From contig NZ_CP023696.1 of the NCBI RefSeq assembly GCF_008704425.1, positions 1,970,501-2,034,500 on the forward strand: 64,000 nt of DNA, given 5' to 3'. The position numbers were made by a program, and so were the translations under genes. The notes under the pieces are model-generated. The model saw only the letters and a program-made list of their open reading frames with translations. It made no database searches and was not told the DNA's origin. Positions 1-64,000 of the stretch are shown one piece after another. Position 1 is the stretch's first letter, and every line of letters starts with the position of its first letter. The DNA comes from Streptomyces fradiae ATCC 10745 = DSM 40063. GTDB taxonomy: Bacteria; Actinomycetota; Actinomycetes; Streptomycetales; Streptomycetaceae.

Positions 1-876
1 GACCGCCCCACCGAGGCCGCCCTGCGCGAGCTCCAGCTCCGGCACCTGGAGGCCGTGCCGTTCGAGAACCTGTCCGTCCACCTCCGCGAGGACGTCGTGC
101 TGGACGCTGCGGCGCTCGTCGGCAAGGTCGTGGACCGGGGGCGCGGCGGCTTCTGCTACGAACTGAACGGCGCCTTCGCGGCGCTGCTGCGCGCCCTCGG
201 CTACCGGGTGGAGCTGCTCCAGGCCCGCGTGTACGGCGACGACGGGCACCCCGGCATCCCGTACGACCACCTCGCCCTGCGGGTCCGGGCGGCCGACGGC
301 GGCGGGCGGGCCTGGCTGACCGACGTGGGCTTCGGCGACCACAGCCACTTCCCGCTCGACCTGGACGAGCGCGGCGAGCAGGAGGACCCGGCGGGTGTCT
401 TCCGGATCGTGGAGGCGCCCGGTCCGGGACCGGAGGACGGCGGGGGCGCCGAACCGGAGGACGGCGCGGGAGAGGGACCGGAGGACGGCGCGGGAGAGGG
501 ACCGGAGGACGGCGCGGGAGAGGACTCCGGCGCGGGTACGGGTACGGCGGCCGGCGCGGACGGTGACCTGGACGTCGTACGGGACGGGAGGCCCCGCTAC
601 CGGCTGGAGCGGCGCCCGCGCGCGCTCGCCGACTTCGCCGTCGGCGCCTGGTGGCACCGCACCTCCCCCGAGTCGCCGTTCACCCGCTCCCCGGTCTGCT
701 CGCTCCTCACCGGACGGGGCCGCGTCACGCTGAGCGGTCGCCGCCTCATCACCACCGAGGACGGCTCGCGGACGGAGCGGGTGCTGTCCGGCGACGGTGA
801 ACTGCTCGCCGTGTACCGGGACCGCTTCGGCATCCGCCTCGACCGGCCGCCCGTACCGCTGCACCCGCGCCCCTGA
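1..876 (+). CDS. Arylamine N-acetyltransferase (5' end outside window)
   Basis: NAT-family enzyme, expected to move an acetyl group from acetyl-CoA to an arylamine or hydrazine through a cysteine thioester in the cytoplasm. The gene is partial: the frame is open from base 1, and residues before the first in-frame GTG (55) already fit the family (HL...VPFENLSV). The triad is visible: Cys at codon 52 in RGGFCYELN, His at codon 90 in YDHLAL and Asp at codon 108 in LTDVGFGD. Odd feature: an acidic Gly/Glu/Asp/Pro linker at about codons 140-190, built on three perfect 24-bp repeats, separates the catalytic part from the C-terminal domain. Its effect is unknown; it may simply be a surface loop. Family assignment is secure, substrate unknown. 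Confidence 0.9.
   Translation, partial: DRPTEAALRELQLRHLEAVPFENLSVHLREDVVLDAAALVGKVVDRGRGGFCYELNGAFAALLRALGYRVELLQARVYGDDGHPGIPYDHLALRVRAADGGGRAWLTDVGFGDHSHFPLDLDERGEQEDPAGVFRIVEAPGPGPEDGGGAEPEDGAGEGPEDGAGEGPEDGAGEDSGAGTGTAAGADGDLDVVRDGRPRYRLERRPRALADFAVGAWWHRTSPESPFTRSPVCSLLTGRGRVTLSGRRLITTEDGSRTERVLSGDGELLAVYRDRFGIRLDRPPVPLHPRP
453..524 (+). repeat. Three 24-bp tandem repeats inside the NAT gene
   Basis: Three consecutive 24-bp units (453-476, 477-500, 501-524), nearly identical and in frame, encode an eight-residue acidic repeat of the type GPEDGAGE. The unit length is a multiple of three, so copy-number change keeps the reading frame. This looks like recent replication slippage. Confidence 0.85.
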
Positions 877-943
877 CCGGGTCCGCGCGCGGGGCGCCGG
901 TGCCATGCTGGGGGCGGCGTACCCGAGGAGGAGGAGCGCGAGC

Positions 944-1273
944 GTGACCGACGAACCGACCGTACTGACCGTCCTGACCACCACCGACGCCGCCGGCAAG
1001 GCCGAGGAGCTGGCGCGGAGCGCGGTGGAGGCGCGCCTCGCCGCCTGCGCGCAGGTGTCCGGACCGGTGGCCTCCGTCTACCGCTGGGAGGGCGCCGTCG
1101 AGACGGCCCGCGAGTGGCAGGTGCTGTTCAAGACGGCCGCCGCGCGGTACGGCGCGCTGGAGGAGCACATCCGCCGCCACCACGACTACGACACGCCGGA
1201 GATCATCGCCGTGCCCGTGGTGCGGGGCGGCGCGGACTACCTGGCGTGGGTGGCGCGGGAGTCGGCCGGGTGA
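944..1273 (+). CDS. cutA: Divalent cation tolerance protein CutA
   Basis: Small trimeric cytoplasmic protein of the CutA1 family (109 aa), historically linked to copper tolerance; its molecular role is not settled. Family features are the N-terminal VLTTT strand, the ARLAACAQV segment near residues 28-36, the EWQVLFKT strand, and the DTPEIIAVPV segment equivalent to the usual HPYEVPEII. The GTG at 944 was chosen because a purine-rich GAGGAGGAG Shine-Dalgarno lies just upstream; the same frame is open further upstream but that part shows no family similarity. The stop overlaps the start of the next gene by four bases, implying translational coupling. Confidence 0.88.
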   Translation: MTDEPTVLTVLTTTDAAGKAEELARSAVEARLAACAQVSGPVASVYRWEGAVETAREWQVLFKTAAARYGALEEHIRRHHDYDTPEIIAVPVVRGGADYLAWVARESAG

Positions 1274-1669
1274 CCGCCGCCGAGCTGCCCTTCTTCGTGT
1301 ACGGCACGCTGCGGCCCGGCGAGCACAACCACGCCCGCTTCCTCGCGGGCCGCACGGCGGGCGGGGAGCCCGCGCGGCTGCCGGGCGCCGCCCTCCACGA
1401 CGGCCCCGGGTACCCGTACGCGGTGCGCGACCCGCGCGGCGGCGAGGTCGTCGGGGAGCTGGTGCACGCGGCGCCCGGCGCGTACGCGGGGCTGCTGGCC
1501 GTGCTGGACCGGCTGGAGGACTTCCACGGGCCGGGTCACCCGCGCAACCTGTACGAGCGGCTGGTCCGCGAGGTGGTGCGGGTACGGGACGGGGCCCGGG
1601 TCGCCGCGTGGGTGTACGTGGCGGCGGCCGGGGCGGTGCCGGGGCCGCGCATCCCGGCGGGCGACTGGC

Positions 1670-3751
<2,082 letters not shown>

Positions 3752-3763
3752 GCCGACGAGCGT

Positions 3764-3801
3764 GCGGCCCGCGTGTTACGGCCGTGGTCCCGGTGTATTA
3801 C
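3764..3801 (-). promoter_or_regulatory. GlnR-like operator and promoter of nasA
   Basis: Reading the minus strand: GTAAT at 3801-3797, GGACC at 3790-3786, GTAAC at 3779-3775 and a weak GCCGC at 3768-3764, each separated by six bases. This is the 5-6-5-6-5-6-5 layout of the GlnR a/b-site consensus (GTNAC-n6-GAAAC repeated). A CACGCT hexamer lies 13 to 8 bases before ATG 3751 and could be the -10 of a leaderless transcript. GlnR activation of nasA is reported for S. coelicolor; the box here is my reading. Confidence 0.65.
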
Positions 3802-3826
3802 GCACGGGGTACGTCCCGCTCCGGGG

Positions 3827-3915
3827 CCCGCGCCGCGGACGGTGAGCGGCGCCCGCGCCGCGGACGGTGAGCGGCGCCCGCGCCGCGGACGGTGAGCGGC
3901 GCCCGGGCCGCGGGC
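3827..3915. repeat. 25-bp tandem repeat, about 3.5 copies
   Basis: Units start at 3841, 3866 and 3891 (GGTGAGCGGCGCCCGCGCCG plus five bases), preceded by a partial copy from 3827 and ending with a diverged copy. It lies between divergent nasA and the ATP-grasp gene. Confidence 0.9.
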
Positions 3916-3990
3916 CGTGCGCGCGGGGGCGCGCGTGGTCGCCCACCCGCACGCGGGTAGATTGCCTCGCACGACCCGAGGAGGGGTGCG

Positions 3991-4827
3991 ATGCCCGACC
4001 GCCGCCGCGTCCTGTTCGTGACCGACCTCGCCTACCAGGCGCGCGGGCGGCGCTACTGCGACGAGGACGTCTTCCTGACCTCGCGGCTGCGGGACGCCTT
4101 CGACGTCGCCCTGTGCCACCCGCTGGACGCCGCCGCGCTGATGGACGCCTTCGACGGGGTCGTGGTCCGCAACAGCGGGCCCGTACTGCACTACCGCGAG
4201 CAGTACGACGCCTTCCGGGCGCAGGCGAGGGCCCGCGGTACCCGGGTCTACAACCCGTTGTCCGGCCGGGGTGACATGGCGGGCAAGCAGTACCTGCTCG
4301 ACCTGACGGCTGCCGGATACCCGGTCATCCCCACCATCGACCGGCCCGAGGACGTGCGCCTGCTGCCCGAGGCCGGACAGTACGCGGTCAAGCCGAAGCT
4401 GGGGGCGGACTCCATCGGCCTGGCCTTCGTACCCGGCGAGCGGCTGGGCGACCTCGCCTACGGCGACGTCCTGGTCCAGCCGCGCGTCGACTTCCGCTAC
4501 GAGGTGTCCTTCTACTTCGTCGACGACGTCTTCCAGTACGCCCTCAACGCCCCCGACCCCGAGCGGCGCTGGGTCCTCGAACCCTACGAGCCCACCGGCG
4601 CCGACCTCGCCTTCGCCCGGCGCTTCATCGACTGGAACACGATCGACCACGGGATCCAGCGTGTGGACGCCGGCCGCACGCGAGGCGGCGAACTGCTCCT
4701 CGTCGAGCTGGAGGACCTGAACCCCTACCTGTCCCTGGACCTGGTACCCGAGCACACCCGCGACTCCTTCGTGGAGAGCATGACGTCCTCCCTCCACCGG
4801 TTCCTGGACACCTCCGCCCGCCCCTGA
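3991..4827 (+). CDS. Orphan ATP-grasp family protein
   Basis: Protein of 278 aa that I read as an ATP-grasp-type enzyme. The N-terminal part (about 1-85) resembles a preATP-grasp Rossmann-like half. KPKLGADSIGL (about 132-142) and LVQPRVDFRYEVSFYFV (about 156-172) correspond to the ATP-binding strands, and ELEDLNPYLSLD (about 240-251) supplies the acidic Mg-binding residues. Such enzymes ligate a carboxylate to an amine or thiol via acyl phosphate, but no substrate can be assigned and no partner gene is adjacent. The ATG follows a GAGGAGGGG Shine-Dalgarno. It is divergent from nasA and probably monocistronic. Confidence 0.6.
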   Translation: MPDRRRVLFVTDLAYQARGRRYCDEDVFLTSRLRDAFDVALCHPLDAAALMDAFDGVVVRNSGPVLHYREQYDAFRAQARARGTRVYNPLSGRGDMAGKQYLLDLTAAGYPVIPTIDRPEDVRLLPEAGQYAVKPKLGADSIGLAFVPGERLGDLAYGDVLVQPRVDFRYEVSFYFVDDVFQYALNAPDPERRWVLEPYEPTGADLAFARRFIDWNTIDHGIQRVDAGRTRGGELLLVELEDLNPYLSLDLVPEHTRDSFVESMTSSLHRFLDTSARP

Positions 4828-4860
4828 GGCGGCGCCCGGCCTCCCGCCCCGACGGCGGCG

Positions 4861-4877
4861 GTGGGGGCGACCCCCAC
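4861..4877. terminator. Short hairpin between convergent genes
   Basis: Perfect 7-bp stem GTGGGGG/CCCCCAC with a CGA loop, midway between the convergent stops at 4827 and 4912. No U-tract, so it would act as a GC-hairpin terminator at best. Confidence 0.45.
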
Positions 4878-4911
4878 GGCACGCGCGGGAAGCGGGGCCC
4901 GGCGCGCCCGG

Positions 4912-5643
4912 CTACCCGGCGGACGCCAGGGCCTCGGTGACCCCGGTCTCCCGGCGGCCCAGGAAGACCGGGTCCGGCCGCAGCACCGCGTCGGCCGCGG
5001 CCTTCCCGGCGGCGGCGAGCTCGCGGACCGCCCCGTAGTACCAGACGCCGTCGAGCGGTTCGGCCACCCCCACCCCGTGCGACTCGATCCCGGCCGCGCG
5101 GCAGAGGGCGACCGCCCGGCGGATGTGGAAGCCCTGGGTGACCAGGACGGCCCGGTCCACGCCGAAGATCCTCTTGGCGCGCGCACAGGAGTCCCAGGTG
5201 TCGAAGCCGGCGTAGTCGCTGACGATCCGCTCGCCGGGCACGCCCCGCTCCACCAGGTACGCGCGCATGGCGTCCGGCTCGTCGTAGTCGGGGCGGCTGT
5301 TGTCACCGGTCACCAGGACCACCCTCGCCTTGCCCGTGCGGTACAGCTCGGCCGCCGCGTCGAGCCGATGCGCCAGGTACGGGGTGGGGCGGCCCCTCCA
5401 CAGGCCGGCGCCGAACACGACCGCCACGTCCCGGGCCGGCGCGTCGGCGACCGTGCGCAGCTGCCCGGCGGTGCTCGTGTGCAGCCAGGTCGCCGGGGCG
5501 AGCGCCAGGACGCAGGCCAGCATCACGCCCTGGGCCAGCCGCCGCTGCCCCGTGCGCGTACCGGGCAGCAGCCGCCCCCCGCGTGCGCGGGGCAGCCGCC
5601 CCTCGCGCTTGCCCGGCACCGGCCGCCGTGTCCAGCCCCGCAT
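4912..5643 (-). CDS. DUF218 / SanA-YdcF-ElyC family membrane protein
   Basis: Protein of 243 aa. A basic Arg-rich N-terminus (about 1-35) is followed by one transmembrane helix (about 39-56, VMLACVLALAPATW) and a DUF218 domain. Domain signatures are DVAVVFGAGLW, the YLAHRLDAAAELYRTG helix, VVLVTGDNSRPDYDEPDAM, and LVTQGFHIRRAV near the end. E. coli relatives (SanA, ElyC) affect envelope integrity and vancomycin entry; the biochemical activity is unknown. The topology suggests the domain lies outside the membrane. Monocistronic and convergent with the ATP-grasp gene. Confidence 0.8.
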   Translation of the reverse strand: MRGWTRRPVPGKREGRLPRARGGRLLPGTRTGQRRLAQGVMLACVLALAPATWLHTSTAGQLRTVADAPARDVAVVFGAGLWRGRPTPYLAHRLDAAAELYRTGKARVVLVTGDNSRPDYDEPDAMRAYLVERGVPGERIVSDYAGFDTWDSCARAKRIFGVDRAVLVTQGFHIRRAVALCRAAGIESHGVGVAEPLDGVWYYGAVRELAAAGKAAADAVLRPDPVFLGRRETGVTEALASAG

Positions 5644-5757
5644 GATCCGTCCCTCCCCTGCGCCCCGGCACGCGCCGCGCGTACCGCCCCCGCCCTGTCC
5701 GACGCGCCCGCCGCGCCGCCGGTTCGCCGGACGGCCGGGCGCGCGGTGTGACCTGCG

Positions 5758-5839
5758 TCCCGCCCGCGCCCGGCCGGCGGCCCGCTCAGCCGGCGTAGAC
5801 CCGCCCTCGCCCGGCCGGCGGCCCGCTCAGCCGGCGTAG
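5758..5839. repeat. 41-bp tandem duplication over the 3' end of the FMN reductase gene
   Basis: Two copies with a 41-base period (about 5758-5798 and 5799-5839); the last 32 bases of each are identical. The second copy contains the final codons and stop of the FMN reductase, while the first is a non-coding duplicate downstream, still ending in a Tyr-Ala-Gly-stop coding remnant on the minus strand. Confidence 0.9.
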
Positions 5840-6471
5840 GGGTGCTCGGCGCGGGCGGTCCGCAGGGCGCGGCCCCACCAGCCGAGCTGGTCCAGCATCT
5901 TCTTGGCGGCGCCGTCGGGCCCGGCGGGGTCCAGCGGTTCGCCGTCGTCGCCGAAGAGGCCCCACGCCTGGTGGAACGAGACCGTGTCGCGGACGGTGAC
6001 CGCGTGCAGTTCGGCGAAGACCTGGCGCAGGTGCTCGACGGCGCGCAGGCCGCCGGAGACCCCGCCGTACGAGACGAAGGCGACCGGCTTGGCGTGCCAC
6101 TCGGCGTGGTACCAGTCGACGAGGTTCTTCAGGGGCGCCGGGTAGGAGTGGTTGTACTCGGGGGTGACGACGGCGAAGGCGTCGGCGGCGGCGAGGCGCG
6201 CGCCGACCTCCGCCAGCAGCTCCCGGTGGGCGGGCGACGGGTCACCGGTGAGGGCGGTCGGCAGTTCGGTCCGGGCCGGGTCGATCACGTCCACGGTGAA
6301 GCCGGTGTGCCGCCGGGCCCTGGAGGTGAACCAGTCGGCGACGACCGGGGCGAAGCGGCCCTCGCGGTTGCTCGCGACGACGACGGCCAGCTTCAGGGGC
6401 CGCCCGGCGGACGGGGTCCGGGTCGGGGACGGGGACGGGGACGGGCTGGGGGTGTGCGCGGTGGTCTCCAT
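5827..6471 (-). CDS. NADPH-dependent FMN reductase family protein
   Basis: Flavodoxin-like flavin or quinone reductase of 214 aa. LAVVVASNREGRFAP (about 32-46) is the phosphate-binding loop for FMN, VVTPEYNHSYPAPLKNLVDW (about 105-124) is the family hallmark, and FVSYGGVSGGLRAVEHLR follows. The N-terminal 30 residues are a Ser/Pro repeat outside the domain. ATG 6471 is preferred over GTG 6486 because a MerR/SoxR-type promoter predicts transcription starting at or within a base of 6471. In S. coelicolor an FMN reductase in this neighbourhood (SCO2478, from memory) is a SoxR target, which fits. The likely role is reduction of flavins or redox-active quinones. Confidence 0.85.
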   Translation of the reverse strand: METTAHTPSPSPSPSPTRTPSAGRPLKLAVVVASNREGRFAPVVADWFTSRARRHTGFTVDVIDPARTELPTALTGDPSPAHRELLAEVGARLAAADAFAVVTPEYNHSYPAPLKNLVDWYHAEWHAKPVAFVSYGGVSGGLRAVEHLRQVFAELHAVTVRDTVSFHQAWGLFGDDGEPLDPAGPDGAAKKMLDQLGWWGRALRTARAEHPYAG

Positions 6472-6478
6472 GCACGGG

Positions 6479-6509
6479 AGCCTCACACCTCAACCAAAGT
6501 CGAGGTCAA
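6479..6509 (-). promoter_or_regulatory. SoxR-like operator within a 19-bp-spaced promoter
   Basis: On the plus strand ACCTCAAC (6487-6494), CAAA, GTCGAGGT (6499-6506) form an imperfect dyad of 7/8 matching arms, close to the SoxR box CCTCAAG...CTTGAGG. On the minus strand it fills a 19-bp spacer between TTGACC (6509-6504) and GAGGCT (6484-6479), the long spacer typical of MerR-family promoters. Predicted transcription start is about 6471, the A of the ATG. Confidence 0.7.
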
Positions 6510-6691
6510 GCGCCGATCGTGTCACCCGTTCGCAGCGCCCCGCGGGAGAGGCCGAGTTCACGGGCCCGACCTGCGAAAACACCGCCCCGGACGGGCAGTT
6601 CTGACGGCCGGTCAGCAGGCGGGGAGGACGCACCCGGCCTTTCCTCGGAGACAGGACACCAGCTCCAAGCGACGCCGCCCGGAGGACCCCC

Positions 6692-7261
6692 ATGCGCACC
6701 ACTGCCCGTCCGCTGACCGCAACCGCGCTCGCGGCCCTGTGCCTCGGCGCCCTCGCCGTCCCCGCGGCGTACGCCGGGGACTACGGGACCCTGGACCTCT
6801 CCCCGTCCACGGCGAAGCCCGGCACGAGCGTCACGGTCAGCACCCGCGCCTGCGGGCCGGACGGGCGCGGCGTGGGCGACGCGCGGTCGCTGGGCGCGGG
6901 CGAGTTCAAGCTGCGCCCGGGCTCGCACAAGGACCTGGCGGTCGGCACCTTCCGCGTCCCGGAGCACACCAAGCCGGGCACCTACGGCATCGTCGTGGCC
7001 TGCGACAACGGCAGGACCGCCGCCGGCGACCTGGTCGTACGGCACGGCGGCGCCCCCACGCACCACCCGACCCACCAGCCGACCCACCACCCCACGCACC
7101 ACCCCACGCACGTCGGGCCGCAGGGCCATGTGAAGACGGGCGTGGGCGGCAGCGTCGGCCCCGACGCCACCCGCGTCGCGGCGGGCGTGGCGGTCCTCGC
7201 CGGCGCCCTGGCGGCCGGCGCGTGGGCGATGCGCCGGCGGGCGAGCGGCGGCCACGGCTGA
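6692..7261 (+). CDS. Secreted, membrane-anchored protein with His-Pro-Thr repeats
   Basis: Protein of 189 aa with a Sec signal peptide (about 1-28, ending AAYA). An Ig-like beta domain follows (about 29-117; TLDLSPSTAKPGTSVTVS opens it and it holds two cysteines). Next is a repeat of Thr-His-His-Pro units (about 119-139), then a hydrophobic helix (about 158-178) and a short RRR tail. The tail layout is that of a cell-wall sorting signal, but no LPXTG or LAXTG pentapeptide precedes it. The next gene on the same strand is a class F sortase, so this may be its substrate. His clusters could bind metal. ATG follows a GGAGGA Shine-Dalgarno. Function unknown. Confidence 0.75.
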   Translation: MRTTARPLTATALAALCLGALAVPAAYAGDYGTLDLSPSTAKPGTSVTVSTRACGPDGRGVGDARSLGAGEFKLRPGSHKDLAVGTFRVPEHTKPGTYGIVVACDNGRTAAGDLVVRHGGAPTHHPTHQPTHHPTHHPTHVGPQGHVKTGVGGSVGPDATRVAAGVAVLAGALAAGAWAMRRRASGGHG

Positions 7262-7764
7262 CCCACCCCCCTACGGGAGCACCCGCCCGCCCCTCGGCGG
7301 GGCGCTCCTCCCCCGGCGGGCGGCCGCCGCCCCGCACCGCACCGGCGGCCGCCCGCCCCCACCCCCGGCCCCGCTCCCGCCCCGGACAGCCCGCACGGGG
7401 CGCCCCTCCCGGCACCCCGCACGCCCCCGGACACCGTCCCCCGGCCCCCGGCCCCCGGCCCCCGGCCCCCCGGATTGCCGGACTCCCGGGGCCGCCCCAC
7501 CGCCCCCGGGACCCCCGGACACCCGGCTCCCGGGACCGCCCCACCGCCCCCGGTCCCCCGCCATCCCCCGCGTCCCGCCCCCGGCGACGCCCGGCACCCG
7601 CCTCTCCTCCCCCGAACTCCCCGCCTCCGCCGCGCGGCCCCGAGACCGCGGCGGGGGCGGGGTCCCCCCGACTCCCCGACCCCCGCGGCGCCCGGCTCCC
7701 GCGCGGCCCCCGGCTCCTCGCGGAACCCGGCCCCGCGCCCGCCCGGCCATCTGGAGGTCACCCC
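7262..7764. other. 503-bp C-rich gap with CCCCCGG tandem repeat
   Basis: No convincing gene. The plus strand is extremely C-rich, with runs of four to six C, and at 7438-7473 there are five consecutive CCCCCGG-type 7-mers. The minus strand would carry matching G-runs able to form G-quadruplexes. Short open frames exist only because stops are rare in such sequence. Confidence 0.8.
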
Positions 7765-8400
7765 ATGAGCGGCACCGCCGACCCGCAGACCCGCAGGCCC
7801 GGCTGGGGCATAGCCGTCGCCGCGTGTGTCGGCCTGTGGCTGGTGCAGAGCGGATCCGGCGAGGTGACCCCGCCCGTCCCGTCCGCCGCCGAGGCGTTCG
7901 CGGCGGGCCCCGGCTGGCACACCACCGAGGCCGCCGCGCCCCTGCCGCCCTCCCCTCCGGTACGCGTCCGCATCCCGCGCGTCGGCGTGGACGCGCCCGT
8001 CATGCGCCTCGGCCTCGCCGGGGACGGCAGCCTGGAGGTGCCGCCCGCCGGGGACCGGAACCTGGCCGGCTGGTACGAGGGGGGCGCCGCGCCCGGCGCC
8101 CGCGGCACGGCGATCATGGCGGGTCACGTCGACAACGAGCAGGGCCCCGCGGTCTTCTACGCGCTGGGCGCCCTGAAGAAGGGCGACCGCCTGGAGGTCG
8201 CCCGCGCGGACGGGCGGACCGCGGTGTTCACCGTCGACGCCGTGGAGGTCTACGACAACGACGACTTCCCCGACGAGAAGGTCTACGGCCCCTCCGACCG
8301 CGCCGAGCTGCGCGTGATCACCTGCGGCGGCGCCTTCGCCCCGGACACCGGCTACCAGGGCAACGTCGTCGCGTACGCCCATCTCATCGGCGCGCGCTGA
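7765..8400 (+). CDS. Class F sortase
   Basis: Sortase-domain transpeptidase of 211 aa, membrane-anchored by an N-terminal helix (about 13-30, WGIAVAACVGLWLVQ). VRVRIPRVGVDAPVMRLGL opens the barrel; the catalytic His121 lies in MAGHVDN and Cys187 in VITCGG, consistent with the His/Cys pair. The position where class F enzymes usually show an Arg shortly after the Cys reads GYQGN here, so the third catalytic residue cannot be placed by eye. ATG was chosen for a GGAGG eight bases upstream. The cognate substrate is unknown; the HPT-repeat protein upstream is the local candidate, though a 503-bp gap separates them. Confidence 0.85.
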   Translation: MSGTADPQTRRPGWGIAVAACVGLWLVQSGSGEVTPPVPSAAEAFAAGPGWHTTEAAAPLPPSPPVRVRIPRVGVDAPVMRLGLAGDGSLEVPPAGDRNLAGWYEGGAAPGARGTAIMAGHVDNEQGPAVFYALGALKKGDRLEVARADGRTAVFTVDAVEVYDNDDFPDEKVYGPSDRAELRVITCGGAFAPDTGYQGNVVAYAHLIGAR

Positions 8401-8409
8401 GACGCCCCG

Positions 8410-9189
8410 TCACGCCCACTGGTCGAACGCCAGCTTGGCGACCAGCGAGAAGACCACCACCAGCAGCACCCCGCGGACGAACTCCGCGCCCCTGCGCAGC
8501 GCCATCCGCGCGCCGAGCATGCCGCCCGCCAGGTTGAACACCGCCATCAGCGCCGCGAGCCGCCACATCACGTTGCCCTGGTAGGCGAACATCGCCAGGG
8601 CGCCGGCGTTGGTGCACACGTTGACGACCTTCGCGGTGGCCGACGCGGTGACCAGGTCCAGGTGCAGCACCGCGGTGAGCGCCAGCACCAGGAAGGTGCC
8701 GGTGCCGGGACCGATCAGCCCGTCGTACAACCCCAGTCCCCCGCCGACCAGCACGACCGCCGTGACGACGCGGGTCCGCCGCACGGGCCCCTCCGGCGCG
8801 GGCCCCGTCCCGAACGACGGGCGCAGCAGCACGAACGCGGCGACGCACAGCAGCACGACCAGGATCACGGGCCGCAGTACGTCGCTGCTCAGGCCCGCCG
8901 CGAAGAACGCCCCGCTCATCGACCCGGCGAGCGCCGCCAGCCCGACCCGCACGGCCGTGCCGACGGGCACCCGCGCCCTGCGGACGTACGTCAGGGCCGC
9001 ACCGGTCGTGCCGACGATGGACACCGCCTTGTTGGTGCCCAGGCACTGCGCGGCCGGCACGTTCGGCACACCGAGCAGCAGCGCGGGCAGCAGGAGCAGC
9101 CCGCCCCCGCCCACCACGGCGTCGATCCATCCCGCCAGCAGGGCGGCGAGGCAGAGGAGTACGAGCGCGGTCACCGATATGTCAGGCAC
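8410..9189 (-). CDS. TauE/SafE family transporter
   Basis: Integral membrane protein of 259 aa with about eight predicted helices in two repeats. Diagnostic are the N-terminal GWIDAVVGGGGLLLLPALL loop-helix and the second-half GLYDGLIGPGTGTFL, the paired Gly-rich signatures of the family formerly called DUF81. Relatives export sulfite, sulfoacetate or other organic anions. The gene ends ten bases from the convergent sortase stop. GTG 9189 gives a short cytoplasmic lead into helix 1; a GTG at 9174 is an alternative. Proximity to nirBD may be coincidental or relate to anion export. Confidence 0.82.
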   Translation of the reverse strand: MPDISVTALVLLCLAALLAGWIDAVVGGGGLLLLPALLLGVPNVPAAQCLGTNKAVSIVGTTGAALTYVRRARVPVGTAVRVGLAALAGSMSGAFFAAGLSSDVLRPVILVVLLCVAAFVLLRPSFGTGPAPEGPVRRTRVVTAVVLVGGGLGLYDGLIGPGTGTFLVLALTAVLHLDLVTASATAKVVNVCTNAGALAMFAYQGNVMWRLAALMAVFNLAGGMLGARMALRRGAEFVRGVLLVVVFSLVAKLAFDQWA

Positions 9190-9491
9190 CCCCCGACCCT
9201 AAGCGGCGCCCCCGCCACCGACCGCCCGGCCCCGCCACCGACCACGCAGCGCCCCACCGCCGACCGCCCGGCCCCGCCACCGCCACCGCCACCGACCACG
9301 CAGCACCCCGCCGCCGACCGGCCGACCCCGCCACCACCCGGCCCGCCCCGCCAGGCCCGCCGGGCCCGCCCCGCCGCCGACCGGTCGCGCCCCGCCCTCA
9401 CCGTCGCGGGGCGCCCGCGCTGAGGGCGGCTTTCCGCGCGTGAAACACACGGGATGCCGCCGGGTAACACCGCCGACGCACGCTGCTGGGC
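9190..9491. other. Repeat-rich spacer upstream of the nirBD operon
   Basis: From 9205 to about 9345 the sequence is an irregular series of CCGCCACCGACC-type words, including two copies of GCCACCGACCACGCAGC. No gene. The nirBD regulatory box occupies 9442-9479. Confidence 0.7.
9442..9479 (+). promoter_or_regulatory. GlnR-like operator and promoter of the nirBD operon
   Basis: GAAAC (9442), GATGC (9453), GTAAC (9464) and GACGC (9475) are spaced by six bases, matching the GlnR a/b layout. From GTAAC to the ATG at 9492 the spacing is 28 bases, exactly as at nasA, and both promoters share GTAACAC-n7-GCACGCT-n7-ATG. CACGCT lies 13 to 8 bases before the ATG, suggesting a leaderless mRNA. nirB is a reported GlnR target in S. 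coelicolor. Confidence 0.72.
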
Positions 9492-10715
9492 ATGAGTACA
9501 CGGATCGTGGTGGTGGGCGGCGGAACGGCGGGCGCGCGGCTCGCCGAGCGGCTGCCCGTCACCCTGCTCGGCGAGGAGCCGCACGCCCCGTACAACCGGG
9601 TGCTGCTCGCGGACGTCCTCGCCGGCCGGTACGGGCCCGAGGTGATCGCCCTGCCCGCGCCGCGGGGCGGGGCGGTGCGGCGCGGGGCCCGCGTCACCGG
9701 GATCGACCGGGAGGCCCGCGAGGTGCGCTGCGCCGACGGCACCCGGGTCGGCTACGACCGGCTGGTCCTCGCCACCGGCTCCAACCCGGTGCTGCCCCCG
9801 CTGCGCGGCCTGGCCAACGGCCTGACCAACGGCGTGACCGGCGGCCCGGCCGGGAGCGAGGGCGACCGGCTGCCGGCCGGGGTGCACGCGTTCCGCACGC
9901 TCGACGACTGCCTGGCGCTGGGCGCCCGGGTGCGTCCGGGGGCGCGGGCCGTGGTCGTCGGCGGCGGCCTCCTCGGGGTGTCCGCCGCCCGCGCGCTGGC
10001 CGCCCGCGGCGCCGAGGTGGTGCTGGCCCAGCAGGGCGAGCACCTGATGGAGCGCCAGCTCGACGCCGAGGCGTCCGCGCTGCTCCGCGGCCACCTGGCC
10101 GGGCTCGGCGTGGAGGTGCACACGGAGTGCCGGGTGCGCGGGCTGCGGGCGCCGCAGGGCGCGGTCACCGCCGTGGAGCTGGCCGACGGCTTCGTGCTCG
10201 ACGCGGACCTGGTGGTCCTCGCCTGCGGGGTGCGGCCGCGCGTCGGGCTCGCCCTGGAGGCCGGCCTGGACGTGCGGCGCGGCATCGTCGTGGACGACCG
10301 GCTGCGCACCTCCGACCCGTACATCCACGCGGTCGGCGACTGCGCCGAGCACGACGGCCGGCTCTACGGGCTGGCCGGTGCCGCCCTGGAACAGGCCGAC
10401 GTGCTGGCGGAGGTCCTGGCCGGGGGCGACGCCGTCTACCGGGGGACGCGGGCGCTGACCCGGCTCAGCCTGGACGCGCTGGAACTCGCCGCGTTCGGCG
10501 AGCCCGTGCCCCGCTCCGGCGACGACACCGTGCGGCTGGCCGACGCCACCCGCGGCGCGTACCGGAAGGTCGTCGTCCGGGGCGGCCGGCTCGTCGGCGG
10601 CGTCCTCTACGGCGACCTCGGCGCGGTCGGGACGCTCGCCCGGGCGTGGGAGGGCGACGAAGCCCTCCCGGACGCGCCCCTGCTCCACCTGCTCACCCAA
10701 GACGGAGGCTCCTGA
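9492..10715 (+). CDS. NAD(P)/FAD-dependent oxidoreductase of the nitrite/nitrate assimilation operon
   Basis: Two-dinucleotide-fold flavoprotein of 407 aa: FAD-binding VVGGGTAG at residues 7-14, LVLATGSNPVLPP near 90-102, NAD(P)-binding VVVGGGLLGVSAAR near 155-168, and the second FAD motif IHAVGDCAEHDGRLYG near 277-292. It resembles the N-terminal reductase half of NirB or a NasB-type partner, but has no Fe-S or siroheme domain. First gene of the operon, two bases before nirB, with no Shine-Dalgarno and a GlnR-like box upstream. I infer it passes NAD(P)H electrons to nitrate or nitrite reductase, possibly to NasA, which lacks its own reductase module. Confidence 0.8.
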   Translation: MSTRIVVVGGGTAGARLAERLPVTLLGEEPHAPYNRVLLADVLAGRYGPEVIALPAPRGGAVRRGARVTGIDREAREVRCADGTRVGYDRLVLATGSNPVLPPLRGLANGLTNGVTGGPAGSEGDRLPAGVHAFRTLDDCLALGARVRPGARAVVVGGGLLGVSAARALAARGAEVVLAQQGEHLMERQLDAEASALLRGHLAGLGVEVHTECRVRGLRAPQGAVTAVELADGFVLDADLVVLACGVRPRVGLALEAGLDVRRGIVVDDRLRTSDPYIHAVGDCAEHDGRLYGLAGAALEQADVLAEVLAGGDAVYRGTRALTRLSLDALELAAFGEPVPRSGDDTVRLADATRGAYRKVVVRGGRLVGGVLYGDLGAVGTLARAWEGDEALPDAPLLHLLTQDGGS

Positions 10716-10717
10716 CA

Positions 10718-13240
10718 ATGCCGAACACGCGCGGGGCGGCGCACACGCCCACCATCGTCCTCGTCGGCCACGGCATGGTCGGCCAGCGGTTCCTGGAGGG
10801 CCTCGCCGAGCGCGGCGTGACCGGGCGGGCCCGTGTGGTCGTCCTGTGCGAGGAGCCCCGCCCGGCGTACGACCGGGTGCAGCTCACCTCGTACTTCTCC
10901 GGCCGCACCCCCGAGGACCTGTCGCTGGTGCCCGACGGGTTCATGGCGGAGCACGGGATCGAACTGCGCACCGGCGACCCGGCGGTCGCGATCGACCGGG
11001 AGGCCCGCACGGTCACCGCCCGCTCGGGGCTGACCGTCGCGTACGACACGCTGGTGCTGGCCACCGGGTCGTACCCGTTCGTGCCGCCCGTGCCCGGCAA
11101 GGACGCGGCGGGCTGCTTCGTCTACCGCACCATCGAGGACCTGCTCGCCATCGAGGAGTACGCGAGGACGGCGAAGACCGGCGCCGTGGTCGGCGGCGGC
11201 CTGCTGGGCCTGGAGGCGGCGGGCGCGCTGAAGGGCCTCGGGCTCGACACCCACGTGGTGGAGTTCGCGCCCCGGCTGATGCCGGTGCAGGTGGACGAGG
11301 GCGGCGGCGCGGCGCTGCTGCGCACCATCGAGGGCATGGGCCTGTCGGTCCACACCGGGGTCGGCACGCAGGAGGTGCTGGCCGGCCGGGACGGCGCGGT
11401 CACCGGCATGCGGCTGTCGGACGGCTCCGAACTGGCGGCCGACATGGTGGTGTTCTCCGCCGGCGTCCGCCCCCGCGACCAGCTGGCCCGCGACTGCGGC
11501 CTGGCGGTCGGCGAGCGCGGCGGCATCGCCGTGGACGAGCGGTGCCGCACCTCGGACCCGGCGGTGTACGCGATCGGCGAGTGCGCCCTCGCGGCGGACG
11601 GCCGGGTGTACGGCCTGGTGGCGCCCGGCTACGAGATGGCGCTGACGGCCGCCGACGCGATCGCGGGGCGCGAGTCGTCCTTCACCGGCGCCGACATGTC
11701 GACGAAGCTGAAGCTGCTCGGCGTGGACGTGGCGTCCTTCGGCGACGCCCACGGCACGGCCGAGGGGTGCCTGGACGTGGTGTACGCCGACTCGCGGGCG
11801 GGGGTCTACAAGAAGCTGGTCGTGGCGGCGGACGGGACGCTGCTCGGCGGGGTCCTGGTCGGCGACGCGGAGGCGTACGGCACGCTGCGGCCGATGACCG
11901 GTTCGGTGCCGCCCGTGGCGCCCGAGCAGCTGGTCCTCCCGGCGGGCGTGGGCGCGCCGGTGGCCCTGGGCCCGGAGTCGCTGCCGGACGAGGCGGTCAT
12001 CTGCTCCTGCCACAACGTCACCAAGGGCGCGATCTGCGAGCACACGACGCTGCCCGAGGTGAAGAAGTGCACCAAGGCGGGCACGGGTTGCGGCAGTTGC
12101 GTCAAGGTCATCCAGCAGCTCCTGCCGAAGACCGGCGACGGCGGCCTGTGCGGCTGCTTCCCGCAGACCCGCCAGGACCTGTACGAGATCGTGCAGGTGC
12201 TGCGCATCACCTCGTACGCCGAGCTGCTCGACCGCTACGGGCGCGAGGAGGCCAGGGGCGGCGAGGGGTGCGAGGTCTGCAAGCCGACCGTCGCCTCGAT
12301 CCTGGCGTCCCTGTCGCACGGCTACGTCCTGGACGGCGAGCAGGCCGCGCTGCAGGACACCAACGACCACTTCCTCGCCAACATGCAGCGCAACGGCTCC
12401 TACTCGGTCGTGCCGCGCGTCCCCGGCGGGGAGATCACCCCCGAGAAGCTGATCGTCATCGGCGAGGTGGCGCGCGAGTTCGGCCTCTACACGAAGATCA
12501 CCGGTGGTCAGCGGATCGACCTGTTCGGCGCGCGCGTCGAGCAGCTCCCGGCGATCTGGGCGCGGCTGGTGGACGCCGGCTTCGAGTCGGGGCACGCGTA
12601 CGGCAAGGCGCTGCGCACGGTGAAGTCCTGCGTGGGGCAGACCTGGTGCAGGTACGGGGTGCAGGACTCGGTGCGCATGGCGATCGACCTGGAGCTGCGC
12701 TACCGGGGCCTGCGGGCGCCGCACAAGCTGAAGTCGGCCGTCTCCGGCTGCCAGCGGGAGTGCGCCGAGGCCCAGTCGAAGGACTTCGGCGTGATCGCCA
12801 CGGCGAACGGCTGGAACCTGTACGTCGGCGGCAACGGCGGCGCCACCCCGCGCCACGCCGACCTGCTGGCGAAGGACCTCTCGGACGCGGAGCTGGTCCG
12901 GCTGATCGACCGGTTCCTCATGTACTACGTCCGCACCGCGGAACGGCTGGAGCGCACCGCCCCGTGGGTGGAGCGGGTCGGCCTCGACCACGTCCGCGAG
13001 GTGGTGGTCGAGGACTCGCTGGGCATCGGCGAGGAGCTGGACGCGCTGATGGCCCGGCACGTGGCCGGCTACCGCGACGAGTGGGCGGAGACCCTCGCCG
13101 ACCCCGAGCGCCTGGCCCGGTTCGTGTCGTTCGTGAACGCCCCGGAGGCACCGGACCCGTCGGTGCGGTTCGTGCCCGAGCGGGACCAGATCAAGCCCGA
13201 CCTGACCGTCCTCACCCTGGAAGGTGTGTCCGCCCGATGA
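10718..13240 (+). CDS. nirB: Nitrite reductase [NAD(P)H] large subunit
   Basis: Cytoplasmic siroheme nitrite reductase subunit of 840 aa, reducing nitrite to ammonium with NAD(P)H. Domains in order: FAD/NAD(P) reductase (about 10-400, with a GxGxxG-type start at IVLVGHGMVG), a BFD-like [2Fe-2S] region beginning at Cys429 (ICSCHNVTKG, then GTGCGSC), a nitrite/sulfite reductase ferredoxin-like half, and the siroheme/[4Fe-4S] domain with Cys638, Cys644, Cys678 and Cys682. ATG 10718 follows a GGAGG ten bases upstream. The stop overlaps nirD by ATGA. Length and domain order are standard for the family. Confidence 0.95.
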   Translation: MPNTRGAAHTPTIVLVGHGMVGQRFLEGLAERGVTGRARVVVLCEEPRPAYDRVQLTSYFSGRTPEDLSLVPDGFMAEHGIELRTGDPAVAIDREARTVTARSGLTVAYDTLVLATGSYPFVPPVPGKDAAGCFVYRTIEDLLAIEEYARTAKTGAVVGGGLLGLEAAGALKGLGLDTHVVEFAPRLMPVQVDEGGGAALLRTIEGMGLSVHTGVGTQEVLAGRDGAVTGMRLSDGSELAADMVVFSAGVRPRDQLARDCGLAVGERGGIAVDERCRTSDPAVYAIGECALAADGRVYGLVAPGYEMALTAADAIAGRESSFTGADMSTKLKLLGVDVASFGDAHGTAEGCLDVVYADSRAGVYKKLVVAADGTLLGGVLVGDAEAYGTLRPMTGSVPPVAPEQLVLPAGVGAPVALGPESLPDEAVICSCHNVTKGAICEHTTLPEVKKCTKAGTGCGSCVKVIQQLLPKTGDGGLCGCFPQTRQDLYEIVQVLRITSYAELLDRYGREEARGGEGCEVCKPTVASILASLSHGYVLDGEQAALQDTNDHFLANMQRNGSYSVVPRVPGGEITPEKLIVIGEVAREFGLYTKITGGQRIDLFGARVEQLPAIWARLVDAGFESGHAYGKALRTVKSCVGQTWCRYGVQDSVRMAIDLELRYRGLRAPHKLKSAVSGCQRECAEAQSKDFGVIATANGWNLYVGGNGGATPRHADLLAKDLSDAELVRLIDRFLMYYVRTAERLERTAPWVERVGLDHVREVVVEDSLGIGEELDALMARHVAGYRDEWAETLADPERLARFVSFVNAPEAPDPSVRFVPERDQIKPDLTVLTLEGVSAR

Positions 13241-13560
13241 AGCTGGAGATCTCCCACGACGACGACTGGCTGCCCATCTGCGACACGGCCGCGCTGACGC
13301 CCGGCCGGGGCATGGCCGCGCTGCTGCCGGACGGCCGGCAGGCCGCGCTGTTCCGCGACCGCCGGGGGCGGCTGTACGCCATCGACAACCGGGACCCCTT
13401 CACCGGCGCGCAGGTGCTGTCACGGGGCCTGATCGGCTCGGCGGACGGGCGCACGTTCGTGGCGTCACCGCTGCTGAAGCAGCGCTTCGACCTCGAGACG
13501 GGCCGCTGCCTGGACGACGACGCCGTGGCGGTGGCGGTGTACCCGGTCCGCGCGAGCTGA
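13237..13560 (+). CDS. nirD: Nitrite reductase small subunit NirD
   Basis: Rieske-fold partner of NirB (107 aa). It keeps the fold signature GRLYAIDNRDPFTGAQVLSRGLIG and the C-terminal FDLETGRCLDD-type loop, but has no CxH...CxxH ligands, as expected because NirD proteins have lost the cluster. It stabilises or activates NirB. The ATG overlaps the nirB stop (ATGA), so the two are translationally coupled. Its 3' end is duplicated just downstream. Confidence 0.92.
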   Translation: MKLEISHDDDWLPICDTAALTPGRGMAALLPDGRQAALFRDRRGRLYAIDNRDPFTGAQVLSRGLIGSADGRTFVASPLLKQRFDLETGRCLDDDAVAVAVYPVRAS

Positions 13561-13620
13561 CCGGCACGGACCGGCCGGTACGGGGGCGGCCCGCCCGGTC
13601 CGCGCGAGCCGACCGGCACG
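13542..13620. repeat. Duplicate of the nirD 3' end
   Basis: The stretch at 13542-13568 (last codons, TGA and following bases of nirD) recurs at 13594-13620 with a single change that turns the stop into CGA. Period 52 bases, with GC-rich filler between. Confidence 0.85.
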
Positions 13621-13698
13621 GGGACGAGCCGGCGGTGAGGGGGCACGGGCCGGCCGGCCGGTACGGGGGTGGCCCGCCGCGCGGGCGGGCCGGACGGG

Positions 13699-13729
13699 GG
13701 CGGGGGCCGCGCGAGTCGCGGCCCCCGCC
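13699..13729. terminator. Bidirectional hairpin terminator between nirD and the VOC gene
   Basis: Perfect 13-bp stem GGCGGGGGCCGCG/CGCGGCCCCCGCC with a CGAGT loop, placed between the convergent nirD (ends 13560) and VOC (ends 13792) genes. No U-tract. Confidence 0.7.
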
Positions 13730-13791
13730 GCCGCGCGTCACCCCCGCCTCGCGCACCCCCGCCGTACGTGCCCCGCCCGGGGCGCGCCGGC

Positions 13792-14223
13792 TCAGCCCTG
13801 TGCGGCGGCGCCCTGCTCCCCCGCCATCTTCTCGACGTCCATCCACACGACCTCCCAGATGTGGTGGTCGAGGTCCTGGAAGGAGCGGCTGTACATCGCG
13901 TCACCGAACTCCTGCGGCTCGTTGGCCGGGGTGGCGCCCGCGGCCAGCGCCTTGTCGACGAGCGCGTCCACCTCCTCGCGGCTGTCCGCGCTCAGCGCGA
14001 TGATGGCCTCCGTGCCGCTGGAGGCGTCGACGACGTCCTTCTTCGTGAAGTTCTTGAAGAACGGCTCCGTGAGCAGCATCGCGAAGATCGTGTCGCTGAA
14101 GACCAGGCAGGCGGCGTTCTCGTCGGTGAACTGCGGGTTGAAGGAGTAGCCCAGCTCCGTCCAGAAGCCCTTGGCCGCGTCGAGGTCCTTGACCGGCAGG
14201 TTCACGAAGATCATCTGTGCCAT
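13792..14223 (-). CDS. VOC-family (glyoxalase/bleomycin-resistance fold) protein
   Basis: Protein of 143 aa with a paired beta-alpha-beta-beta-beta fold. IFVNLPVKDLDAAKGFWTEL opens the first module, DTIFAMLLTEPFFKNF ends its strands, and YSRSFQDLDHHIWEVVWMD closes the second with the usual acidic/His metal positions. Relatives include PhnB-like and uncharacterised glyoxalases; no substrate is assignable. ATG 14223 follows GGAGAG; the longer upstream frame is low-complexity and was rejected. Monocistronic. Confidence 0.85.
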   Translation of the reverse strand: MAQMIFVNLPVKDLDAAKGFWTELGYSFNPQFTDENAACLVFSDTIFAMLLTEPFFKNFTKKDVVDASSGTEAIIALSADSREEVDALVDKALAAGATPANEPQEFGDAMYSRSFQDLDHHIWEVVWMDVEKMAGEQGAAAQG

Positions 14224-14714
14224 GGCGGGTTCTCTCCATCCTGGTGGGTGCTTACGGAGGGGTAGACCACGGCCGTCACCGGAACTCATCGCCGACGCGC
14301 GGACTTCTTCTCTCCCGGCCCCAGGACCACCCGAGCGGAGCAGCCGGCCCCGGGGTCCGCCCACGGCGCACGCCCCGCACCCCCGGCCCCGGCACCGCCC
14401 TCCACGCCCCGCGCCCCCGCCCCGCGCCCCCGGCCCCGGCGCGGCCTCCACGCCCCGCGCCCCCGCCTCCGGCCCCGGCCCCCGTCGCCGGCCCCGGGCC
14501 GCTCCCGTCGGCCCCGTCCCACCGGCCCCGGCACCCGCCTCCCGCCCCATCTGGACCCGGCGCAGGACCCCGCCGGAGAGCCGACCGGCGAACTCTTCTT
14601 CCCCTTCACCGTTTGTTGCTGCACCGTCAATCCGGGACTCCTAGGTTCCGGCAGCGCGCGACCCCGTCGCCGACCGGCGCGGCGGGGCTGTCACCACCCC
14701 AGTGGAGTGATGAA
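14224..14714. other. 491-bp C-rich spacer with a 23-bp direct repeat
   Basis: No gene supported. 14340-14570 is C-rich low-complexity DNA; the 23-bp word CCTCCACGCCCCGCGCCCCC plus three bases occurs at 14399-14421 and again at 14445-14467. The last 130 bases before 14715 are less biased and probably hold the promoter of the PhoX-like gene. Confidence 0.65.
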
Positions 14715-15872
14715 GTGGAACGTCGTGGTTTCCTGCGCGGAGCGGTCGCGGGCGGAGCGGCCGCCGCCTTCGGCTACACCCTGATGCGGGGCGCGGCCTA
14801 CGCGGCCCCCGCCCAGCCCGGCCCCGGCCCCTACGGCGCGCTCGGCACGGCCGACGCCAACGGCCTCCAGCTCCCGGCCGGCTTCACCAGCCGGGTCGTC
14901 GCCCGGTCCGGGCAGCGGGTGGCCGGCACGTCGTACGTCTGGCACAGCGCCCCGGACGGCGGCGCCTGCTTCGCCGACGGCAGCGGCTGGATCTACGTCT
15001 CCAACTCCGAGATCTCCAGCACGGGCGGCGCGGGCGCGATCCGCTTCGACGCGTCCGGCGACATCACGAGCGCCTACCGCATCCTCTCCAACACCAACCG
15101 CAACTGCGCGGGCGGCGCCACCCCGTGGAACACCTGGCTGTCCTGCGAGGAGGTCAGCTCGGGGTACGTGTACGAGACCGACCCGTGGGGCGTGAAGGCC
15201 GCCGTCCGCCGCGCCGCGATGGGCCGGTTCAACCACGAGGCCGCCGCCGCCGACCCGGTCCGCAAGGTCGTCTACCTGACGGAGGACGCGTCGGACGGCT
15301 GCTTCTACCGGTTCGTGCCGAACACCTGGGGCGACCTGTCCGCGGGCACCCTCCAGGTCCTGAAGGCCGGCACGGCCACGTCGGGCTCGTACACCTGGGC
15401 GACCGTCCCCGACCCGGACGGCTCCCCCACCGCCACCCGCAACCAGGTCTCCGGCGCGAAGCGGTTCAACGGCGGCGAGGGCTGCCACTACGCGAACGAC
15501 ACCGTCTGGTTCACCACCAAGGGCGACGGCCGGGTCTGGCGGCTCAACCTGTCGGCGAGCACCTACGAGCTGGCCTACGACGACTCGCTGGTGTCCGGCA
15601 GCGCCCCGCTGACCGGCGTCGACAACATCACCGGCGCCTCCTCGGGCGACCTGTACGTCGCCGAGGACGGCGGCAACATGGAGATCTGCGTCATCACCCC
15701 GGACGAGGTGGTCGCGCCGTTCGTGCGGATCCTCGGGCAGTCCGGCTCGGAGATCTGCGGCCCGGCGTTCTCGCCCGACGGGCGGCGGCTGTACTTCTCC
15801 AGCCAGCGCGGCACGTCGGGCAGCTCGTCCGGCGGGATCACCTACGAGGTGACGGGGCCGTTCCGCGCGTAG
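14715..15872 (+). CDS. Tat-exported PhoX-like (DUF839) protein
   Basis: Protein of 385 aa starting with a twin-arginine signal (ERRGFLRG, residues 2-9, then an Ala-rich h-region ending near AYA at 32). The mature part is a beta-propeller-like DUF839 domain: NSEISSTGGAGAIRFD, the TPWNTWLSCEE segment, GRFNHEAAAADP, VYLTEDASDGCFYRF, and the C-terminal CGPAFSPDGRRLYFSSQRG. DUF839 includes PhoX alkaline phosphatases that need Ca and Fe; whether this one is a phosphatase is uncertain. GTG 14715 is supported by GGAG seven bases upstream. Its last 31 bases overlap the convergent ArsR-type gene. Confidence 0.85.
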   Translation: MERRGFLRGAVAGGAAAAFGYTLMRGAAYAAPAQPGPGPYGALGTADANGLQLPAGFTSRVVARSGQRVAGTSYVWHSAPDGGACFADGSGWIYVSNSEISSTGGAGAIRFDASGDITSAYRILSNTNRNCAGGATPWNTWLSCEEVSSGYVYETDPWGVKAAVRRAAMGRFNHEAAAADPVRKVVYLTEDASDGCFYRFVPNTWGDLSAGTLQVLKAGTATSGSYTWATVPDPDGSPTATRNQVSGAKRFNGGEGCHYANDTVWFTTKGDGRVWRLNLSASTYELAYDDSLVSGSAPLTGVDNITGASSGDLYVAEDGGNMEICVITPDEVVAPFVRILGQSGSEICGPAFSPDGRRLYFSSQRGTSGSSSGGITYEVTGPFRA

Positions 15873-16870
15873 CGGCGGCGCTCCCGTGCGGGCCGGGTGC
15901 CGCCGTGCAGCAGGGCGGCACCCAGGGGCGTCAGGGTGTGCAGCACGCTGCTGCCCTGGCGCAGGGTGACCACCAGCCCGGCGTCGCGCAGCACCCCGGC
16001 GTGCTGGCTCGCCGAGGCCAGGGACACCCCGGCCCGGCGGGCCAGCTCGCTCGTCGTGCCGCCCTGCCCGATCGCCTTCAGGACGGCCGAGCGGGTGTGG
16101 CCCACGAGCCGGCCGAGCGGCGCCCCGCCGGACTCGCCGGCGCCCGCCGGGGCGTCCGCGTGGGTCACCGGGTAGACGAGGACCGGCGGCAGCCCGGGGT
16201 CGCGGTACATGACGGCCGAGCCCCGGCAGAAGTACGACGGCTGGAGCAGCAGCCCGCGCCCGTCGAGCCGCAGGTCCCGGTCGACGGGGTAGTCGGCCTC
16301 CAGGACGGGTGCGCGCCAGCGCAGCATCGGCGGCAGGGAGGCCAGCAGCTCACCGGCGCCGCCGTCGAGCAGCGCCCGCCCGCGCACCGCCCGGTCGGCC
16401 TCCACCCGCGCCTGGATGTACGTCCAGTACGGCTCGACGGCCGCCCGGTGGTATCCGCGCAGGGCGCCGAGGAGGCGGCTGAACGGCTCCGGGCGGCCCT
16501 CCGCGAGGGCGGCCGTCCACGAGGGCGGGGACGCGGCGGCCGGGCGCTCCGAGGCGAGCACGGACAGCTCGGCGTGGATGCGGTCGGGCGGGGTGGCCCG
16601 GATGGCCTCCAGCGCGGTGTCAAGGCCCTGAAGTCCCTCGGGCGGGGTCAGGAAGTCCGGGAAATAGCCCCGTGTCGGCACCAGCGCCCCCAGCAGTCGC
16701 GTTTCACCGTTCAACCGCGTCCGCGTTTCCGAGCGCCATTCCCCGTAGACCGGCACGCCCCGCCGGTCCCGCAAACGGTGAAAGCTGAGAATCGTTTCCC
16801 ACAGGGCGTCGGGGCGGGCCGCCATCCGGACCCCCGCGAGATCCGCGCCGGTGAAATGTATACGAAGCAC
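15842..16870 (-). CDS. ArsR-like winged-helix transcriptional regulator with large N-terminal region
   Basis: Regulator of 342 aa. The C-terminal DNA-binding domain (about 255-320) contains SELARRAGVSLASASQHAGV and LRDAGLVVTLRQGSSVLHTLTPLG, a typical helix-turn-helix plus wing. The N-terminal 250 residues (starting LRIHFTGADLAGVRM) are the conserved, uncharacterised region of a Streptomyces family of long ArsR-like proteins, not a metal sensor. GTG 16870 was chosen for the GGTGGGGG purine run upstream and the family start. A TTGC-n4-GCAA dyad 15 bases upstream may be its operator. Confidence 0.82.
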   Translation of the reverse strand: MLRIHFTGADLAGVRMAARPDALWETILSFHRLRDRRGVPVYGEWRSETRTRLNGETRLLGALVPTRGYFPDFLTPPEGLQGLDTALEAIRATPPDRIHAELSVLASERPAAASPPSWTAALAEGRPEPFSRLLGALRGYHRAAVEPYWTYIQARVEADRAVRGRALLDGGAGELLASLPPMLRWRAPVLEADYPVDRDLRLDGRGLLLQPSYFCRGSAVMYRDPGLPPVLVYPVTHADAPAGAGESGGAPLGRLVGHTRSAVLKAIGQGGTTSELARRAGVSLASASQHAGVLRDAGLVVTLRQGSSVLHTLTPLGAALLHGGTRPARERRRYARNGPVTS

Positions 16871-16884
16871 TGAACCCCCACCTG

Positions 16885-16896
16885 TTGCATGCGCAA
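16885..16896. promoter_or_regulatory. Candidate operator TTGCATGCGCAA
   Basis: Dyad with TTGC/GCAA arms and a four-base centre, located between the regulator start (16870, minus) and ATG 16919 (plus). This is the size and position of ArsR-type autoregulatory sites. Inference only. Confidence 0.4.
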
Positions 16897-16918
16897 TCAC
16901 CCCCGCCAAGGAGTATGC

Positions 16919-17191
16919 ATGTCATCACAGGTTGTTACCACGGCATTTCAGCCACAGTTGAAACGCCTCGCGGGCGGTGGCCGGGAACCGAAAAGCTGTA
17001 CGCCGTCAGACGGGAAACCTTCGGGACCGAGGTGGCGTGCCGGAAGACCGTGGGGGGCTTCTCACGCCCGGCGGCGGGACCGAAAGGTTGCGGCTCTCCT
17101 GTCTGGCAGGGGTAATGGGGCGCGGTCGGCGGGTGGGGATCCGGTGGCCGCGCTCCGCCCGTTTGTTCGCTTCCGGAAGGGCCGGAATTGA
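16919..17191 (+). CDS. Hypothetical small ORF or gene remnant
   Basis: Open frame of 90 codons beginning MSSQVVTTAFQPQLKRLAG. In favour: an AAGGAG Shine-Dalgarno five bases before ATG 16919, divergent placement from the ArsR-like regulator, and a plausible operator between them. Against: after about codon 21 codon choice no longer favours G/C at third positions, while the frame of ATG 16915 (to 17115) then does, which suggests a frameshift or decayed gene. No family recognised. Most likely a relic of a gene once controlled by the neighbouring regulator; a true small protein is possible. Confidence 0.3.
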   Translation: MSSQVVTTAFQPQLKRLAGGGREPKSCTPSDGKPSGPRWRAGRPWGASHARRRDRKVAALLSGRGNGARSAGGDPVAALRPFVRFRKGRN

Positions 17192-17203
17192 CGCGATGTC
17201 AAT
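17187..17203. repeat. Inverted repeat ATTGAC-n5-GTCAAT
   Basis: Perfect 6-bp arms (17187-17192, 17198-17203) around GCGAT, followed by three TTCAAC words 15-16 bases apart (17223, 17239, 17254). It looks like a protein-binding array, but no gene downstream is evident. Confidence 0.45.
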
Positions 17204-17526
17204 CTCCCGTAAAAGTCCGCTCTTCAACTGGCACGGAATTCAACCGGCCGCAATTCAACAGGAACGCGCTCGTCCGAACGGACCGGCGCACGAGGGAGCC
17301 CCGCGGCCCGAGCGGTCACCCGGCGGTACGCACGGGCTTGGGACGGTACGTCCCGGTACCGCGCACCCGCCCGACGCGAAACGGCGCCACACGGCGCGAC
17401 GCCGCACAGGCACCGGGGAAGACCGGAGAACCGGGAGAGCCCACGGCGCCGGGAGAAGCCCGAGAGGCCAGGCGAGCCGAACGAGCCGGCTATGCCGGAC
17501 AAGCCACACAAGCCCCATCGGCCGGC

Positions 17527-17578
17527 AAAAAGGAGGGACGGGACGGACACCTCCGCACAAAGGTGTCCGCCCCGTCCC
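17527..17578 (-). terminator. Intrinsic terminator of ppdK
   Basis: 18-bp stem 17535-17552/17561-17578 with an 8-base loop; the single mismatch is a G-U wobble only in the minus-strand RNA, which supports that direction. On the minus strand the hairpin is followed by a TTTTT tract (17531-17527). Confidence 0.85.
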
Positions 17579-17685
17579 TTCCACGACCCGGAGCCGCCGC
17601 CGATCGGTGAGGGTCGGGTGACAGACGGCGGCTCCGGTGCCTGTGCCGGTCCCGCCGCGGGGGCGCCGCGGCGGGACCGGACGGG

Positions 17686-20397
<2,712 letters not shown>

Positions 20398-20797
20398 GGG
20401 TCTCGACTCCTCGAGGACGACGTGGCTGCCCTGACGGCGAGGAACATACCCAGATCGAAGGCTCCTGGGGAGGTACGCCTATCCGTCGTACGGCCTTATC
20501 CACCCGTCCGCCAGCAGATCGAAAGTAACGGCGGGGTCGCCGCAGGCGCGCCGGAGGATTCACCCCTTGAAGCGACATGGTCAAGAACACCCCAAGGGCC
20601 GCTCATGTGAGCAGCCACCCCTCACACTTGCCTTCACCTCCTGAAGACAGAAAGGGTGGCACTCAGTGCCACCCTTTGAGAAGTGCAGCCATCCCCTATG
20701 TGCTCATCTGAGCATGCATCCGATCAGGGGTGGCGAGAATCACGCCGCGAGGGCGTCCGGGATTCCACGATCCGGACGCCTCCCGTCCACCCGCGGG
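20398..20797. other. 400-bp spacer between dusB and ppdK
   Basis: No gene found on either strand. It contains the dusB terminator (20651-20677) and the ppdK upstream region. A TTGACC on the minus strand near 20585 could be a -35, but no convincing -10 follows. Confidence 0.6.
20651..20677 (-). terminator. Palindromic terminator downstream of dusB
   Basis: Perfect 27-base palindrome AAAGGGTGGCACT-C-AGTGCCACCCTTT. On the minus strand it is followed by TTTCTGTCTT, a weak U-rich tail. It lies 120 bases after the dusB stop; the symmetry would also block plus-strand transcription. Confidence 0.8.
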
Positions 20798-21934
20798 TCA
20801 GCCGCCGGAGGTGTCCAGTTCGGCGTCCGCGCTCACCGCCGAGCAGTCCCACGGGTCCTTCAGCCAGCCGTCCGGCAGGACGACCCGGTTGTTGCCCGAG
20901 GTCCGGCCGCGCGGCCCGTCGGCGCCCGCGGGCCACGGCTGCCCCAGGTCCAGCTCGTCGAGACCGGCCCTCAGCTCGTCCAGCGAGGAGGTGACGGCCA
21001 GGCGCCTGCGCATCTCGGAGCCGACGGCGAACCCCTTCAGGTACCAGGCGACGTGCTTGCGGAAGTCGATGACACCGCGTGACTCGTCGCCGATCCACTC
21101 GCCGAGCAGCCGGGCGTGCCGCACCATGACGTCGGCGACCTCCCGCAGCGTCGGCGCCGCCGCCGCGCCGGTGCCCTCGAAGGCGGCCACCAGGTCCCCG
21201 AACAGCCACGGCCGGCCCAGGCAGCCGCGGCCCACGACGACACCGTCGCAGCCGGTCTCGCGCATCATCCGCAGCGCGTCGCCGGCGGACCAGATGTCGC
21301 CGTTGCCGAGCACCGGGATCTCCGGGACGTGCTCCTTCAGCCGGGCGATGGCGTCCCAGTCGGCCGTGCCGCCGTAGTGCTGGGCGGCCGTGCGGCCGTG
21401 CAGCGCGATGGCCGTGACGCCCTCCTCGACCGCGATGCGCCCGGCGTCCAGGTACGTGAGGTGGTCGTCGTCGATGCCCTTGCGCATCTTCATCGTGACC
21501 GGCAGGTCCCCGGCGTTGGTCACCGCCTCGTGCAGGATCGCCCGCAGCAGCGGCCGCTTGAACGGCAGCGCGGAGCCGCCGCCCTTGCGGGTGACCTTCG
21601 GCACGGGGCAGCCGAAGTTGAGGTCGATGTGGTCGGCGAGGTCCTCGTCCACGATCATGCGGACCGCCTTGCCGACCGTGACCGGGTCCACTCCGTACAG
21701 CTGGATCGAGCGCGGCGTCTCGGTCGCGTCGAAGTGGATGAGCTGCATGGTCTTCTCGTTGCGCTCGACCAGCGCCCGCGTGGTGATCATCTCGCTCACG
21801 AACAGGCCCCTGCCGCCGGAGAACTCCCGGCAGAGCGTGCGGAACGGTGCGTTGGTGATACCGGCCATGGGGGCGAGCACCACCGGGGGCAGCACGGTGT
21901 GCGGGCCGATGGAGAGGGGGCTGAACGCGGTCAT
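20798..21934 (-). CDS. dusB: tRNA-dihydrouridine synthase DusB
   Basis: FMN-dependent TIM-barrel enzyme of 378 aa that reduces uridine to dihydrouridine in tRNA. Signatures are the N-terminal LAPMAGITNAPFR, NFGCPVPKV with the active-site Cys109, VTMKMRKG, ALHGRTAAQHYGG and GNGDIWSAGDA, with the FMN phosphate site at GVVVGRGCLGRPWLF and a C-terminal helical tRNA-binding domain. ATG 21934 was chosen because the GGGGGG just upstream serves as the ribosome site; an ATG nine bases earlier is possible. Monocistronic. Confidence 0.93.
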   Translation of the reverse strand: MTAFSPLSIGPHTVLPPVVLAPMAGITNAPFRTLCREFSGGRGLFVSEMITTRALVERNEKTMQLIHFDATETPRSIQLYGVDPVTVGKAVRMIVDEDLADHIDLNFGCPVPKVTRKGGGSALPFKRPLLRAILHEAVTNAGDLPVTMKMRKGIDDDHLTYLDAGRIAVEEGVTAIALHGRTAAQHYGGTADWDAIARLKEHVPEIPVLGNGDIWSAGDALRMMRETGCDGVVVGRGCLGRPWLFGDLVAAFEGTGAAAAPTLREVADVMVRHARLLGEWIGDESRGVIDFRKHVAWYLKGFAVGSEMRRRLAVTSSLDELRAGLDELDLGQPWPAGADGPRGRTSGNNRVVLPDGWLKDPWDCSAVSADAELDTSGG

Positions 21935-22111
21935 GCCCCCCATTGTCCCGCACCCCCGGCGGCCCCCCGCCCCGCCGGACCCGCCCCCGGCACCCCGCGG
22001 GACCGCCACCCGCCCCGACCGCCACGGGGCGGACGGGCACCCGGCGGACGGGGCGCGCGACAGGCGGGCGCCCGGCGGACGGGGCGCCCGGCAGGCCGGC
22101 GCCCCGCGGAT

Positions 22112-22157
22112 GCGCGAAGGGGCCCGGCCGCCGGGGTGGCGGCCGGGCCCCTCGCGC
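22112..22157 (-). terminator. Terminator of the DUF6243 gene
   Basis: 14-bp perfect stem GGGGCCCGGCCGCC (22119-22132) / GGCGGCCGGGCCCC (22138-22151), extended by GCGCGA/TCGCGC across one bulged base. It starts six bases after the stop. Confidence 0.8.
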
Positions 22158-22162
22158 GCGGG

Positions 22163-22345
22163 TCAGCTCTGGTCCTGCTCCTGGGCGCCGGTGCGCTCGC
22201 GCATCCTGCGGAGCAGCTCCGCCTTCGCGTCGGCGGCGTCCTTGACGCTGCCGCCTCCGCGCGGGGCGGCGCCCTGCTGCTCCAGGCGGGACAGCTTCCT
22301 GCGCTGTCCGCCCACACCGAGCAGGTTGTTGCGGCTCTTGGCCAT
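22163..22345 (-). CDS. Small conserved actinobacterial protein (DUF6243-like)
   Basis: 60-residue, basic/polar protein with the N-terminus MAKSRNNLLGVGGQRRKLSR that I recall from small Streptomyces proteins classed as DUF6243. It has no cysteines, signal or membrane segment; the C-terminal half (AKAELLRRMRER) should be helical. GAGGGAG five bases before the ATG and a strong terminator right after the stop argue for genuine expression. Function unknown. The DUF number is from memory. Confidence 0.75.
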   Translation of the reverse strand: MAKSRNNLLGVGGQRRKLSRLEQQGAAPRGGGSVKDAADAKAELLRRMRERTGAQEQDQS

Positions 22346-22664
22346 GGGGGTCTCCCTCAGGGGTGAGAAGTGGTCCGGAAGGTCTGGTGGGGCGCCGCGG
22401 GCCCGGGGGCCCGGCGCACTCTCACTCGTAGATCGGGAGGAAGGACATGGGTACGACCGTACCGGCCGGACCGCGCGCGGTCACCCGGGTTTCCGCGCGG
22501 CTGGCCCGGCGCGGCGGCACCGGGTGCCGCCGGGCCGGCCCGTCGGGCTGCCCGCCCGAGCCGCCCGTCCCGTCCGGCGCACCGCCGCCCACCGTCTCCG
22601 GGGCACGGGGAAGCCCCCGGTCCCGCTGGGGGAGCCGGGGGCTTCGCGAGGTGCGCCGGGAGCG
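22346..22664. other. 319-bp spacer between the small gene and glyS
   Basis: Contains the glyS terminator (22610-22645) and a GGTAC-n4-GTACC dyad near 22450. An eight-codon frame (22448-22422, minus) is the only other open frame of note; it has no ribosome site. Confidence 0.6.
22610..22645 (-). terminator. Terminator of glyS
   Basis: 11-bp stem GAAGCCCCCGG (22610-22620) / CCGGGGGCTTC (22635-22645) with further partial pairing inside the loop, 20 bases past the glyS stop. No U-tract, a GC-hairpin type common in Streptomyces. Confidence 0.75.
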
Positions 22665-24047
<1,383 letters not shown>

Positions 24048-24154
24048 GGTGCTCTCTTCATACGACGGTGACGAACGGCGAATGCCTCAGATTAGCGGCG
24101 GGCGCGCCCCTGGGATCAAATCGGTGGGTGGCGAGGGCCACTTGGTCCCTTTGT

Positions 24155-24169
24155 TGACAATCGTTTCCA
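24155..24169 (+). promoter_or_regulatory. Zur box 1 upstream of znuA
   Basis: TGACAAT-C-GTTTCCA, a 7-1-7 dyad close to the Streptomyces Zur consensus TGAAAATGATTTTCA. It overlaps the -35-like TTGACA (24154-24159). Confidence 0.78.
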
Positions 24170-24176
24170 GAAAAGT

Positions 24177-24191
24177 TGAAAATGAGTGTCA
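24177..24191 (+). promoter_or_regulatory. Zur box 2 overlapping the znuA -10 and start codon
   Basis: TGAAAAT-G-AGTGTCA, a second 7-1-7 dyad. GAAAAT (24178-24183) is 18 bases after TTGACA and 13 to 8 bases before ATG 24191, so it can be the -10 of a leaderless transcript that zinc-bound Zur would block. Confidence 0.75.
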
Positions 24192-25282
24192 TGAACGTAC
24201 GACGCTCCATATCCACCACCGCCGTCGCCGGAGCCGCTGTCCTCGGCCTGGTCTCCCTCTCCGCCTGCTCCGGCGCCTCCACGGGCGCGGAGAAGGGCAA
24301 GGACGGCAAACTGGACGTCGTGGCGTCGTTCTACCCCCTGCAGTTCCTCGCCGAGCAGATCGGCGGCGACAAGGTCTCCGTGACCACCCTGACCCGGCCC
24401 GGGGTCGAGCCCCACGACCTCGAACTCAAGCCGCGCCAGATCGCCGGTCTCCAGGACGCCGGGTTCATCCTCTACCTCAAGGGCCTCCAGCCCGCCGTCG
24501 ACCAGGCCGTCGCCCAGGCCGGCGTGAAGAACACCGTCGACGCGGCCACGCTCACCTCCCTGGAGGCGCACGGCGCCGACGAGAAGGACACCGCCCACGA
24601 GGACGGGGCCCACGCCGGCGAGAGCCACGAGGCCCACGACGACCACGGGGCCCACGAGGGCGAGGCGCACGAGGGCGAGGCGCACGCGGAGGAGTCCCAC
24701 GCCGGGGAGGCCCACGCCGCGGAGTCCGAGGAGCCCGGCGGCCACGACCACGCCCACGAGGGCGGCGACCCGCACGTCTGGCTCGACCCGGTCAAGTACG
24801 CCGAGGTCGCCAAGGGCGTGGGCGCCGGCCTCGCCAAGGCCGACCCGGACAACGCCGCCGCGTACGAGAAGAACACCGACGAGCTGGTGAAGAAGCTCGG
24901 CGCCCTCGACACCGCCTTCCGCGACGGCCTGAAGAACACCGCGACGCGCACCTTCATCACCTCCCACACCGCCTTCGGCCACCTCGCCGAGCGCTACGGC
25001 CTGGACCAGGAGGGCATCGCCGGCCTCGACCCCGAGTCGGAGCCGAGCCCCGCCCGGATCAAGGAGCTCCAGGAGATCGCGCGGAAGGAGAAGGTCACCA
25101 CCGTCTTCTTCGAGACCCTCGCCAGCGACCGCACCGCCCGCACCCTCGCGAAGGACACCGGCCTGAAGACCGACGTCCTGGACCCGCTGGAGGGAATCAC
25201 CGAGCGGTCCAAGGGCGCTGACTACCTGGAGGTCATGCGCGCCAACCTCGCGGCCCTGCAGAAGGCGCTCGGCGCGAAGTGA
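24191..25282 (+). CDS. znuA: Zinc ABC transporter substrate-binding lipoprotein
   Basis: High-affinity zinc-binding lipoprotein of 363 aa. Signal peptide with lipobox LSAC, acylated at Cys26. The cluster A-I SBP fold follows (VVASFYPLQFLAEQIGG, RPGVEPHDLELKP with a metal-ligand His). A His/Glu/Asp-rich loop of about 60 residues (about 125-185, many Gly-Glu-Ala-His units) is typical of zinc rather than manganese carriers. Then come PHVWLDPVKY, ITSHTAFGHLAERYGL and FFETLASDRTARTLA. ATG 24191 is preferred to the in-frame TTG 24176 and ATG 24182 because the promoter places transcription start there. First gene of znuA-znuC-znuB. Confidence 0.93.
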   Translation: MNVRRSISTTAVAGAAVLGLVSLSACSGASTGAEKGKDGKLDVVASFYPLQFLAEQIGGDKVSVTTLTRPGVEPHDLELKPRQIAGLQDAGFILYLKGLQPAVDQAVAQAGVKNTVDAATLTSLEAHGADEKDTAHEDGAHAGESHEAHDDHGAHEGEAHEGEAHAEESHAGEAHAAESEEPGGHDHAHEGGDPHVWLDPVKYAEVAKGVGAGLAKADPDNAAAYEKNTDELVKKLGALDTAFRDGLKNTATRTFITSHTAFGHLAERYGLDQEGIAGLDPESEPSPARIKELQEIARKEKVTTVFFETLASDRTARTLAKDTGLKTDVLDPLEGITERSKGADYLEVMRANLAALQKALGAK

Positions 25283-25320
25283 CCCGCCCCTCCCCCGTCC
25301 GCACACCCCCTGGAGGCACG

Positions 25321-26085
25321 GTGAGCAGCGAGCCCGTCATCTCCGTCCGGGCGGCCACGGCCACGCTCGGCTCCCGTCCCGTGCTCCGCGGCGTCGACTT
25401 CGCCGTCCACCGCGGCGAGGTCGTCGCCCTCCTCGGCGCCAACGGCTCCGGCAAGTCCACCGCCGTCCGCTCGGTGATCGGCCAGGTGCCGCTCACCGGC
25501 GGCGGGGTCTCCCTCTTCGGCACCGAGCTGCGCCGCTTCCGCGACTGGTCGCGCGTCGGCTACGTGCCGCAGCGCACCACGGCCGCCAGCGGCGTGCCCG
25601 CCACCGTCCGCGAGGTCGTCGCCTCCGGCCGGCTCTCCCGCACCGGGCTGCGGTGGCCCTCGCGCGCCGACCGGGCGGCCGTGGAGCGGGCCATCGAGCT
25701 GGTCGGGCTCGCCGACCGGGCGAAGGACTCGGTGTGGGCGCTCTCCGGCGGCCAGCACCAGCGCGTGCTGATCGCCCGCGCCCTCGCCTCCGAGCCGGAG
25801 CTGCTGATCATGGACGAGCCGATGGCCGGGGTCGACCTGGCCAGCCAGGAGGTGCTCGCCGCCACCCTGCGCGAGCAGGTGGGGGACGGCACGACCGTCC
25901 TGCTCGTCCTGCACGAGCTGGGGCCTCTGGAGCCCCTGATCGACCGCGCGGTCGTCCTGCGCGACGGATGCGTCGTCCACGACGGTCCGCCGCCCGAGGC
26001 CGTCGGCCAGCACGCGCTGCCCGGCCACGACCACGTACATCCGCACGCGGCCGACGAGCCGCTCCGCACGGGACTGCTGACCTGA
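25321..26085 (+). CDS. znuC: Zinc ABC transporter ATP-binding protein
   Basis: ABC ATPase of 254 aa energising zinc uptake. Walker A GANGSGKST (about 39-47), Q-loop YVPQRT, signature LSGGQHQR, Walker B ELLIMDEP, and the switch His in LVLHELG. The C-terminus is His-rich (PGHDHVHPHA), possibly metal-responsive. GTG 25321 follows a clear GGAGG four bases upstream; a GTG at 25279 overlapping the znuA stop was rejected since it lacks a ribosome site. Second gene of the operon. Confidence 0.93.
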   Translation: MSSEPVISVRAATATLGSRPVLRGVDFAVHRGEVVALLGANGSGKSTAVRSVIGQVPLTGGGVSLFGTELRRFRDWSRVGYVPQRTTAASGVPATVREVVASGRLSRTGLRWPSRADRAAVERAIELVGLADRAKDSVWALSGGQHQRVLIARALASEPELLIMDEPMAGVDLASQEVLAATLREQVGDGTTVLLVLHELGPLEPLIDRAVVLRDGCVVHDGPPPEAVGQHALPGHDHVHPHAADEPLRTGLLT

Positions 26086-26087
26086 CC

Positions 26088-26975
26088 ATGGAAATCCTCG
26101 AGCACGCCTTCATGCAGCGGGCGCTCCTCGCCGCCCTCCTGGTCGGCGTCACCGCGCCCGCCGTCGGCATCCACCTGGTGCAGCGGCGCCAGGCCCTGAT
26201 GGGCGACGGGATCGGCCACGTCGCCATGACCGGCGTCGGGCTGGGCTTCCTGATGTCGGCCAACCCGGTGTGGGTCGCCGGGCTGGTCTCGATCGTCGGC
26301 GCCGTCCTGATGGAGCTGATCCGGATGTACGGGCGGACGCACGGCGACATCGCGCTCGCCCTGCTCTTCTACGGCGGTATGGCCGGCGGTCTGCTGCTGA
26401 CCAGCCTCTCCCCGGACGGCTCCACGGCCAACCTGGTCGGCTACCTCTTCGGCTCGCTGGCGACGGTGTCGCCGCAGGACGTGGTGGCGATCTGCGTGCT
26501 CGCCGCGTTCGTGCTGGCCGTGTCGCTGGGGCTGCGCCGCCAGCTGTTCGCCGTCAGCCAGGACGAGGAGTTCGCGCGGGTGACCGGCCTGCCGGTGCGG
26601 GCGCTGAACCTGCTCGTGGCCGTGACCGCGGCGGTCACCGTGACGGTCGCCATGCGCGTCGTGGGGCTGCTGCTGGTCAGCGCCCTGATGGTGGTGCCGG
26701 TGGCGGCGGCGCAGCAGCTCACCCGGAGCTTCCGCGCCACCTTCGCGGTGGCGGTGCTCATCGGCACGGCGGTGTCGGTGGCCGGCACGGTCACCACGTA
26801 CTACCAGGACGTCCCGCCGGGCGCGACGATCGTGCTGCTGGCCATCGCCGTGTTCGTCGCCTTCGCCGTACTGGCCGCGCCGCTCGCCCGGCGGCGGGCG
26901 CGGGCGGCCGAGGCCGCCGGGGCGCACGACGGCGCGCGCCCCTCCCCCGGCACGGCCGACGACGTCAGGGTCTGA
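26088..26975 (+). CDS. znuB: Zinc ABC transporter permease
   Basis: ABC-3 family permease of 295 aa with about eight membrane helices. Family marks are the N-terminal FMQRALLAALLVGVTAPAVG, LMGDGIGHVAMTGVGLGF near 46-63, the central LLFYGGMAGGLLLTSL, and VGLLLVSALMVVPVAAAQQL near 205-224. The gene starts two bases after the znuC stop. The C-terminal cytoplasmic tail is Ala/Arg-rich and unconserved. Partner of ZnuA and ZnuC in zinc import. Confidence 0.93.
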   Translation: MEILEHAFMQRALLAALLVGVTAPAVGIHLVQRRQALMGDGIGHVAMTGVGLGFLMSANPVWVAGLVSIVGAVLMELIRMYGRTHGDIALALLFYGGMAGGLLLTSLSPDGSTANLVGYLFGSLATVSPQDVVAICVLAAFVLAVSLGLRRQLFAVSQDEEFARVTGLPVRALNLLVAVTAAVTVTVAMRVVGLLLVSALMVVPVAAAQQLTRSFRATFAVAVLIGTAVSVAGTVTTYYQDVPPGATIVLLAIAVFVAFAVLAAPLARRRARAAEAAGAHDGARPSPGTADDVRV

Positions 26976-27006
26976 TTCCGGCCGGGGGACGACAGCACGG
27001 CTGCGG

Positions 27007-27023
27007 GGCCCCGTCGCGGGGCC
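27007..27023 (+). terminator. Hairpin after the znuACB operon
   Basis: GGCCCCG-TCG-CGGGGCC, 7-bp stem 32 bases after the znuB stop and upstream of zur. It may only partly separate the operon from zur. Confidence 0.5.
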
Positions 27024-27091
27024 TGGCAGAATGGCCCGACGTAAGCGGACGCATGGCGTACGAGTGAGCGGGCCGAGGCAAGGAGGCACCT

Positions 27092-27520
27092 GTGGCGACG
27101 GCAGGATCCGGCGTACGCGCGCGGTCGACCCGGCAGCGCGCCGCCGTCGCGGCGGCACTGAACGAGGTGGACGAGTTCCGCAGCGCGCAGGAGCTGCACG
27201 ACATGCTCAAGCACCGCGGGGACTCCGTCGGTCTCACGACGGTCTACCGCACGCTGCAGTCGCTCGCCGACGCGGGCGAGGTGGACGTGCTGCGCACCAG
27301 CGACGGCGAGGCGGTGTACCGCCGCTGCTCGACCGGCGAGCACCACCACCACCTGGTGTGCCGGGGCTGCGGCAAGGCCGTCGAGGTGGAGGGCCCCGCC
27401 GTCGAGGAGTGGGCGGAGTCCGTGGCCGCCGAGCACGGCTTCGTGAACGTGGCGCACACGGTGGAGATCTTCGGCACCTGCGCGGAGTGCGCGGCCGCCG
27501 CCGCCCGGTCCGGCGACTGA
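27092..27520 (+). CDS. zur: Zinc uptake regulator Zur (Fur family)
   Basis: Fur-family repressor of 142 aa. The N-terminal winged helix (about 10-80) includes RSAQELHDML and SVGLTTVYRTLQSLADAGEV; the dimerisation domain carries EHHHHLVCRGCGKAVEVEG and the C-terminal CAEC, giving the structural zinc site (two CxxC pairs) and His-rich regulatory sites. AAGGAGG lies seven bases before GTG 27092. Its position directly after znuACB, with Zur boxes before znuA, identifies it as Zur rather than Fur or Nur. Confidence 0.93.
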   Translation: MATAGSGVRARSTRQRAAVAAALNEVDEFRSAQELHDMLKHRGDSVGLTTVYRTLQSLADAGEVDVLRTSDGEAVYRRCSTGEHHHHLVCRGCGKAVEVEGPAVEEWAESVAAEHGFVNVAHTVEIFGTCAECAAAAARSGD

Positions 27521-27546
27521 CCCGCGTGCCCCCGGGGCACGGTGAA

Positions 27547-27582
27547 GAAGGGCGCGGCTCCCGCCCGGGAGCCGCGCCCTTC
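27547..27582. terminator. Bidirectional terminator between zur and uppS
   Basis: Perfect 16-bp stem GAAGGGCGCGGCTCCC/GGGAGCCGCGCCCTTC with a GCCC loop, between convergent stops at 27520 and 27601. Confidence 0.88.
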
Positions 27583-27600
27583 ACGCATCCCAGGCCCGCG

Positions 27601-28482
27601 TCAGCCGGCGGCGCCGCCGGCCCCGGCCGCCTCCGCCTCGGTGCCGCGCATCGCCGCCTCCATCGCGAGCAGCTCCTCGTTCGGCACGGCCCCGCCGAAG
27701 CGGCGGTCGCGCTGGGCGTACTCCAGGCAGGCCCGCCACAGGTCGCGGCGGTCGAAGTCGGGCCACAGCACGTCCTGGAAGACCATCTCGGCGTACGCGC
27801 TCTGCCACAGCAGGTAGTTGGAGGTGCGCTGCTCGCCGCTCGGGCGCAGGAACAGGTCCACGTCGGGCATGTCCGCGTAGTACAGGTACTTCGCGAACGT
27901 CTTCTCGGTGACCTTCGACGGGTCCAGCCGGCCCGCCTTCACGTCCGCCGCGAGGGCCTGCGCCGCGTCCGCGATCTCGGCCCGGCCGCCGTAGTTCATG
28001 CAGAAGTACAGGGTGAGGCGGTCGTTGTCCTTGGTCTGCTCCTGGGCGATCTGGAGCTCCTGCGCGACCGACTTCCACAGCTTGGGCATCCGGCCGACCC
28101 AGCGGACCCGGATGCCCAGCTCGTCGAGCTGGTCGCGGGTCCTGCGGATGAAGTCCCGGTTGAAGTTCATCAGGAAGCGCACCTCGTCGGGTGAGCGCCG
28201 CCAGTTCTCGGTGGAGAACGCGTACAGGGAGATGCTGCCGACGCCCATCTCGATGGCGCCCTGGAGCACGTCGAGGACGCGCTCGGCGCCGACCTTGTGG
28301 CCTTCGGTGCGGGGCAGGCCGCGCTCCTTGGCCCAGCGGCCGTTGCCGTCCATGACGATCGCCACGTGCCCGGGCACCATCTCGCCGGGGATCTTCGGCG
28401 GGCGCGCGCCGGACGGGTGCGGCTCGGGGTCCCGGTACCGGCGCCTGGAGCGCCCGAGGATTCCGCGTCGTGCCATGGCCAT
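27601..28482 (-). CDS. uppS: Isoprenyl (undecaprenyl-type) diphosphate synthase
   Basis: Cis-prenyltransferase of 293 aa that makes the long-chain polyprenyl diphosphate carrier for cell-wall synthesis. [20 protein letters not shown] (about 39-58) carries the catalytic Asp and diphosphate-binding Arg; [11 protein letters not shown], the [16 protein letters not shown] motif and [13 protein letters not shown] complete the family set. ATG 28482 was chosen; AGGAG is 11 bases upstream, and GTG 28491 or ATG 28476 remain possible. It begins about 14 bases after the recO stop, so recO-uppS is an operon. Confidence 0.93.
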
Positions 28483-28496
28483 GCGGCTCACATCTC

Positions 28497-29252
28497 CTAG
28501 TTCTCTTGCTTCTCCACGTAGCGCAGCGAGCGCAGTCCGCGCTCCAGGTGCCAGTGCAGATAGGCGGACACCAGCCCGCTCCCCTCCCTGACGTGGCGCG
28601 GCTCGCACGCGTCGGCCGTCGCCCAGTCGCCGGTCAGCAGCGCGCTGAGCAGACCGACGGCCTCCGCCGAGGGTACGACGCTGCCGGGCACCCGGCAGTC
28701 GCCGCAGACCACTCCGCCCGCGGCGACCGAGAAGAACCGGTTCGGCCCGTGGATGCCGCAGCGGGCGCAGTCCTCGAAGGAGGGGGCGTAGCCGTTGACG
28801 GCGAGGGAGCGCAGCAGGAACGCGTCGAGGACGAGGTGCGGGGCGTGCTCGCCGCGCGCGAGGGTGCGCAGCGCGCCGACGAGCAGCAGGTACTGCTGCA
28901 CCGCGGGCTCGCCCTCGTGGTCGGTGAACCGCTCGGCGGTCTCCAGCATGGCCGTGCCGGCCGTGTAGCGGGCGTAGTCGGTGACGATGGAGCCGCCGTA
29001 CGGGGCGATGGTCTCCGTCTGGGTGCACAGCGGCAGGCCGCGCCCGACGAGGTCGGAGCCGCGCGCGAAGAACTGGACGTCGACGTGGGAGAACGGCTCC
29101 AGCCGCGCGCCGAACTTCGACTTCGTGCGGCGCACCCCGCGCGCGACGGCCCGCACCCGGCCGTGGCCGCGGGTGAGGAAGGTGATGATCCGGTCGGCCT
29201 CGCCCAGCTTCTGCGTACGCAGCACGACGCCGTCATCCCGGAACAGACTCAT
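28497..29252 (-). CDS. recO: DNA repair protein RecO
   Basis: Recombination mediator of 251 aa acting with RecF/RecR to load RecA. N-terminal OB fold ([21 protein letters not shown] ... [17 protein letters not shown]), helical middle, and a zinc site formed by CARC (about 179-182) and CGDC (about 204-207). The ATG at 29252 matches the usual family start; upstream frame is low-complexity. Upstream gene of uppS. Confidence 0.92.
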
Positions 29253-29407
29253 GGGCCCATTGTCCCGTACGGGCCGGGCGGCCCGGTCCGGCCCAGGGCG
29301 GGCCGGGCCCCCGTCACCACCCCGGCTCCGGGTTTCGGCCGGTGTGCTCATAAGCTGGTGATCGCGGCCCGTCCGGGCCGTGAGCTCCAACCCTCACTTC
29401 GGGGACC

Positions 29408-29424
29408 CATAAGCGAGGCTTATG
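29408..29424. promoter_or_regulatory. Inverted repeat CATAAGC-n3-GCTTATG
   Basis: Perfect 7-bp arms with a GAG centre, 89 bases before the fprA start; a further CATAAGC half-site lies at 29349-29355. AT-containing dyads are rare here, so this is a good operator candidate for an unidentified regulator. Confidence 0.5.
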
Positions 29425-29512
29425 CGGTCATAGCTCCGAAGCGGGTACCGCTCCACCCCTGTGCTCGCGAGGCTGGCGGGTGAGAAGTGCTGACTGTCGA
29501 AGGGAACCTGCC

Positions 29513-30880
29513 ATGCCCCGCCCCCTGCGGGTCGCGATCGTCGGTGCCGGCCCGGCCGGCATCTACGCCGCCGACGCGCTGCTGAAGTCCGAGGCCGCCA
29601 ACGACCCGGGTGTCTCCATCGACCTGTTCGAGCGGATGCCGGCGCCGTTCGGGCTCATCCGGTACGGCGTCGCCCCCGACCACCCGCGCATCAAGGGCAT
29701 CGTCACCGCCCTGCACCAGGTGCTGGACAAGCCGCAGATCCGCCTCTTCGGCAATGTCTCGTACCCGTCCGACATCACGCTGGACGATCTGCGCGCCTTC
29801 TACGACGCCGTGATCTTCTCCACCGGCGCCGAGGCCGACCGGGAGCTGAACATCCCCGGCGTCGACCTCGACGGCTCCTACGGCGCGGCCGAGTTCGTCT
29901 CCTGGTACGACGGCCACCCCGACGTGCCGCGCACGTGGCCGCTGGAGGCCGAGAAGGTCGCGGTGCTGGGCGTCGGCAACGTCGCCCTGGACGTGGCCCG
30001 CGTCCTCGCCAAGACCGCCGACGAGCTGCTGCCGACGGAGATCCCGGCCAACGTCTACGAGGGCCTGAAGGCCAACAAGGCGCTGGAGGTCCACGTCTTC
30101 GGCCGCCGCGGCCCCGCCCAGGCCAAGTTCAGCCCCATGGAGCTGCGCGAGCTGGACCACTCCCCCAGCATCGAGGTCATCGTCAACCCCGAGGACATCG
30201 ACTACGACCAGGGGTCGATCGACGCGCGCCGCTCCAACAAGCAGGTCGACATGGTCGCCAAGACCCTGGAGAACTGGGCGATCCGCGACGTCGGCGACCG
30301 GCCGCACAAGCTGTTCCTGCACTTCTTCGAGTCGCCCGCCGAGATCCTCGGCGAGGACGGCCGGGTCGTCGGCCTGCGCACCGAGCGCACCGAGCTGGAC
30401 GGCACGGGCAACGTCCGCGGCACCGGCGAGTTCACCACCTGGGACGTCCAGGCCGTGTACCGCGCGGTGGGCTACCTCTCGGAGGAGCTGCCCAAGCTGC
30501 CGTGGGACGCCGCGTCCGGCACGGTCCCGGACCGGGGCGGCCGGGTCGTGGAGGGCGGCGAGCACGTCACCTCCACCTATGTGACCGGCTGGATCCGGCG
30601 CGGCCCCATCGGCCTGATCGGCCACACCAAGGGCGACGCCAACGAGACCGTGGCCAACCTGCTGGAGGACCACCGCGAGGGCCGGCTGCACACGCCGGAG
30701 GCCCCGCAGGAGGACGCCGTGGTGGCGTTCCTGGAGGGCAGGGGCGTCGCGTACACGACGTGGGACGGCTGGTACCGGCTGGACGCCGCGGAGCGGGCGC
30801 TCGGCGAGGCCGAGGGCCGCGAGCGGATCAAGATCGTGGAGCGCGAGGAGATGCTGCGGGCCAGCGGCGTCGAGGCCTGA
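29513..30880 (+). CDS. fprA: Ferredoxin--NADP reductase, FprA / adrenodoxin-reductase type
   Basis: Flavoprotein of 455 aa passing electrons between NADPH and ferredoxins. FAD-binding VAIVGAGPAGIYAADALL (about 7-24), PFGLIRYGVAPDHPRIKG, NADP-binding VAVLGVGNVALDVAR (about 148-162), the arginine-rich HVFGRRGPAQAKF typical of the NADPH phosphate site, and C-terminal GWIRRGPIGLIGHTKGDA. These match mycobacterial FprA rather than plant-type FNR. ATG follows AGGGA. Likely partner of P450 or Fe-S ferredoxins. Monocistronic; the upstream region holds a CATAAGC dyad. Confidence 0.93.
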   Translation: MPRPLRVAIVGAGPAGIYAADALLKSEAANDPGVSIDLFERMPAPFGLIRYGVAPDHPRIKGIVTALHQVLDKPQIRLFGNVSYPSDITLDDLRAFYDAVIFSTGAEADRELNIPGVDLDGSYGAAEFVSWYDGHPDVPRTWPLEAEKVAVLGVGNVALDVARVLAKTADELLPTEIPANVYEGLKANKALEVHVFGRRGPAQAKFSPMELRELDHSPSIEVIVNPEDIDYDQGSIDARRSNKQVDMVAKTLENWAIRDVGDRPHKLFLHFFESPAEILGEDGRVVGLRTERTELDGTGNVRGTGEFTTWDVQAVYRAVGYLSEELPKLPWDAASGTVPDRGGRVVEGGEHVTSTYVTGWIRRGPIGLIGHTKGDANETVANLLEDHREGRLHTPEAPQEDAVVAFLEGRGVAYTTWDGWYRLDAAERALGEAEGRERIKIVEREEMLRASGVEA

Positions 30881-30912
30881 CCGTCCGGCCCCGCCGCCCG
30901 GCCCCGCCGTCC

Positions 30913-30966
30913 GGCGCGCGCCCCGTTCGCCCCGCCCCTCCGGGCGGTCAGAACGGGGCGCGCGCC
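30913..30966. terminator. Bidirectional terminator between fprA and the TerB-like gene
   Basis: Perfect 16-bp arms GGCGCGCGCCCCGTTC (30913-30928) and GAACGGGGCGCGCGCC (30951-30966) around a 22-base loop with its own small hairpin. The right arm overlaps the last codons of the minus-strand gene. Confidence 0.75.
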
Positions 30967-31652
30967 GCTTCCATGAGCCGGGCCGTGTCGTCGGGCCGCA
31001 GGAGCAGGGCGTTGCCCACGGTGGTGAGCACCTCCCGCTCGGCCTGGATGTAGGCGCCGTCGGCCAGGGCGATGCGGGCGCCCTGGAGGAGGACGGACTC
31101 CCGGCCGGCCGCCGCGAGGTGCGGGGCGAGCGGCTCCAGCGCCTCGTGCAGTTCGATGGCCAGGGCGGCGCCGCACGGCCCGTCCGCGTCCCCGAAGTAG
31201 CGTCCGGTGTCGGCGGCCAGCGCCTCCACGAGGCCGGTGAGGCTGTCGTCCGTGCAGTCGTCGTACCCGGCGGCCCGTACGGCGTGGACGGCGGTCCGCA
31301 CGGCGGTGGGCGAGGACGTGCCGCCGGCGGCGAGGACCGCGAGGGCGACCGTGTGGACGGCGTCGCGGAGCATCGCGGAGAAGCGGGCCGTCGTCGGGTG
31401 GTCCAGCACCTCCGTGCCGAACCGGTCGTGGCAGGCGGCGCACTCGACGACCGGGCCGGCCAGCCCGCGCGGCAGCACCGGCACGCCCAGCACGGCGAGG
31501 CGGCGGCGGCCCGTGCGGCGCCGGTAGTTGCGGTCGCCGCCGCAGCCGGGGCAGAAGAACTCGCCGTCGCCGATGGTGTGCCACGCGGTGTGGACGGACC
31601 ACATGCGGAGTCTGCGGCCACTCGATTCGCGTGTTCCCCGCGCTGGCAGCAC
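30948..31652 (-). CDS. TerB-like protein with N-terminal zinc ribbon
   Basis: Protein of 234 aa. Residues about 30-75 hold a zinc ribbon (CPGCGGDRNY and CAACHDRF); the rest is an all-helical region resembling tellurite-resistance TerB domains. TerB proteins sense or bind metal and appear with stress and membrane systems; here there is no ter operon, so the role is open. GTG 31652 was preferred because AGGAGG lies seven bases upstream; ATG 31604 is the fallback. Convergent with fprA. Confidence 0.68.
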   Translation of the reverse strand: MLPARGTRESSGRRLRMWSVHTAWHTIGDGEFFCPGCGGDRNYRRRTGRRRLAVLGVPVLPRGLAGPVVECAACHDRFGTEVLDHPTTARFSAMLRDAVHTVALAVLAAGGTSSPTAVRTAVHAVRAAGYDDCTDDSLTGLVEALAADTGRYFGDADGPCGAALAIELHEALEPLAPHLAAAGRESVLLQGARIALADGAYIQAEREVLTTVGNALLLRPDDTARLMEAARAPF

Positions 31653-31756
31653 CGTCGTACCTCCTGACGCCTCGGCCACCTTGCCGACGATGACGTGATG
31701 TTAGCCACATCCGCGAGGTGGCGTCAGCACCTCGTCGTGAGAACGCCAGGACATGG

Positions 31757-31790
31757 CCGAACCCCGCCCACGGCGGTGGGCGGGGTTCGG
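31757..31790 (-). terminator. Terminator of leuA
   Basis: Perfect 15-bp stem CCGAACCCCGCCCAC/GTGGGCGGGGTTCGG with a GGCG loop, 20 bases after the leuA stop. Confidence 0.85.
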
Positions 31791-31810
31791 CGGGCCGGTG
31801 CGCGGCGGCG

Positions 31811-33714
<1,904 letters not shown>

Positions 33715-33874
33715 GATGCGCAGCAGCCTAGCCCAGCGCCCCGGGAAGCGGCGGTGCCGTTCCAGTATGCGGGATTCCGCTCCGACAACCCTCGAACGGT
33801 GAGGAATCACTCCTTTTCGTCAACCGTCGTCGCAACGAGTGACTTTGCGATGACACACTGCCACATTGCCAGAC

Positions 33875-34951
33875 ATGACCGCACAGCACTCCCCCACGCC
33901 CGTCTTCTGCACGATCGTCCCGCCGCACCTGCTGGACCGGCTGAGCCGCTCCGCCGACCCGGCGGTGGCCGCGGCGGCCCGCCGTACCCTCGTCGCCGAC
34001 GAGGCGAACCGCACCACCCGCCGCCTGACCACGGTCACCGGCGTCCGCCCCGCCCCGAGCGGCGTCCCCGAACCGTCGGGCGCCCCCCGCCGCACCGTCC
34101 ACGACGCGGAGAACCGCACCCGCCTGCCGGGCAGGAAGGTGCGCTCCGAGGGCGGGGAGCCCACGGGGGACGCCACCGTCAACCGCGCGTACGCCGGGCT
34201 CGGCGCGACGTTCGAGCTGTTCCTGGCGGCGTACGGGCGGGACTCCATCGACGGCGCCGGACTGCCGCTCGACGCGACCGTCCACTACGACCGGGACTAC
34301 GGCAACGCCTTCTGGAACGGCGAGCGGATGGTCTTCGGCGACGGGGACGGCGAGATCTTCAAGGACTTCACCCTCCCGGTCGACGTGATCGGCCACGAAC
34401 TGGCCCACGGCGTCACCCAGTACACCGCGAACCTGGCGTACTTCAGCCAGCCCGGCGCCCTCAACGAGTCCATGTCCGACGTCTTCGGCTCGCTGGTCAA
34501 GCAGTACACGCTCGGCCAGAGCGCCGGCGAGGCCGACTGGCTGATCGGCGCGGGCCTCCTCTCCGACCAGGTGCAGGGCGTGGCGCTGCGCTCCATGAAG
34601 GCCCCCGGCACGGCGTACGACGACGACGTCCTCGGCAAGGACCCGCAGCCGGCGAAGATGGCCGACTACGTGGACACCGCCGCCGACAACGGCGGGGTGC
34701 ACATCAATTCGGGCATCCCCAACCACGCCTTCTACCTGGTGGCCACGGCGCTGGGCGGGCCGGCCTGGGAGCGGGCCGGGCAGATCTGGTACGACGTGCT
34801 GACCGGCGGCAAGCTCAAGGAGACGGCCGACTTCGCGGCGTTCGCCCGGCTGACGGTGGCGGCGGCGCGGGAGCGGTTCGGCGAGGGCGGCGCGGAGACC
34901 GAGGCGGTCCTCAAGGCGTGGTCCACGGTGGGGGTGCCCACCAGGGGGTAG
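33875..34951 (+). CDS. Protealysin-like M4 metallopeptidase
   Basis: Thermolysin-family zinc protease of 358 aa. Zinc ligands are His174 and His178 in GHELAHG, with catalytic Glu175, plus Glu198 in NESMSDVFGS; the transition-state His lies in HINSGIPNHAFY. There is no signal peptide. The N-terminus carries CTIVPPHLLDRLSRS (about 13-27), the PPxxL motif of the short protealysin-type propeptide, so the enzyme is probably a cytoplasmic or non-classically exported zymogen. The next gene encodes an emfourin-like inhibitor nine bases away. ATG 33875 has no clear ribosome site; TTG 33866 is an alternative. Confidence 0.9.
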   Translation: MTAQHSPTPVFCTIVPPHLLDRLSRSADPAVAAAARRTLVADEANRTTRRLTTVTGVRPAPSGVPEPSGAPRRTVHDAENRTRLPGRKVRSEGGEPTGDATVNRAYAGLGATFELFLAAYGRDSIDGAGLPLDATVHYDRDYGNAFWNGERMVFGDGDGEIFKDFTLPVDVIGHELAHGVTQYTANLAYFSQPGALNESMSDVFGSLVKQYTLGQSAGEADWLIGAGLLSDQVQGVALRSMKAPGTAYDDDVLGKDPQPAKMADYVDTAADNGGVHINSGIPNHAFYLVATALGGPAWERAGQIWYDVLTGGKLKETADFAAFARLTVAAARERFGEGGAETEAVLKAWSTVGVPTRG

Positions 34952-34960
34952 AACGGGGCC

Positions 34961-35269
34961 ATGCGGATCGAGGTACGGCGTACGGGTGGCTTCGCGGGCA
35001 TCGAGCGCCGGGCGGAGGTGGACACGGCGGCCCTGGCCGACGCCTCCGTCTGGCACGCCCTGGTGGAGGCGGCCCTCGCGGAGGCGGCCCCCGTCGGGGC
35101 GGCCCCGGCGGAGGCGGCCCGCTCGGGGCCGGGCGGCGGGCCGTCCCGCATGCCGGACGGCTTCTCGTACGAGATCACGGTGGACGGGCGCACCGTCCGC
35201 TGCGCGGAGCCGCACCTGACCGGCGCGCAGCGGGAGCTGGCCTCCCGCGTGCTGCGGGAGGGCGCCTGA
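34961..35269 (+). CDS. Emfourin-like protealysin inhibitor
   Basis: Protein of 102 aa with the emfourin pattern: MRIEVRRTGGFAGIERRAEVD at the start, a central linker, then YEITVDGRTVRC and a C-terminal helix. Emfourin is a slow tight-binding inhibitor of protealysin-type M4 proteases and is normally encoded next to the enzyme, as here (9-base gap). Distinctive is an Ala/Glu/Pro-rich insertion at about residues 40-65. I infer it keeps the neighbouring protease silent inside the cell. Confidence 0.8.
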   Translation: MRIEVRRTGGFAGIERRAEVDTAALADASVWHALVEAALAEAAPVGAAPAEAARSGPGGGPSRMPDGFSYEITVDGRTVRCAEPHLTGAQRELASRVLREGA

Positions 35270-35278
35270 CGGGCGCCC
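35260..35278. terminator. Short hairpin between emfourin and era
   Basis: GGGCGCC-TGACG-GGCGCCC, 7-bp stem overlapping the emfourin stop and ten bases from the convergent era stop. Weak candidate. Confidence 0.4.
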
Positions 35279-35288
35279 CCCAGAGGGC

Positions 35289-36230
35289 TCAGAAGCCGAG
35301 CTTGCGCAGCTGCCTCGGGTCGCGCTGCCAGTCCTTGGCGACCTTGACGTGCAGGTCCAGGAAGACCGGGGTGCCCAGCAGCGCCTCGATGTGCTTGCGG
35401 GACTTGATGCCGACCTCCTTCAGGCGCTTGCCCTTGGGGCCGATGATGATGCCCTTCTGGCTGGGGCGCTCGATGTAGACGTTGGCGTGGATGTCCAGCA
35501 GCGGCTTGTCGGCGGGACGGTCCTCGCGGGGCAGCATCTCCTCGACGACCACCGCGATGGAGTGGGGCAGCTCGTCCCGTACGCCTTCGAGCGCGGCCTC
35601 GCGGATCAGCTCGGCGACCATGACCTGCTCGGGCTCGTCCGTGAGGTCGCCCTCCGGGTAGAGCGCCGGGCCCTCGGGCAGCAGCGGGACCAGCAGGTCG
35701 GCGAGGAGCTGGACCTGGGTGTCGCCGACGGCGGAGACCGGGACGATCTCCGCCCACTCGATGCCCAGCTCCTTGCCGAGCCGGTCGACGGCCAGGAGCT
35801 GCTCGGCGAGCGCCTTGGAGTCGACCAGGTCGGTCTTGGTGACGATCGCGATCTTCGGGGTCTTCCTGATCCCGGCCAGCTCCTTGGCGATGAACCGGTC
35901 GCCGGGGCCGACCTTCTGGTCGGCGGGCAGGCAGAAGCCGATCACGTCGACCTCCGCCCAGGTCGTGCGGACGACGTCGTTGAGCCGCTCGCCCAGCAGC
36001 GTGCGCGGCTTGTGCAGGCCAGGCGTGTCGACCAGCACGAGCTGGGCGTCCGGGCGGTGCACGATGCCCCGCACGGTGTGCCGCGTCGTCTGCGGGCGGT
36101 TGGAGGTGATGGCCACCTTCTGACCGACCAGAGCGTTCGTGAGGGTGGACTTGCCGGCGTTGGGGCGCCCGACGAAGCAGGCGAAGCCCGCGCGGTGGGT
36201 CGCTTCGGATTCTGGTGTGCGAACGCTCAT
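35289..36230 (-). CDS. era: GTPase Era
   Basis: Ribosome-assembly GTPase of 313 aa acting on the 3' end of 16S rRNA. G1 GRPNAGKST (about 23-31), switch region RPQTTRHTVRG, G3 DTPGLHKP, G4 TKTD, G5-like VSA, and a C-terminal KH domain with GIIIGPKGKRLKEVG. Length and layout are standard. ATG 36230 has GGGAG ten bases upstream; the ATG at 36239 has the ribosome site too close. A 584-bp gap with a large palindrome separates it from the cytidine-deaminase-like gene. Confidence 0.95.
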   Translation of the reverse strand: MSVRTPESEATHRAGFACFVGRPNAGKSTLTNALVGQKVAITSNRPQTTRHTVRGIVHRPDAQLVLVDTPGLHKPRTLLGERLNDVVRTTWAEVDVIGFCLPADQKVGPGDRFIAKELAGIRKTPKIAIVTKTDLVDSKALAEQLLAVDRLGKELGIEWAEIVPVSAVGDTQVQLLADLLVPLLPEGPALYPEGDLTDEPEQVMVAELIREAALEGVRDELPHSIAVVVEEMLPREDRPADKPLLDIHANVYIERPSQKGIIIGPKGKRLKEVGIKSRKHIEALLGTPVFLDLHVKVAKDWQRDPRQLRKLGF

Positions 36231-36814
36231 GGCAGCCATTCTCCCCGATCGCGGCCCGGCCACGAACCGCGCGGGGGCCGCTCCGGCCGCCCGCGTCCCG
36301 TGCCCGCCCCCGCGCGGGGGCGGGCACGGGACGCGGGAGCGGCGCACGCCGCGTCGGACGGGCACCCGACAGGGGGCGGGCACCGGCCCGTACGGGCGGG
36401 GCCTCGTCCGCCACGGGAACGACGCCGAGCAGGACGGACAGCCACCGGCCGGCGCCTCGGGGGCCACGTCCGCCACGGCATCGGCGCGCACCGGGCGTGA
36501 GGTCACGTCCGCCACGGGAGGCCGGCACGGCACGCGGCACGCGGGGCGGCGCGGGGCACAGGGGCGACGCGCGGCACGTGCGGCCGCACGCGGGCGCCGC
36601 AACGCCGCCGCGAGGCGGCGGCACCGACACGGTCGGTGGGGCCTGCCGGCCGCGCGTGCACGTGCGGCGGTACGCGGCACGTGGGCGCCGCAGCTCCAAG
36701 CGGCGGCACCGACAGGCACGATGGGGCCGGCGTCCCGCGCGGGGGCCGGACCCGTACCTACCGCACGGGGCCCGGCCGCCACGCGGGGAAGGGCGCCCCC
36801 GCGCGCCGCGGGGC
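36231..36814. other. 584-bp GC-rich gap upstream of era
   Basis: No gene supported. It contains a 48-base perfect palindrome (36290-36337) and repeated GTCCGCCACGG words (near 36407, 36467 and 36508) plus GGCACGCGGCACG-type repeats. All frames stay open for long stretches only because of base composition. Confidence 0.7.
36290..36337. repeat. 48-bp perfect palindrome
   Basis: Arms 36290-36313 and 36314-36337 are exact reverse complements with no spacer; flanking GCCGCTC (36278-36284) and GAGCGGC (36336-36342) extend the pairing across a small bulge. It could be a terminator or a cruciform; it lies 60 bases upstream of era. Confidence 0.9.
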
Positions 36815-37168
36815 TCAGCCCGCCGTCACGCGGGCGCGCACCTGCGCGTCGGGACCGGCGAGGAGGACCGGGACGGCGGGGCCGCCCAGGTCGCGGACGG
36901 CGGCGCGGTCGGCGGCGGCGAGGGTGTTCGCCTCGGAGACGACGGCCGCCGCCTCCAGGGACTTCGCCCCGCTGGCCACGGCCATCGCCACGGCCGTCTG
37001 GAGGGCGCTCAGCCGGAGCGACTCCAGCGCCACCGTCCCGGCGACGTACGTCCGGCCCGTCTCGTCCCGGACCGCCGCGCCCTCGGGCACGCCGTTGCGG
37101 GCGCGGGCGCTGCGCGCCAGCGTGATGATCTTGCGGTCCTCGGGGTCGAGTTCGGTGCTCTGCGTCAT
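36815..37168 (-). CDS. Cytidine-deaminase-like protein without zinc ligands
   Basis: Protein of 117 aa in the position where Streptomyces genomes carry a gene annotated cytidine deaminase next to era. The fold pattern is recognisable (AVRDETGRTYVAGTVALESLRLSALQ ... AVAMAVASGA), but the HAE/CAE and PCxxC motifs are missing, and the protein contains no Cys and no His at all. It therefore cannot bind catalytic zinc in the known way and is unlikely to deaminate cytidine. A structural or nucleoside-binding role is possible. ATG 37168; the lipoprotein terminator is just upstream. Confidence 0.65.
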   Translation of the reverse strand: MTQSTELDPEDRKIITLARSARARNGVPEGAAVRDETGRTYVAGTVALESLRLSALQTAVAMAVASGAKSLEAAAVVSEANTLAAADRAAVRDLGGPAVPVLLAGPDAQVRARVTAG

Positions 37169-37184
37169 GCCCCGAGCATAAGCA

Positions 37185-37213
37185 GGGGCGGCCGGGAACT
37201 CCCCGGCCGCCCC
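37185..37213 (-). terminator. Terminator after the lipoprotein gene
   Basis: 12-bp stem GGGGCGGCCGGG/CCCGGCCGCCCC with an AACTC loop, 16 bases past the stop at 37229. Confidence 0.75.
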
Positions 37214-37228
37214 GTCGCCCTGCCGGCC

Positions 37229-37942
37229 TCAGCCCTGGGCGCCCTTGACGAACTTGTCGCCGCCGCGCTTGGCCAGGTCCTCGAAGCCCGAGTGGTCGGG
37301 CTTCTCGCCCATCGGGACGTACGCCAGGCGCATCATCCCGGCGCCCTGGCGGGCGACCAGCACGTCGGACTCCAGCTTCATGCCGAGCTGGGGGATGTCC
37401 ATGCCGAGCCGGAGGCCGACGGTCTCCTCGCCGACCTGCGGGGCGGTCAGCTTCTCGGCGGTGACCGTCATCTTCTCGCCGTCCTGGACGGTCGTGAAGG
37501 TGGCGCACGCGCCGACGGCGTCACCGACGCTCTTCACGAACGCCTTCGCGGCGGCGTCGTCGGCGTAGGTGAAGATCTGCTGGGCGAGGATGGCGCTGTC
37601 ACCGTCCCGGCCGAACTCGCGCTCCCCGCCCTCCGTGGCGCCCTCGACCTCGTCGGACATGAGCTGCGCCAGCGGCTGGCACTCGGGCTTCTCCGCCTTC
37701 GGCTTGTCCTCGGACGGCGCGGCCGCCTCCACCTTCCAGCCGGTCGGCAGGTCGGCGACCTCCAGGAGGCCCGCCTTCATCTGGGCCTCGGTGAGCGGAG
37801 CCGCCGCGGGCTTCTGCCCGGCGCCGCCCTCCGGCGCCCCCTTGCCGCCCTCCTCGTCGGAGGAGCCGCCGCACGCGGCGGTCAGGAACAGGGCGGACGC
37901 GGTGAGTGCGACGACGGCGCCTCGGCGCATGCGGACGTACAT
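37229..37942 (-). CDS. Putative lipoprotein with PknH/LpqN-like sensor fold
   Basis: Exported lipoprotein of 237 aa: basic n-region, hydrophobic core and lipobox LTAAC (Cys about residue 24), then a Gly/Glu linker (25-50). The mature domain (about 50-237) starts PLTEAQMKAGLLEVADLPTGWKV and has a Cys pair (CQPLAQLM, GACATF). This layout resembles actinobacterial sensor or lipoprotein domains of the PknH-extracellular type, but the similarity is only suggestive. The start codon lies in a 7-bp inverted repeat (37940-37960). MRRGAVV at 37930 is an alternative start. Function unknown. Confidence 0.75.
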   Translation of the reverse strand: MYVRMRRGAVVALTASALFLTAACGGSSDEEGGKGAPEGGAGQKPAAAPLTEAQMKAGLLEVADLPTGWKVEAAAPSEDKPKAEKPECQPLAQLMSDEVEGATEGGEREFGRDGDSAILAQQIFTYADDAAAKAFVKSVGDAVGACATFTTVQDGEKMTVTAEKLTAPQVGEETVGLRLGMDIPQLGMKLESDVLVARQGAGMMRLAYVPMGEKPDHSGFEDLAKRGGDKFVKGAQG

Positions 37943-37960
37943 GGTGTGGTGCCCACCATG
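37940..37960 (-). promoter_or_regulatory. Inverted repeat enclosing the lipoprotein start codon
   Basis: CATGGTG (37940-37946) and CACCATG (37954-37960) are perfect 7-bp arms with a 7-base loop; the ATG at 37942 lies in one arm. In RNA it could hide the start; in DNA it could be an operator. If translation starts at 37930 it is in the leader. Confidence 0.35.
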
Positions 37961-38054
37961 GTTGTGGTGATCTCGGGGAGTCGGCTTCCCCGTCCCCGCC
38001 CTCGCGGGCCGCGGTGAGGATATCCGCCGCCCCCGGCATCCGGCCCCGCGGCCC

Positions 38055-38411
38055 CTACGGGCGGTCCAGGCGCAGGCGCACGGCCTTCGGCAGGCCGGCG
38101 ACGACCAGGTCGTAGGAGTCCTCGATCATCTCCCTGACCAGGGGCTCCGGCAGCCGCGCGACGGACACCGTGTTCCAGTGGCGCTTGTTCATGTGGTAGC
38201 CGGGGACGACCACGTCCGGGTGGTCGGCGCGCAGCCGCAGCGCGTTCTCCGGCTCGCACTTGAGGTTCACGGTGAGCGGGTGCTCGTCGAGGTCGGCGAG
38301 CGCGAATATCTTCCCGGCCACCTTGAAGACCGAGACCTCCGGGCCGAAGGGGAACTCCTCCACGGCGTCGTCGAATTCCAGGCAGAACGCCTTGAGCTGC
38401 TCGGGGGTCAC
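38055..38411 (-). CDS. MmcQ/YjbR family protein
   Basis: Protein of 118 aa with the YjbR fold (CyaY-like, predicted DNA-binding). EQLKAFCLEFDDAVEEFPFG, VFKVAGKIFALADL, VNLKCEPENALRLR and the C-terminal GYHMNKRHWNTV are family marks. The GTG overlaps the stop of the CNNM gene (GTGA), implying coupling. Biological role not known. Confidence 0.88.
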   Translation of the reverse strand: MTPEQLKAFCLEFDDAVEEFPFGPEVSVFKVAGKIFALADLDEHPLTVNLKCEPENALRLRADHPDVVVPGYHMNKRHWNTVSVARLPEPLVREMIEDSYDLVVAGLPKAVRLRLDRP

Positions 38412-39703
38412 GCGGCCTCGTCCTCCGTCTCCGGCCGTACGGGCTCCGCCAGCACGGTCACGATCCTGTTGCGCCGGCCCGCCGGGGACTCGGCGGTCAG
38501 CCGCAGCCCCCGCCCGTCCGGCAGGTCGACCACGGCCGTGGCCCCGGCGATCGGGACGCGGCCCAGCGCCTTGGCGAGCAGGCCGCCGACCGTCTCCACG
38601 TCCTCGTCGTCGTACGCGTCGAGCCCGAACAGCTCGCCGAGGTCGCCGATGTCGAGGCGGGCCGTCACCCGGAAGCGGCCGTCGCCGAGCGTCTCGACGG
38701 GCGGCAGCTCGCGGTCGTACTCGTCGGTGATCTCGCCGACGATCTCCTCCAGGATGTCCTCGATCGTGACGATCCCGGCCGTGCCGCCGTACTCGTCGAT
38801 GACGACCGCGCAGTGGTTGCGCTCCCGCTGCATCTCCCGCAGCAGGTCGCCGGCGTTCTTGGTGTCCGGGACGAACACCGCCGGGCGCATCGCCGAGGAG
38901 ACCGGGTCGGCCTCCGCCTCGCGGTTGATGTGGGTCTTGCGGACCAGGTCCTTCAGATAGACGATGCCCACCACGTCGTCCTCGTTGTCCCCGGTCACGG
39001 GGATGCGCGAGAAGCCGGAGCGCAGGGCGAGCGTGAGCGCCTGCCGGACGGTCTTGTAGCGCTCGATCGACACCAGGTCCGTGCGGGGCACCATCACCTC
39101 GCGGACCAGGGTGTCGCCCAGCTCGAAGACCGAGTGCACCATGCGGCGTTCCTCGTCCTCGATGAGCGACTCCTGCTCCGCCAGGTCGACCATGGCGCGC
39201 AGCTCCGCCTCCGAGGCGAAGGGGCCCTTGCGGAAGCCCTTGCCGGGGGTGAGGGCGTTGCCGATGAGGATGAGCAGCTGCGGGATCGGGCCCATGATCC
39301 GGGCGAGCGGCAGCAGCACGTAGGCGGCGGCGGTCGCCGTGTTCAGCGGGTGCTGGCGGCCGATCGTGCGCGGCGAGACGCCCACGGCGACGTACGAGAC
39401 GAGGACCATCACGCCGATCGCGACGACCAGCGCGCTCCACGTCTCCGCGAACTCCTCCAGGCACACGTAGGTGACGAGCGCGCCGGCCGCCGTCTCGCAG
39501 GCGACCCGCACGAGCAGGGCCACGTTGAGGTAGCGGGTGGGGTCGGAGGCCACCTGGACGAGCCGGGCCGCGCCGCGCCGCCCGGACCGCAGGGCCTCGG
39601 CGGCGCGGAAGCCGGAGACGCGGGCGATGCCGGCCTCCGCGCACGCGGCGAGCCAGGCGACCACGACGAGCGCGACCGCGCCCAGGACGAGCTGTCCGGT
39701 CAT
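38408..39703 (-). CDS. CNNM/CorC (hemolysin C-like) family membrane protein
   Basis: Protein of 431 aa. DUF21/CNNM membrane domain with three or four helices (about 1-140), tandem CBS domains (about 195-320; [18 protein letters not shown] and YLKDLVRK, then [22 protein letters not shown]), and a C-terminal CorC_HlyC domain (about 340-425; [13 protein letters not shown]). Relatives act in Mg/Co efflux or homeostasis; hemolysin annotation is historical. ATGA overlap with ybeY upstream and GTGA with yjbR downstream place it in the phoH-ybeY-CNNM-yjbR operon. Confidence 0.92.
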
Positions 39704-40197
39704 GAGAGGGTCGGCGCCGGGGAGGGGCCGGTGAGGCCCTTCTCCGCCCGCCAGCCGTCGATGATCGCCGCCTGGAGGCCGAACATCTCGGCCTTCTCGC
39801 CGGGCTCCTCGTGGTCGTAGCCGAGGAGGTGGAGCACCCCGTGGACGGTGAGGAGCTGCAGCTCCTCGTCCATGGAGTGGCCCGTGGGCGCCTCGCGGCC
39901 CTGCCGCTCGGCGACCTCGGGGCAGAGCACGATGTCACCGAGGAGCCCCTGCGGGGGCTCCTCGTCGTCCTTGGAGGGCGGACGCAGCTCGTCCATCGGG
40001 AAGGACATGACATCCGTCGGGCCCGGCAGGTCCATCCACTGGATGTGCAGCTGCTCCATCGCGTCGGCGTCCACGACGATCACCGACAGCTCGGACAGGG
40101 GGTGGATGCGCATGCGCGCGAGCGCGTAGCGGGCGACGTCGAGGAGCGACTGCTCGTCGACCTCGGTGCCGGACTCGTTGTTGACGTCGATCGACAT
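39700..40197 (-). CDS. ybeY: Endoribonuclease YbeY
   Basis: Zinc-dependent RNase of 165 aa needed for 16S rRNA 3' maturation and ribosome quality control. The zinc motif [11 protein letters not shown] is near residues 118-128, and the conserved Arg-free strand [11 protein letters not shown] near 60. ATG 40197. It sits between phoH and the CNNM gene with ATGA overlap downstream, the usual phoH-ybeY arrangement, which links RNA quality-control functions. Confidence 0.95.
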
Positions 40198-40225
40198 GTG
40201 CTGTGGGGTCTCTCGCTCTGGTTCG

Positions 40226-41221
40226 TCAGCGCCCGTTGCGGCTGTCGTACTTCTCGTACGCGTCGACAATACGGCCGACCAGCTTGTGCCGTACGACGTC
40301 GTGGGACGTGAGGTGGGAGAAGTGGACGTCCGGGACGCCGTCGAGGATGTCCTGGACCTGCCGCAGGCCGCTCCTGGTGCCGTTCGGCAGGTCGACCTGG
40401 GTCACGTCACCGGTGATGACGATCTTCGAGTCGAAGCCGAGCCGGGTCAGGAACATCTTCATCTGCTCGGGGTTCGTGTTCTGCGCCTCGTCGAGGATGA
40501 TGAACGCGTCGTTGAGCGTACGGCCGCGCATGTACGCCAGCGGGGCGACCTCGATCGTGCCCGCCGCCATCAGGCGGGGGATGGAGTCGGGGTCGAGCAT
40601 GTCGTGCAGCGCGTCGTACAGCGGCCGCAGGTACGGGTCGATCTTCTCGTAGAGCGTGCCCGGCAGGAAGCCGAGCCGCTCGCCCGCCTCGACGGCGGGC
40701 CGGGTGAGGATGATCCGGTTGACCTGCTTGGACTGCAGGGCCTGGACCGCCTTCGCCATGGCGAGGTAGGTCTTGCCCGTGCCGGCCGGGCCGATGCCGA
40801 AGACGATCGTGTGCTTGTCGATCGCGTCGACGTACCGCTTCTGGTTGAGCGTCTTGGGGCGGATGGTGCGGCCGCGGCTGGAGAGGATGTTCTGGGTGAG
40901 GACCTCGGACGGCGTCTCGACGGCCGCTCCCCCGGTCTCCTCCTTGAGCATGGCGATCGAGCGTTCCACCGCGTCCTCCGTCATCGGCTGCCCCGTGCGC
41001 AGCACCAGCATCATCTCGTCGAACAGCCGCTGGATGAGGGCCACCTCGGCTGCCTCGCCCACCGCGCTGATCTCGTTGCCCCTGACGTGGATGTCGGCGC
41101 GGGGGAAGGCCCGCTCTATCACGCGGAGCAGGGAGTCGCCCGAGCCGAGCACGGTCACCATCGGATGCTTGGCGGGTACGGTGAAGTGGGCTCGTACCTG
41201 GTCTGTCGGTGTCTGAGTCAT
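40226..41221 (-). CDS. phoH: PhoH family ATPase
   Basis: Protein of 331 aa: N-terminal KH-like segment (about 20-75, [32 protein letters not shown]), then a superfamily 1-type ATPase with Walker [14 protein letters not shown] (about 134-146) and Walker [11 protein letters not shown] (about 235-244), and GDVTQVDLP as sensor. Probably an ATP-dependent RNA-remodelling protein working with YbeY. The start is uncertain: ATG 41221 fits the family, while an AGGAGG lies close to an in-frame ATG at 41245. Confidence 0.94.
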
Positions 41222-41411
41222 GGGCCGGCTCTGTGGCCTGCGCATACCTCCTGTTGCAGGGTTCTCGCCGCTCGACAACCTCTGCTGCCAGGGTACGGCG
41301 TTCGGGCGACAACCCCGAAGCGTTTTCGCTCAGCTCCCCGCCCGGCGCACGGTCTTGCCCCCCGGGGCGGCCTCGGGAGCATCCCTGGGGCGCGGCCTCG
41401 GGAGCGGCCGC

Positions 41412-42689
41412 TCAGGCGGAGCGGCCGAAGCCGATCGTCGGCACCGCGCGGCGCAGCGGCCACGGCCGGGTCGGCGCGGGCAGCAGCCGGTCGAGGAAGG
41501 CGTACCGGCGCAGCGCGGCCGGGTCCTGTCCGGAGCAGCCCCGCACGTACCCCCACCAGGCGGCGACCTCCACCCAGCCGGGCGCGGAGAGCGAGCCGCC
41601 GAACTCCTGCACGGACAACGCGGCGGTCAGCCCGGCGAAGGCCAGCCGGTCGGCGAGCGGCCACCCGGCGAGCGTGCCGGTGAGGAACCCGGCCACGAAC
41701 ACGTCCCCGGCGCCCGTCGGGTCCAGCGCGGCGACCTCGATGGCCGGCACCTCGGCGGTCTCCCCGGTGGCGGAGTCCACCGCGTACGCGCCCTGCGCGC
41801 CGAGCGTCACCACGGCGAGCGGCACCCGCTCGGCGAGGGCGCGGGCGGCGGCGCGCGGGCAGTCGGTGCGGGTGTAGCGCACGGCCTCCTCGGCGTTGGG
41901 CAGAAACGCCTCGCAGTGCTCCAGGCCGGGCAGCGCGGCCAGGTCCCAGCGGCCCGTCTCGTCCCAGCCCACGTCGGCGAAGACCCGCGTGCCGCGCCCG
42001 GCGGCCCCGGCCACCCACTCCTCGGCGCGGCCGGGTGCCAGGGAGGCCACGGCGGCCCGCGCGCGGGGCGGGCAGGCGGGGACGGAGCCCTCCGGCGGGG
42101 GCGCCTCGTGACCGTGCGACACCATCGTCCGCTCGCCCTCGTACGCCATGGACACCGTGACCGGGGAGTGCCAGCCGGGCACGGTGCGCGAGCGGCTCAG
42201 GTCGATGCCCTCCCCCTGTTCCAGCGCGTCCCAGCAGTACTCGCCGTAGTGGTCGTCGCCGAACGCGGCGGCCAGGGAGGTGCGCAGCCCCAGCCGGGCC
42301 AGGGCGGTCGCCATGTTGGCGACGCCGCCGGGGCTGGAGCCCATGCCGCGCGCCCAGGTCTCGGTGCCGCGCGCGGGTGCGCTGTCGAGGCCGGTGAAGA
42401 CGATGTCGAGGAAGACCGTGCCGGTGAGGAAGACGTCGCACTCGGGGTCCGAGGGGGTGCGGAGGGTGCCCAGCGGGTCCACGCCCGCGGTGTGTCCGGT
42501 CCCGGGGCGCTGCGGGGCCCCGTGCGCGCCCCCGGAGCGCACGCCACCGGTGTGGTCGGCTCCGTGGTGCGGGGCCCCGGCGCGCGGGGCGCCCGGGCGG
42601 GGCGCTGCGGGGCCCCGGCTGCCGGCGGCTTCGGGGGCCCCGGGGGCGGCGTCGGGGCAGGGGGCGGGGACGGCGTCGGGTGTGGTCAC
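41412..42689 (-). CDS. PfkB-family carbohydrate kinase with long disordered N-terminus
   Basis: Ribokinase-type sugar or nucleoside kinase of 425 aa. The kinase domain (about 84-400) shows VFLTGTVFLDIVFTGL, the GMGSSPGGVANMATALARLG substrate motif, AAFGDDHYGEY, and the C-terminal anion hole ALDPTGAGDVFVAGFL with catalytic Asp. The first 80 residues are Ala/Gly/Pro/His low-complexity; GTG 42689 nevertheless has GGGAG six bases upstream, so they may be translated. Substrate unknown; adenosine deaminase is the neighbour, so a nucleoside is conceivable. Confidence 0.85.
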   Translation of the reverse strand: MTTPDAVPAPCPDAAPGAPEAAGSRGPAAPRPGAPRAGAPHHGADHTGGVRSGGAHGAPQRPGTGHTAGVDPLGTLRTPSDPECDVFLTGTVFLDIVFTGLDSAPARGTETWARGMGSSPGGVANMATALARLGLRTSLAAAFGDDHYGEYCWDALEQGEGIDLSRSRTVPGWHSPVTVSMAYEGERTMVSHGHEAPPPEGSVPACPPRARAAVASLAPGRAEEWVAGAAGRGTRVFADVGWDETGRWDLAALPGLEHCEAFLPNAEEAVRYTRTDCPRAAARALAERVPLAVVTLGAQGAYAVDSATGETAEVPAIEVAALDPTGAGDVFVAGFLTGTLAGWPLADRLAFAGLTAALSVQEFGGSLSAPGWVEVAAWWGYVRGCSGQDPAALRRYAFLDRLLPAPTRPWPLRRAVPTIGFGRSA

Positions 42690-42784
42690 GGCGGGCTCCC
42701 GGTCACGCGGTGCTGATCTGGCCAGTGTGCCGGATGGGGCCCGCCGGGGGCCGCGGTTCGGGAACTCCGGTCGCGGGAGCCGTG

Positions 42785-42872
42785 GTCAGGTGGCCGGGGC
42801 GCCGTCGTCAGGGGCCGGGGCGCCGTGGCCGGGGCGCCGGTGGGCCGGGGCGCCGGTGGGCCGGGGCGGCCC
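42785..42872. repeat. Short GC repeats downstream of add
   Basis: Several GGCCGGGGCGCCG-type units, e.g. two consecutive GGTGGGCCGGGGCGCC copies near 42838-42868. No gene. Confidence 0.7.
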
Positions 42873-42874
42873 GG

Positions 42875-43924
42875 TCAGTCGAGGGGGTAGGCGTCCACCT
42901 CGGCGAGGTACCGGGCCCGCCGCTCCTCGTCGTCGTCGAGGAAGGCCGCCCGGAAGGAGTTCCGGGCCAGTCGCCGCAGGTCCTCGCCGGTGAGGGCGAG
43001 GGCGTCGCGCACGGCGCCGAGGTTGTCGCCGGCGTACCCGCCGAAGTAGGCCGGGTCGTCGGAGTTCACGGTGACCAGGAGCCCGGCGTCCATCATGGCC
43101 TTCAGCGGGTGGTCCGCCAGCGCGTCCACCGCGCGCAGCCGGACGTTGGACAGCGGGCACAGCGTGAGCGGCACCCCCTCCCGTACGAGCCGCTCGACCA
43201 GCTCCGGGTCCTCCAGCGCCCGCAGGCCGTGGTCGACCCGCTCGACCCCCAGGAGGTCCAGCGCCTCGCGGATGTACGACGGCGGGCCCTCCTCGCCGGC
43301 GTGGGCCACCCGGCGCAGGCCCAGCGCGGCGGCGGCCTCGTACACCTCGCGGAACTTGGCGGGCGGGTGCCCGACCTCGGCGGAGTCGAGGCCCACGCCG
43401 GTGATGCGGCTCAGGTACGGCCGGGCCTCCTCCAGGGTCGCCATCGCGGACTCGGCGGACTCGTCCCGCAGGAAGCACATGATCAGCCGCGTGGTGACGC
43501 CGTGCCGCTCCTCGGCGCCCTCCAGGGCCCGCGCCAGGCCCTCCACGACCGTGCCGAAGGGCACGCCGCGGGAGGTGTGGGCCTGCGGGTCGAAGAAGAC
43601 CTCGGCGTGCCGCACGCCCTGCGCGGCGGCCCGCGCCAGGTAGGCGTCGGCGAGCTCGGCGAAGTCGTCCTCGGTGCGCAGCACGGCCATGAGCGCGTAG
43701 TACAGGTCGAGGAACGACTGGAGGTCCTCGAAGCGGTAGGCGCGGCGCAGCGCGTCGGTGTCGGCGTAGGGCAGGTCGACGCCGTTGCGGGCGGCGAGGG
43801 CGAAGGCCAGCTCCGGTTCGAGGGTGCCCTCGATGTGGAGGTGCAGCTCGGCCTTGGGCAGGTGCTCGGGGAGGTGCGCGCGGGCGTCGTTCACCCGGGC
43901 GTCGTGCACGTGGGGGCGGTTCAT
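42875..43924 (-). CDS. add: Adenosine deaminase family protein
   Basis: Zinc amidohydrolase of 349 aa converting adenosine (or adenine) to inosine (hypoxanthine). LPKAELHLHIEGTL (about 23-36) carries the first metal His pair, AHAGEE near 212-217 the general acid/base Glu region, the VDHGLR segment the next His, and VTVNSDDPAYFGG near 291 the Asp pair. The sequence belongs to the ADA/adenine deaminase subfamily whose members differ in substrate, so adenine is possible. ATG 43924 after an AGGA; 14 bases from the rnz stop. Confidence 0.9.
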   Translation of the reverse strand: MNRPHVHDARVNDARAHLPEHLPKAELHLHIEGTLEPELAFALAARNGVDLPYADTDALRRAYRFEDLQSFLDLYYALMAVLRTEDDFAELADAYLARAAAQGVRHAEVFFDPQAHTSRGVPFGTVVEGLARALEGAEERHGVTTRLIMCFLRDESAESAMATLEEARPYLSRITGVGLDSAEVGHPPAKFREVYEAAAALGLRRVAHAGEEGPPSYIREALDLLGVERVDHGLRALEDPELVERLVREGVPLTLCPLSNVRLRAVDALADHPLKAMMDAGLLVTVNSDDPAYFGGYAGDNLGAVRDALALTGEDLRRLARNSFRAAFLDDDEERRARYLAEVDAYPLD

Positions 43925-43938
43925 GGGGGCGGTCGTTC

Positions 43939-44844
43939 CTAGGGGCGCTTGGGGAGGGGCACGCGGACGAGGTCCTGGGCGATGGTCAGCTCGCCGTCGA
44001 ACCCGGCGGCGCGGGCCTGCCGCTCGAAGGCGGACGGGTCGCCGTAGCGCTGGGAGAAGTGGGTGAGGACGAGGTGGCGCACGCGCGCGTCGCGGGCGAC
44101 GGCGGCGGCCTGCCCCGCGGTCAGGTGGCCGTGCTCGACGGCGAGCGAGGCGTCCTCGTCGAGGAACGTCGACTCGATGACGAGCATGTCGCACCCCTCG
44201 GCGAGCGCGTGGACGCCGTCGCAGAGGCGGGTGTCCATGACGAACGCGAAGCGCTGGCCCGGCCGTACCTCGCTGACGTCCTCCAGCCGCACCCCGCGCA
44301 GGGCGCCCTCGCGCTGGAGGAGGCCGACGTCGGGGCCCTTGATCCCGTGCGCGGCGAGCCGCTCGGGCAGCATGCGGCGCCCGTCGGGCTCGGTGAGCCG
44401 GTACCCGAACGACTCGACGGGGTGCGACAGGCGGCGGGCCTCCAGGGTGTAGCCGGGGGTCTGCGCGACGGGTCCGTCGGCGGCCACGGGGACCTCCACG
44501 ATGTCGGCCCGCTCGCGGTAGGCGGTGGCGTACCGCAGCCGCTCGAAGAACCGCTGCCCGGACGCCGGGTAGTGGGCGGCGACGGGGTGCGGGACCTGGT
44601 CGAGGTTGATGCGCTGGATGACCCCCGCCAGGCCCAGGGAGTGGTCGCCGTGGAAGTGGGTGACGCAGATCCGGTCGATGTCGTGCGCGGCGACCCCGGC
44701 CCGCAGCATCTGCCGCTGGGTGCCCTCGCCCGGGTCGAAGAGGATGCCCTCGCCGTCCCAGCGGAGCAGGTAGCCGTTGTGGTTGCGGTGGCGTGTGGGC
44801 ACCTGGCTGGCGGTGCCCAGCACGACGAGTTCCCGTACGGACAC
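43939..44844 (-). CDS. rnz: Ribonuclease Z
   Basis: Metallo-beta-lactamase endonuclease of 301 aa trimming tRNA 3' ends. N-terminal [25 protein letters not shown], the zinc motif [11 protein letters not shown] (about 63-73), [10 protein letters not shown], and the C-terminal [11 protein letters not shown] are characteristic. GTG 44844 starts five bases after the HIT stop; ATG 44865 would overlap HIT. The exosite arm region (about 150-190) is present. Part of the HIT-rnz-add block. Confidence 0.93.
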
Positions 44845-44849
44845 GTGGG

Positions 44850-45209
44850 CTACCCGGGGGGCCATTCGAGACCGCGCCCGCCGAGGACGTGGGCGTGGGC
44901 GTGGAAGACGGTCTGGCCGGCGCCGGCGCCCGTGTTGAACACGATCCGGTAGCCGGTGCCGTCGGTCTTCTCCTGCTCGGCGACCGCGCCGGCCTCGCGC
45001 AGCACGTCGGCGGCGGCCTCCGGCGCGGCGGCGGCGAGCGCGGCGGCGTCCGCGTGGTGCGCCTTCGGGATGACCAGCACGTGGACGGGCGCCTGGGGGT
45101 TTATGTCGCGGAACGCGAGGGTGGTCTCCGACTCGCGGACGACCGTCGCGGGCACCTCCCCCGAAACGATCTTGCAGAACAGGCAGTCGCTGCGCGGCTC
45201 TCCGGCCAT
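44850..45209 (-). CDS. HIT family protein
   Basis: Histidine-triad nucleotide-binding protein of 119 aa. [16 protein letters not shown] at the N-terminus keeps the zinc Cys pair, and HAHAHVLGG near 102-110 is the catalytic triad region. Hint-type enzymes hydrolyse AMP-N or AMP-lysine phosphoramidates. ATG 45209 follows GAGAGGG. First gene ahead of rnz. Confidence 0.92.
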
Positions 45210-45575
45210 GCTGGCGGCCCTCTCTCCTCGGACGGCAGATACGTCCGTACCCTATCGCCGCCCCGTGCCCGGCCGGGGACGGCCGGGGACAGCCGGGGAC
45301 GGCCAGGGACGGCCGAGTGGTCCGCCCGCGGGGGGGGGCGCGCCGAGCGCAACGCGCGCCGCGGGAGGACGCCGGGGGACGCCGGGCGGGCGTCGGGGGG
45401 ACGCCGGGCGGGCGTCGGGGGGGGGGACGCCGGGCGGGCGTCGGGGGGGGGGGACGCCGGGCGGGCGTCGGGGAGGACGCCGGGAGGAGGCGCCGGGCGG
45501 GCCCGTCCCGGAGCGCGCGGGGTGCCCCGGCGGGACGGCCGGGTGGTCAGCCGGCGGCCGGGGAGGCCGGGCGGG
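45210..45575. repeat. Spacer with decamer and G-run hairpin repeats
   Basis: 45271-45310: four copies of a 10-bp unit GGCCGGGGAC. 45378-45469: four copies of the 17-base hairpin word GACGCCGGGCGGGCGTC (45378, 45400, 45426, 45453) separated by runs of five to ten G. The G-runs could form quadruplexes on the plus strand. No gene. Confidence 0.88.
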
Positions 45576-46319
45576 TCAGGACCAGCGGCCGGTGCGGCCG
45601 AGGAGGAGCGCGGTCGCCGCCGTGCCGGCCGTGGAGGTCCGCAGGACGCTGCGCCCCAGCCGGTACGGCCTGGCCCCGGCCGCCGCGAACGCGGCCAGCT
45701 CGTCCGGGGCCACCCCGCCCTCGGGGCCGACGACCAGCACGATCCGGCCGCCCGCCGGCAGCGGCGCGGTGGCGAGCGGCTCGGCGCCCTCCTCGTGCAG
45801 GACGGCCGCGAAGTCGGCCTCGGCCAGCATCCGGACCACCTGCGCGGTGGTCGCGGCGTCCGCGACCTCGGGGAAGCGGAGCCTGCGGGACTGCTTGCCC
45901 GCCTCGCGCGCGGTGGCCCGCCACTTGGCCAGGGACTTCGCGCCCCGGTCGCCGCGCCACTGGGTGATGCACCGGGCGGCCTGCCAGGGCACGACCGCGT
46001 CGACCCCGGTCTCGGTCATCGTCTCGACGGCCAGTTCGCCCCGGTCGCCCTTGGGCAGGGCCTGCACGACCGTGATGCGGGGCGCGGGCGCGGCCTCGTC
46101 CCGCACCTCGGCCACGGCCACGTCGAGGCGGTCCCTGCCCTCCACGGCGGCGACCGTGCCGTACGCGCCGCGCCCGGCGCCGTCCGTGAGGACGACCTCC
46201 TCGCCGACGCGCAGGCGGCGCACCGACACCGCGTGCCGCCCCTCCGGTCCGTCGAGGGTGAGCACCGCGCCGGGCGCGGCGGCCGTCAGGTCGTCGGCGA
46301 CGAAGACGGGGGCGGTCAT
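45576..46319 (-). CDS. rsmE: 16S rRNA (uracil-1498-N3)-methyltransferase
   Basis: SPOUT-class methyltransferase of 247 aa. N-terminal PUA-like domain with EGRHAVSVRRLRVGEEVVLTDG (about 26-47), then the trefoil-knot domain: ALPKGDRGELAVETMTETGV, CITQWRG, and the SAM-binding IVLVVGPEGGVAPDELAAF plus LGRSVLRTSTAGTAA. ATG overlaps the stop of the nitronate monooxygenase gene (ATGA). Commonly sits near dnaJ/hrcA in actinobacteria, as here. Confidence 0.94.
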   Translation of the reverse strand: MTAPVFVADDLTAAAPGAVLTLDGPEGRHAVSVRRLRVGEEVVLTDGAGRGAYGTVAAVEGRDRLDVAVAEVRDEAAPAPRITVVQALPKGDRGELAVETMTETGVDAVVPWQAARCITQWRGDRGAKSLAKWRATAREAGKQSRRLRFPEVADAATTAQVVRMLAEADFAAVLHEEGAEPLATAPLPAGGRIVLVVGPEGGVAPDELAAFAAAGARPYRLGRSVLRTSTAGTAATALLLGRTGRWS

Positions 46320-47389
46320 GAGGCACCTTCCACGGCCAGCGCGGAGACGGCCGACCGGAGTTCGCAGTGGAGTACGTCGACGAGCTGCCCGGCGGGCAGT
46401 TCGCGGGCCAGCCGGTGGCCCTGCCCGGCCCACAGGGCCATGCCCTGCGGGTCCTGGGCGCGTGCGGCGGCCTTGCGCAGCCCGCTGGTCAGGTGGTGCA
46501 CCTCGGGGTAGGCGGCCGGGGCGTACGGCCCGTGCTCCCGCACGAAGCGGTTGACCAGGCCGCGGGCGGGGCGGCCGGAGAACGCGCGGGTCAGCTCGGT
46601 GTGGGTGAACAGCGGATCGGTGACGGCCCGCTTGTGCAGCGGGTCGGCGCCGGACTCGGGGCACACCAGGAAGGCGGTGCCGAGCTGGGCGGCCTCCGCG
46701 CCCGCCGCGAGGACGGCGGCGATCTGGGCGCCGCGCATCAGGCCGCCGGCGGCGAGCATCGGCAGCCGCACCGCCTCGCGGATCCTGGTGATCAGCGTCA
46801 GCAGGCCGGTGCCGCACGTCCCGGCCTCCGGGTCGTCCCGGTGGGTGCCCTGGTGGCCGCCCGCCTCGACGCCCTGGACGCACACGGCGTCGGCGCCCGC
46901 GCGCTGCGCCGCGCGCGCCTCGTCGGCGCTGGTGACGGTGACGACCGTGCGGGTGCCCGCGCGCGCGAGGGCGGCCACCGTCTCGGGCGCGGGGCAGCCG
47001 AAGGTGAACGACACGACCGGTACGGGGTCGTCGAGGAGGATCGCCAGCTTGGCGTCGTAGCCGTCGTCCCGGCCGCGGTCCGGGTCGCCGAGCGGCGTGT
47101 CGTACCAGGTGGCCTCACCGGCGAGCTGCTGGCGGTACAGGTCGACGGCGGCGGCGTCCGCCTGGCCCGGCTGCGGCATGAAGAGGTTGACGCCGAAGGG
47201 GCGGGCGGTGAGCCCCCGGACCCGCTGCACCTCCTGGTACATGCCGTCGGCCGTCTTGTACCCGGCCGCCAGGAACCCGAGGCCGCCCGCCTCGGACACG
47301 GCGGCGACGAGCTCCGGGCAGGAGGCGCCGCCGGCCATGGGCGCCTGCACGATCGGGTACCGGCAGAGATCGGTCAGCGCGGAGGACAT
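46316..47389 (-). CDS. Nitronate monooxygenase
   Basis: FMN TIM-barrel enzyme of 357 aa (2-nitropropane dioxygenase family) oxidising alkyl nitronates. YPIVQAPMAGGASCPELVAAVSEAGGLG at the start, SFTFGCPAPE near 128, the CVQGVEAGGHQGTH catalytic segment with its His near 180, and PMLAAGGLMRGAQIAAVLAAGAEAAQLGTAFL for the FMN phosphate. Upstream partner of rsmE with ATGA overlap. Physiological substrate unknown; related enzymes detoxify propionate-3-nitronate. Confidence 0.9.
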   Translation of the reverse strand: MSSALTDLCRYPIVQAPMAGGASCPELVAAVSEAGGLGFLAAGYKTADGMYQEVQRVRGLTARPFGVNLFMPQPGQADAAAVDLYRQQLAGEATWYDTPLGDPDRGRDDGYDAKLAILLDDPVPVVSFTFGCPAPETVAALARAGTRTVVTVTSADEARAAQRAGADAVCVQGVEAGGHQGTHRDDPEAGTCGTGLLTLITRIREAVRLPMLAAGGLMRGAQIAAVLAAGAEAAQLGTAFLVCPESGADPLHKRAVTDPLFTHTELTRAFSGRPARGLVNRFVREHGPYAPAAYPEVHHLTSGLRKAAARAQDPQGMALWAGQGHRLARELPAGQLVDVLHCELRSAVSALAVEGAS

Positions 47390-47740
47390 GGACGCATGGT
47401 GTCACGCCCCCGCGCCCCCATCGAATCCGCGCCGCGAAGCCCCGGGCGGGGTACGGGCGGGGCACCCGCGGGGGCTTCGGAGCGGCCCGCGGTGGACGGC
47501 CCGGACCACGGGGCGCCCCCCGTACGGGCGGGTGCCCCTGGCCGGTGCGGACGCTGCCGGCGCCGCGGCCGCGCGGCCGGGGCGGGTGCCGGCCGTACGG
47601 CGCGCAGGGCGGAGCCGTACGGCCGGGGCGGTCCGGGCGGGGGCCGTACGGCCGGGGCGGCCTGGGCGGGGCCGCGCGGTCGGGGCGGGCGCGCGTCGGC
47701 CCCGGCCTCGGGGGCCGGGGCCGACGGGGCGGCGGTACCG
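47390..47740. other. 351-bp GC-repeat spacer
   Basis: No gene. Repeated CCGTACGGCCGGGGCGG-type words from 47590 to 47670; the dnaJ terminator occupies 47696-47726. Confidence 0.7.
47696..47726 (-). terminator. Terminator of hrcA-dnaJ
   Basis: 13-bp perfect stem GTCGGCCCCGGCC/GGCCGGGGCCGAC with a TCGGG loop, 14 bases after the dnaJ stop. Confidence 0.82.
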
Positions 47741-48880
47741 CTAGCGGCCGTTGAAGGCGTCCTTCAGGCGCGAGAACAGGCCCTGCTGGCCCGGCGCGAA
47801 CTGGCCCAGCGGCCGCTCCTCGCCGCGCAGCTCCGCCAGTTCCCGCAGCAGGCGCTCCTGCTCGGCGTCCAGCTTGGTGGGCGTCTGGACCTCGACGTGC
47901 ACGACGAGGTCGCCGCGCCCGCCACCGCGCAGGTGCGTGACGCCCCGCCCGTGCAACGGGATCGACTGGCCCGACTGCGTGCCCGGACGGATGTCGACCT
48001 CCTCCAGGCCGTCGAGCGTCTCCAGCGGCACCTTCGTGCCGAGCGCGCCCGCCGTCATCGGGATGGTCACCGTGCAGTGCAGGTCGTCGCCGCGCCGCTG
48101 GAAGACCGGGTGCGGCAGCTCGTGGATCTCCACGTACAGGTCGCCCGCCGGGCCGCCGCCGGGGCCGACCTCGCCCTCGCCGGCGAGCTGGATGCGCGTG
48201 CCGTTGTCCACACCGGCCGGGATCTTGACCGTGAGCGTCCGCCGGGAGCGCACCCGGCCGTCGCCCGCGCACTCCGGGCACGGCGTCGGCACGACCGTGC
48301 CGAAGCCCTGGCACTGCGGGCACGGGCGGGACGTCATGACCTGGCCCAGGAAGGACCGCGTCACCTGCGAGACCTCACCGCGCCCGCGGCACATGTCGCA
48401 GGTCTGCGCCGACGTGCCGGGCGCCGCGCCCTCGCCGGAGCACGTGGTGCACACGACGGCCGTGTCGACCTGGATCTCCTTCGTCGTGCCGAACGCGGCC
48501 TCGTCGAGCTCGATCTCCAGCCGGATCATGGCGTCCTGGCCGCGGCGGGTGCGCGACCGGGGGCCGCGCTGGGACGCCGTACCGAAGAAGGCGTCCATGA
48601 TGTCGGAGAAGTTGCCGAAGCCGCCCGCGCCGAAGCCCGCGCCCGCGCCGGCCCCGCCGGACGAGGACATCGGGTCGCCGCCGAGGTCGTAGACCTGCTT
48701 CTTCTGCGGGTCCGACAGCACCTCGTAGGCGGCGTTGATCTCCTTGAACCGCTCCTGCGTCTTCGGATCGGGGTTGACGTCCGGGTGCAGCTCGCGGGCG
48801 AGCCTCCGGAACGCCTTCTTGATCTCGTCCTGGGACGCGTCGCGGCGCACGCCGAGTACGGCGTAGTAGTCCGTGGCCAC
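47741..48880 (-). CDS. dnaJ: Chaperone DnaJ (second copy type, hrcA-linked)
   Basis: Hsp40 co-chaperone of 379 aa. J domain (about 4-68) with HPD in LHPDVNPD, a Gly/Phe-rich region (about 72-100), four CxxCxGxG zinc motifs ([32 protein letters not shown]; about 143-215), and the C-terminal client-binding domains. GTG 48880 directly follows the hrcA TAA with no gap, so it is coupled to hrcA and under CIRCE control. Streptomycetes carry another dnaJ in the dnaK operon; this is the HrcA-linked one. Confidence 0.95.
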
Positions 48881-49897
48881 TTACGACTCCGCCAGGATCT
48901 GTCCGACGTAACGTGCCACTGCGCGTACCGCTCCCATCGTTCCGGGGTAGTCCATGCGGGTCGGTCCGACCACGCCGAGTTTGGCGACCGCCTCGTCGCC
49001 CGAACCGTAGCCGACCGCGACGACCGACGTGGAATTGAGCCCCTCGTGGGCGTTCTCGTGGCCGATGCGCACGGTCATGGCGGGGTCCGTCGCCTCGCCG
49101 AGCAGCTTGAGGAGCACGACCTGCTCCTCCAGCGCCTCCAGCACCGGCCGGATGGTGAGCGGGAAGTCGTGCCCGAAGCGCGTGAGGTTGGCGGTGCCGC
49201 CGATCACGAGGCGCTCCTCGGTCTCCTCCACCAGCGTCTCCAGCAGCGTGGAGAGCACCGTGGAGACCGTCCCGCGGTCCTCCGGCTCGAAGGACTCGGG
49301 GAGGTCCTGCACCAGCCTGGGCACGTCGGCGAACCGCCGCCCCACGACCTGGCTGTTCAGCCGGGCGCGCAGGTCGGCGACGGACGTCTCGCCGAACGGG
49401 GCGGGGCAGTCGACCATCCGCTGCTCCACCCGCCCGGTGTCCGTGATCAGGACGAGCATCAGCCGGGCCGGGGCCAGCGACAGCAGCTCCACGTGGCGCA
49501 CCGTGGACCGGGTCAGCGAGGGGTACTGCACCACCGCGACCTGGCGGGTGAGCTGGGCGAGCAGCCGGACCGTGCGGCCCACGACGTCGTCCAGGTCGAC
49601 CGCGCCCTCCAGGAAGTTCTGGATGGCCCGGCGCTCCGGCGGCGACAGCGGCTTGACTCCGGCGAGCTTGTCGACGAAGAGGCGGTAGCCCTTGTCCGTG
49701 GGGATGCGTCCGGCGCTGGTGTGGGGCTGGGCGATGAAGCCCTCCTCCTCCAGCACCGCCATGTCGTTGCGGACGGTGGCCGGTGACACGCCGAGCTTGT
49801 GGCGCTCGGTGAGCGCCTTGGAGCCGACGGGCTCCTCGGTGCCGACGTAGTCCTGGACGATGGCGCGCAGGACCTCGAGTCTGCGTTCACTGAGCAC
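48881..49897 (-). CDS. hrcA: Heat-inducible transcription repressor HrcA
   Basis: Repressor of 338 aa binding CIRCE. N-terminal winged helix (about 1-75): [58 protein letters not shown]; then the GAF-like HrcA domain. GTG 49897 chosen for GGAGG eight bases upstream and the family start [10 protein letters not shown]; the longer frame would begin within CIRCE. Controls itself and dnaJ, and probably groEL elsewhere. Confidence 0.95.
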
Positions 49898-49947
49898 GGC
49901 GCGCACCTCCAGTTCGTTCCGGTCCTGCTCCGGTCGGCTGACGTCTG

Positions 49948-49974
49948 CTGGCACTCACCGTGTCCGAGTGCCAA
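49948..49974 (-). promoter_or_regulatory. CIRCE operator of hrcA-dnaJ
   Basis: CTGGCACTC (49948-49956), nine bases, GAGTGCCAA (49966-49974); read on the minus strand TTGGCACTC-n9-GAGTGCCAG, one base from perfect symmetry and matching the CIRCE consensus TTAGCACTC-n9-GAGTGCTAA. It lies 51 bases before the hrcA start. Confidence 0.95.
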
Positions 49975-50056
49975 TCATCCCCGCCGCCAGTGTACGGCGC
50001 CGGGGTCGATGCCTGGCAAGGGCGGCGTGGCGAGCGCGACGGCGAGCGGGGCCGCT

Positions 50057-50104
50057 CACCTGCCGTGCGGTGCCGGAAGCCACCTGCCGTGCGGTGCCGG
50101 AAGC
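50057..50104. repeat. Perfect 24-bp tandem duplication
   Basis: Two identical copies (50057-50080 and 50081-50104) of a unit beginning CACCTGCCGTGCGGTGCCGG. Confidence 0.92.
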
Positions 50105-50273
50105 GCGGTGCTGCCGGGCGCGCGGCGGCGTGCGGCCGGGCGCCACCGGGCGCGCGGCGGCGGTGGCCGGTCCCGTGGCGGGACGGGTGGCCGGTCCGCT
50201 CGCCCCACGCGGCGGCGGTGGTCGGCCCGCTCGCCGGGCGCGGCGGGCGGGTGCTTGCCGATAGCGTCGCGGT

Positions 50274-51011
50274 ATGGACGTCGCTTGGGAAGAGTACGGG
50301 TGGGAGCGGCTCGCCCCCGGAGTGGGGCGCAGGAGGCTCCCCGGCTGGGACGCGACCGTCGGCCTGGTGGTGGGCGAGGACGCCGCGCTGCTGTTCGACG
50401 CGGGTTCCACGCTGCGGGAGGGGGCCGGGATCCGGGCCCAGACGCGGGGGCTGCTGGGCGGCCGGCGCGTGACGCACATCGCACTGAGCCATCCGCACTT
50501 CGACCACGTGCTGGGGGCGGCGGCCTTCTCGGGCGCGCAGGTGTTCGGCGCGGTCGGGCTGGACGAGGTGCTGGTGCGCGAGCGGGAGGAGCTGCGGGCG
50601 GACGCCGTGCGGTGGGGCGTCCCCGAGGACGAGGCGGGCGAGGCCGCGGACGTCCTGGTGCGCCCGCACCACCTGGTGTGCGCGGAGTGGACGCTCGACC
50701 TGGGCGGCCGGCAGGTGATGCTGGCCGACGCCGGTCCCGGCCACACCGGCCACGACCTGGTGCTGCTGGTGCCGGGCGCGGCCGGGGACGCCCCGCCGGA
50801 GGTGGTGTTCTGCGGGGACCTGGTGGAGGAGTCGGGCGAGCCCCAGGCGGGGCCCGACGCGTTCCCGGCGCTGTGGCCGGCCGCGCTGGACCGGCTCCTG
50901 GCGCTGGGCGGCGAGGACGCGGCGTACGTGCCGGGGCACGGCGCGGTGGTGGACGCGGCGTTCGTCCGCGCCCAACGCGATGAGCTGGCCCGCCGGTTCG
51001 CCGTGTCGTAG
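50274..51011 (+). CDS. MBL-fold metallo-hydrolase
   Basis: Protein of 245 aa with a metallo-beta-lactamase fold: HxHxDH-type motif in LSHPHFDHVLG (about 70-80), a further ligand His in AGPGHTGHDLVLL, the Asp in FCGDLVEE (about 182-189), and YVPGHGAVVD near the C-terminus. The second motif position (HPHFDH) fits glyoxalase II-like hydrolases. Substrate unknown. ATG 50274; eleven bases before DUF3097, likely co-transcribed. Confidence 0.85.
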   Translation: MDVAWEEYGWERLAPGVGRRRLPGWDATVGLVVGEDAALLFDAGSTLREGAGIRAQTRGLLGGRRVTHIALSHPHFDHVLGAAAFSGAQVFGAVGLDEVLVREREELRADAVRWGVPEDEAGEAADVLVRPHHLVCAEWTLDLGGRQVMLADAGPGHTGHDLVLLVPGAAGDAPPEVVFCGDLVEESGEPQAGPDAFPALWPAALDRLLALGGEDAAYVPGHGAVVDAAFVRAQRDELARRFAVS

Positions 51012-51022
51012 CGTCTGGTCGC

Positions 51023-51832
51023 ATGCGCGCCTACGACTCCGACCTGACCCCTCCGTGGAAGAAGCCGGCCGCCGTGCCGGAGGTGCCCGCCGAGCCGGAC
51101 CTGGTGGTCGAGGAGGCCGGTACCGGGTTCTGCGGGGCGGTGGTGGGGTGCGAGGCCGGCGCGGTGACGCTGGAGGACCGGTTCGGCAAGCGCCGGGTCT
51201 TCCCGCTGGCGCCGCGCGGCTTCCTGCTGGAGGGCCGCCCGGTGACCCTGGTCCGGCCGACCGCCGCCAAGCCGGTGCGGCCGTCCCGTACGGCCTCCGG
51301 GTCGGTCGCCGTGCCGGGTGCGCGGGCGCGGGTCGCGCGGGCGGGGCGGATCTACGTGGAGGGGCGCCACGACGCGGAGCTGGTGGAGCGGGTGTGGGGC
51401 GACGACCTGCGGATCGAGGGCGTCGTCGTGGAGTACCTGGAGGGCGTCGACGACCTGCCCGCGGTCGTCCGGGACTTCCGCCCCGGCCCGGACGCCCGGC
51501 TCGGGGTGCTGGTGGACCACCTGGTGCAGGGGTCCAAGGAGGCCCGGATCGCCGCGTCGGTCACCGACCCGCACGTGCTGGTGGTGGGGCATCCGTACGT
51601 GGACGTGTGGCAGGCCGTGAAGCCGTCGGCGCTGGGCATCCCGGCGTGGCCGGCCGTGCCGCGCGGCCAGGACTGGAAGACCGGGGTGTGCCGGGCGCTG
51701 GGCTGGCCCGAGAACACCGGCGCGGCCTGGCGCCACATCCTGGGCCGGGTCCGCTCGTACCGGGACCTGGAGCCGGAGCTGCTGGGCCGGGTCGAGGAGC
51801 TGATCGACTGGGTGACGGCGCCGCCGTCGTAG
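51023..51832 (+). CDS. DUF3097 family protein
   Basis: Actinobacterial protein of 269 aa of unknown function. Conserved blocks: N-terminal YDSDLTPPWKKP, a beta-rich region (about 25-75), RIYVEGRHDAELVERVWGDDLR (about 111-132), which resembles a Toprim-like motif with its EGxxD pattern, GVLVDHLVQGSKEARIA, and VVGHPYVDVWQAVKP. I infer a nucleic-acid-related fold from the Toprim-like segment; that is not established. It follows the MBL gene by eleven bases. Confidence 0.82.
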   Translation: MRAYDSDLTPPWKKPAAVPEVPAEPDLVVEEAGTGFCGAVVGCEAGAVTLEDRFGKRRVFPLAPRGFLLEGRPVTLVRPTAAKPVRPSRTASGSVAVPGARARVARAGRIYVEGRHDAELVERVWGDDLRIEGVVVEYLEGVDDLPAVVRDFRPGPDARLGVLVDHLVQGSKEARIAASVTDPHVLVVGHPYVDVWQAVKPSALGIPAWPAVPRGQDWKTGVCRALGWPENTGAAWRHILGRVRSYRDLEPELLGRVEELIDWVTAPPS

Positions 51833-51898
51833 CCGGGGCCCTCGTGTCCGGGCCGGTCGCCGTGGCCGGGGACCTCGTGTCCGGGCCCGCCGCCGTGG
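51833..51898. repeat. 33-bp tandem duplication after DUF3097
   Basis: Two 33-bp units (51833-51865 and 51866-51898), both containing CTCGTGTCCGGGCC or its one-base variant, starting right after the DUF3097 stop. Confidence 0.88.
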
Positions 51899-51910
51899 CC
51901 CGTCCCGCGT

Positions 51911-51938
51911 GCGACGGCCGGACGTCCGGCCGCGTCGC
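51911..51938. terminator. Palindromic terminator between DUF3097 and hemW
   Basis: Perfect 18-base palindrome CGGCCGGACGTCCGGCCG (51915-51932) with imperfect GCGAC/GTCGC extensions, 22 bases after the hemW stop on the minus strand. Confidence 0.6.
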
Positions 51939-51959
51939 CGGGCCCCGGTGGCGGCCCCC

Positions 51960-53192
51960 TCAGTCGACCAGGTCGCGCACCACCGCGTCGGCGAGGAGCC
52001 GGCCGCGCAGGGTGAGGACGGCCCGGCCCCCGGCGTACGGGCCCTCCTCCAGCAGCCCGTCCGCCACCGCGCGCCCCGCCGCCGCCAGCCCCGCCGGGCG
52101 GAGCAGCGCCAGGGGCGCCCCGTCGCGCAGCCGCAGCTCCAGCAGGACGCGCTCGACGCGCCGGTCCTCCTCCGTCAGCACCTCCCGCCCCGCGCCGGGC
52201 GAGCGGCCCTCGGCGAGGGCGGCGGCGTAGGCGCCGGGGTGCTTGGCGTTCCACCACCGGACGCCGCCGACGTGGCTGTGCGCGCCGGGCCCGGCGCCCC
52301 ACCAGTCGGCGCCGCGCCAGTACAGCTCGTTGTGGAGGCAGCGGGCCGCCTCCGAGGTGGCCCAGTTCGACACCTCGTACCAGGTGAACCCGGCCTCGGC
52401 CAGCACGGTGTCCGCGATCAGGTACCGGTCGGCGTGCGCGTCGTCGTCGGTCATCGGCACCTCGCCGCGCCGGATGCGCCGGGCCAGCCCGGTGCCCTCC
52501 TCGACGATCAGCGCGTACGCGGAGACGTGGTCGGGTCCGGCGCCGATCGCGGCGTCGAGGGAGGCCCGCCAGTCGTCGTCGCTCTCGCCGGGGGTGCCGT
52601 AGATCAGGTCGAGGTTGACGTGCTCGAACCCGGCGGCGCGGGCCTCGGCGACGCAGCGCTCGGGGCGGCCGGGCGTGTGGGTGCGGTCGAGGACCTTCAG
52701 GACGTGCGGGCGGGCGCTCTGCATGCCGAAGGAGATCCGGTTGAAACCGCCCTCGCGCAGCTCGGCCAGGTAGGCCGGGTCGACGGACTCCGGGTTGGCC
52801 TCCGTGGTGACCTCGGCGTCCTCGGCGAGGCCGAACTCGTCGCGCACGGCGCCGAGCATGCGGACCAGGTCGCCGGCGGCGAGCAGCGTGGGCGTGCCGC
52901 CGCCGACGAAGACGGTCCGCACCGGCCGCGGGTCGTCGCCGAGGACCTTGCGGGCGAGCCGGACCTCGTCGGCGAGGGTCGCCGCGTAGTTGTCGCGGGA
53001 GGCGAGGACGCCGCCGGAGCCGCGCAGCTCGGTGGCGGTGTACGTGTTGAAGTCGCAGTAGCCGCAGCGGGTCGCGCAGTACGGCACGTGCAGGTAGAAC
53101 CCGAGCGGCCGGTCCGCGCGCCCGTCGAGGGCGGACGGGGGCAGGGCCCCGTCCTCGGGCACGGGCTCACCATCGGGCAGTACGGAAGGCAT
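51960..53192 (-). CDS. hemW: Heme chaperone HemW (radical SAM)
   Basis: Radical-SAM protein of 410 aa, formerly annotated as coproporphyrinogen oxidase. The [4Fe-4S] motif is CATRCGYC (CxxxCxxC) at about 45-52, followed by the aromatic Phe of CDFNTY; GGGTPTLL (about 98-105) is the SAM-binding GGE-like strand, and the C-terminal HemN_C domain (about 310-405) is present. HemW lacks the extra Cys of true HemN (CxxxCxxCxC) and has Phe there, as here. It delivers heme to respiratory proteins. ATG 53192 preferred over 53201. Confidence 0.92.
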   Translation of the reverse strand: MPSVLPDGEPVPEDGALPPSALDGRADRPLGFYLHVPYCATRCGYCDFNTYTATELRGSGGVLASRDNYAATLADEVRLARKVLGDDPRPVRTVFVGGGTPTLLAAGDLVRMLGAVRDEFGLAEDAEVTTEANPESVDPAYLAELREGGFNRISFGMQSARPHVLKVLDRTHTPGRPERCVAEARAAGFEHVNLDLIYGTPGESDDDWRASLDAAIGAGPDHVSAYALIVEEGTGLARRIRRGEVPMTDDDAHADRYLIADTVLAEAGFTWYEVSNWATSEAARCLHNELYWRGADWWGAGPGAHSHVGGVRWWNAKHPGAYAAALAEGRSPGAGREVLTEEDRRVERVLLELRLRDGAPLALLRPAGLAAAGRAVADGLLEEGPYAGGRAVLTLRGRLLADAVVRDLVD

Positions 53193-53206
53193 GGGGTCCA
53201 TTGTCC

Positions 53207-53242
53207 GTCACCGCCGCCGGTGCGCGGCGCGGCGGCGGTGAC
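53207..53242 (-). terminator. Hairpin between the acyl-CoA ligase gene and hemW
   Basis: 13-bp perfect stem GTCACCGCCGCCG/CGGCGGCGGTGAC with a 10-base loop, 162 bases after the ligase stop and 15 bases before the hemW start. It could terminate the upstream transcript or lie in the hemW leader. Confidence 0.55.
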
Positions 53243-53403
53243 GGGCGGGCGGCGGTCGGCGGGCGGGGCGACGGGCCAGGCGACCGGCCGGGCGCCGGGG
53301 TGACGGCGGGCGCCCCCGGCCGGGCGCGCCATGCCTGGCGGGCGCCCCTCGGACGGGGACTCCGGCTCGGGCCTGGCGGACGCCCCTCGGGCGGCACTCC
53401 GGC

Positions 53404-55293
53404 TCAGGCCTCGCGGGCGCCCTCGTACATCTCCTCGATGAGGTGCTGGTACTCCCGCTCCACCACGGGCCGCTTCAGCTTGAGGCTCGGCGTCAGCTCG
53501 CCGTGCTCCACGTCGAGGTCGCGCGGCAGCAACCGGAACTTCTTGATCGTCTGCCACCGCTGCAGGCCCGCGTTGAGCCGGTCCACGTACCCCTGGACCA
53601 TCCCCTGGACCTGCGGCGTCGCCACCAGCTCGGCGTACGGCAGGCCGCCGATGCCCTGCTCCTGCGCCCAGCCCTGCAGCGCCGCCTCGTCGAGCGCGAT
53701 GAGCGCGGTGCAGTAGTTCCGGTCGGCGCCCAGGACGACGATGTTGGAGACGAACGGGCACAGCGCCTTGAAGTGGCCCTCGATCTCGGTCGGCGCGATG
53801 TACTTGCCGCCCGACGTCTTGAACAGGTCCTTCTTCCGGTCGGTGATCCGCAGGTACCCGTCCGGGGACAGCTCGCCGATGTCGCCGGTGTGGAACCAGC
53901 CGTCCGGCTCCAGCACCTCGGCCGTCTTGTCGGGCAGCTTGTGGTAGCCCTGCATGATGCCGGGGCCGCGCAGCAGCACCTCGCCGTCGTCGGCGATGCG
54001 CACCTCGCAGCCGGGCAGCGGCTTGCCGACCGTGCCGGTGCGGTAGGCCTCGCCCGGGTTCACGAAGGACGCGGCGGAGGACTCCGTCAGGCCGTATCCC
54101 TCGAGGATGTGGATGCCGGCGCCGGAGAAGAAGTAGCCGATCTCCGGGGCGAGCGCGACCGAGCCGGAGACCGCGGCGCGCAGCCGCCCGCCGAAGGCGG
54201 CGCGGAGCTTGGAGTAGACGAGGACGTCGGCGACCTTGTGCTTCGCGGTGAGGCCGAGCGGCGCCTTGGCCTGACCGGTGCGGCGGAAGCTGTCCTGGGT
54301 GGCCTTGGCGTAGTCGCGGGCGACTCCGGCGGCCCACTGGAAGATCTTGTACTTGGCCGGGCCGCCGGCCCGCGCCTTGTTGGCGACGCCGTTGTAGACC
54401 TTCTCGAAGATCCGCGGCACGGCGGCCATGTAGGTCGGCTGGACGACCGGCAGGTTCTCGATGATCTTGTCGACGCGGCCGTCGACGGCGGTGACGTGGC
54501 CGACCTCGATCTGGCCGGAGGTCAGGACCTTGCCGAAGACGTGGGCGAGCGGCAGCCACAGGTACTGCACGTCGTCCTCGCGGACCAGGCCGGTCGCCGC
54601 GATGGCCTTCGCCATGTACGACCAGTTGTCGTGCGGGAGGCGCACGCCCTTGGGGCGGCCGGTGGTCCCGGAGGTGTAGATCAGCGTGGCGAGCTGGTCG
54701 GCGGTGATGGCGCCGACCCGCTCGCGGACCGCCTCGGGGTGCTTCTCCAGGTAGGCCCGGCCCCGCTTCTCCAGGTCCTCCAGGGACAGCACCCAGCCCT
54801 CCGGGTCGCCCTCGGCGGGCGCGGCGGCGGCGGAGTCGACGACCACGACGTGGCGCAGCTGCGGCAGCTCGGCGCGGCGCTCGCGGGCCTTCGCCAGCTG
54901 GACGGCGTCCTCGGCGATCAGTACGCGGCTCTCGGAGTCGGAGAGGATGAACGCGGACTCCTCCGCGTTGGTCTGCGGGTAGATCGTCGTCGTGGCGGCG
55001 CCGGCGCACATGACGCCCAGGTCGCTCAGGATCCACTCGACGCGCGTGGCGGAGGCGAGGGCCACCCGCTCCTCGGGCTCCACGCCGAGGTCCACGAGCC
55101 CGGCGGCGATCGCGTAGACCCGGTCGGCGGCCTGGGCCCAGCTCAGGGACTTCCAGTCGTCCGGCCCCTGACCGGTGGAGGACGGCACCGGGTAGCGGTA
55201 CGCCTCCGCGTCCGGGGTCTTCGCCACCCGCTCGAAGAGAAGGCTCGCCACCGTGGGCGGGCGGTTCTCGATCTGGGTCTGTGTGTCGCTCAC
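53404..55293 (-). CDS. fadD: Long-chain fatty-acid--CoA ligase
   Basis: AMP-forming acyl-CoA synthetase of 629 aa. P-loop-like YTSGTTGRPKGV (about 207-218), the LPLAHVFG segment, EGYGLTESSAASF (about 387-399), hinge DGWFHTGDIGELSPDGYLRITDRKKDLFKTSGGKYI-type region (about 470-500), and the catalytic Lys in TPSLKLKRPVV near the end. GTG 55293 has GGAGG five bases upstream. It activates fatty acids for degradation or lipid synthesis; chain length is not readable. Confidence 0.93.
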   Translation of the reverse strand: MSDTQTQIENRPPTVASLLFERVAKTPDAEAYRYPVPSSTGQGPDDWKSLSWAQAADRVYAIAAGLVDLGVEPEERVALASATRVEWILSDLGVMCAGAATTTIYPQTNAEESAFILSDSESRVLIAEDAVQLAKARERRAELPQLRHVVVVDSAAAAPAEGDPEGWVLSLEDLEKRGRAYLEKHPEAVRERVGAITADQLATLIYTSGTTGRPKGVRLPHDNWSYMAKAIAATGLVREDDVQYLWLPLAHVFGKVLTSGQIEVGHVTAVDGRVDKIIENLPVVQPTYMAAVPRIFEKVYNGVANKARAGGPAKYKIFQWAAGVARDYAKATQDSFRRTGQAKAPLGLTAKHKVADVLVYSKLRAAFGGRLRAAVSGSVALAPEIGYFFSGAGIHILEGYGLTESSAASFVNPGEAYRTGTVGKPLPGCEVRIADDGEVLLRGPGIMQGYHKLPDKTAEVLEPDGWFHTGDIGELSPDGYLRITDRKKDLFKTSGGKYIAPTEIEGHFKALCPFVSNIVVLGADRNYCTALIALDEAALQGWAQEQGIGGLPYAELVATPQVQGMVQGYVDRLNAGLQRWQTIKKFRLLPRDLDVEHGELTPSLKLKRPVVEREYQHLIEEMYEGAREA

Positions 55294-55502
55294 GGCGTCC
55301 TCCGGCGGGCCTGGCAGATGCCGCACGCGGGCGTGCGGGCACTTCACTGCTGCGGGAAAAGCGGGTCAACGGCTGGTCTGTTTAACTCGCGAGTAACCAC
55401 CGAGCGGGATCAGGGTAGAGCGCCGCCGTCCGCTGCGTAAGGGGCTGTGAAGGCGTGCTTCATACCCGGTTCATAACGAATGCGGGCGCCGGCGAAGACG
55501 GC

Positions 55503-55533
55503 GGGCGCCCGTCCGGCATCCGGACGGGCGCCC
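55503..55533 (-). terminator. Terminator of lepA
   Basis: 14-bp perfect stem GGGCGCCCGTCCGG/CCGGACGGGCGCCC with a CAT loop, 55 bases after the lepA stop. Confidence 0.82.
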
Positions 55534-55588
55534 CCGTGCAGCGGACCACCGGGGGCGGGACCCGAAGGCCCCGGCCCCTCCGGCGGTC

Positions 55589-57457
<1,869 letters not shown>

Positions 57458-57568
57458 GCAGGGTCCTGATTCTCGAGACGCCCGGGCGTACGCCGGTGTC
57501 TCTGCTCGGGTCGACGTCGGATCGATACGTAGGCTCCATGGTCCCACGGGCGGGGACGGGCGCTCGGT

Positions 57569-57598
57569 TTGGGCCGCTCGAAGCGCTGCTGGTAGCCT
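57569..57598 (+). promoter_or_regulatory. Candidate rpsT promoter
   Basis: TTGGGC (57569-57574), 18 bases, TAGCCT (57593-57598), a vegetative-type pair about 70 bases before the rpsT start. Moderate match only. Confidence 0.35.
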
Positions 57599-57675
57599 GG
57601 GTAGCTGTGTCTCGTGGCCCTCTCAGCAGCGTGGCACACATCGAGGAATCCTTACGAACCTGAAAAGGCTCTTTC

Positions 57676-57942
57676 GTGGCGAACATCAAGTCCCAGATCA
57701 AGCGGAACAAGACGAACGAGAAGGCGCGCCTGCGCAACAAGGCCGTCAAGTCGTCGATCAAGACCGCGATCCGCAAGGCCCGTGAGGCCGCTGCCTCCGG
57801 CGACGTCGAGAAGGCCACCGCGGCCGCTCGCGAGGCGTCCCGCAAGCTCGACAAGGCCGCCTCCAAGGGCGTCATCCACAAGAACGCCGCCGCCAACAAG
57901 AAGTCGGCGCTGGCGTCCAAGCTGGCCGCCGTCCAGGGCTGA
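57676..57942 (+). CDS. rpsT: 30S ribosomal protein S20
   Basis: 88-residue basic helical protein binding 16S r[23 protein letters not shown] at the start and the Lys/Ala-rich three-helix body with [17 protein letters not shown] near the C-terminus. GTG start with AAAGG eight bases upstream. Codon use is highly biased, as expected for a ribosomal protein. Divergent from lepA; a strong hairpin lies 195 bases downstream. Confidence 0.97.
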
Positions 57943-58851
57943 GCTTCCCCCATACCGGGGACACCGTTCCCGGAACCGGCCGGAACCCCACGGGCCTGCG
58001 CCCCGGGGTGACGGACCGGGCGACTTGATCGCCGGGAGGGATCCAGCGGGCCCTCTCAACCACGCTCCCACCCGGCACCCCCGAGCCCGTACGCGGCCTG
58101 CGTTCGCCACGCGGGTACGGGCTCACACCGAACGTCCCGAAGGCCCCGGCCCCGTCTTTCCCCAGACGGAGCCGGGGCCTTCGGCATGCGGACATCCGCC
58201 GGGGCACCAGGGCGCCGGGCCGTCCCCGGCGCCCCGGCGCCCCGCGGGGGAGGCAGGCCGGTCGCGGGGATGACGGCGGGATCACGGCGGGACGGCGGGC
58301 ACCGCCGCCAGGACACCGCAGCTCGAACGGCCGCCCGACCGCGCTCGGGACCGCGACCGTACGGGCACCAGCGGCGGGGCGGCACCCCGCCGCGACCGCT
58401 CGGCACCGGAAGCCCTACGGCGTGGCGCACCGCGGCGAACGAGCCCGCCGGCGAACCGGCCGCACGGCGAAGGTCCCCGAAGGCGAACGAGCCCGCCGGC
58501 GTCGGTCACGCTGCGACGCCCACCCGGTATCGGCCGCCCGGCGACGGCGGCCCGGCGGCGGCGGCCCGGCGGCGGCGGCCCGGCGGCGACCGGGAGGCGA
58601 CCGGGAGGCGACGGTGTCTGGCAGCCGGCGGCGTCACGCAAGCGGCGGCCGCACATCCCCACCCCACCGACCCCGAGCGGCGGCAGCCCCGCGCGAGCAC
58701 GCGCGGCGCACGGACCACGAGGCATCCGCACGCGAGCCGGTGGACCGGAGGCGTCCACCCGCGAACCGGTGGACCGGACGAGACACCGCGCCCCGGTCCG
58801 AACCCCGCGCCCCCGGTCCGGCCCCCGCACCCCTGGTCCGAGTCCCCGCGC
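57943..58851. other. 909-bp non-coding gap between rpsT and holA
   Basis: The longest gap in the window. After the rpsT terminator (58137-58184) the sequence becomes repetitive: AACGAGCCCGCCGGCG at about 58438 and 58484, a GCGGCCCGGCGGCG series at 58548-58588, two CGACCGGGAGG units at 58587-58611 and several CCCGGTCCG words at 58790-58845. Neither strand shows a gene with a ribosome site and family similarity. Confidence 0.7.
58137..58184 (+). terminator. Terminator downstream of rpsT
   Basis: Long stem CCGAAGGCCCCGGC (58137-58150) plus CCGTCT (58152-58157) pairing with AGACGG (58164-58169) and GCCGGGGCCTTCGG (58171-58184), one C-A mismatch, six-base loop. Confidence 0.82.
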
Positions 58852-59835
58852 TCAGCGGCGCGAACGAGCCGCCCGCGCGATGGTGACGACGGCCTTCTCC
58901 AGGGCGTACTCGGGGTCGTCGCCGCCGCCCTTGACCCCGGCGTCGGCCTCGGCGACCGCGCGCAGCGCGACGGCGACCCCGTCCGGCGTCCATCCGCGCA
59001 TCTGCTGCCGGACGCGGTCGATCTTCCACGGCGGCATGCCCAGCTCGCGCGCGAGGTCGGCGGGGCGTCCGCCCCGTGCGGAGGACAGCTTGCCGATGGC
59101 GCGCACTCCCTGCGCCAGCGCGCTGGTGATCAGCACGGGCGCCACCCCGGTCGCGAGGGACCAGCGCAGCGCCTCCAGGGCCTCTGCGGCCCGTCCCTCC
59201 ACGGCCCGGTCGGCGACGTTGAAGCTGGACGCCTCGGCCCGGCCCGTGTAGTAGCGCCCGACGACCGCCTCGTCGATCGTGCCCTCCACATCGGCGGTGA
59301 GCTGGGAGACCGCACTGGCGAGCTCCCGGAGGTCACTGCCGATCGCGTCCACGAGCGACTGGCACGCCTCGGGCGTCGCCGACCGGCCCAGCGCCCTGAA
59401 CTCCTGCCGCACGAACGTCAGTCGCTCAGCCGGCTTGGTGGTCTTGGGACACGCCACCTCGCGGGCACCGCCCTTGCGGGCGGCATCCAGCAGGCCCTTG
59501 CCCTTGGCACCGCCGGGGTGCACGAGGACCAGGCTGATGTCCTCCACCGGTGCGGCGATGTACGCCTTCAGGTCCTTGACCGTGTCCGCCGACAGGTCCT
59601 GGGCGTTGCGCACGATCAGGACCTTGCGCTCGGCGAACAGCGACGGGCTCGTCAGCTCGGCGAGCCCGCCGGGCTGGAGCTGGTCGGCGGTCATGTCGCG
59701 CACGTCCGTGTCGGCGTCGGCGGCTCGCGCCGCCGCCACCACGTGCTGCACGGCACGGTCCAGCAGCAGGTCCTCCTGGCCCACGGCCAGGGTGACGGGG
59801 GCGAGCGGGTCGTCGTTCGGGTTCTTGGCAGCCAT
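58852..59835 (-). CDS. holA: DNA polymerase III subunit delta
   Basis: Clamp-loader delta subunit of 327 aa. N-terminal NPNDDPLAPVTLAVGQEDLLLDRAV, MTADQLQPGGLAELTSPSLFAERKVLIVRNAQD (about 47-79) typical of HolA domain I, and C-terminal helical domain with GMPPWKIDRVRQQMRGW (about 269-285). Positioned between comEC and rpsT in the same order as in other actinobacteria. ATG 59835. Confidence 0.93.
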   Translation of the reverse strand: MAAKNPNDDPLAPVTLAVGQEDLLLDRAVQHVVAAARAADADTDVRDMTADQLQPGGLAELTSPSLFAERKVLIVRNAQDLSADTVKDLKAYIAAPVEDISLVLVHPGGAKGKGLLDAARKGGAREVACPKTTKPAERLTFVRQEFRALGRSATPEACQSLVDAIGSDLRELASAVSQLTADVEGTIDEAVVGRYYTGRAEASSFNVADRAVEGRAAEALEALRWSLATGVAPVLITSALAQGVRAIGKLSSARGGRPADLARELGMPPWKIDRVRQQMRGWTPDGVAVALRAVAEADAGVKGGGDDPEYALEKAVVTIARAARSRR

Positions 59836-60125
59836 CGCCCCCAGCATCCCACGCCCCACCGACACGCCGGCCGGCCGTGGCACCGTCCCCGGAGCGGTCA
59901 GGGCCCCCGGCGTACCCCACTGCGGAACTCCGTCACCGCGCGTATCCGACTCGTCTGGCCGGACAGCCGGCCCTCGGCCTTCCGCCCCGTCATGTTCTCC
60001 GCGGTCCTGCGAGAGGGCCTCCGGCCTCCGGGCACCCCTCCGGATCCCCCGCACCTCCGGTTCCTCGGCCGCCTTCCCTTCCTACGCCCCGCAGGTCCTA
60101 CGCCCCGCAGGCCGGCTCGCTCGCT

Positions 60126-60413
60126 CTACGGCTCCTCGCGCCAGCCGTCCCACTCGGCGGCGAAGGCGTCGAGCTCGGCGGCGGACAGGCGGCCGTCCGG
60201 GTCCTCGATCACCAGGAGCCACTGGGCGTCCTCGGCGTCGTCCTCACCCGCGAGGGCGTCGCGCACGAGCTGGGGTTCCTCGTGCGTCCCGAACCGGGCG
60301 CCGAGCTCCTCGGCAGCCTCCTCGGCCGCGTCCCGGTCCGGCAGGACCAGCACGTGCCTGACGTCGTCGGCACGGTCATCGTCGTTCACTGCGTTCACGG
60401 CTCCATTCTTCAA
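60126..60413 (-). CDS. Small acidic hypothetical protein
   Basis: 95 residues, strongly acidic (many Asp/Glu), no cysteine, signal or membrane segment. Predicted alpha/beta: HVLVLPDRDAAEEAAEELG then AQWLLVIEDPDGRLSAAELDAFAAEWDGW. The ribonuclease-E-inhibitor-like alternation (RraB-type) is a faint resemblance only. GGGGG seven bases before ATG 60413; GTG 60398 and 60389 are alternatives. It sits between comEC and holA. Function unknown. Confidence 0.7.
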   Translation of the reverse strand: MKNGAVNAVNDDDRADDVRHVLVLPDRDAAEEAAEELGARFGTHEEPQLVRDALAGEDDAEDAQWLLVIEDPDGRLSAAELDAFAAEWDGWREEP

Positions 60414-60511
60414 CCCCCGCTCCCCCGCCGGACCCGCAGGCCGGCCTGGTGCCCAGGCCCTGCGTCCGGCGCCCGAGGCGCGGCACCGGACCGGCCCCCT
60501 ACCGTGCGGAC

Positions 60512-61351
60512 GTGATCATCCGTGAACCGGTCCGGGACCGGCAGCAGCGCAGACGGGACGTCCCGCGGCGGCTTGAGGAGGACCTCGACGTGTGGGTGGC
60601 GACCGCGTCCTCCTCGGGGGAGCCCGCCCTGGTACCGCTGTCGTTCGTGTGGGACGGCGGCACCCTCCTGATGTCGACGCGGCGGACCAACCCGACCGCC
60701 CGGAACCTCACCCCGCGCGGCCGCGTCCGGCTGAGCCTGGGCCACACGCGGGACGTGGTGCTGGTGGACGGCCTCGCCGAGGCGGTCGAGGGCCGGGACC
60801 TGCCCGGCGCCTCGGCCGACGCGTTCGCCGCCACACCGGGGTGGGACCCCCGCGACCGCGAACCGCGGTGGGTCTCCCTTCGTGTGACGCCCCGGTCGGT
60901 GAAGGCGTGGCGCGAGGAGAACGAACTGCCCGGCCGGCTCCTGATGCGCGACGGCGCCTGGCTCGCCTGGGCCCCAGGCCCCGCCGGCCGGTCCGCGCCT
61001 ACGGCGGGTGCCGGGCGACCGCCCGCAGGTCCCGCCCGGAGCCGGTCACGGCGACGGCGCCGTGCCGGTCGGTGCGCAGGACCGCTGCGCCCGCCTCGCG
61101 AAGGGCGTCGAGCGTACGGGGCGACGGGTGCCCGTACGGGTTGTCCCGCCCCACCGACACGAGGGCGAGCCTGGGCCGGGCCCGCCGCAGCAGTTCCGGG
61201 TCCTGGTGCGCCGAACCGTGGTGGGCGACCTTCAGGACGTCCACCCTCGGCAAGGCGGGATGGGCCCGGGACAGTCCACGCTGGGACGGCGGCTCCAGGT
61301 CGCCGAGGAGCAGCAGCGTCACTCCGCTCCGGGTGCGGACGAGCAGGGTGA
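60512..61351 (+). CDS. PPOX-family (flavin/F420-type) protein with run-on C-terminus
   Basis: Split-barrel pyridoxamine-phosphate-oxidase-like protein. The real domain is about residues 1-160 (EEDLDVWVATASSSGEPALVPL, STRRTNPTARNL, RVRLSLGHTRDVVLVDG, SVKAWREENELPGRLLMRDG); it resembles actinobacterial PPOX proteins that use F420 or FMN. The family normally ends near the residue coded around 60975, but no stop occurs until 61351, adding about 115 Arg/Gly/Pro-rich residues antisense to comEC. The extension is probably an accident of stop-codon loss. GTG 60512. Confidence 0.65.
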   Translation: MIIREPVRDRQQRRRDVPRRLEEDLDVWVATASSSGEPALVPLSFVWDGGTLLMSTRRTNPTARNLTPRGRVRLSLGHTRDVVLVDGLAEAVEGRDLPGASADAFAATPGWDPRDREPRWVSLRVTPRSVKAWREENELPGRLLMRDGAWLAWAPGPAGRSAPTAGAGRPPAGPARSRSRRRRRAGRCAGPLRPPREGRRAYGATGARTGCPAPPTRGRAWAGPAAAVPGPGAPNRGGRPSGRPPSARRDGPGTVHAGTAAPGRRGAAASLRSGCGRAG

Positions 61352-63992
61352 CGCTGGCGTCGTTGGCCCCCTCCGGGACGAAGCCCGTGGCGGGCGCGGG
61401 CCACAGCACCTGCCAGTCGAGCGGCCCCGCCCGGCGCCGCTCGCCGAGCGCCGCGGGCACGACGGGTACGCGGGCCGCGGCGGCGGTGCGGTGGACGAAC
61501 GCGGCCTGACCCGGCGGGTCGAGCAGCCCGGTCGTCTGGATCTGCCCCACGGATCGTCCGCGCAGCACCCCCGGCAACCCCGCCACGTGGTCGGCGTGGA
61601 AGTGGGTGAGCAGCACGAGCGGCACACGGGTCACGCCCAGGTCCCGCAGGCAGCGGTCGACCGGCTCCGGGTCCGGCCCGGCGTCCACCACCACGGCCGT
61701 ACCGTCCCCCGCGGCGAGGGCCGTGGCGTCGCCCTGCCCCACGTCGCACATCGCGAACACCCAGCCGGGCGGCGGCCAGCCGGTCACGACCCGCACCAGC
61801 GGCACCGGCCGCACCACGGCGACGACCAGCATCACGGCGCAGCCGGCGGCCAGCCACCGGCGGTACGGCAGCCGGCGCACGACCAGCAGCAGCGCCCCTG
61901 TGGCGACGGCGAGCAGCAACCCGCCCCGCCAGCCGTCCGGCCAGGCCGCCTCCGCGCCGGGCAGCGACGCCCCGGTCCGGGCGACGGACGCCACCCAGCC
62001 GGCCGGCACGGCAGCGCCATCCGCGAGCAGCCGGGCCAGGGGCATGGACAGCGGGGCCGCCGCCAGGGCGGCGAAACCGAGCACCGTGGCCGGTGCCACC
62101 GCCAGTTCGGCGAGCAGGTTGCACGGGATCGCGACCAGGCTCACCCGCGCGGCGAGGGCGGCCACCACCGGGGCGCAGACGGCCTGCGCGGCGGCCGCCG
62201 CGGCCACGGCCTCCGCGAGGCGCGGCGGGAGGCCGCGCGCCTGGAGGGCGGCGCTCCATCGGGGGGCGATCGTGAGGAGCGCCCCCGTCGCCAGGACGGA
62301 CAGCAGGAAACCGGGGCTGCGGGCCAGCCACGGATCGTAGAGCACCAGCAGCAGTACGGCCCCGGCGAGTGCCGGGAGCAGGGACCTGCGGCGCCCGGTG
62401 CCGATCGCGAGCAGGGTGATCAGGCCGCACGCGGCGGCGCGCAGCACGCTCGGCTCCGGCCTGCACACCACCACGAACGCCAGCGTCAGCACTCCGCCCA
62501 GCAGCGCCGTCGTCCGCAGCGACACCCCCAGCCGGGGCGCCAGCCCGCCCCGTTCCGCGCTGGAAGCTCTTCCGGCCGGTCCGATCAGCAGGATCAGGAC
62601 GATCGTCAGGTTGCTGCCGGATACGGCGAGGAGATGGGTGAGGTCCGTGGCCTCGAACGCCCTGCGCAGGTCCTCCGGGATCCGTGAGGTGTCGCCCACC
62701 ACGAGGCCGGGCAGCAGTGACCGGGCGTCGGGCGGCAGTCCGTCGGTCGCCTCACGCAGCCCGGCGCGCAGGTCGCCTGCCGTTCGGTGCAGGGCACTGG
62801 GCCCTCCGACGGCGCGGGGCGGTCCGGTGTCGGCGTACAGCACGGCGGCGAACGGGTCGCCGGTGCCGCGGGGTGGCGACAGCCGCCCCGTCACCTGGAG
62901 CACCGTGGACGGCAGCAGCCGCAGCCAGGCCCCGTCCGAAGGGCCTTGCCCGCCCGTCCGCGCCATCAGGAGGACCGGGGTGCGCACGCGTGTCGCCGTC
63001 CCGTCCGGCGCCGTCACCCGCGTCACCTCGGCGTTCAGGACGATGGTCGGCGGGGCGGCCCGGCTGCCCCGCACGCGGGGGACGACCGGCCGCGGATCGG
63101 AGCGGACTGTCACCTCGGCCGTGACCCTCGCGTGCTCCCGCGCCAGGGCGGGGACAGGCCCCCTCCGCAGGTCCGCCCCGTGCAGCCCGGCCGACGCGGC
63201 CCCGGCGGCGGCGCAGAGCAGAACCGCGGCGAACGCGGTGGCGCCACCCCTCCACCGTCCGCCCGGCGCGGAGACGGGAACCGTCATCCCGGGTCCGCCC
63301 GGCGCCACCCGTCCCGTCGCGCCGCCCGCAGGAGCCGGTCCCATCAGACCCGCAGGAGCCGGAGCCGTGCCCGGCGCGGATGCAGAAGCCGGCCTCCCGC
63401 GCGACGCGGATGACGAAGCCGGCCTCCCGCGCGACGCGGATGACGAAGCCGGCCTCCCGCCCGGCGCGTACGGTGAGGTCGCTGCCCGCCGAGCGGACGT
63501 GATGTCCGGCCTTCCCGCCGAGCCGTGCGCACGAGCCCGGTCGGCTCCGGGCCCATCCACCACGAGGCCCCTCGTCCGCTCCGGCGCACGGGTGCGCCGG
63601 CTGCGTAGCAGGAGGGTCGCGGCCCCGACGCCGCACAGGAGGACGCCGGTCATGGTCCACCAGCCGGGAAGGCTCAGCGCGACCGCCGCCGCCGCCCACG
63701 CCGCCAGCGCCGGAACCACGAGCCGCAGGTCGACGGGGCCTTCAGCGGGGGCATCCACCACGCTCGCTCCGACCTCCTCGCCCACCGCCCCCGCTCCGAC
63801 CTCCTCCTCGCCCACCGCCCCCGCACGGGGCGCCCCTTCGCCCACCGACCCCGCGCCGACCGCCGCCTCACCCGCGCTGCCCGCGTCCGGCGCCCCCCGG
63901 CTCACCGCCCCGCGAGCAGCGGCACGTGTACCGGGAAGCGGCGCGGAACCGGCCGTGCCGAGCGCGGCCGAGGGCGCCCGACGGCCCGTCAC
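60999..63992 (-). CDS. comEC: DNA-uptake membrane protein ComEC/Rec2
   Basis: Large polytopic protein (997 aa to GTG 63992). Low-complexity N-terminus, two helices (about 85-130), an OB-like soluble part with tandem repeats, the Competence domain with about ten helices (LTHLLAVSGSNLTIVLIL near 450), and a C-terminal metallo-beta-lactamase domain with LTHFHADHVAGLPG and HHGSAHQDPELL. Forms the inner-membrane channel for single-stranded DNA in competent bacteria; its role in streptomycetes is unproven. The frame is open to the window edge, so an upstream start is not excluded. Confidence 0.92.
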   Translation of the reverse strand: MTGRRAPSAALGTAGSAPLPGTRAAARGAVSRGAPDAGSAGEAAVGAGSVGEGAPRAGAVGEEEVGAGAVGEEVGASVVDAPAEGPVDLRLVVPALAAWAAAAVALSLPGWWTMTGVLLCGVGAATLLLRSRRTRAPERTRGLVVDGPGADRARAHGSAGRPDITSARRAATSPYAPGGRPASSSASRGRPASSSASRGRPASASAPGTAPAPAGLMGPAPAGGATGRVAPGGPGMTVPVSAPGGRWRGGATAFAAVLLCAAAGAASAGLHGADLRRGPVPALAREHARVTAEVTVRSDPRPVVPRVRGSRAAPPTIVLNAEVTRVTAPDGTATRVRTPVLLMARTGGQGPSDGAWLRLLPSTVLQVTGRLSPPRGTGDPFAAVLYADTGPPRAVGGPSALHRTAGDLRAGLREATDGLPPDARSLLPGLVVGDTSRIPEDLRRAFEATDLTHLLAVSGSNLTIVLILLIGPAGRASSAERGGLAPRLGVSLRTTALLGGVLTLAFVVVCRPEPSVLRAAACGLITLLAIGTGRRRSLLPALAGAVLLLVLYDPWLARSPGFLLSVLATGALLTIAPRWSAALQARGLPPRLAEAVAAAAAAQAVCAPVVAALAARVSLVAIPCNLLAELAVAPATVLGFAALAAAPLSMPLARLLADGAAVPAGWVASVARTGASLPGAEAAWPDGWRGGLLLAVATGALLLVVRRLPYRRWLAAGCAVMLVVAVVRPVPLVRVVTGWPPPGWVFAMCDVGQGDATALAAGDGTAVVVDAGPDPEPVDRCLRDLGVTRVPLVLLTHFHADHVAGLPGVLRGRSVGQIQTTGLLDPPGQAAFVHRTAAAARVPVVPAALGERRRAGPLDWQVLWPAPATGFVPEGANDASVTLLVRTRSGVTLLLLGDLEPPSQRGLSRAHPALPRVDVLKVAHHGSAHQDPELLRRARPRLALVSVGRDNPYGHPSPRTLDALREAGAAVLRTDRHGAVAVTGSGRDLRAVARHPP
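63391..63450 (-). repeat. 30-bp tandem repeat within comEC
   Basis: Two identical 30-bp units (63391-63420, 63421-63450) plus partial flanking copies encode a ten-residue GRPASSSASR-type repeat in the extracytoplasmic linker. In-frame length, so copy number can vary. Confidence 0.9.
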
Positions 63993-64000
63993 AGCCGTAC

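Follow-up and report, generated by a model that had tools for sequence, protein, structure and literature searches.

A shared NnaR/GlnR-type promoter array in a near-fixed register with the start codon of nirB and nasA in Streptomyces

GlnR/NnaR-controlled promoters of nirB and nasA have reportedly been described in Streptomyces coelicolor by Tiffert (2008), Wang and Zhao (2009) and Amin (2012). Both genes are controlled by GlnR and NnaR in this bacterium (PMC10704036, PMC3087709, PMC4977719), a glnR mutant no longer expresses nirB (PMC4977719), and the binding of NnaR to the nirB promoter is cooperative with that of GlnR (PMC10704036). In S. venezuelae, nirB does not respond to nitrogen starvation when nitrate is absent (PMC3087709), which argues against a simple starvation switch. 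The NnaR motif has been given as CTCAC[A/C]-n16-[T/G]GTGAG (PMC6277429, PMC11162112). For Mycobacterium smegmatis, leaderless features and a conserved spacing between the NnaR and GlnR sites were described (PMC6277429), and in M. tuberculosis the nirB start at 302853 lies two bases past a GlnR peak at 302811-302851 (PMC4950008). Leaderless starts represent 21% of those of S. coelicolor, with TANNNT as the −10 element (PMC4895711). A mapped RNA start for nasA or nirB of Streptomyces was not found in the literature searched, though one may exist.

Here we analyzed a window of 64,000 nucleotides of Streptomyces fradiae ATCC 10745 (contig NZ_CP023696.1, positions 1,970,501 to 2,034,500) that carries nirB and nasA on opposite strands. 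The 31-base pattern GTAACAC-n7-GCACGCT-n7-ATG occurs with zero mismatches at nirB (9464-9494, +) and at nasA (3779-3749, −), which places GTAAC 28 bases before the ATG in both genes, just as a previous sequence-only reading of this DNA had stated. A second half-site is present 22 bp upstream of GTAAC in the two cases, GAAAC (9442-9446) in nirB and GTAAT (3801-3797) in nasA. Chance as the origin of the pattern was ruled out by the expectation in the window, which is 0.00 for the words GTAACAC and GCACGCT separated by 5 to 9 bases and 0.08 matches for the full pattern with up to three mismatches, together with its uniqueness in the whole genome (6.7 Mb), where the nirB and nasA sites are the two exact matches of GTAAC-n10-CACGCT-n7-ATG and again the only ones of the looser GTAAC-n10-CANNCT-n5..8-ATG (control, 0). 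At two mismatches, the former motif has 12 other matches in the genome versus 16 for the reversed control.

The 31-base pattern is the downstream end of a longer array of about 95 bases common to nirB and nasA. The element had been delimited before as 9442..9494, an interval that does include the pattern, but the common layout extends back to −95, and the NnaR-type palindrome upstream of both genes had been overlooked. Numbered from the A of the ATG, with GTAAC at −28, the order at both genes is CTCAC at −95, TGAG or GGAG at −71, half-sites at −61, −50, −39 (in nirB only) and −28, CAnnCT at −13, and the ATG. The features are the following:

9397..9401, + strand: left arm CTCAC (−95..−91) of the nirB NnaR-type palindrome, from the sequence and the motif of PMC6277429/PMC11162112
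9420..9424, + strand: right arm CTGAG (−72..−68) of the nirB NnaR-type palindrome, from the sequence and genus counts
9431..9435, + strand: nirB half-site lattice position −61, TTTCC (GTTCC in most nirB)
9442..9446, + strand: nirB GlnR-type half-site GAAAC at −50, from the sequence and genus alignment
9453..9457, + strand: nirB half-site lattice position −39, GATGC, conserved in nirB and not in nasA
9464..9470, + strand: nirB GlnR-type half-site GTAACAC at −28, from the sequence and genus counts
9479..9484, + strand: nirB −10-like hexamer CACGCT (−13..−8), from the sequence and genus alignment
9492..10715, + strand: nirB1, a 407-aa NirB N-terminal-like FAD/NAD oxidoreductase with an ATG start
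10760..13240 (5' end approximate), + strand: nirB2, large subunit with siroheme domains
13225..13560 (5' end approximate), + strand: nirD, Rieske-type small subunit
3842..3846, − strand: left arm CTCAC (−95..−91) of the nasA NnaR-type palindrome, from the sequence and genus counts
3819..3823, − strand: right arm CGGAG (−72..−68) of the nasA NnaR-type palindrome, from the sequence and genus counts
3808..3812, − strand: nasA half-site lattice position −61, GTACC
3797..3801, − strand: nasA GlnR-type half-site GTAAT at −50
3773..3779, − strand: nasA GlnR-type half-site GTAACAC at −28, from the sequence and genus counts
3759..3764, − strand: nasA −10-like hexamer CACGCT (−13..−8), from the sequence and genus alignment
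1670..3751, − strand: nasA, assimilatory nitrate reductase catalytic subunit with an ATG start; best model NasC, below the curated cut-off

Other characteristics of the region were also observed. The nirB gene is split (9492-13560): a stand-alone 407-aa NirB N-terminal-like protein comes first, and a complete NirB plus NirD follow. A nirB-like gene located directly after nasA was seen in a few Streptomyces and in several non-Streptomyces actinobacteria. Upstream of nasA there is a 25-bp tandem repeat of 3.7 copies (3822-3913) that includes the CTCACC arm of the palindrome and yields extra CTCACC copies at about −120 and −145, and low-complexity repeats with several different periods (9207-9403) precede the nirB array and reach its left arm. 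An open frame of 852 aa (5842-8400) has a class F sortase domain at its end; some of the long N-terminal region before it is probably non-coding.

For the comparison within the genus, 101 evenly drawn Streptomyces genomes were searched for nirB and nasA, and 80 named loci nearest to the nirB of the window were added, which are the best 80 of 415 relatives found and are biased towards close relatives. Matches without the N-terminus or running off the contig (e.g. G017, G032 and the nasA of G085) were left out before counting, as were the nirB of G018, G035, G051 and G060 (52-57% identity), which by their coordinates lie directly after nasA. The resulting 149 nirB and 117 nasA upstream regions were reduced to 140 and 113 after removal of the identical ones; 105 of these nasA are orthologues, and the other eight (L233-L240, 62-67% identity) are second-clade paralogues. 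A first automatic choice of starts mistook upstream ATGs for the true start, in one case an ATG within GCATG variants of the hexamer, and gave distances of 9, 16 or none in eight regions; it was replaced by a final scoring that took all in-frame starts and required an ATG at 27 or 28, so the ATG in the 243 positives is by construction. The even sample contributes 67 nirB and 73 nasA to these positives, and since Streptomyces sequences share ancestry the counts do not represent independent events.

Of 140 distinct nirB, 139 have the half-site GWAA[CT] at a distance of 27 or 28 bases from a downstream in-frame ATG (98 at 28, 41 at 27), and so do 104 of 105 distinct orthologous nasA (70 at 28, 34 at 27). 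The single nirB that fails (L179) is a gene located directly after nasA, the single orthologous nasA (L197) has GTGAC at −27, and none of the eight second-clade nasA passes. The spacing from operator to hexamer is fixed and that from hexamer to ATG is 6 or 7 (139 nirB, 103 nasA); this one base of play is what would be expected if the promoter fixes the RNA start at or near the AUG. On a tree built from 101 nirB1 proteins, the 27/28 state has switched 12 times or more, and in the 94 genome entries with both genes (63 genomes and 31 named loci, with some possible overlap) the state of one gene shows no link with that of the other (43, 22, 18 and 11). Thus, aligning the upstream regions of the orthologues, as had been proposed, reveals that the spacing and the hexamer positions A2 and T6 are conserved, and a near-fixed register of operator, hexamer and start is kept at both genes across Streptomyces; in contrast, the strict 28-base distance holds within the window and gives way to 27 or 28 in the genus, and an exact start-codon phase common to both genes is not supported.

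In nirB the consensus of the half-sites at −61, −50, −39 and −28 is GTTCC-GAAAC-GATGC-GTAAC, with steps of 11 bp, in agreement with the GlnR box gTnAC-n6-GaAAC with 11-bp repeats; the agreement is partial in nasA, and the −39 half-site is not conserved in the 103 nasA regions. With a loose half-site match, the step from −50 to −28 is 22 bp in 139/139 nirB and in 93/104 nasA, and 23 bp in the remaining 11/104 nasA, the same step as in S. coelicolor nasA, for which two GTAAC sites 18 bp apart were described (PMC3087709). Regarding the distal palindrome, that of nirB (CTCACC-n16-GCTGAG, 9397-9424) is recovered when the NnaR motif is searched for near a GlnR box, and that of nasA (CTCACC-n16-CCGGAG) has a weaker right arm. 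CTCA[CT] is at −95 in 136/139 nirB and 82/103 nasA, and at −96 in 11 more nasA; the two arms occupy their expected positions in 135/139 nirB and, exactly, in 79/103 nasA; a further 11 nasA have them shifted by the same single base, and in the other 13 at most one arm is in place. Conservation falls sharply beyond −97. Arms and half-sites can be placed on a single 11-bp lattice (−94, −72, −61, −50, −39, −28), hence near one face of the helix. Mean pairwise identities (sampled pairs) for motif, spacer and upstream positions are 0.914, 0.553 and 0.343 in nirB, and 0.727, 0.443 and 0.331 in nasA; in the window, the array matrix scores the nirB and nasA sites at 65.2 and 55.1, the next best being −8.9.

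The hexamer has A2 in 99% and T6 in 99% of the nirB (n=139), and both in 100% of the nasA (n=103), whereas in the 243 promoters position 1 is C in 233 and never T. In this respect it differs from the leaderless promoters of Streptomyces, which show N8-TANNNT-N7 before the start with a preference for ATG (76.4% of leaderless) (PMC4895711): CAnnCT matches TANNNT at A2 and T6, but not at position 1. The sequences GGAG, GAGG or AGGA are absent from −16..−4 in all 139 nirB and in 99 of 104 nasA. A leaderless start had been claimed in the earlier reading; the 6-7 bases from hexamer to ATG and the general lack of a ribosome site fit with it, and we infer that nirB and nasA are likely leaderless, their RNA starting on the start codon or next to it. 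CAnnCT would be a −10 that is kept weak, so that both promoters would be dependent on activators.

The same genome also carries a narK promoter with the perfect palindrome CTCACA-n16-CGTGAG and GAAAC-n10-TAGCGT, followed by an apparent leader with GGAGG before the ATG; hence, the operator does not force leaderlessness. NarK is the best model for the narK genes considered here, with scores below the curated NarK cut-off. In the actinobacterium G103, a narK-family gene upstream of nirB shows GCAAC-n10-TACCGT-n6-ATG. Both of these narK hexamers start with T and lie as far from the GlnR-like site as CAnnCT does at nirB and nasA. Adjacent to narK in S. fradiae there is an NnaR-type gene (L382:116-1258:-, HEM4/HemD and Trans_reg_C domains), preceded by GTAAC/GAAAC/GAACC/GTCAC every 11 bp and CAGGCT-n8-ATG; no matching palindrome was seen at the array register upstream of this nnaR.

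Taken together, the pattern at nirB and nasA is real, larger than first described and mostly explained by known regulators. We consider it likely that the array is one promoter template, jointly switched on by NnaR and GlnR, whose RNA is predicted to begin at the start codon or no more than a few bases from it. Based on published binding and mutant data for orthologues, GlnR would occupy the half-sites from −61 to −24 when nitrogen is limiting, and the palindrome would be bound by NnaR, with all these sites near one helix face. GlnR at −39/−28 would overlap the −35 region and recruit the RNA polymerase to the hexamer, where the missing consensus first T would make transcription dependent on the activators; as the ATG lies 6-7 bases after the hexamer, the RNA would start at or near the A of the AUG and be translated as a leaderless messenger.

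Three other explanations were considered. The exact match of the 31-base pattern at both genes could suggest that the nirB promoter is a recent copy or a gene-conversion product of the nasA promoter, and the earlier reading had presented it as a copy. This is extremely unlikely, given that within a genome the nasA and nirB spacers resemble each other (identity of 0.378) no more than they do across genomes (0.368), both 7-mers are identical in only 19/94 genome entries, and the ATG distances of the two genes are unlinked; the motif columns have an identity of 0.72 both within and between genomes. The spacers indicate one template held at two genes rather than a copied promoter. It could also be proposed that the −10 element is TAACAC, inside GTAACAC, which in the nirB of the window is 17 bp after the −35-like GAAACA, a usual promoter spacing, so that the RNA would start near −15 and have a short leader. 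We regard this as very improbable: the first base of TAACAC is A in 26% of the 139 nirB, which the GlnR half-site GaAAC allows and a −10 would not favour, the near-invariant positions 2 and 6 of CAnnCT would be left without a reason, and the short leader would lack the ribosome-site sequences in every one of these nirB.

The last explanation is that the half-sites serve mainly another OmpR-type regulator (MtrA, AfsQ1 or PhoP), which would repress or tune nirB and nasA and share the sites with GlnR. MtrA competes with GlnR at nitrogen genes (PMC10704036), the motifs of MtrA and GlnR are alike (PMC6277429), and contact of AfsQ1 with the nirB and nasA promoters had no regulatory effect on them in the medium that was used (PMC10704036). 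Nonetheless, the pairing with the NnaR palindrome in a fixed register and the loss of nirB expression in the glnR mutant (PMC4977719) both fit an activator role first, and we consider it improbable that such a regulator is the main occupant; this explanation and the joint NnaR/GlnR template are not mutually exclusive.

Outside Streptomyces, the pattern CTCAC-n20-GAG-n38..40-GNAAC-n21..24-ATG was searched for in 148 genomes of the class. Ten of the 11 Streptomyces have it, always at nasA, nirB or both, with one further unrelated site (in G067), and it was also found in 9 of 137 other genomes, where one site corresponds to nasA (G138), one to narK (G103) and the rest are unexplained or due to chance; the reversed control matched 1/148. 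A position matrix made from both Streptomyces genes was then applied to 72 regions from outside Streptomyces, each with at most 2.2 kb of upstream sequence, and exceeded the best reversed control in 26, with 25 matches within 200 bases of the gene start in seven families. Among these 25, GAAAC occupies the −28 place in 17, the gap to the start is 6, 7 and 8 in 5, 16 and 4 cases, and four have a GTG start; L341 and L374 lack the hexamer A2, and L374 is barely above the control. Since the matrix itself favours C1, A2 and T6 of the hexamer, the hexamer letters of these matches are biased. The other 47 of the 72 regions have no above-control array at the gene start, and families f26 (0/9), f4 (0/10), f13 (0/5), f36 (0/5), f33, f2 and f3 gave no match there; one f4 region has the array at narK. 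As a separate observation, an array-like NnaR/GlnR stretch of family f36 (L381:404-, genome G189), with GAAAC-n10-TACGCT-n6-ATG, precedes a 161-aa protein without a Pfam match and scores just under the control. It seems to us an evenly balanced question whether these data reflect an ancient actinobacterial promoter class, kept by selection at each of nasA and nirB independently and across eight or more families, in which palindrome, lattice, T-less −10 and start codon form a rigid unit of about 97 bp that permits nearly only a one-base change between −10 and AUG.

The control of nasA and nirB by GlnR and NnaR, and the leaderless features in mycobacteria, are already published. The S. coelicolor promoters resemble those analyzed here in having orthologous genes, GTAAC-type half-sites and the participation of NnaR, and the accessible portions of those accounts describe no −95-to-ATG register, CAnnCT hexamer or leaderless start (PMC10704036, PMC3087709, PMC4977719). 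In M. smegmatis and M. abscessus, the palindrome CTCAC-n18-GTGAG is located upstream of the GlnR site with conserved spacing, as it is here (PMC6277429, PMC11162112), at 63 and 66 bp before the start codons (reference end not stated) versus 67 bases from the right arm to the ATG in our case (PMC11162112); the genes and operons are different (narK3-nirBD, nasN, trHbN), and what is available of these two papers includes no analysis of a hexamer or half-site lattice (PMC6277429, PMC11162112). As far as the literature searched goes, four points are new: both genes have a single −95-to-AUG register, their hexamer lacks the first T, the two promoters are independent of each other, and the array is spread among families.

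The value of the array resides in its rigid geometry and in the testable predictions that follow from it. It turns a known pair of GlnR/NnaR targets into a natural experiment on promoter geometry, with 243 Streptomyces promoters in which the letters of the spacers vary and their length hardly does, and the apparently leadered narK of this genome provides a sister promoter for contrast. The array also lets one predict the single base that would keep the nirB and nasA promoters silent without the activators, and would serve as a specific signature for locating nitrate-assimilation promoters in unannotated actinobacteria. Finally, if the RNA starts at or near the AUG as we propose, the start codon would be tied to the operator, and the array would thereby link the start of translation to the operator position.
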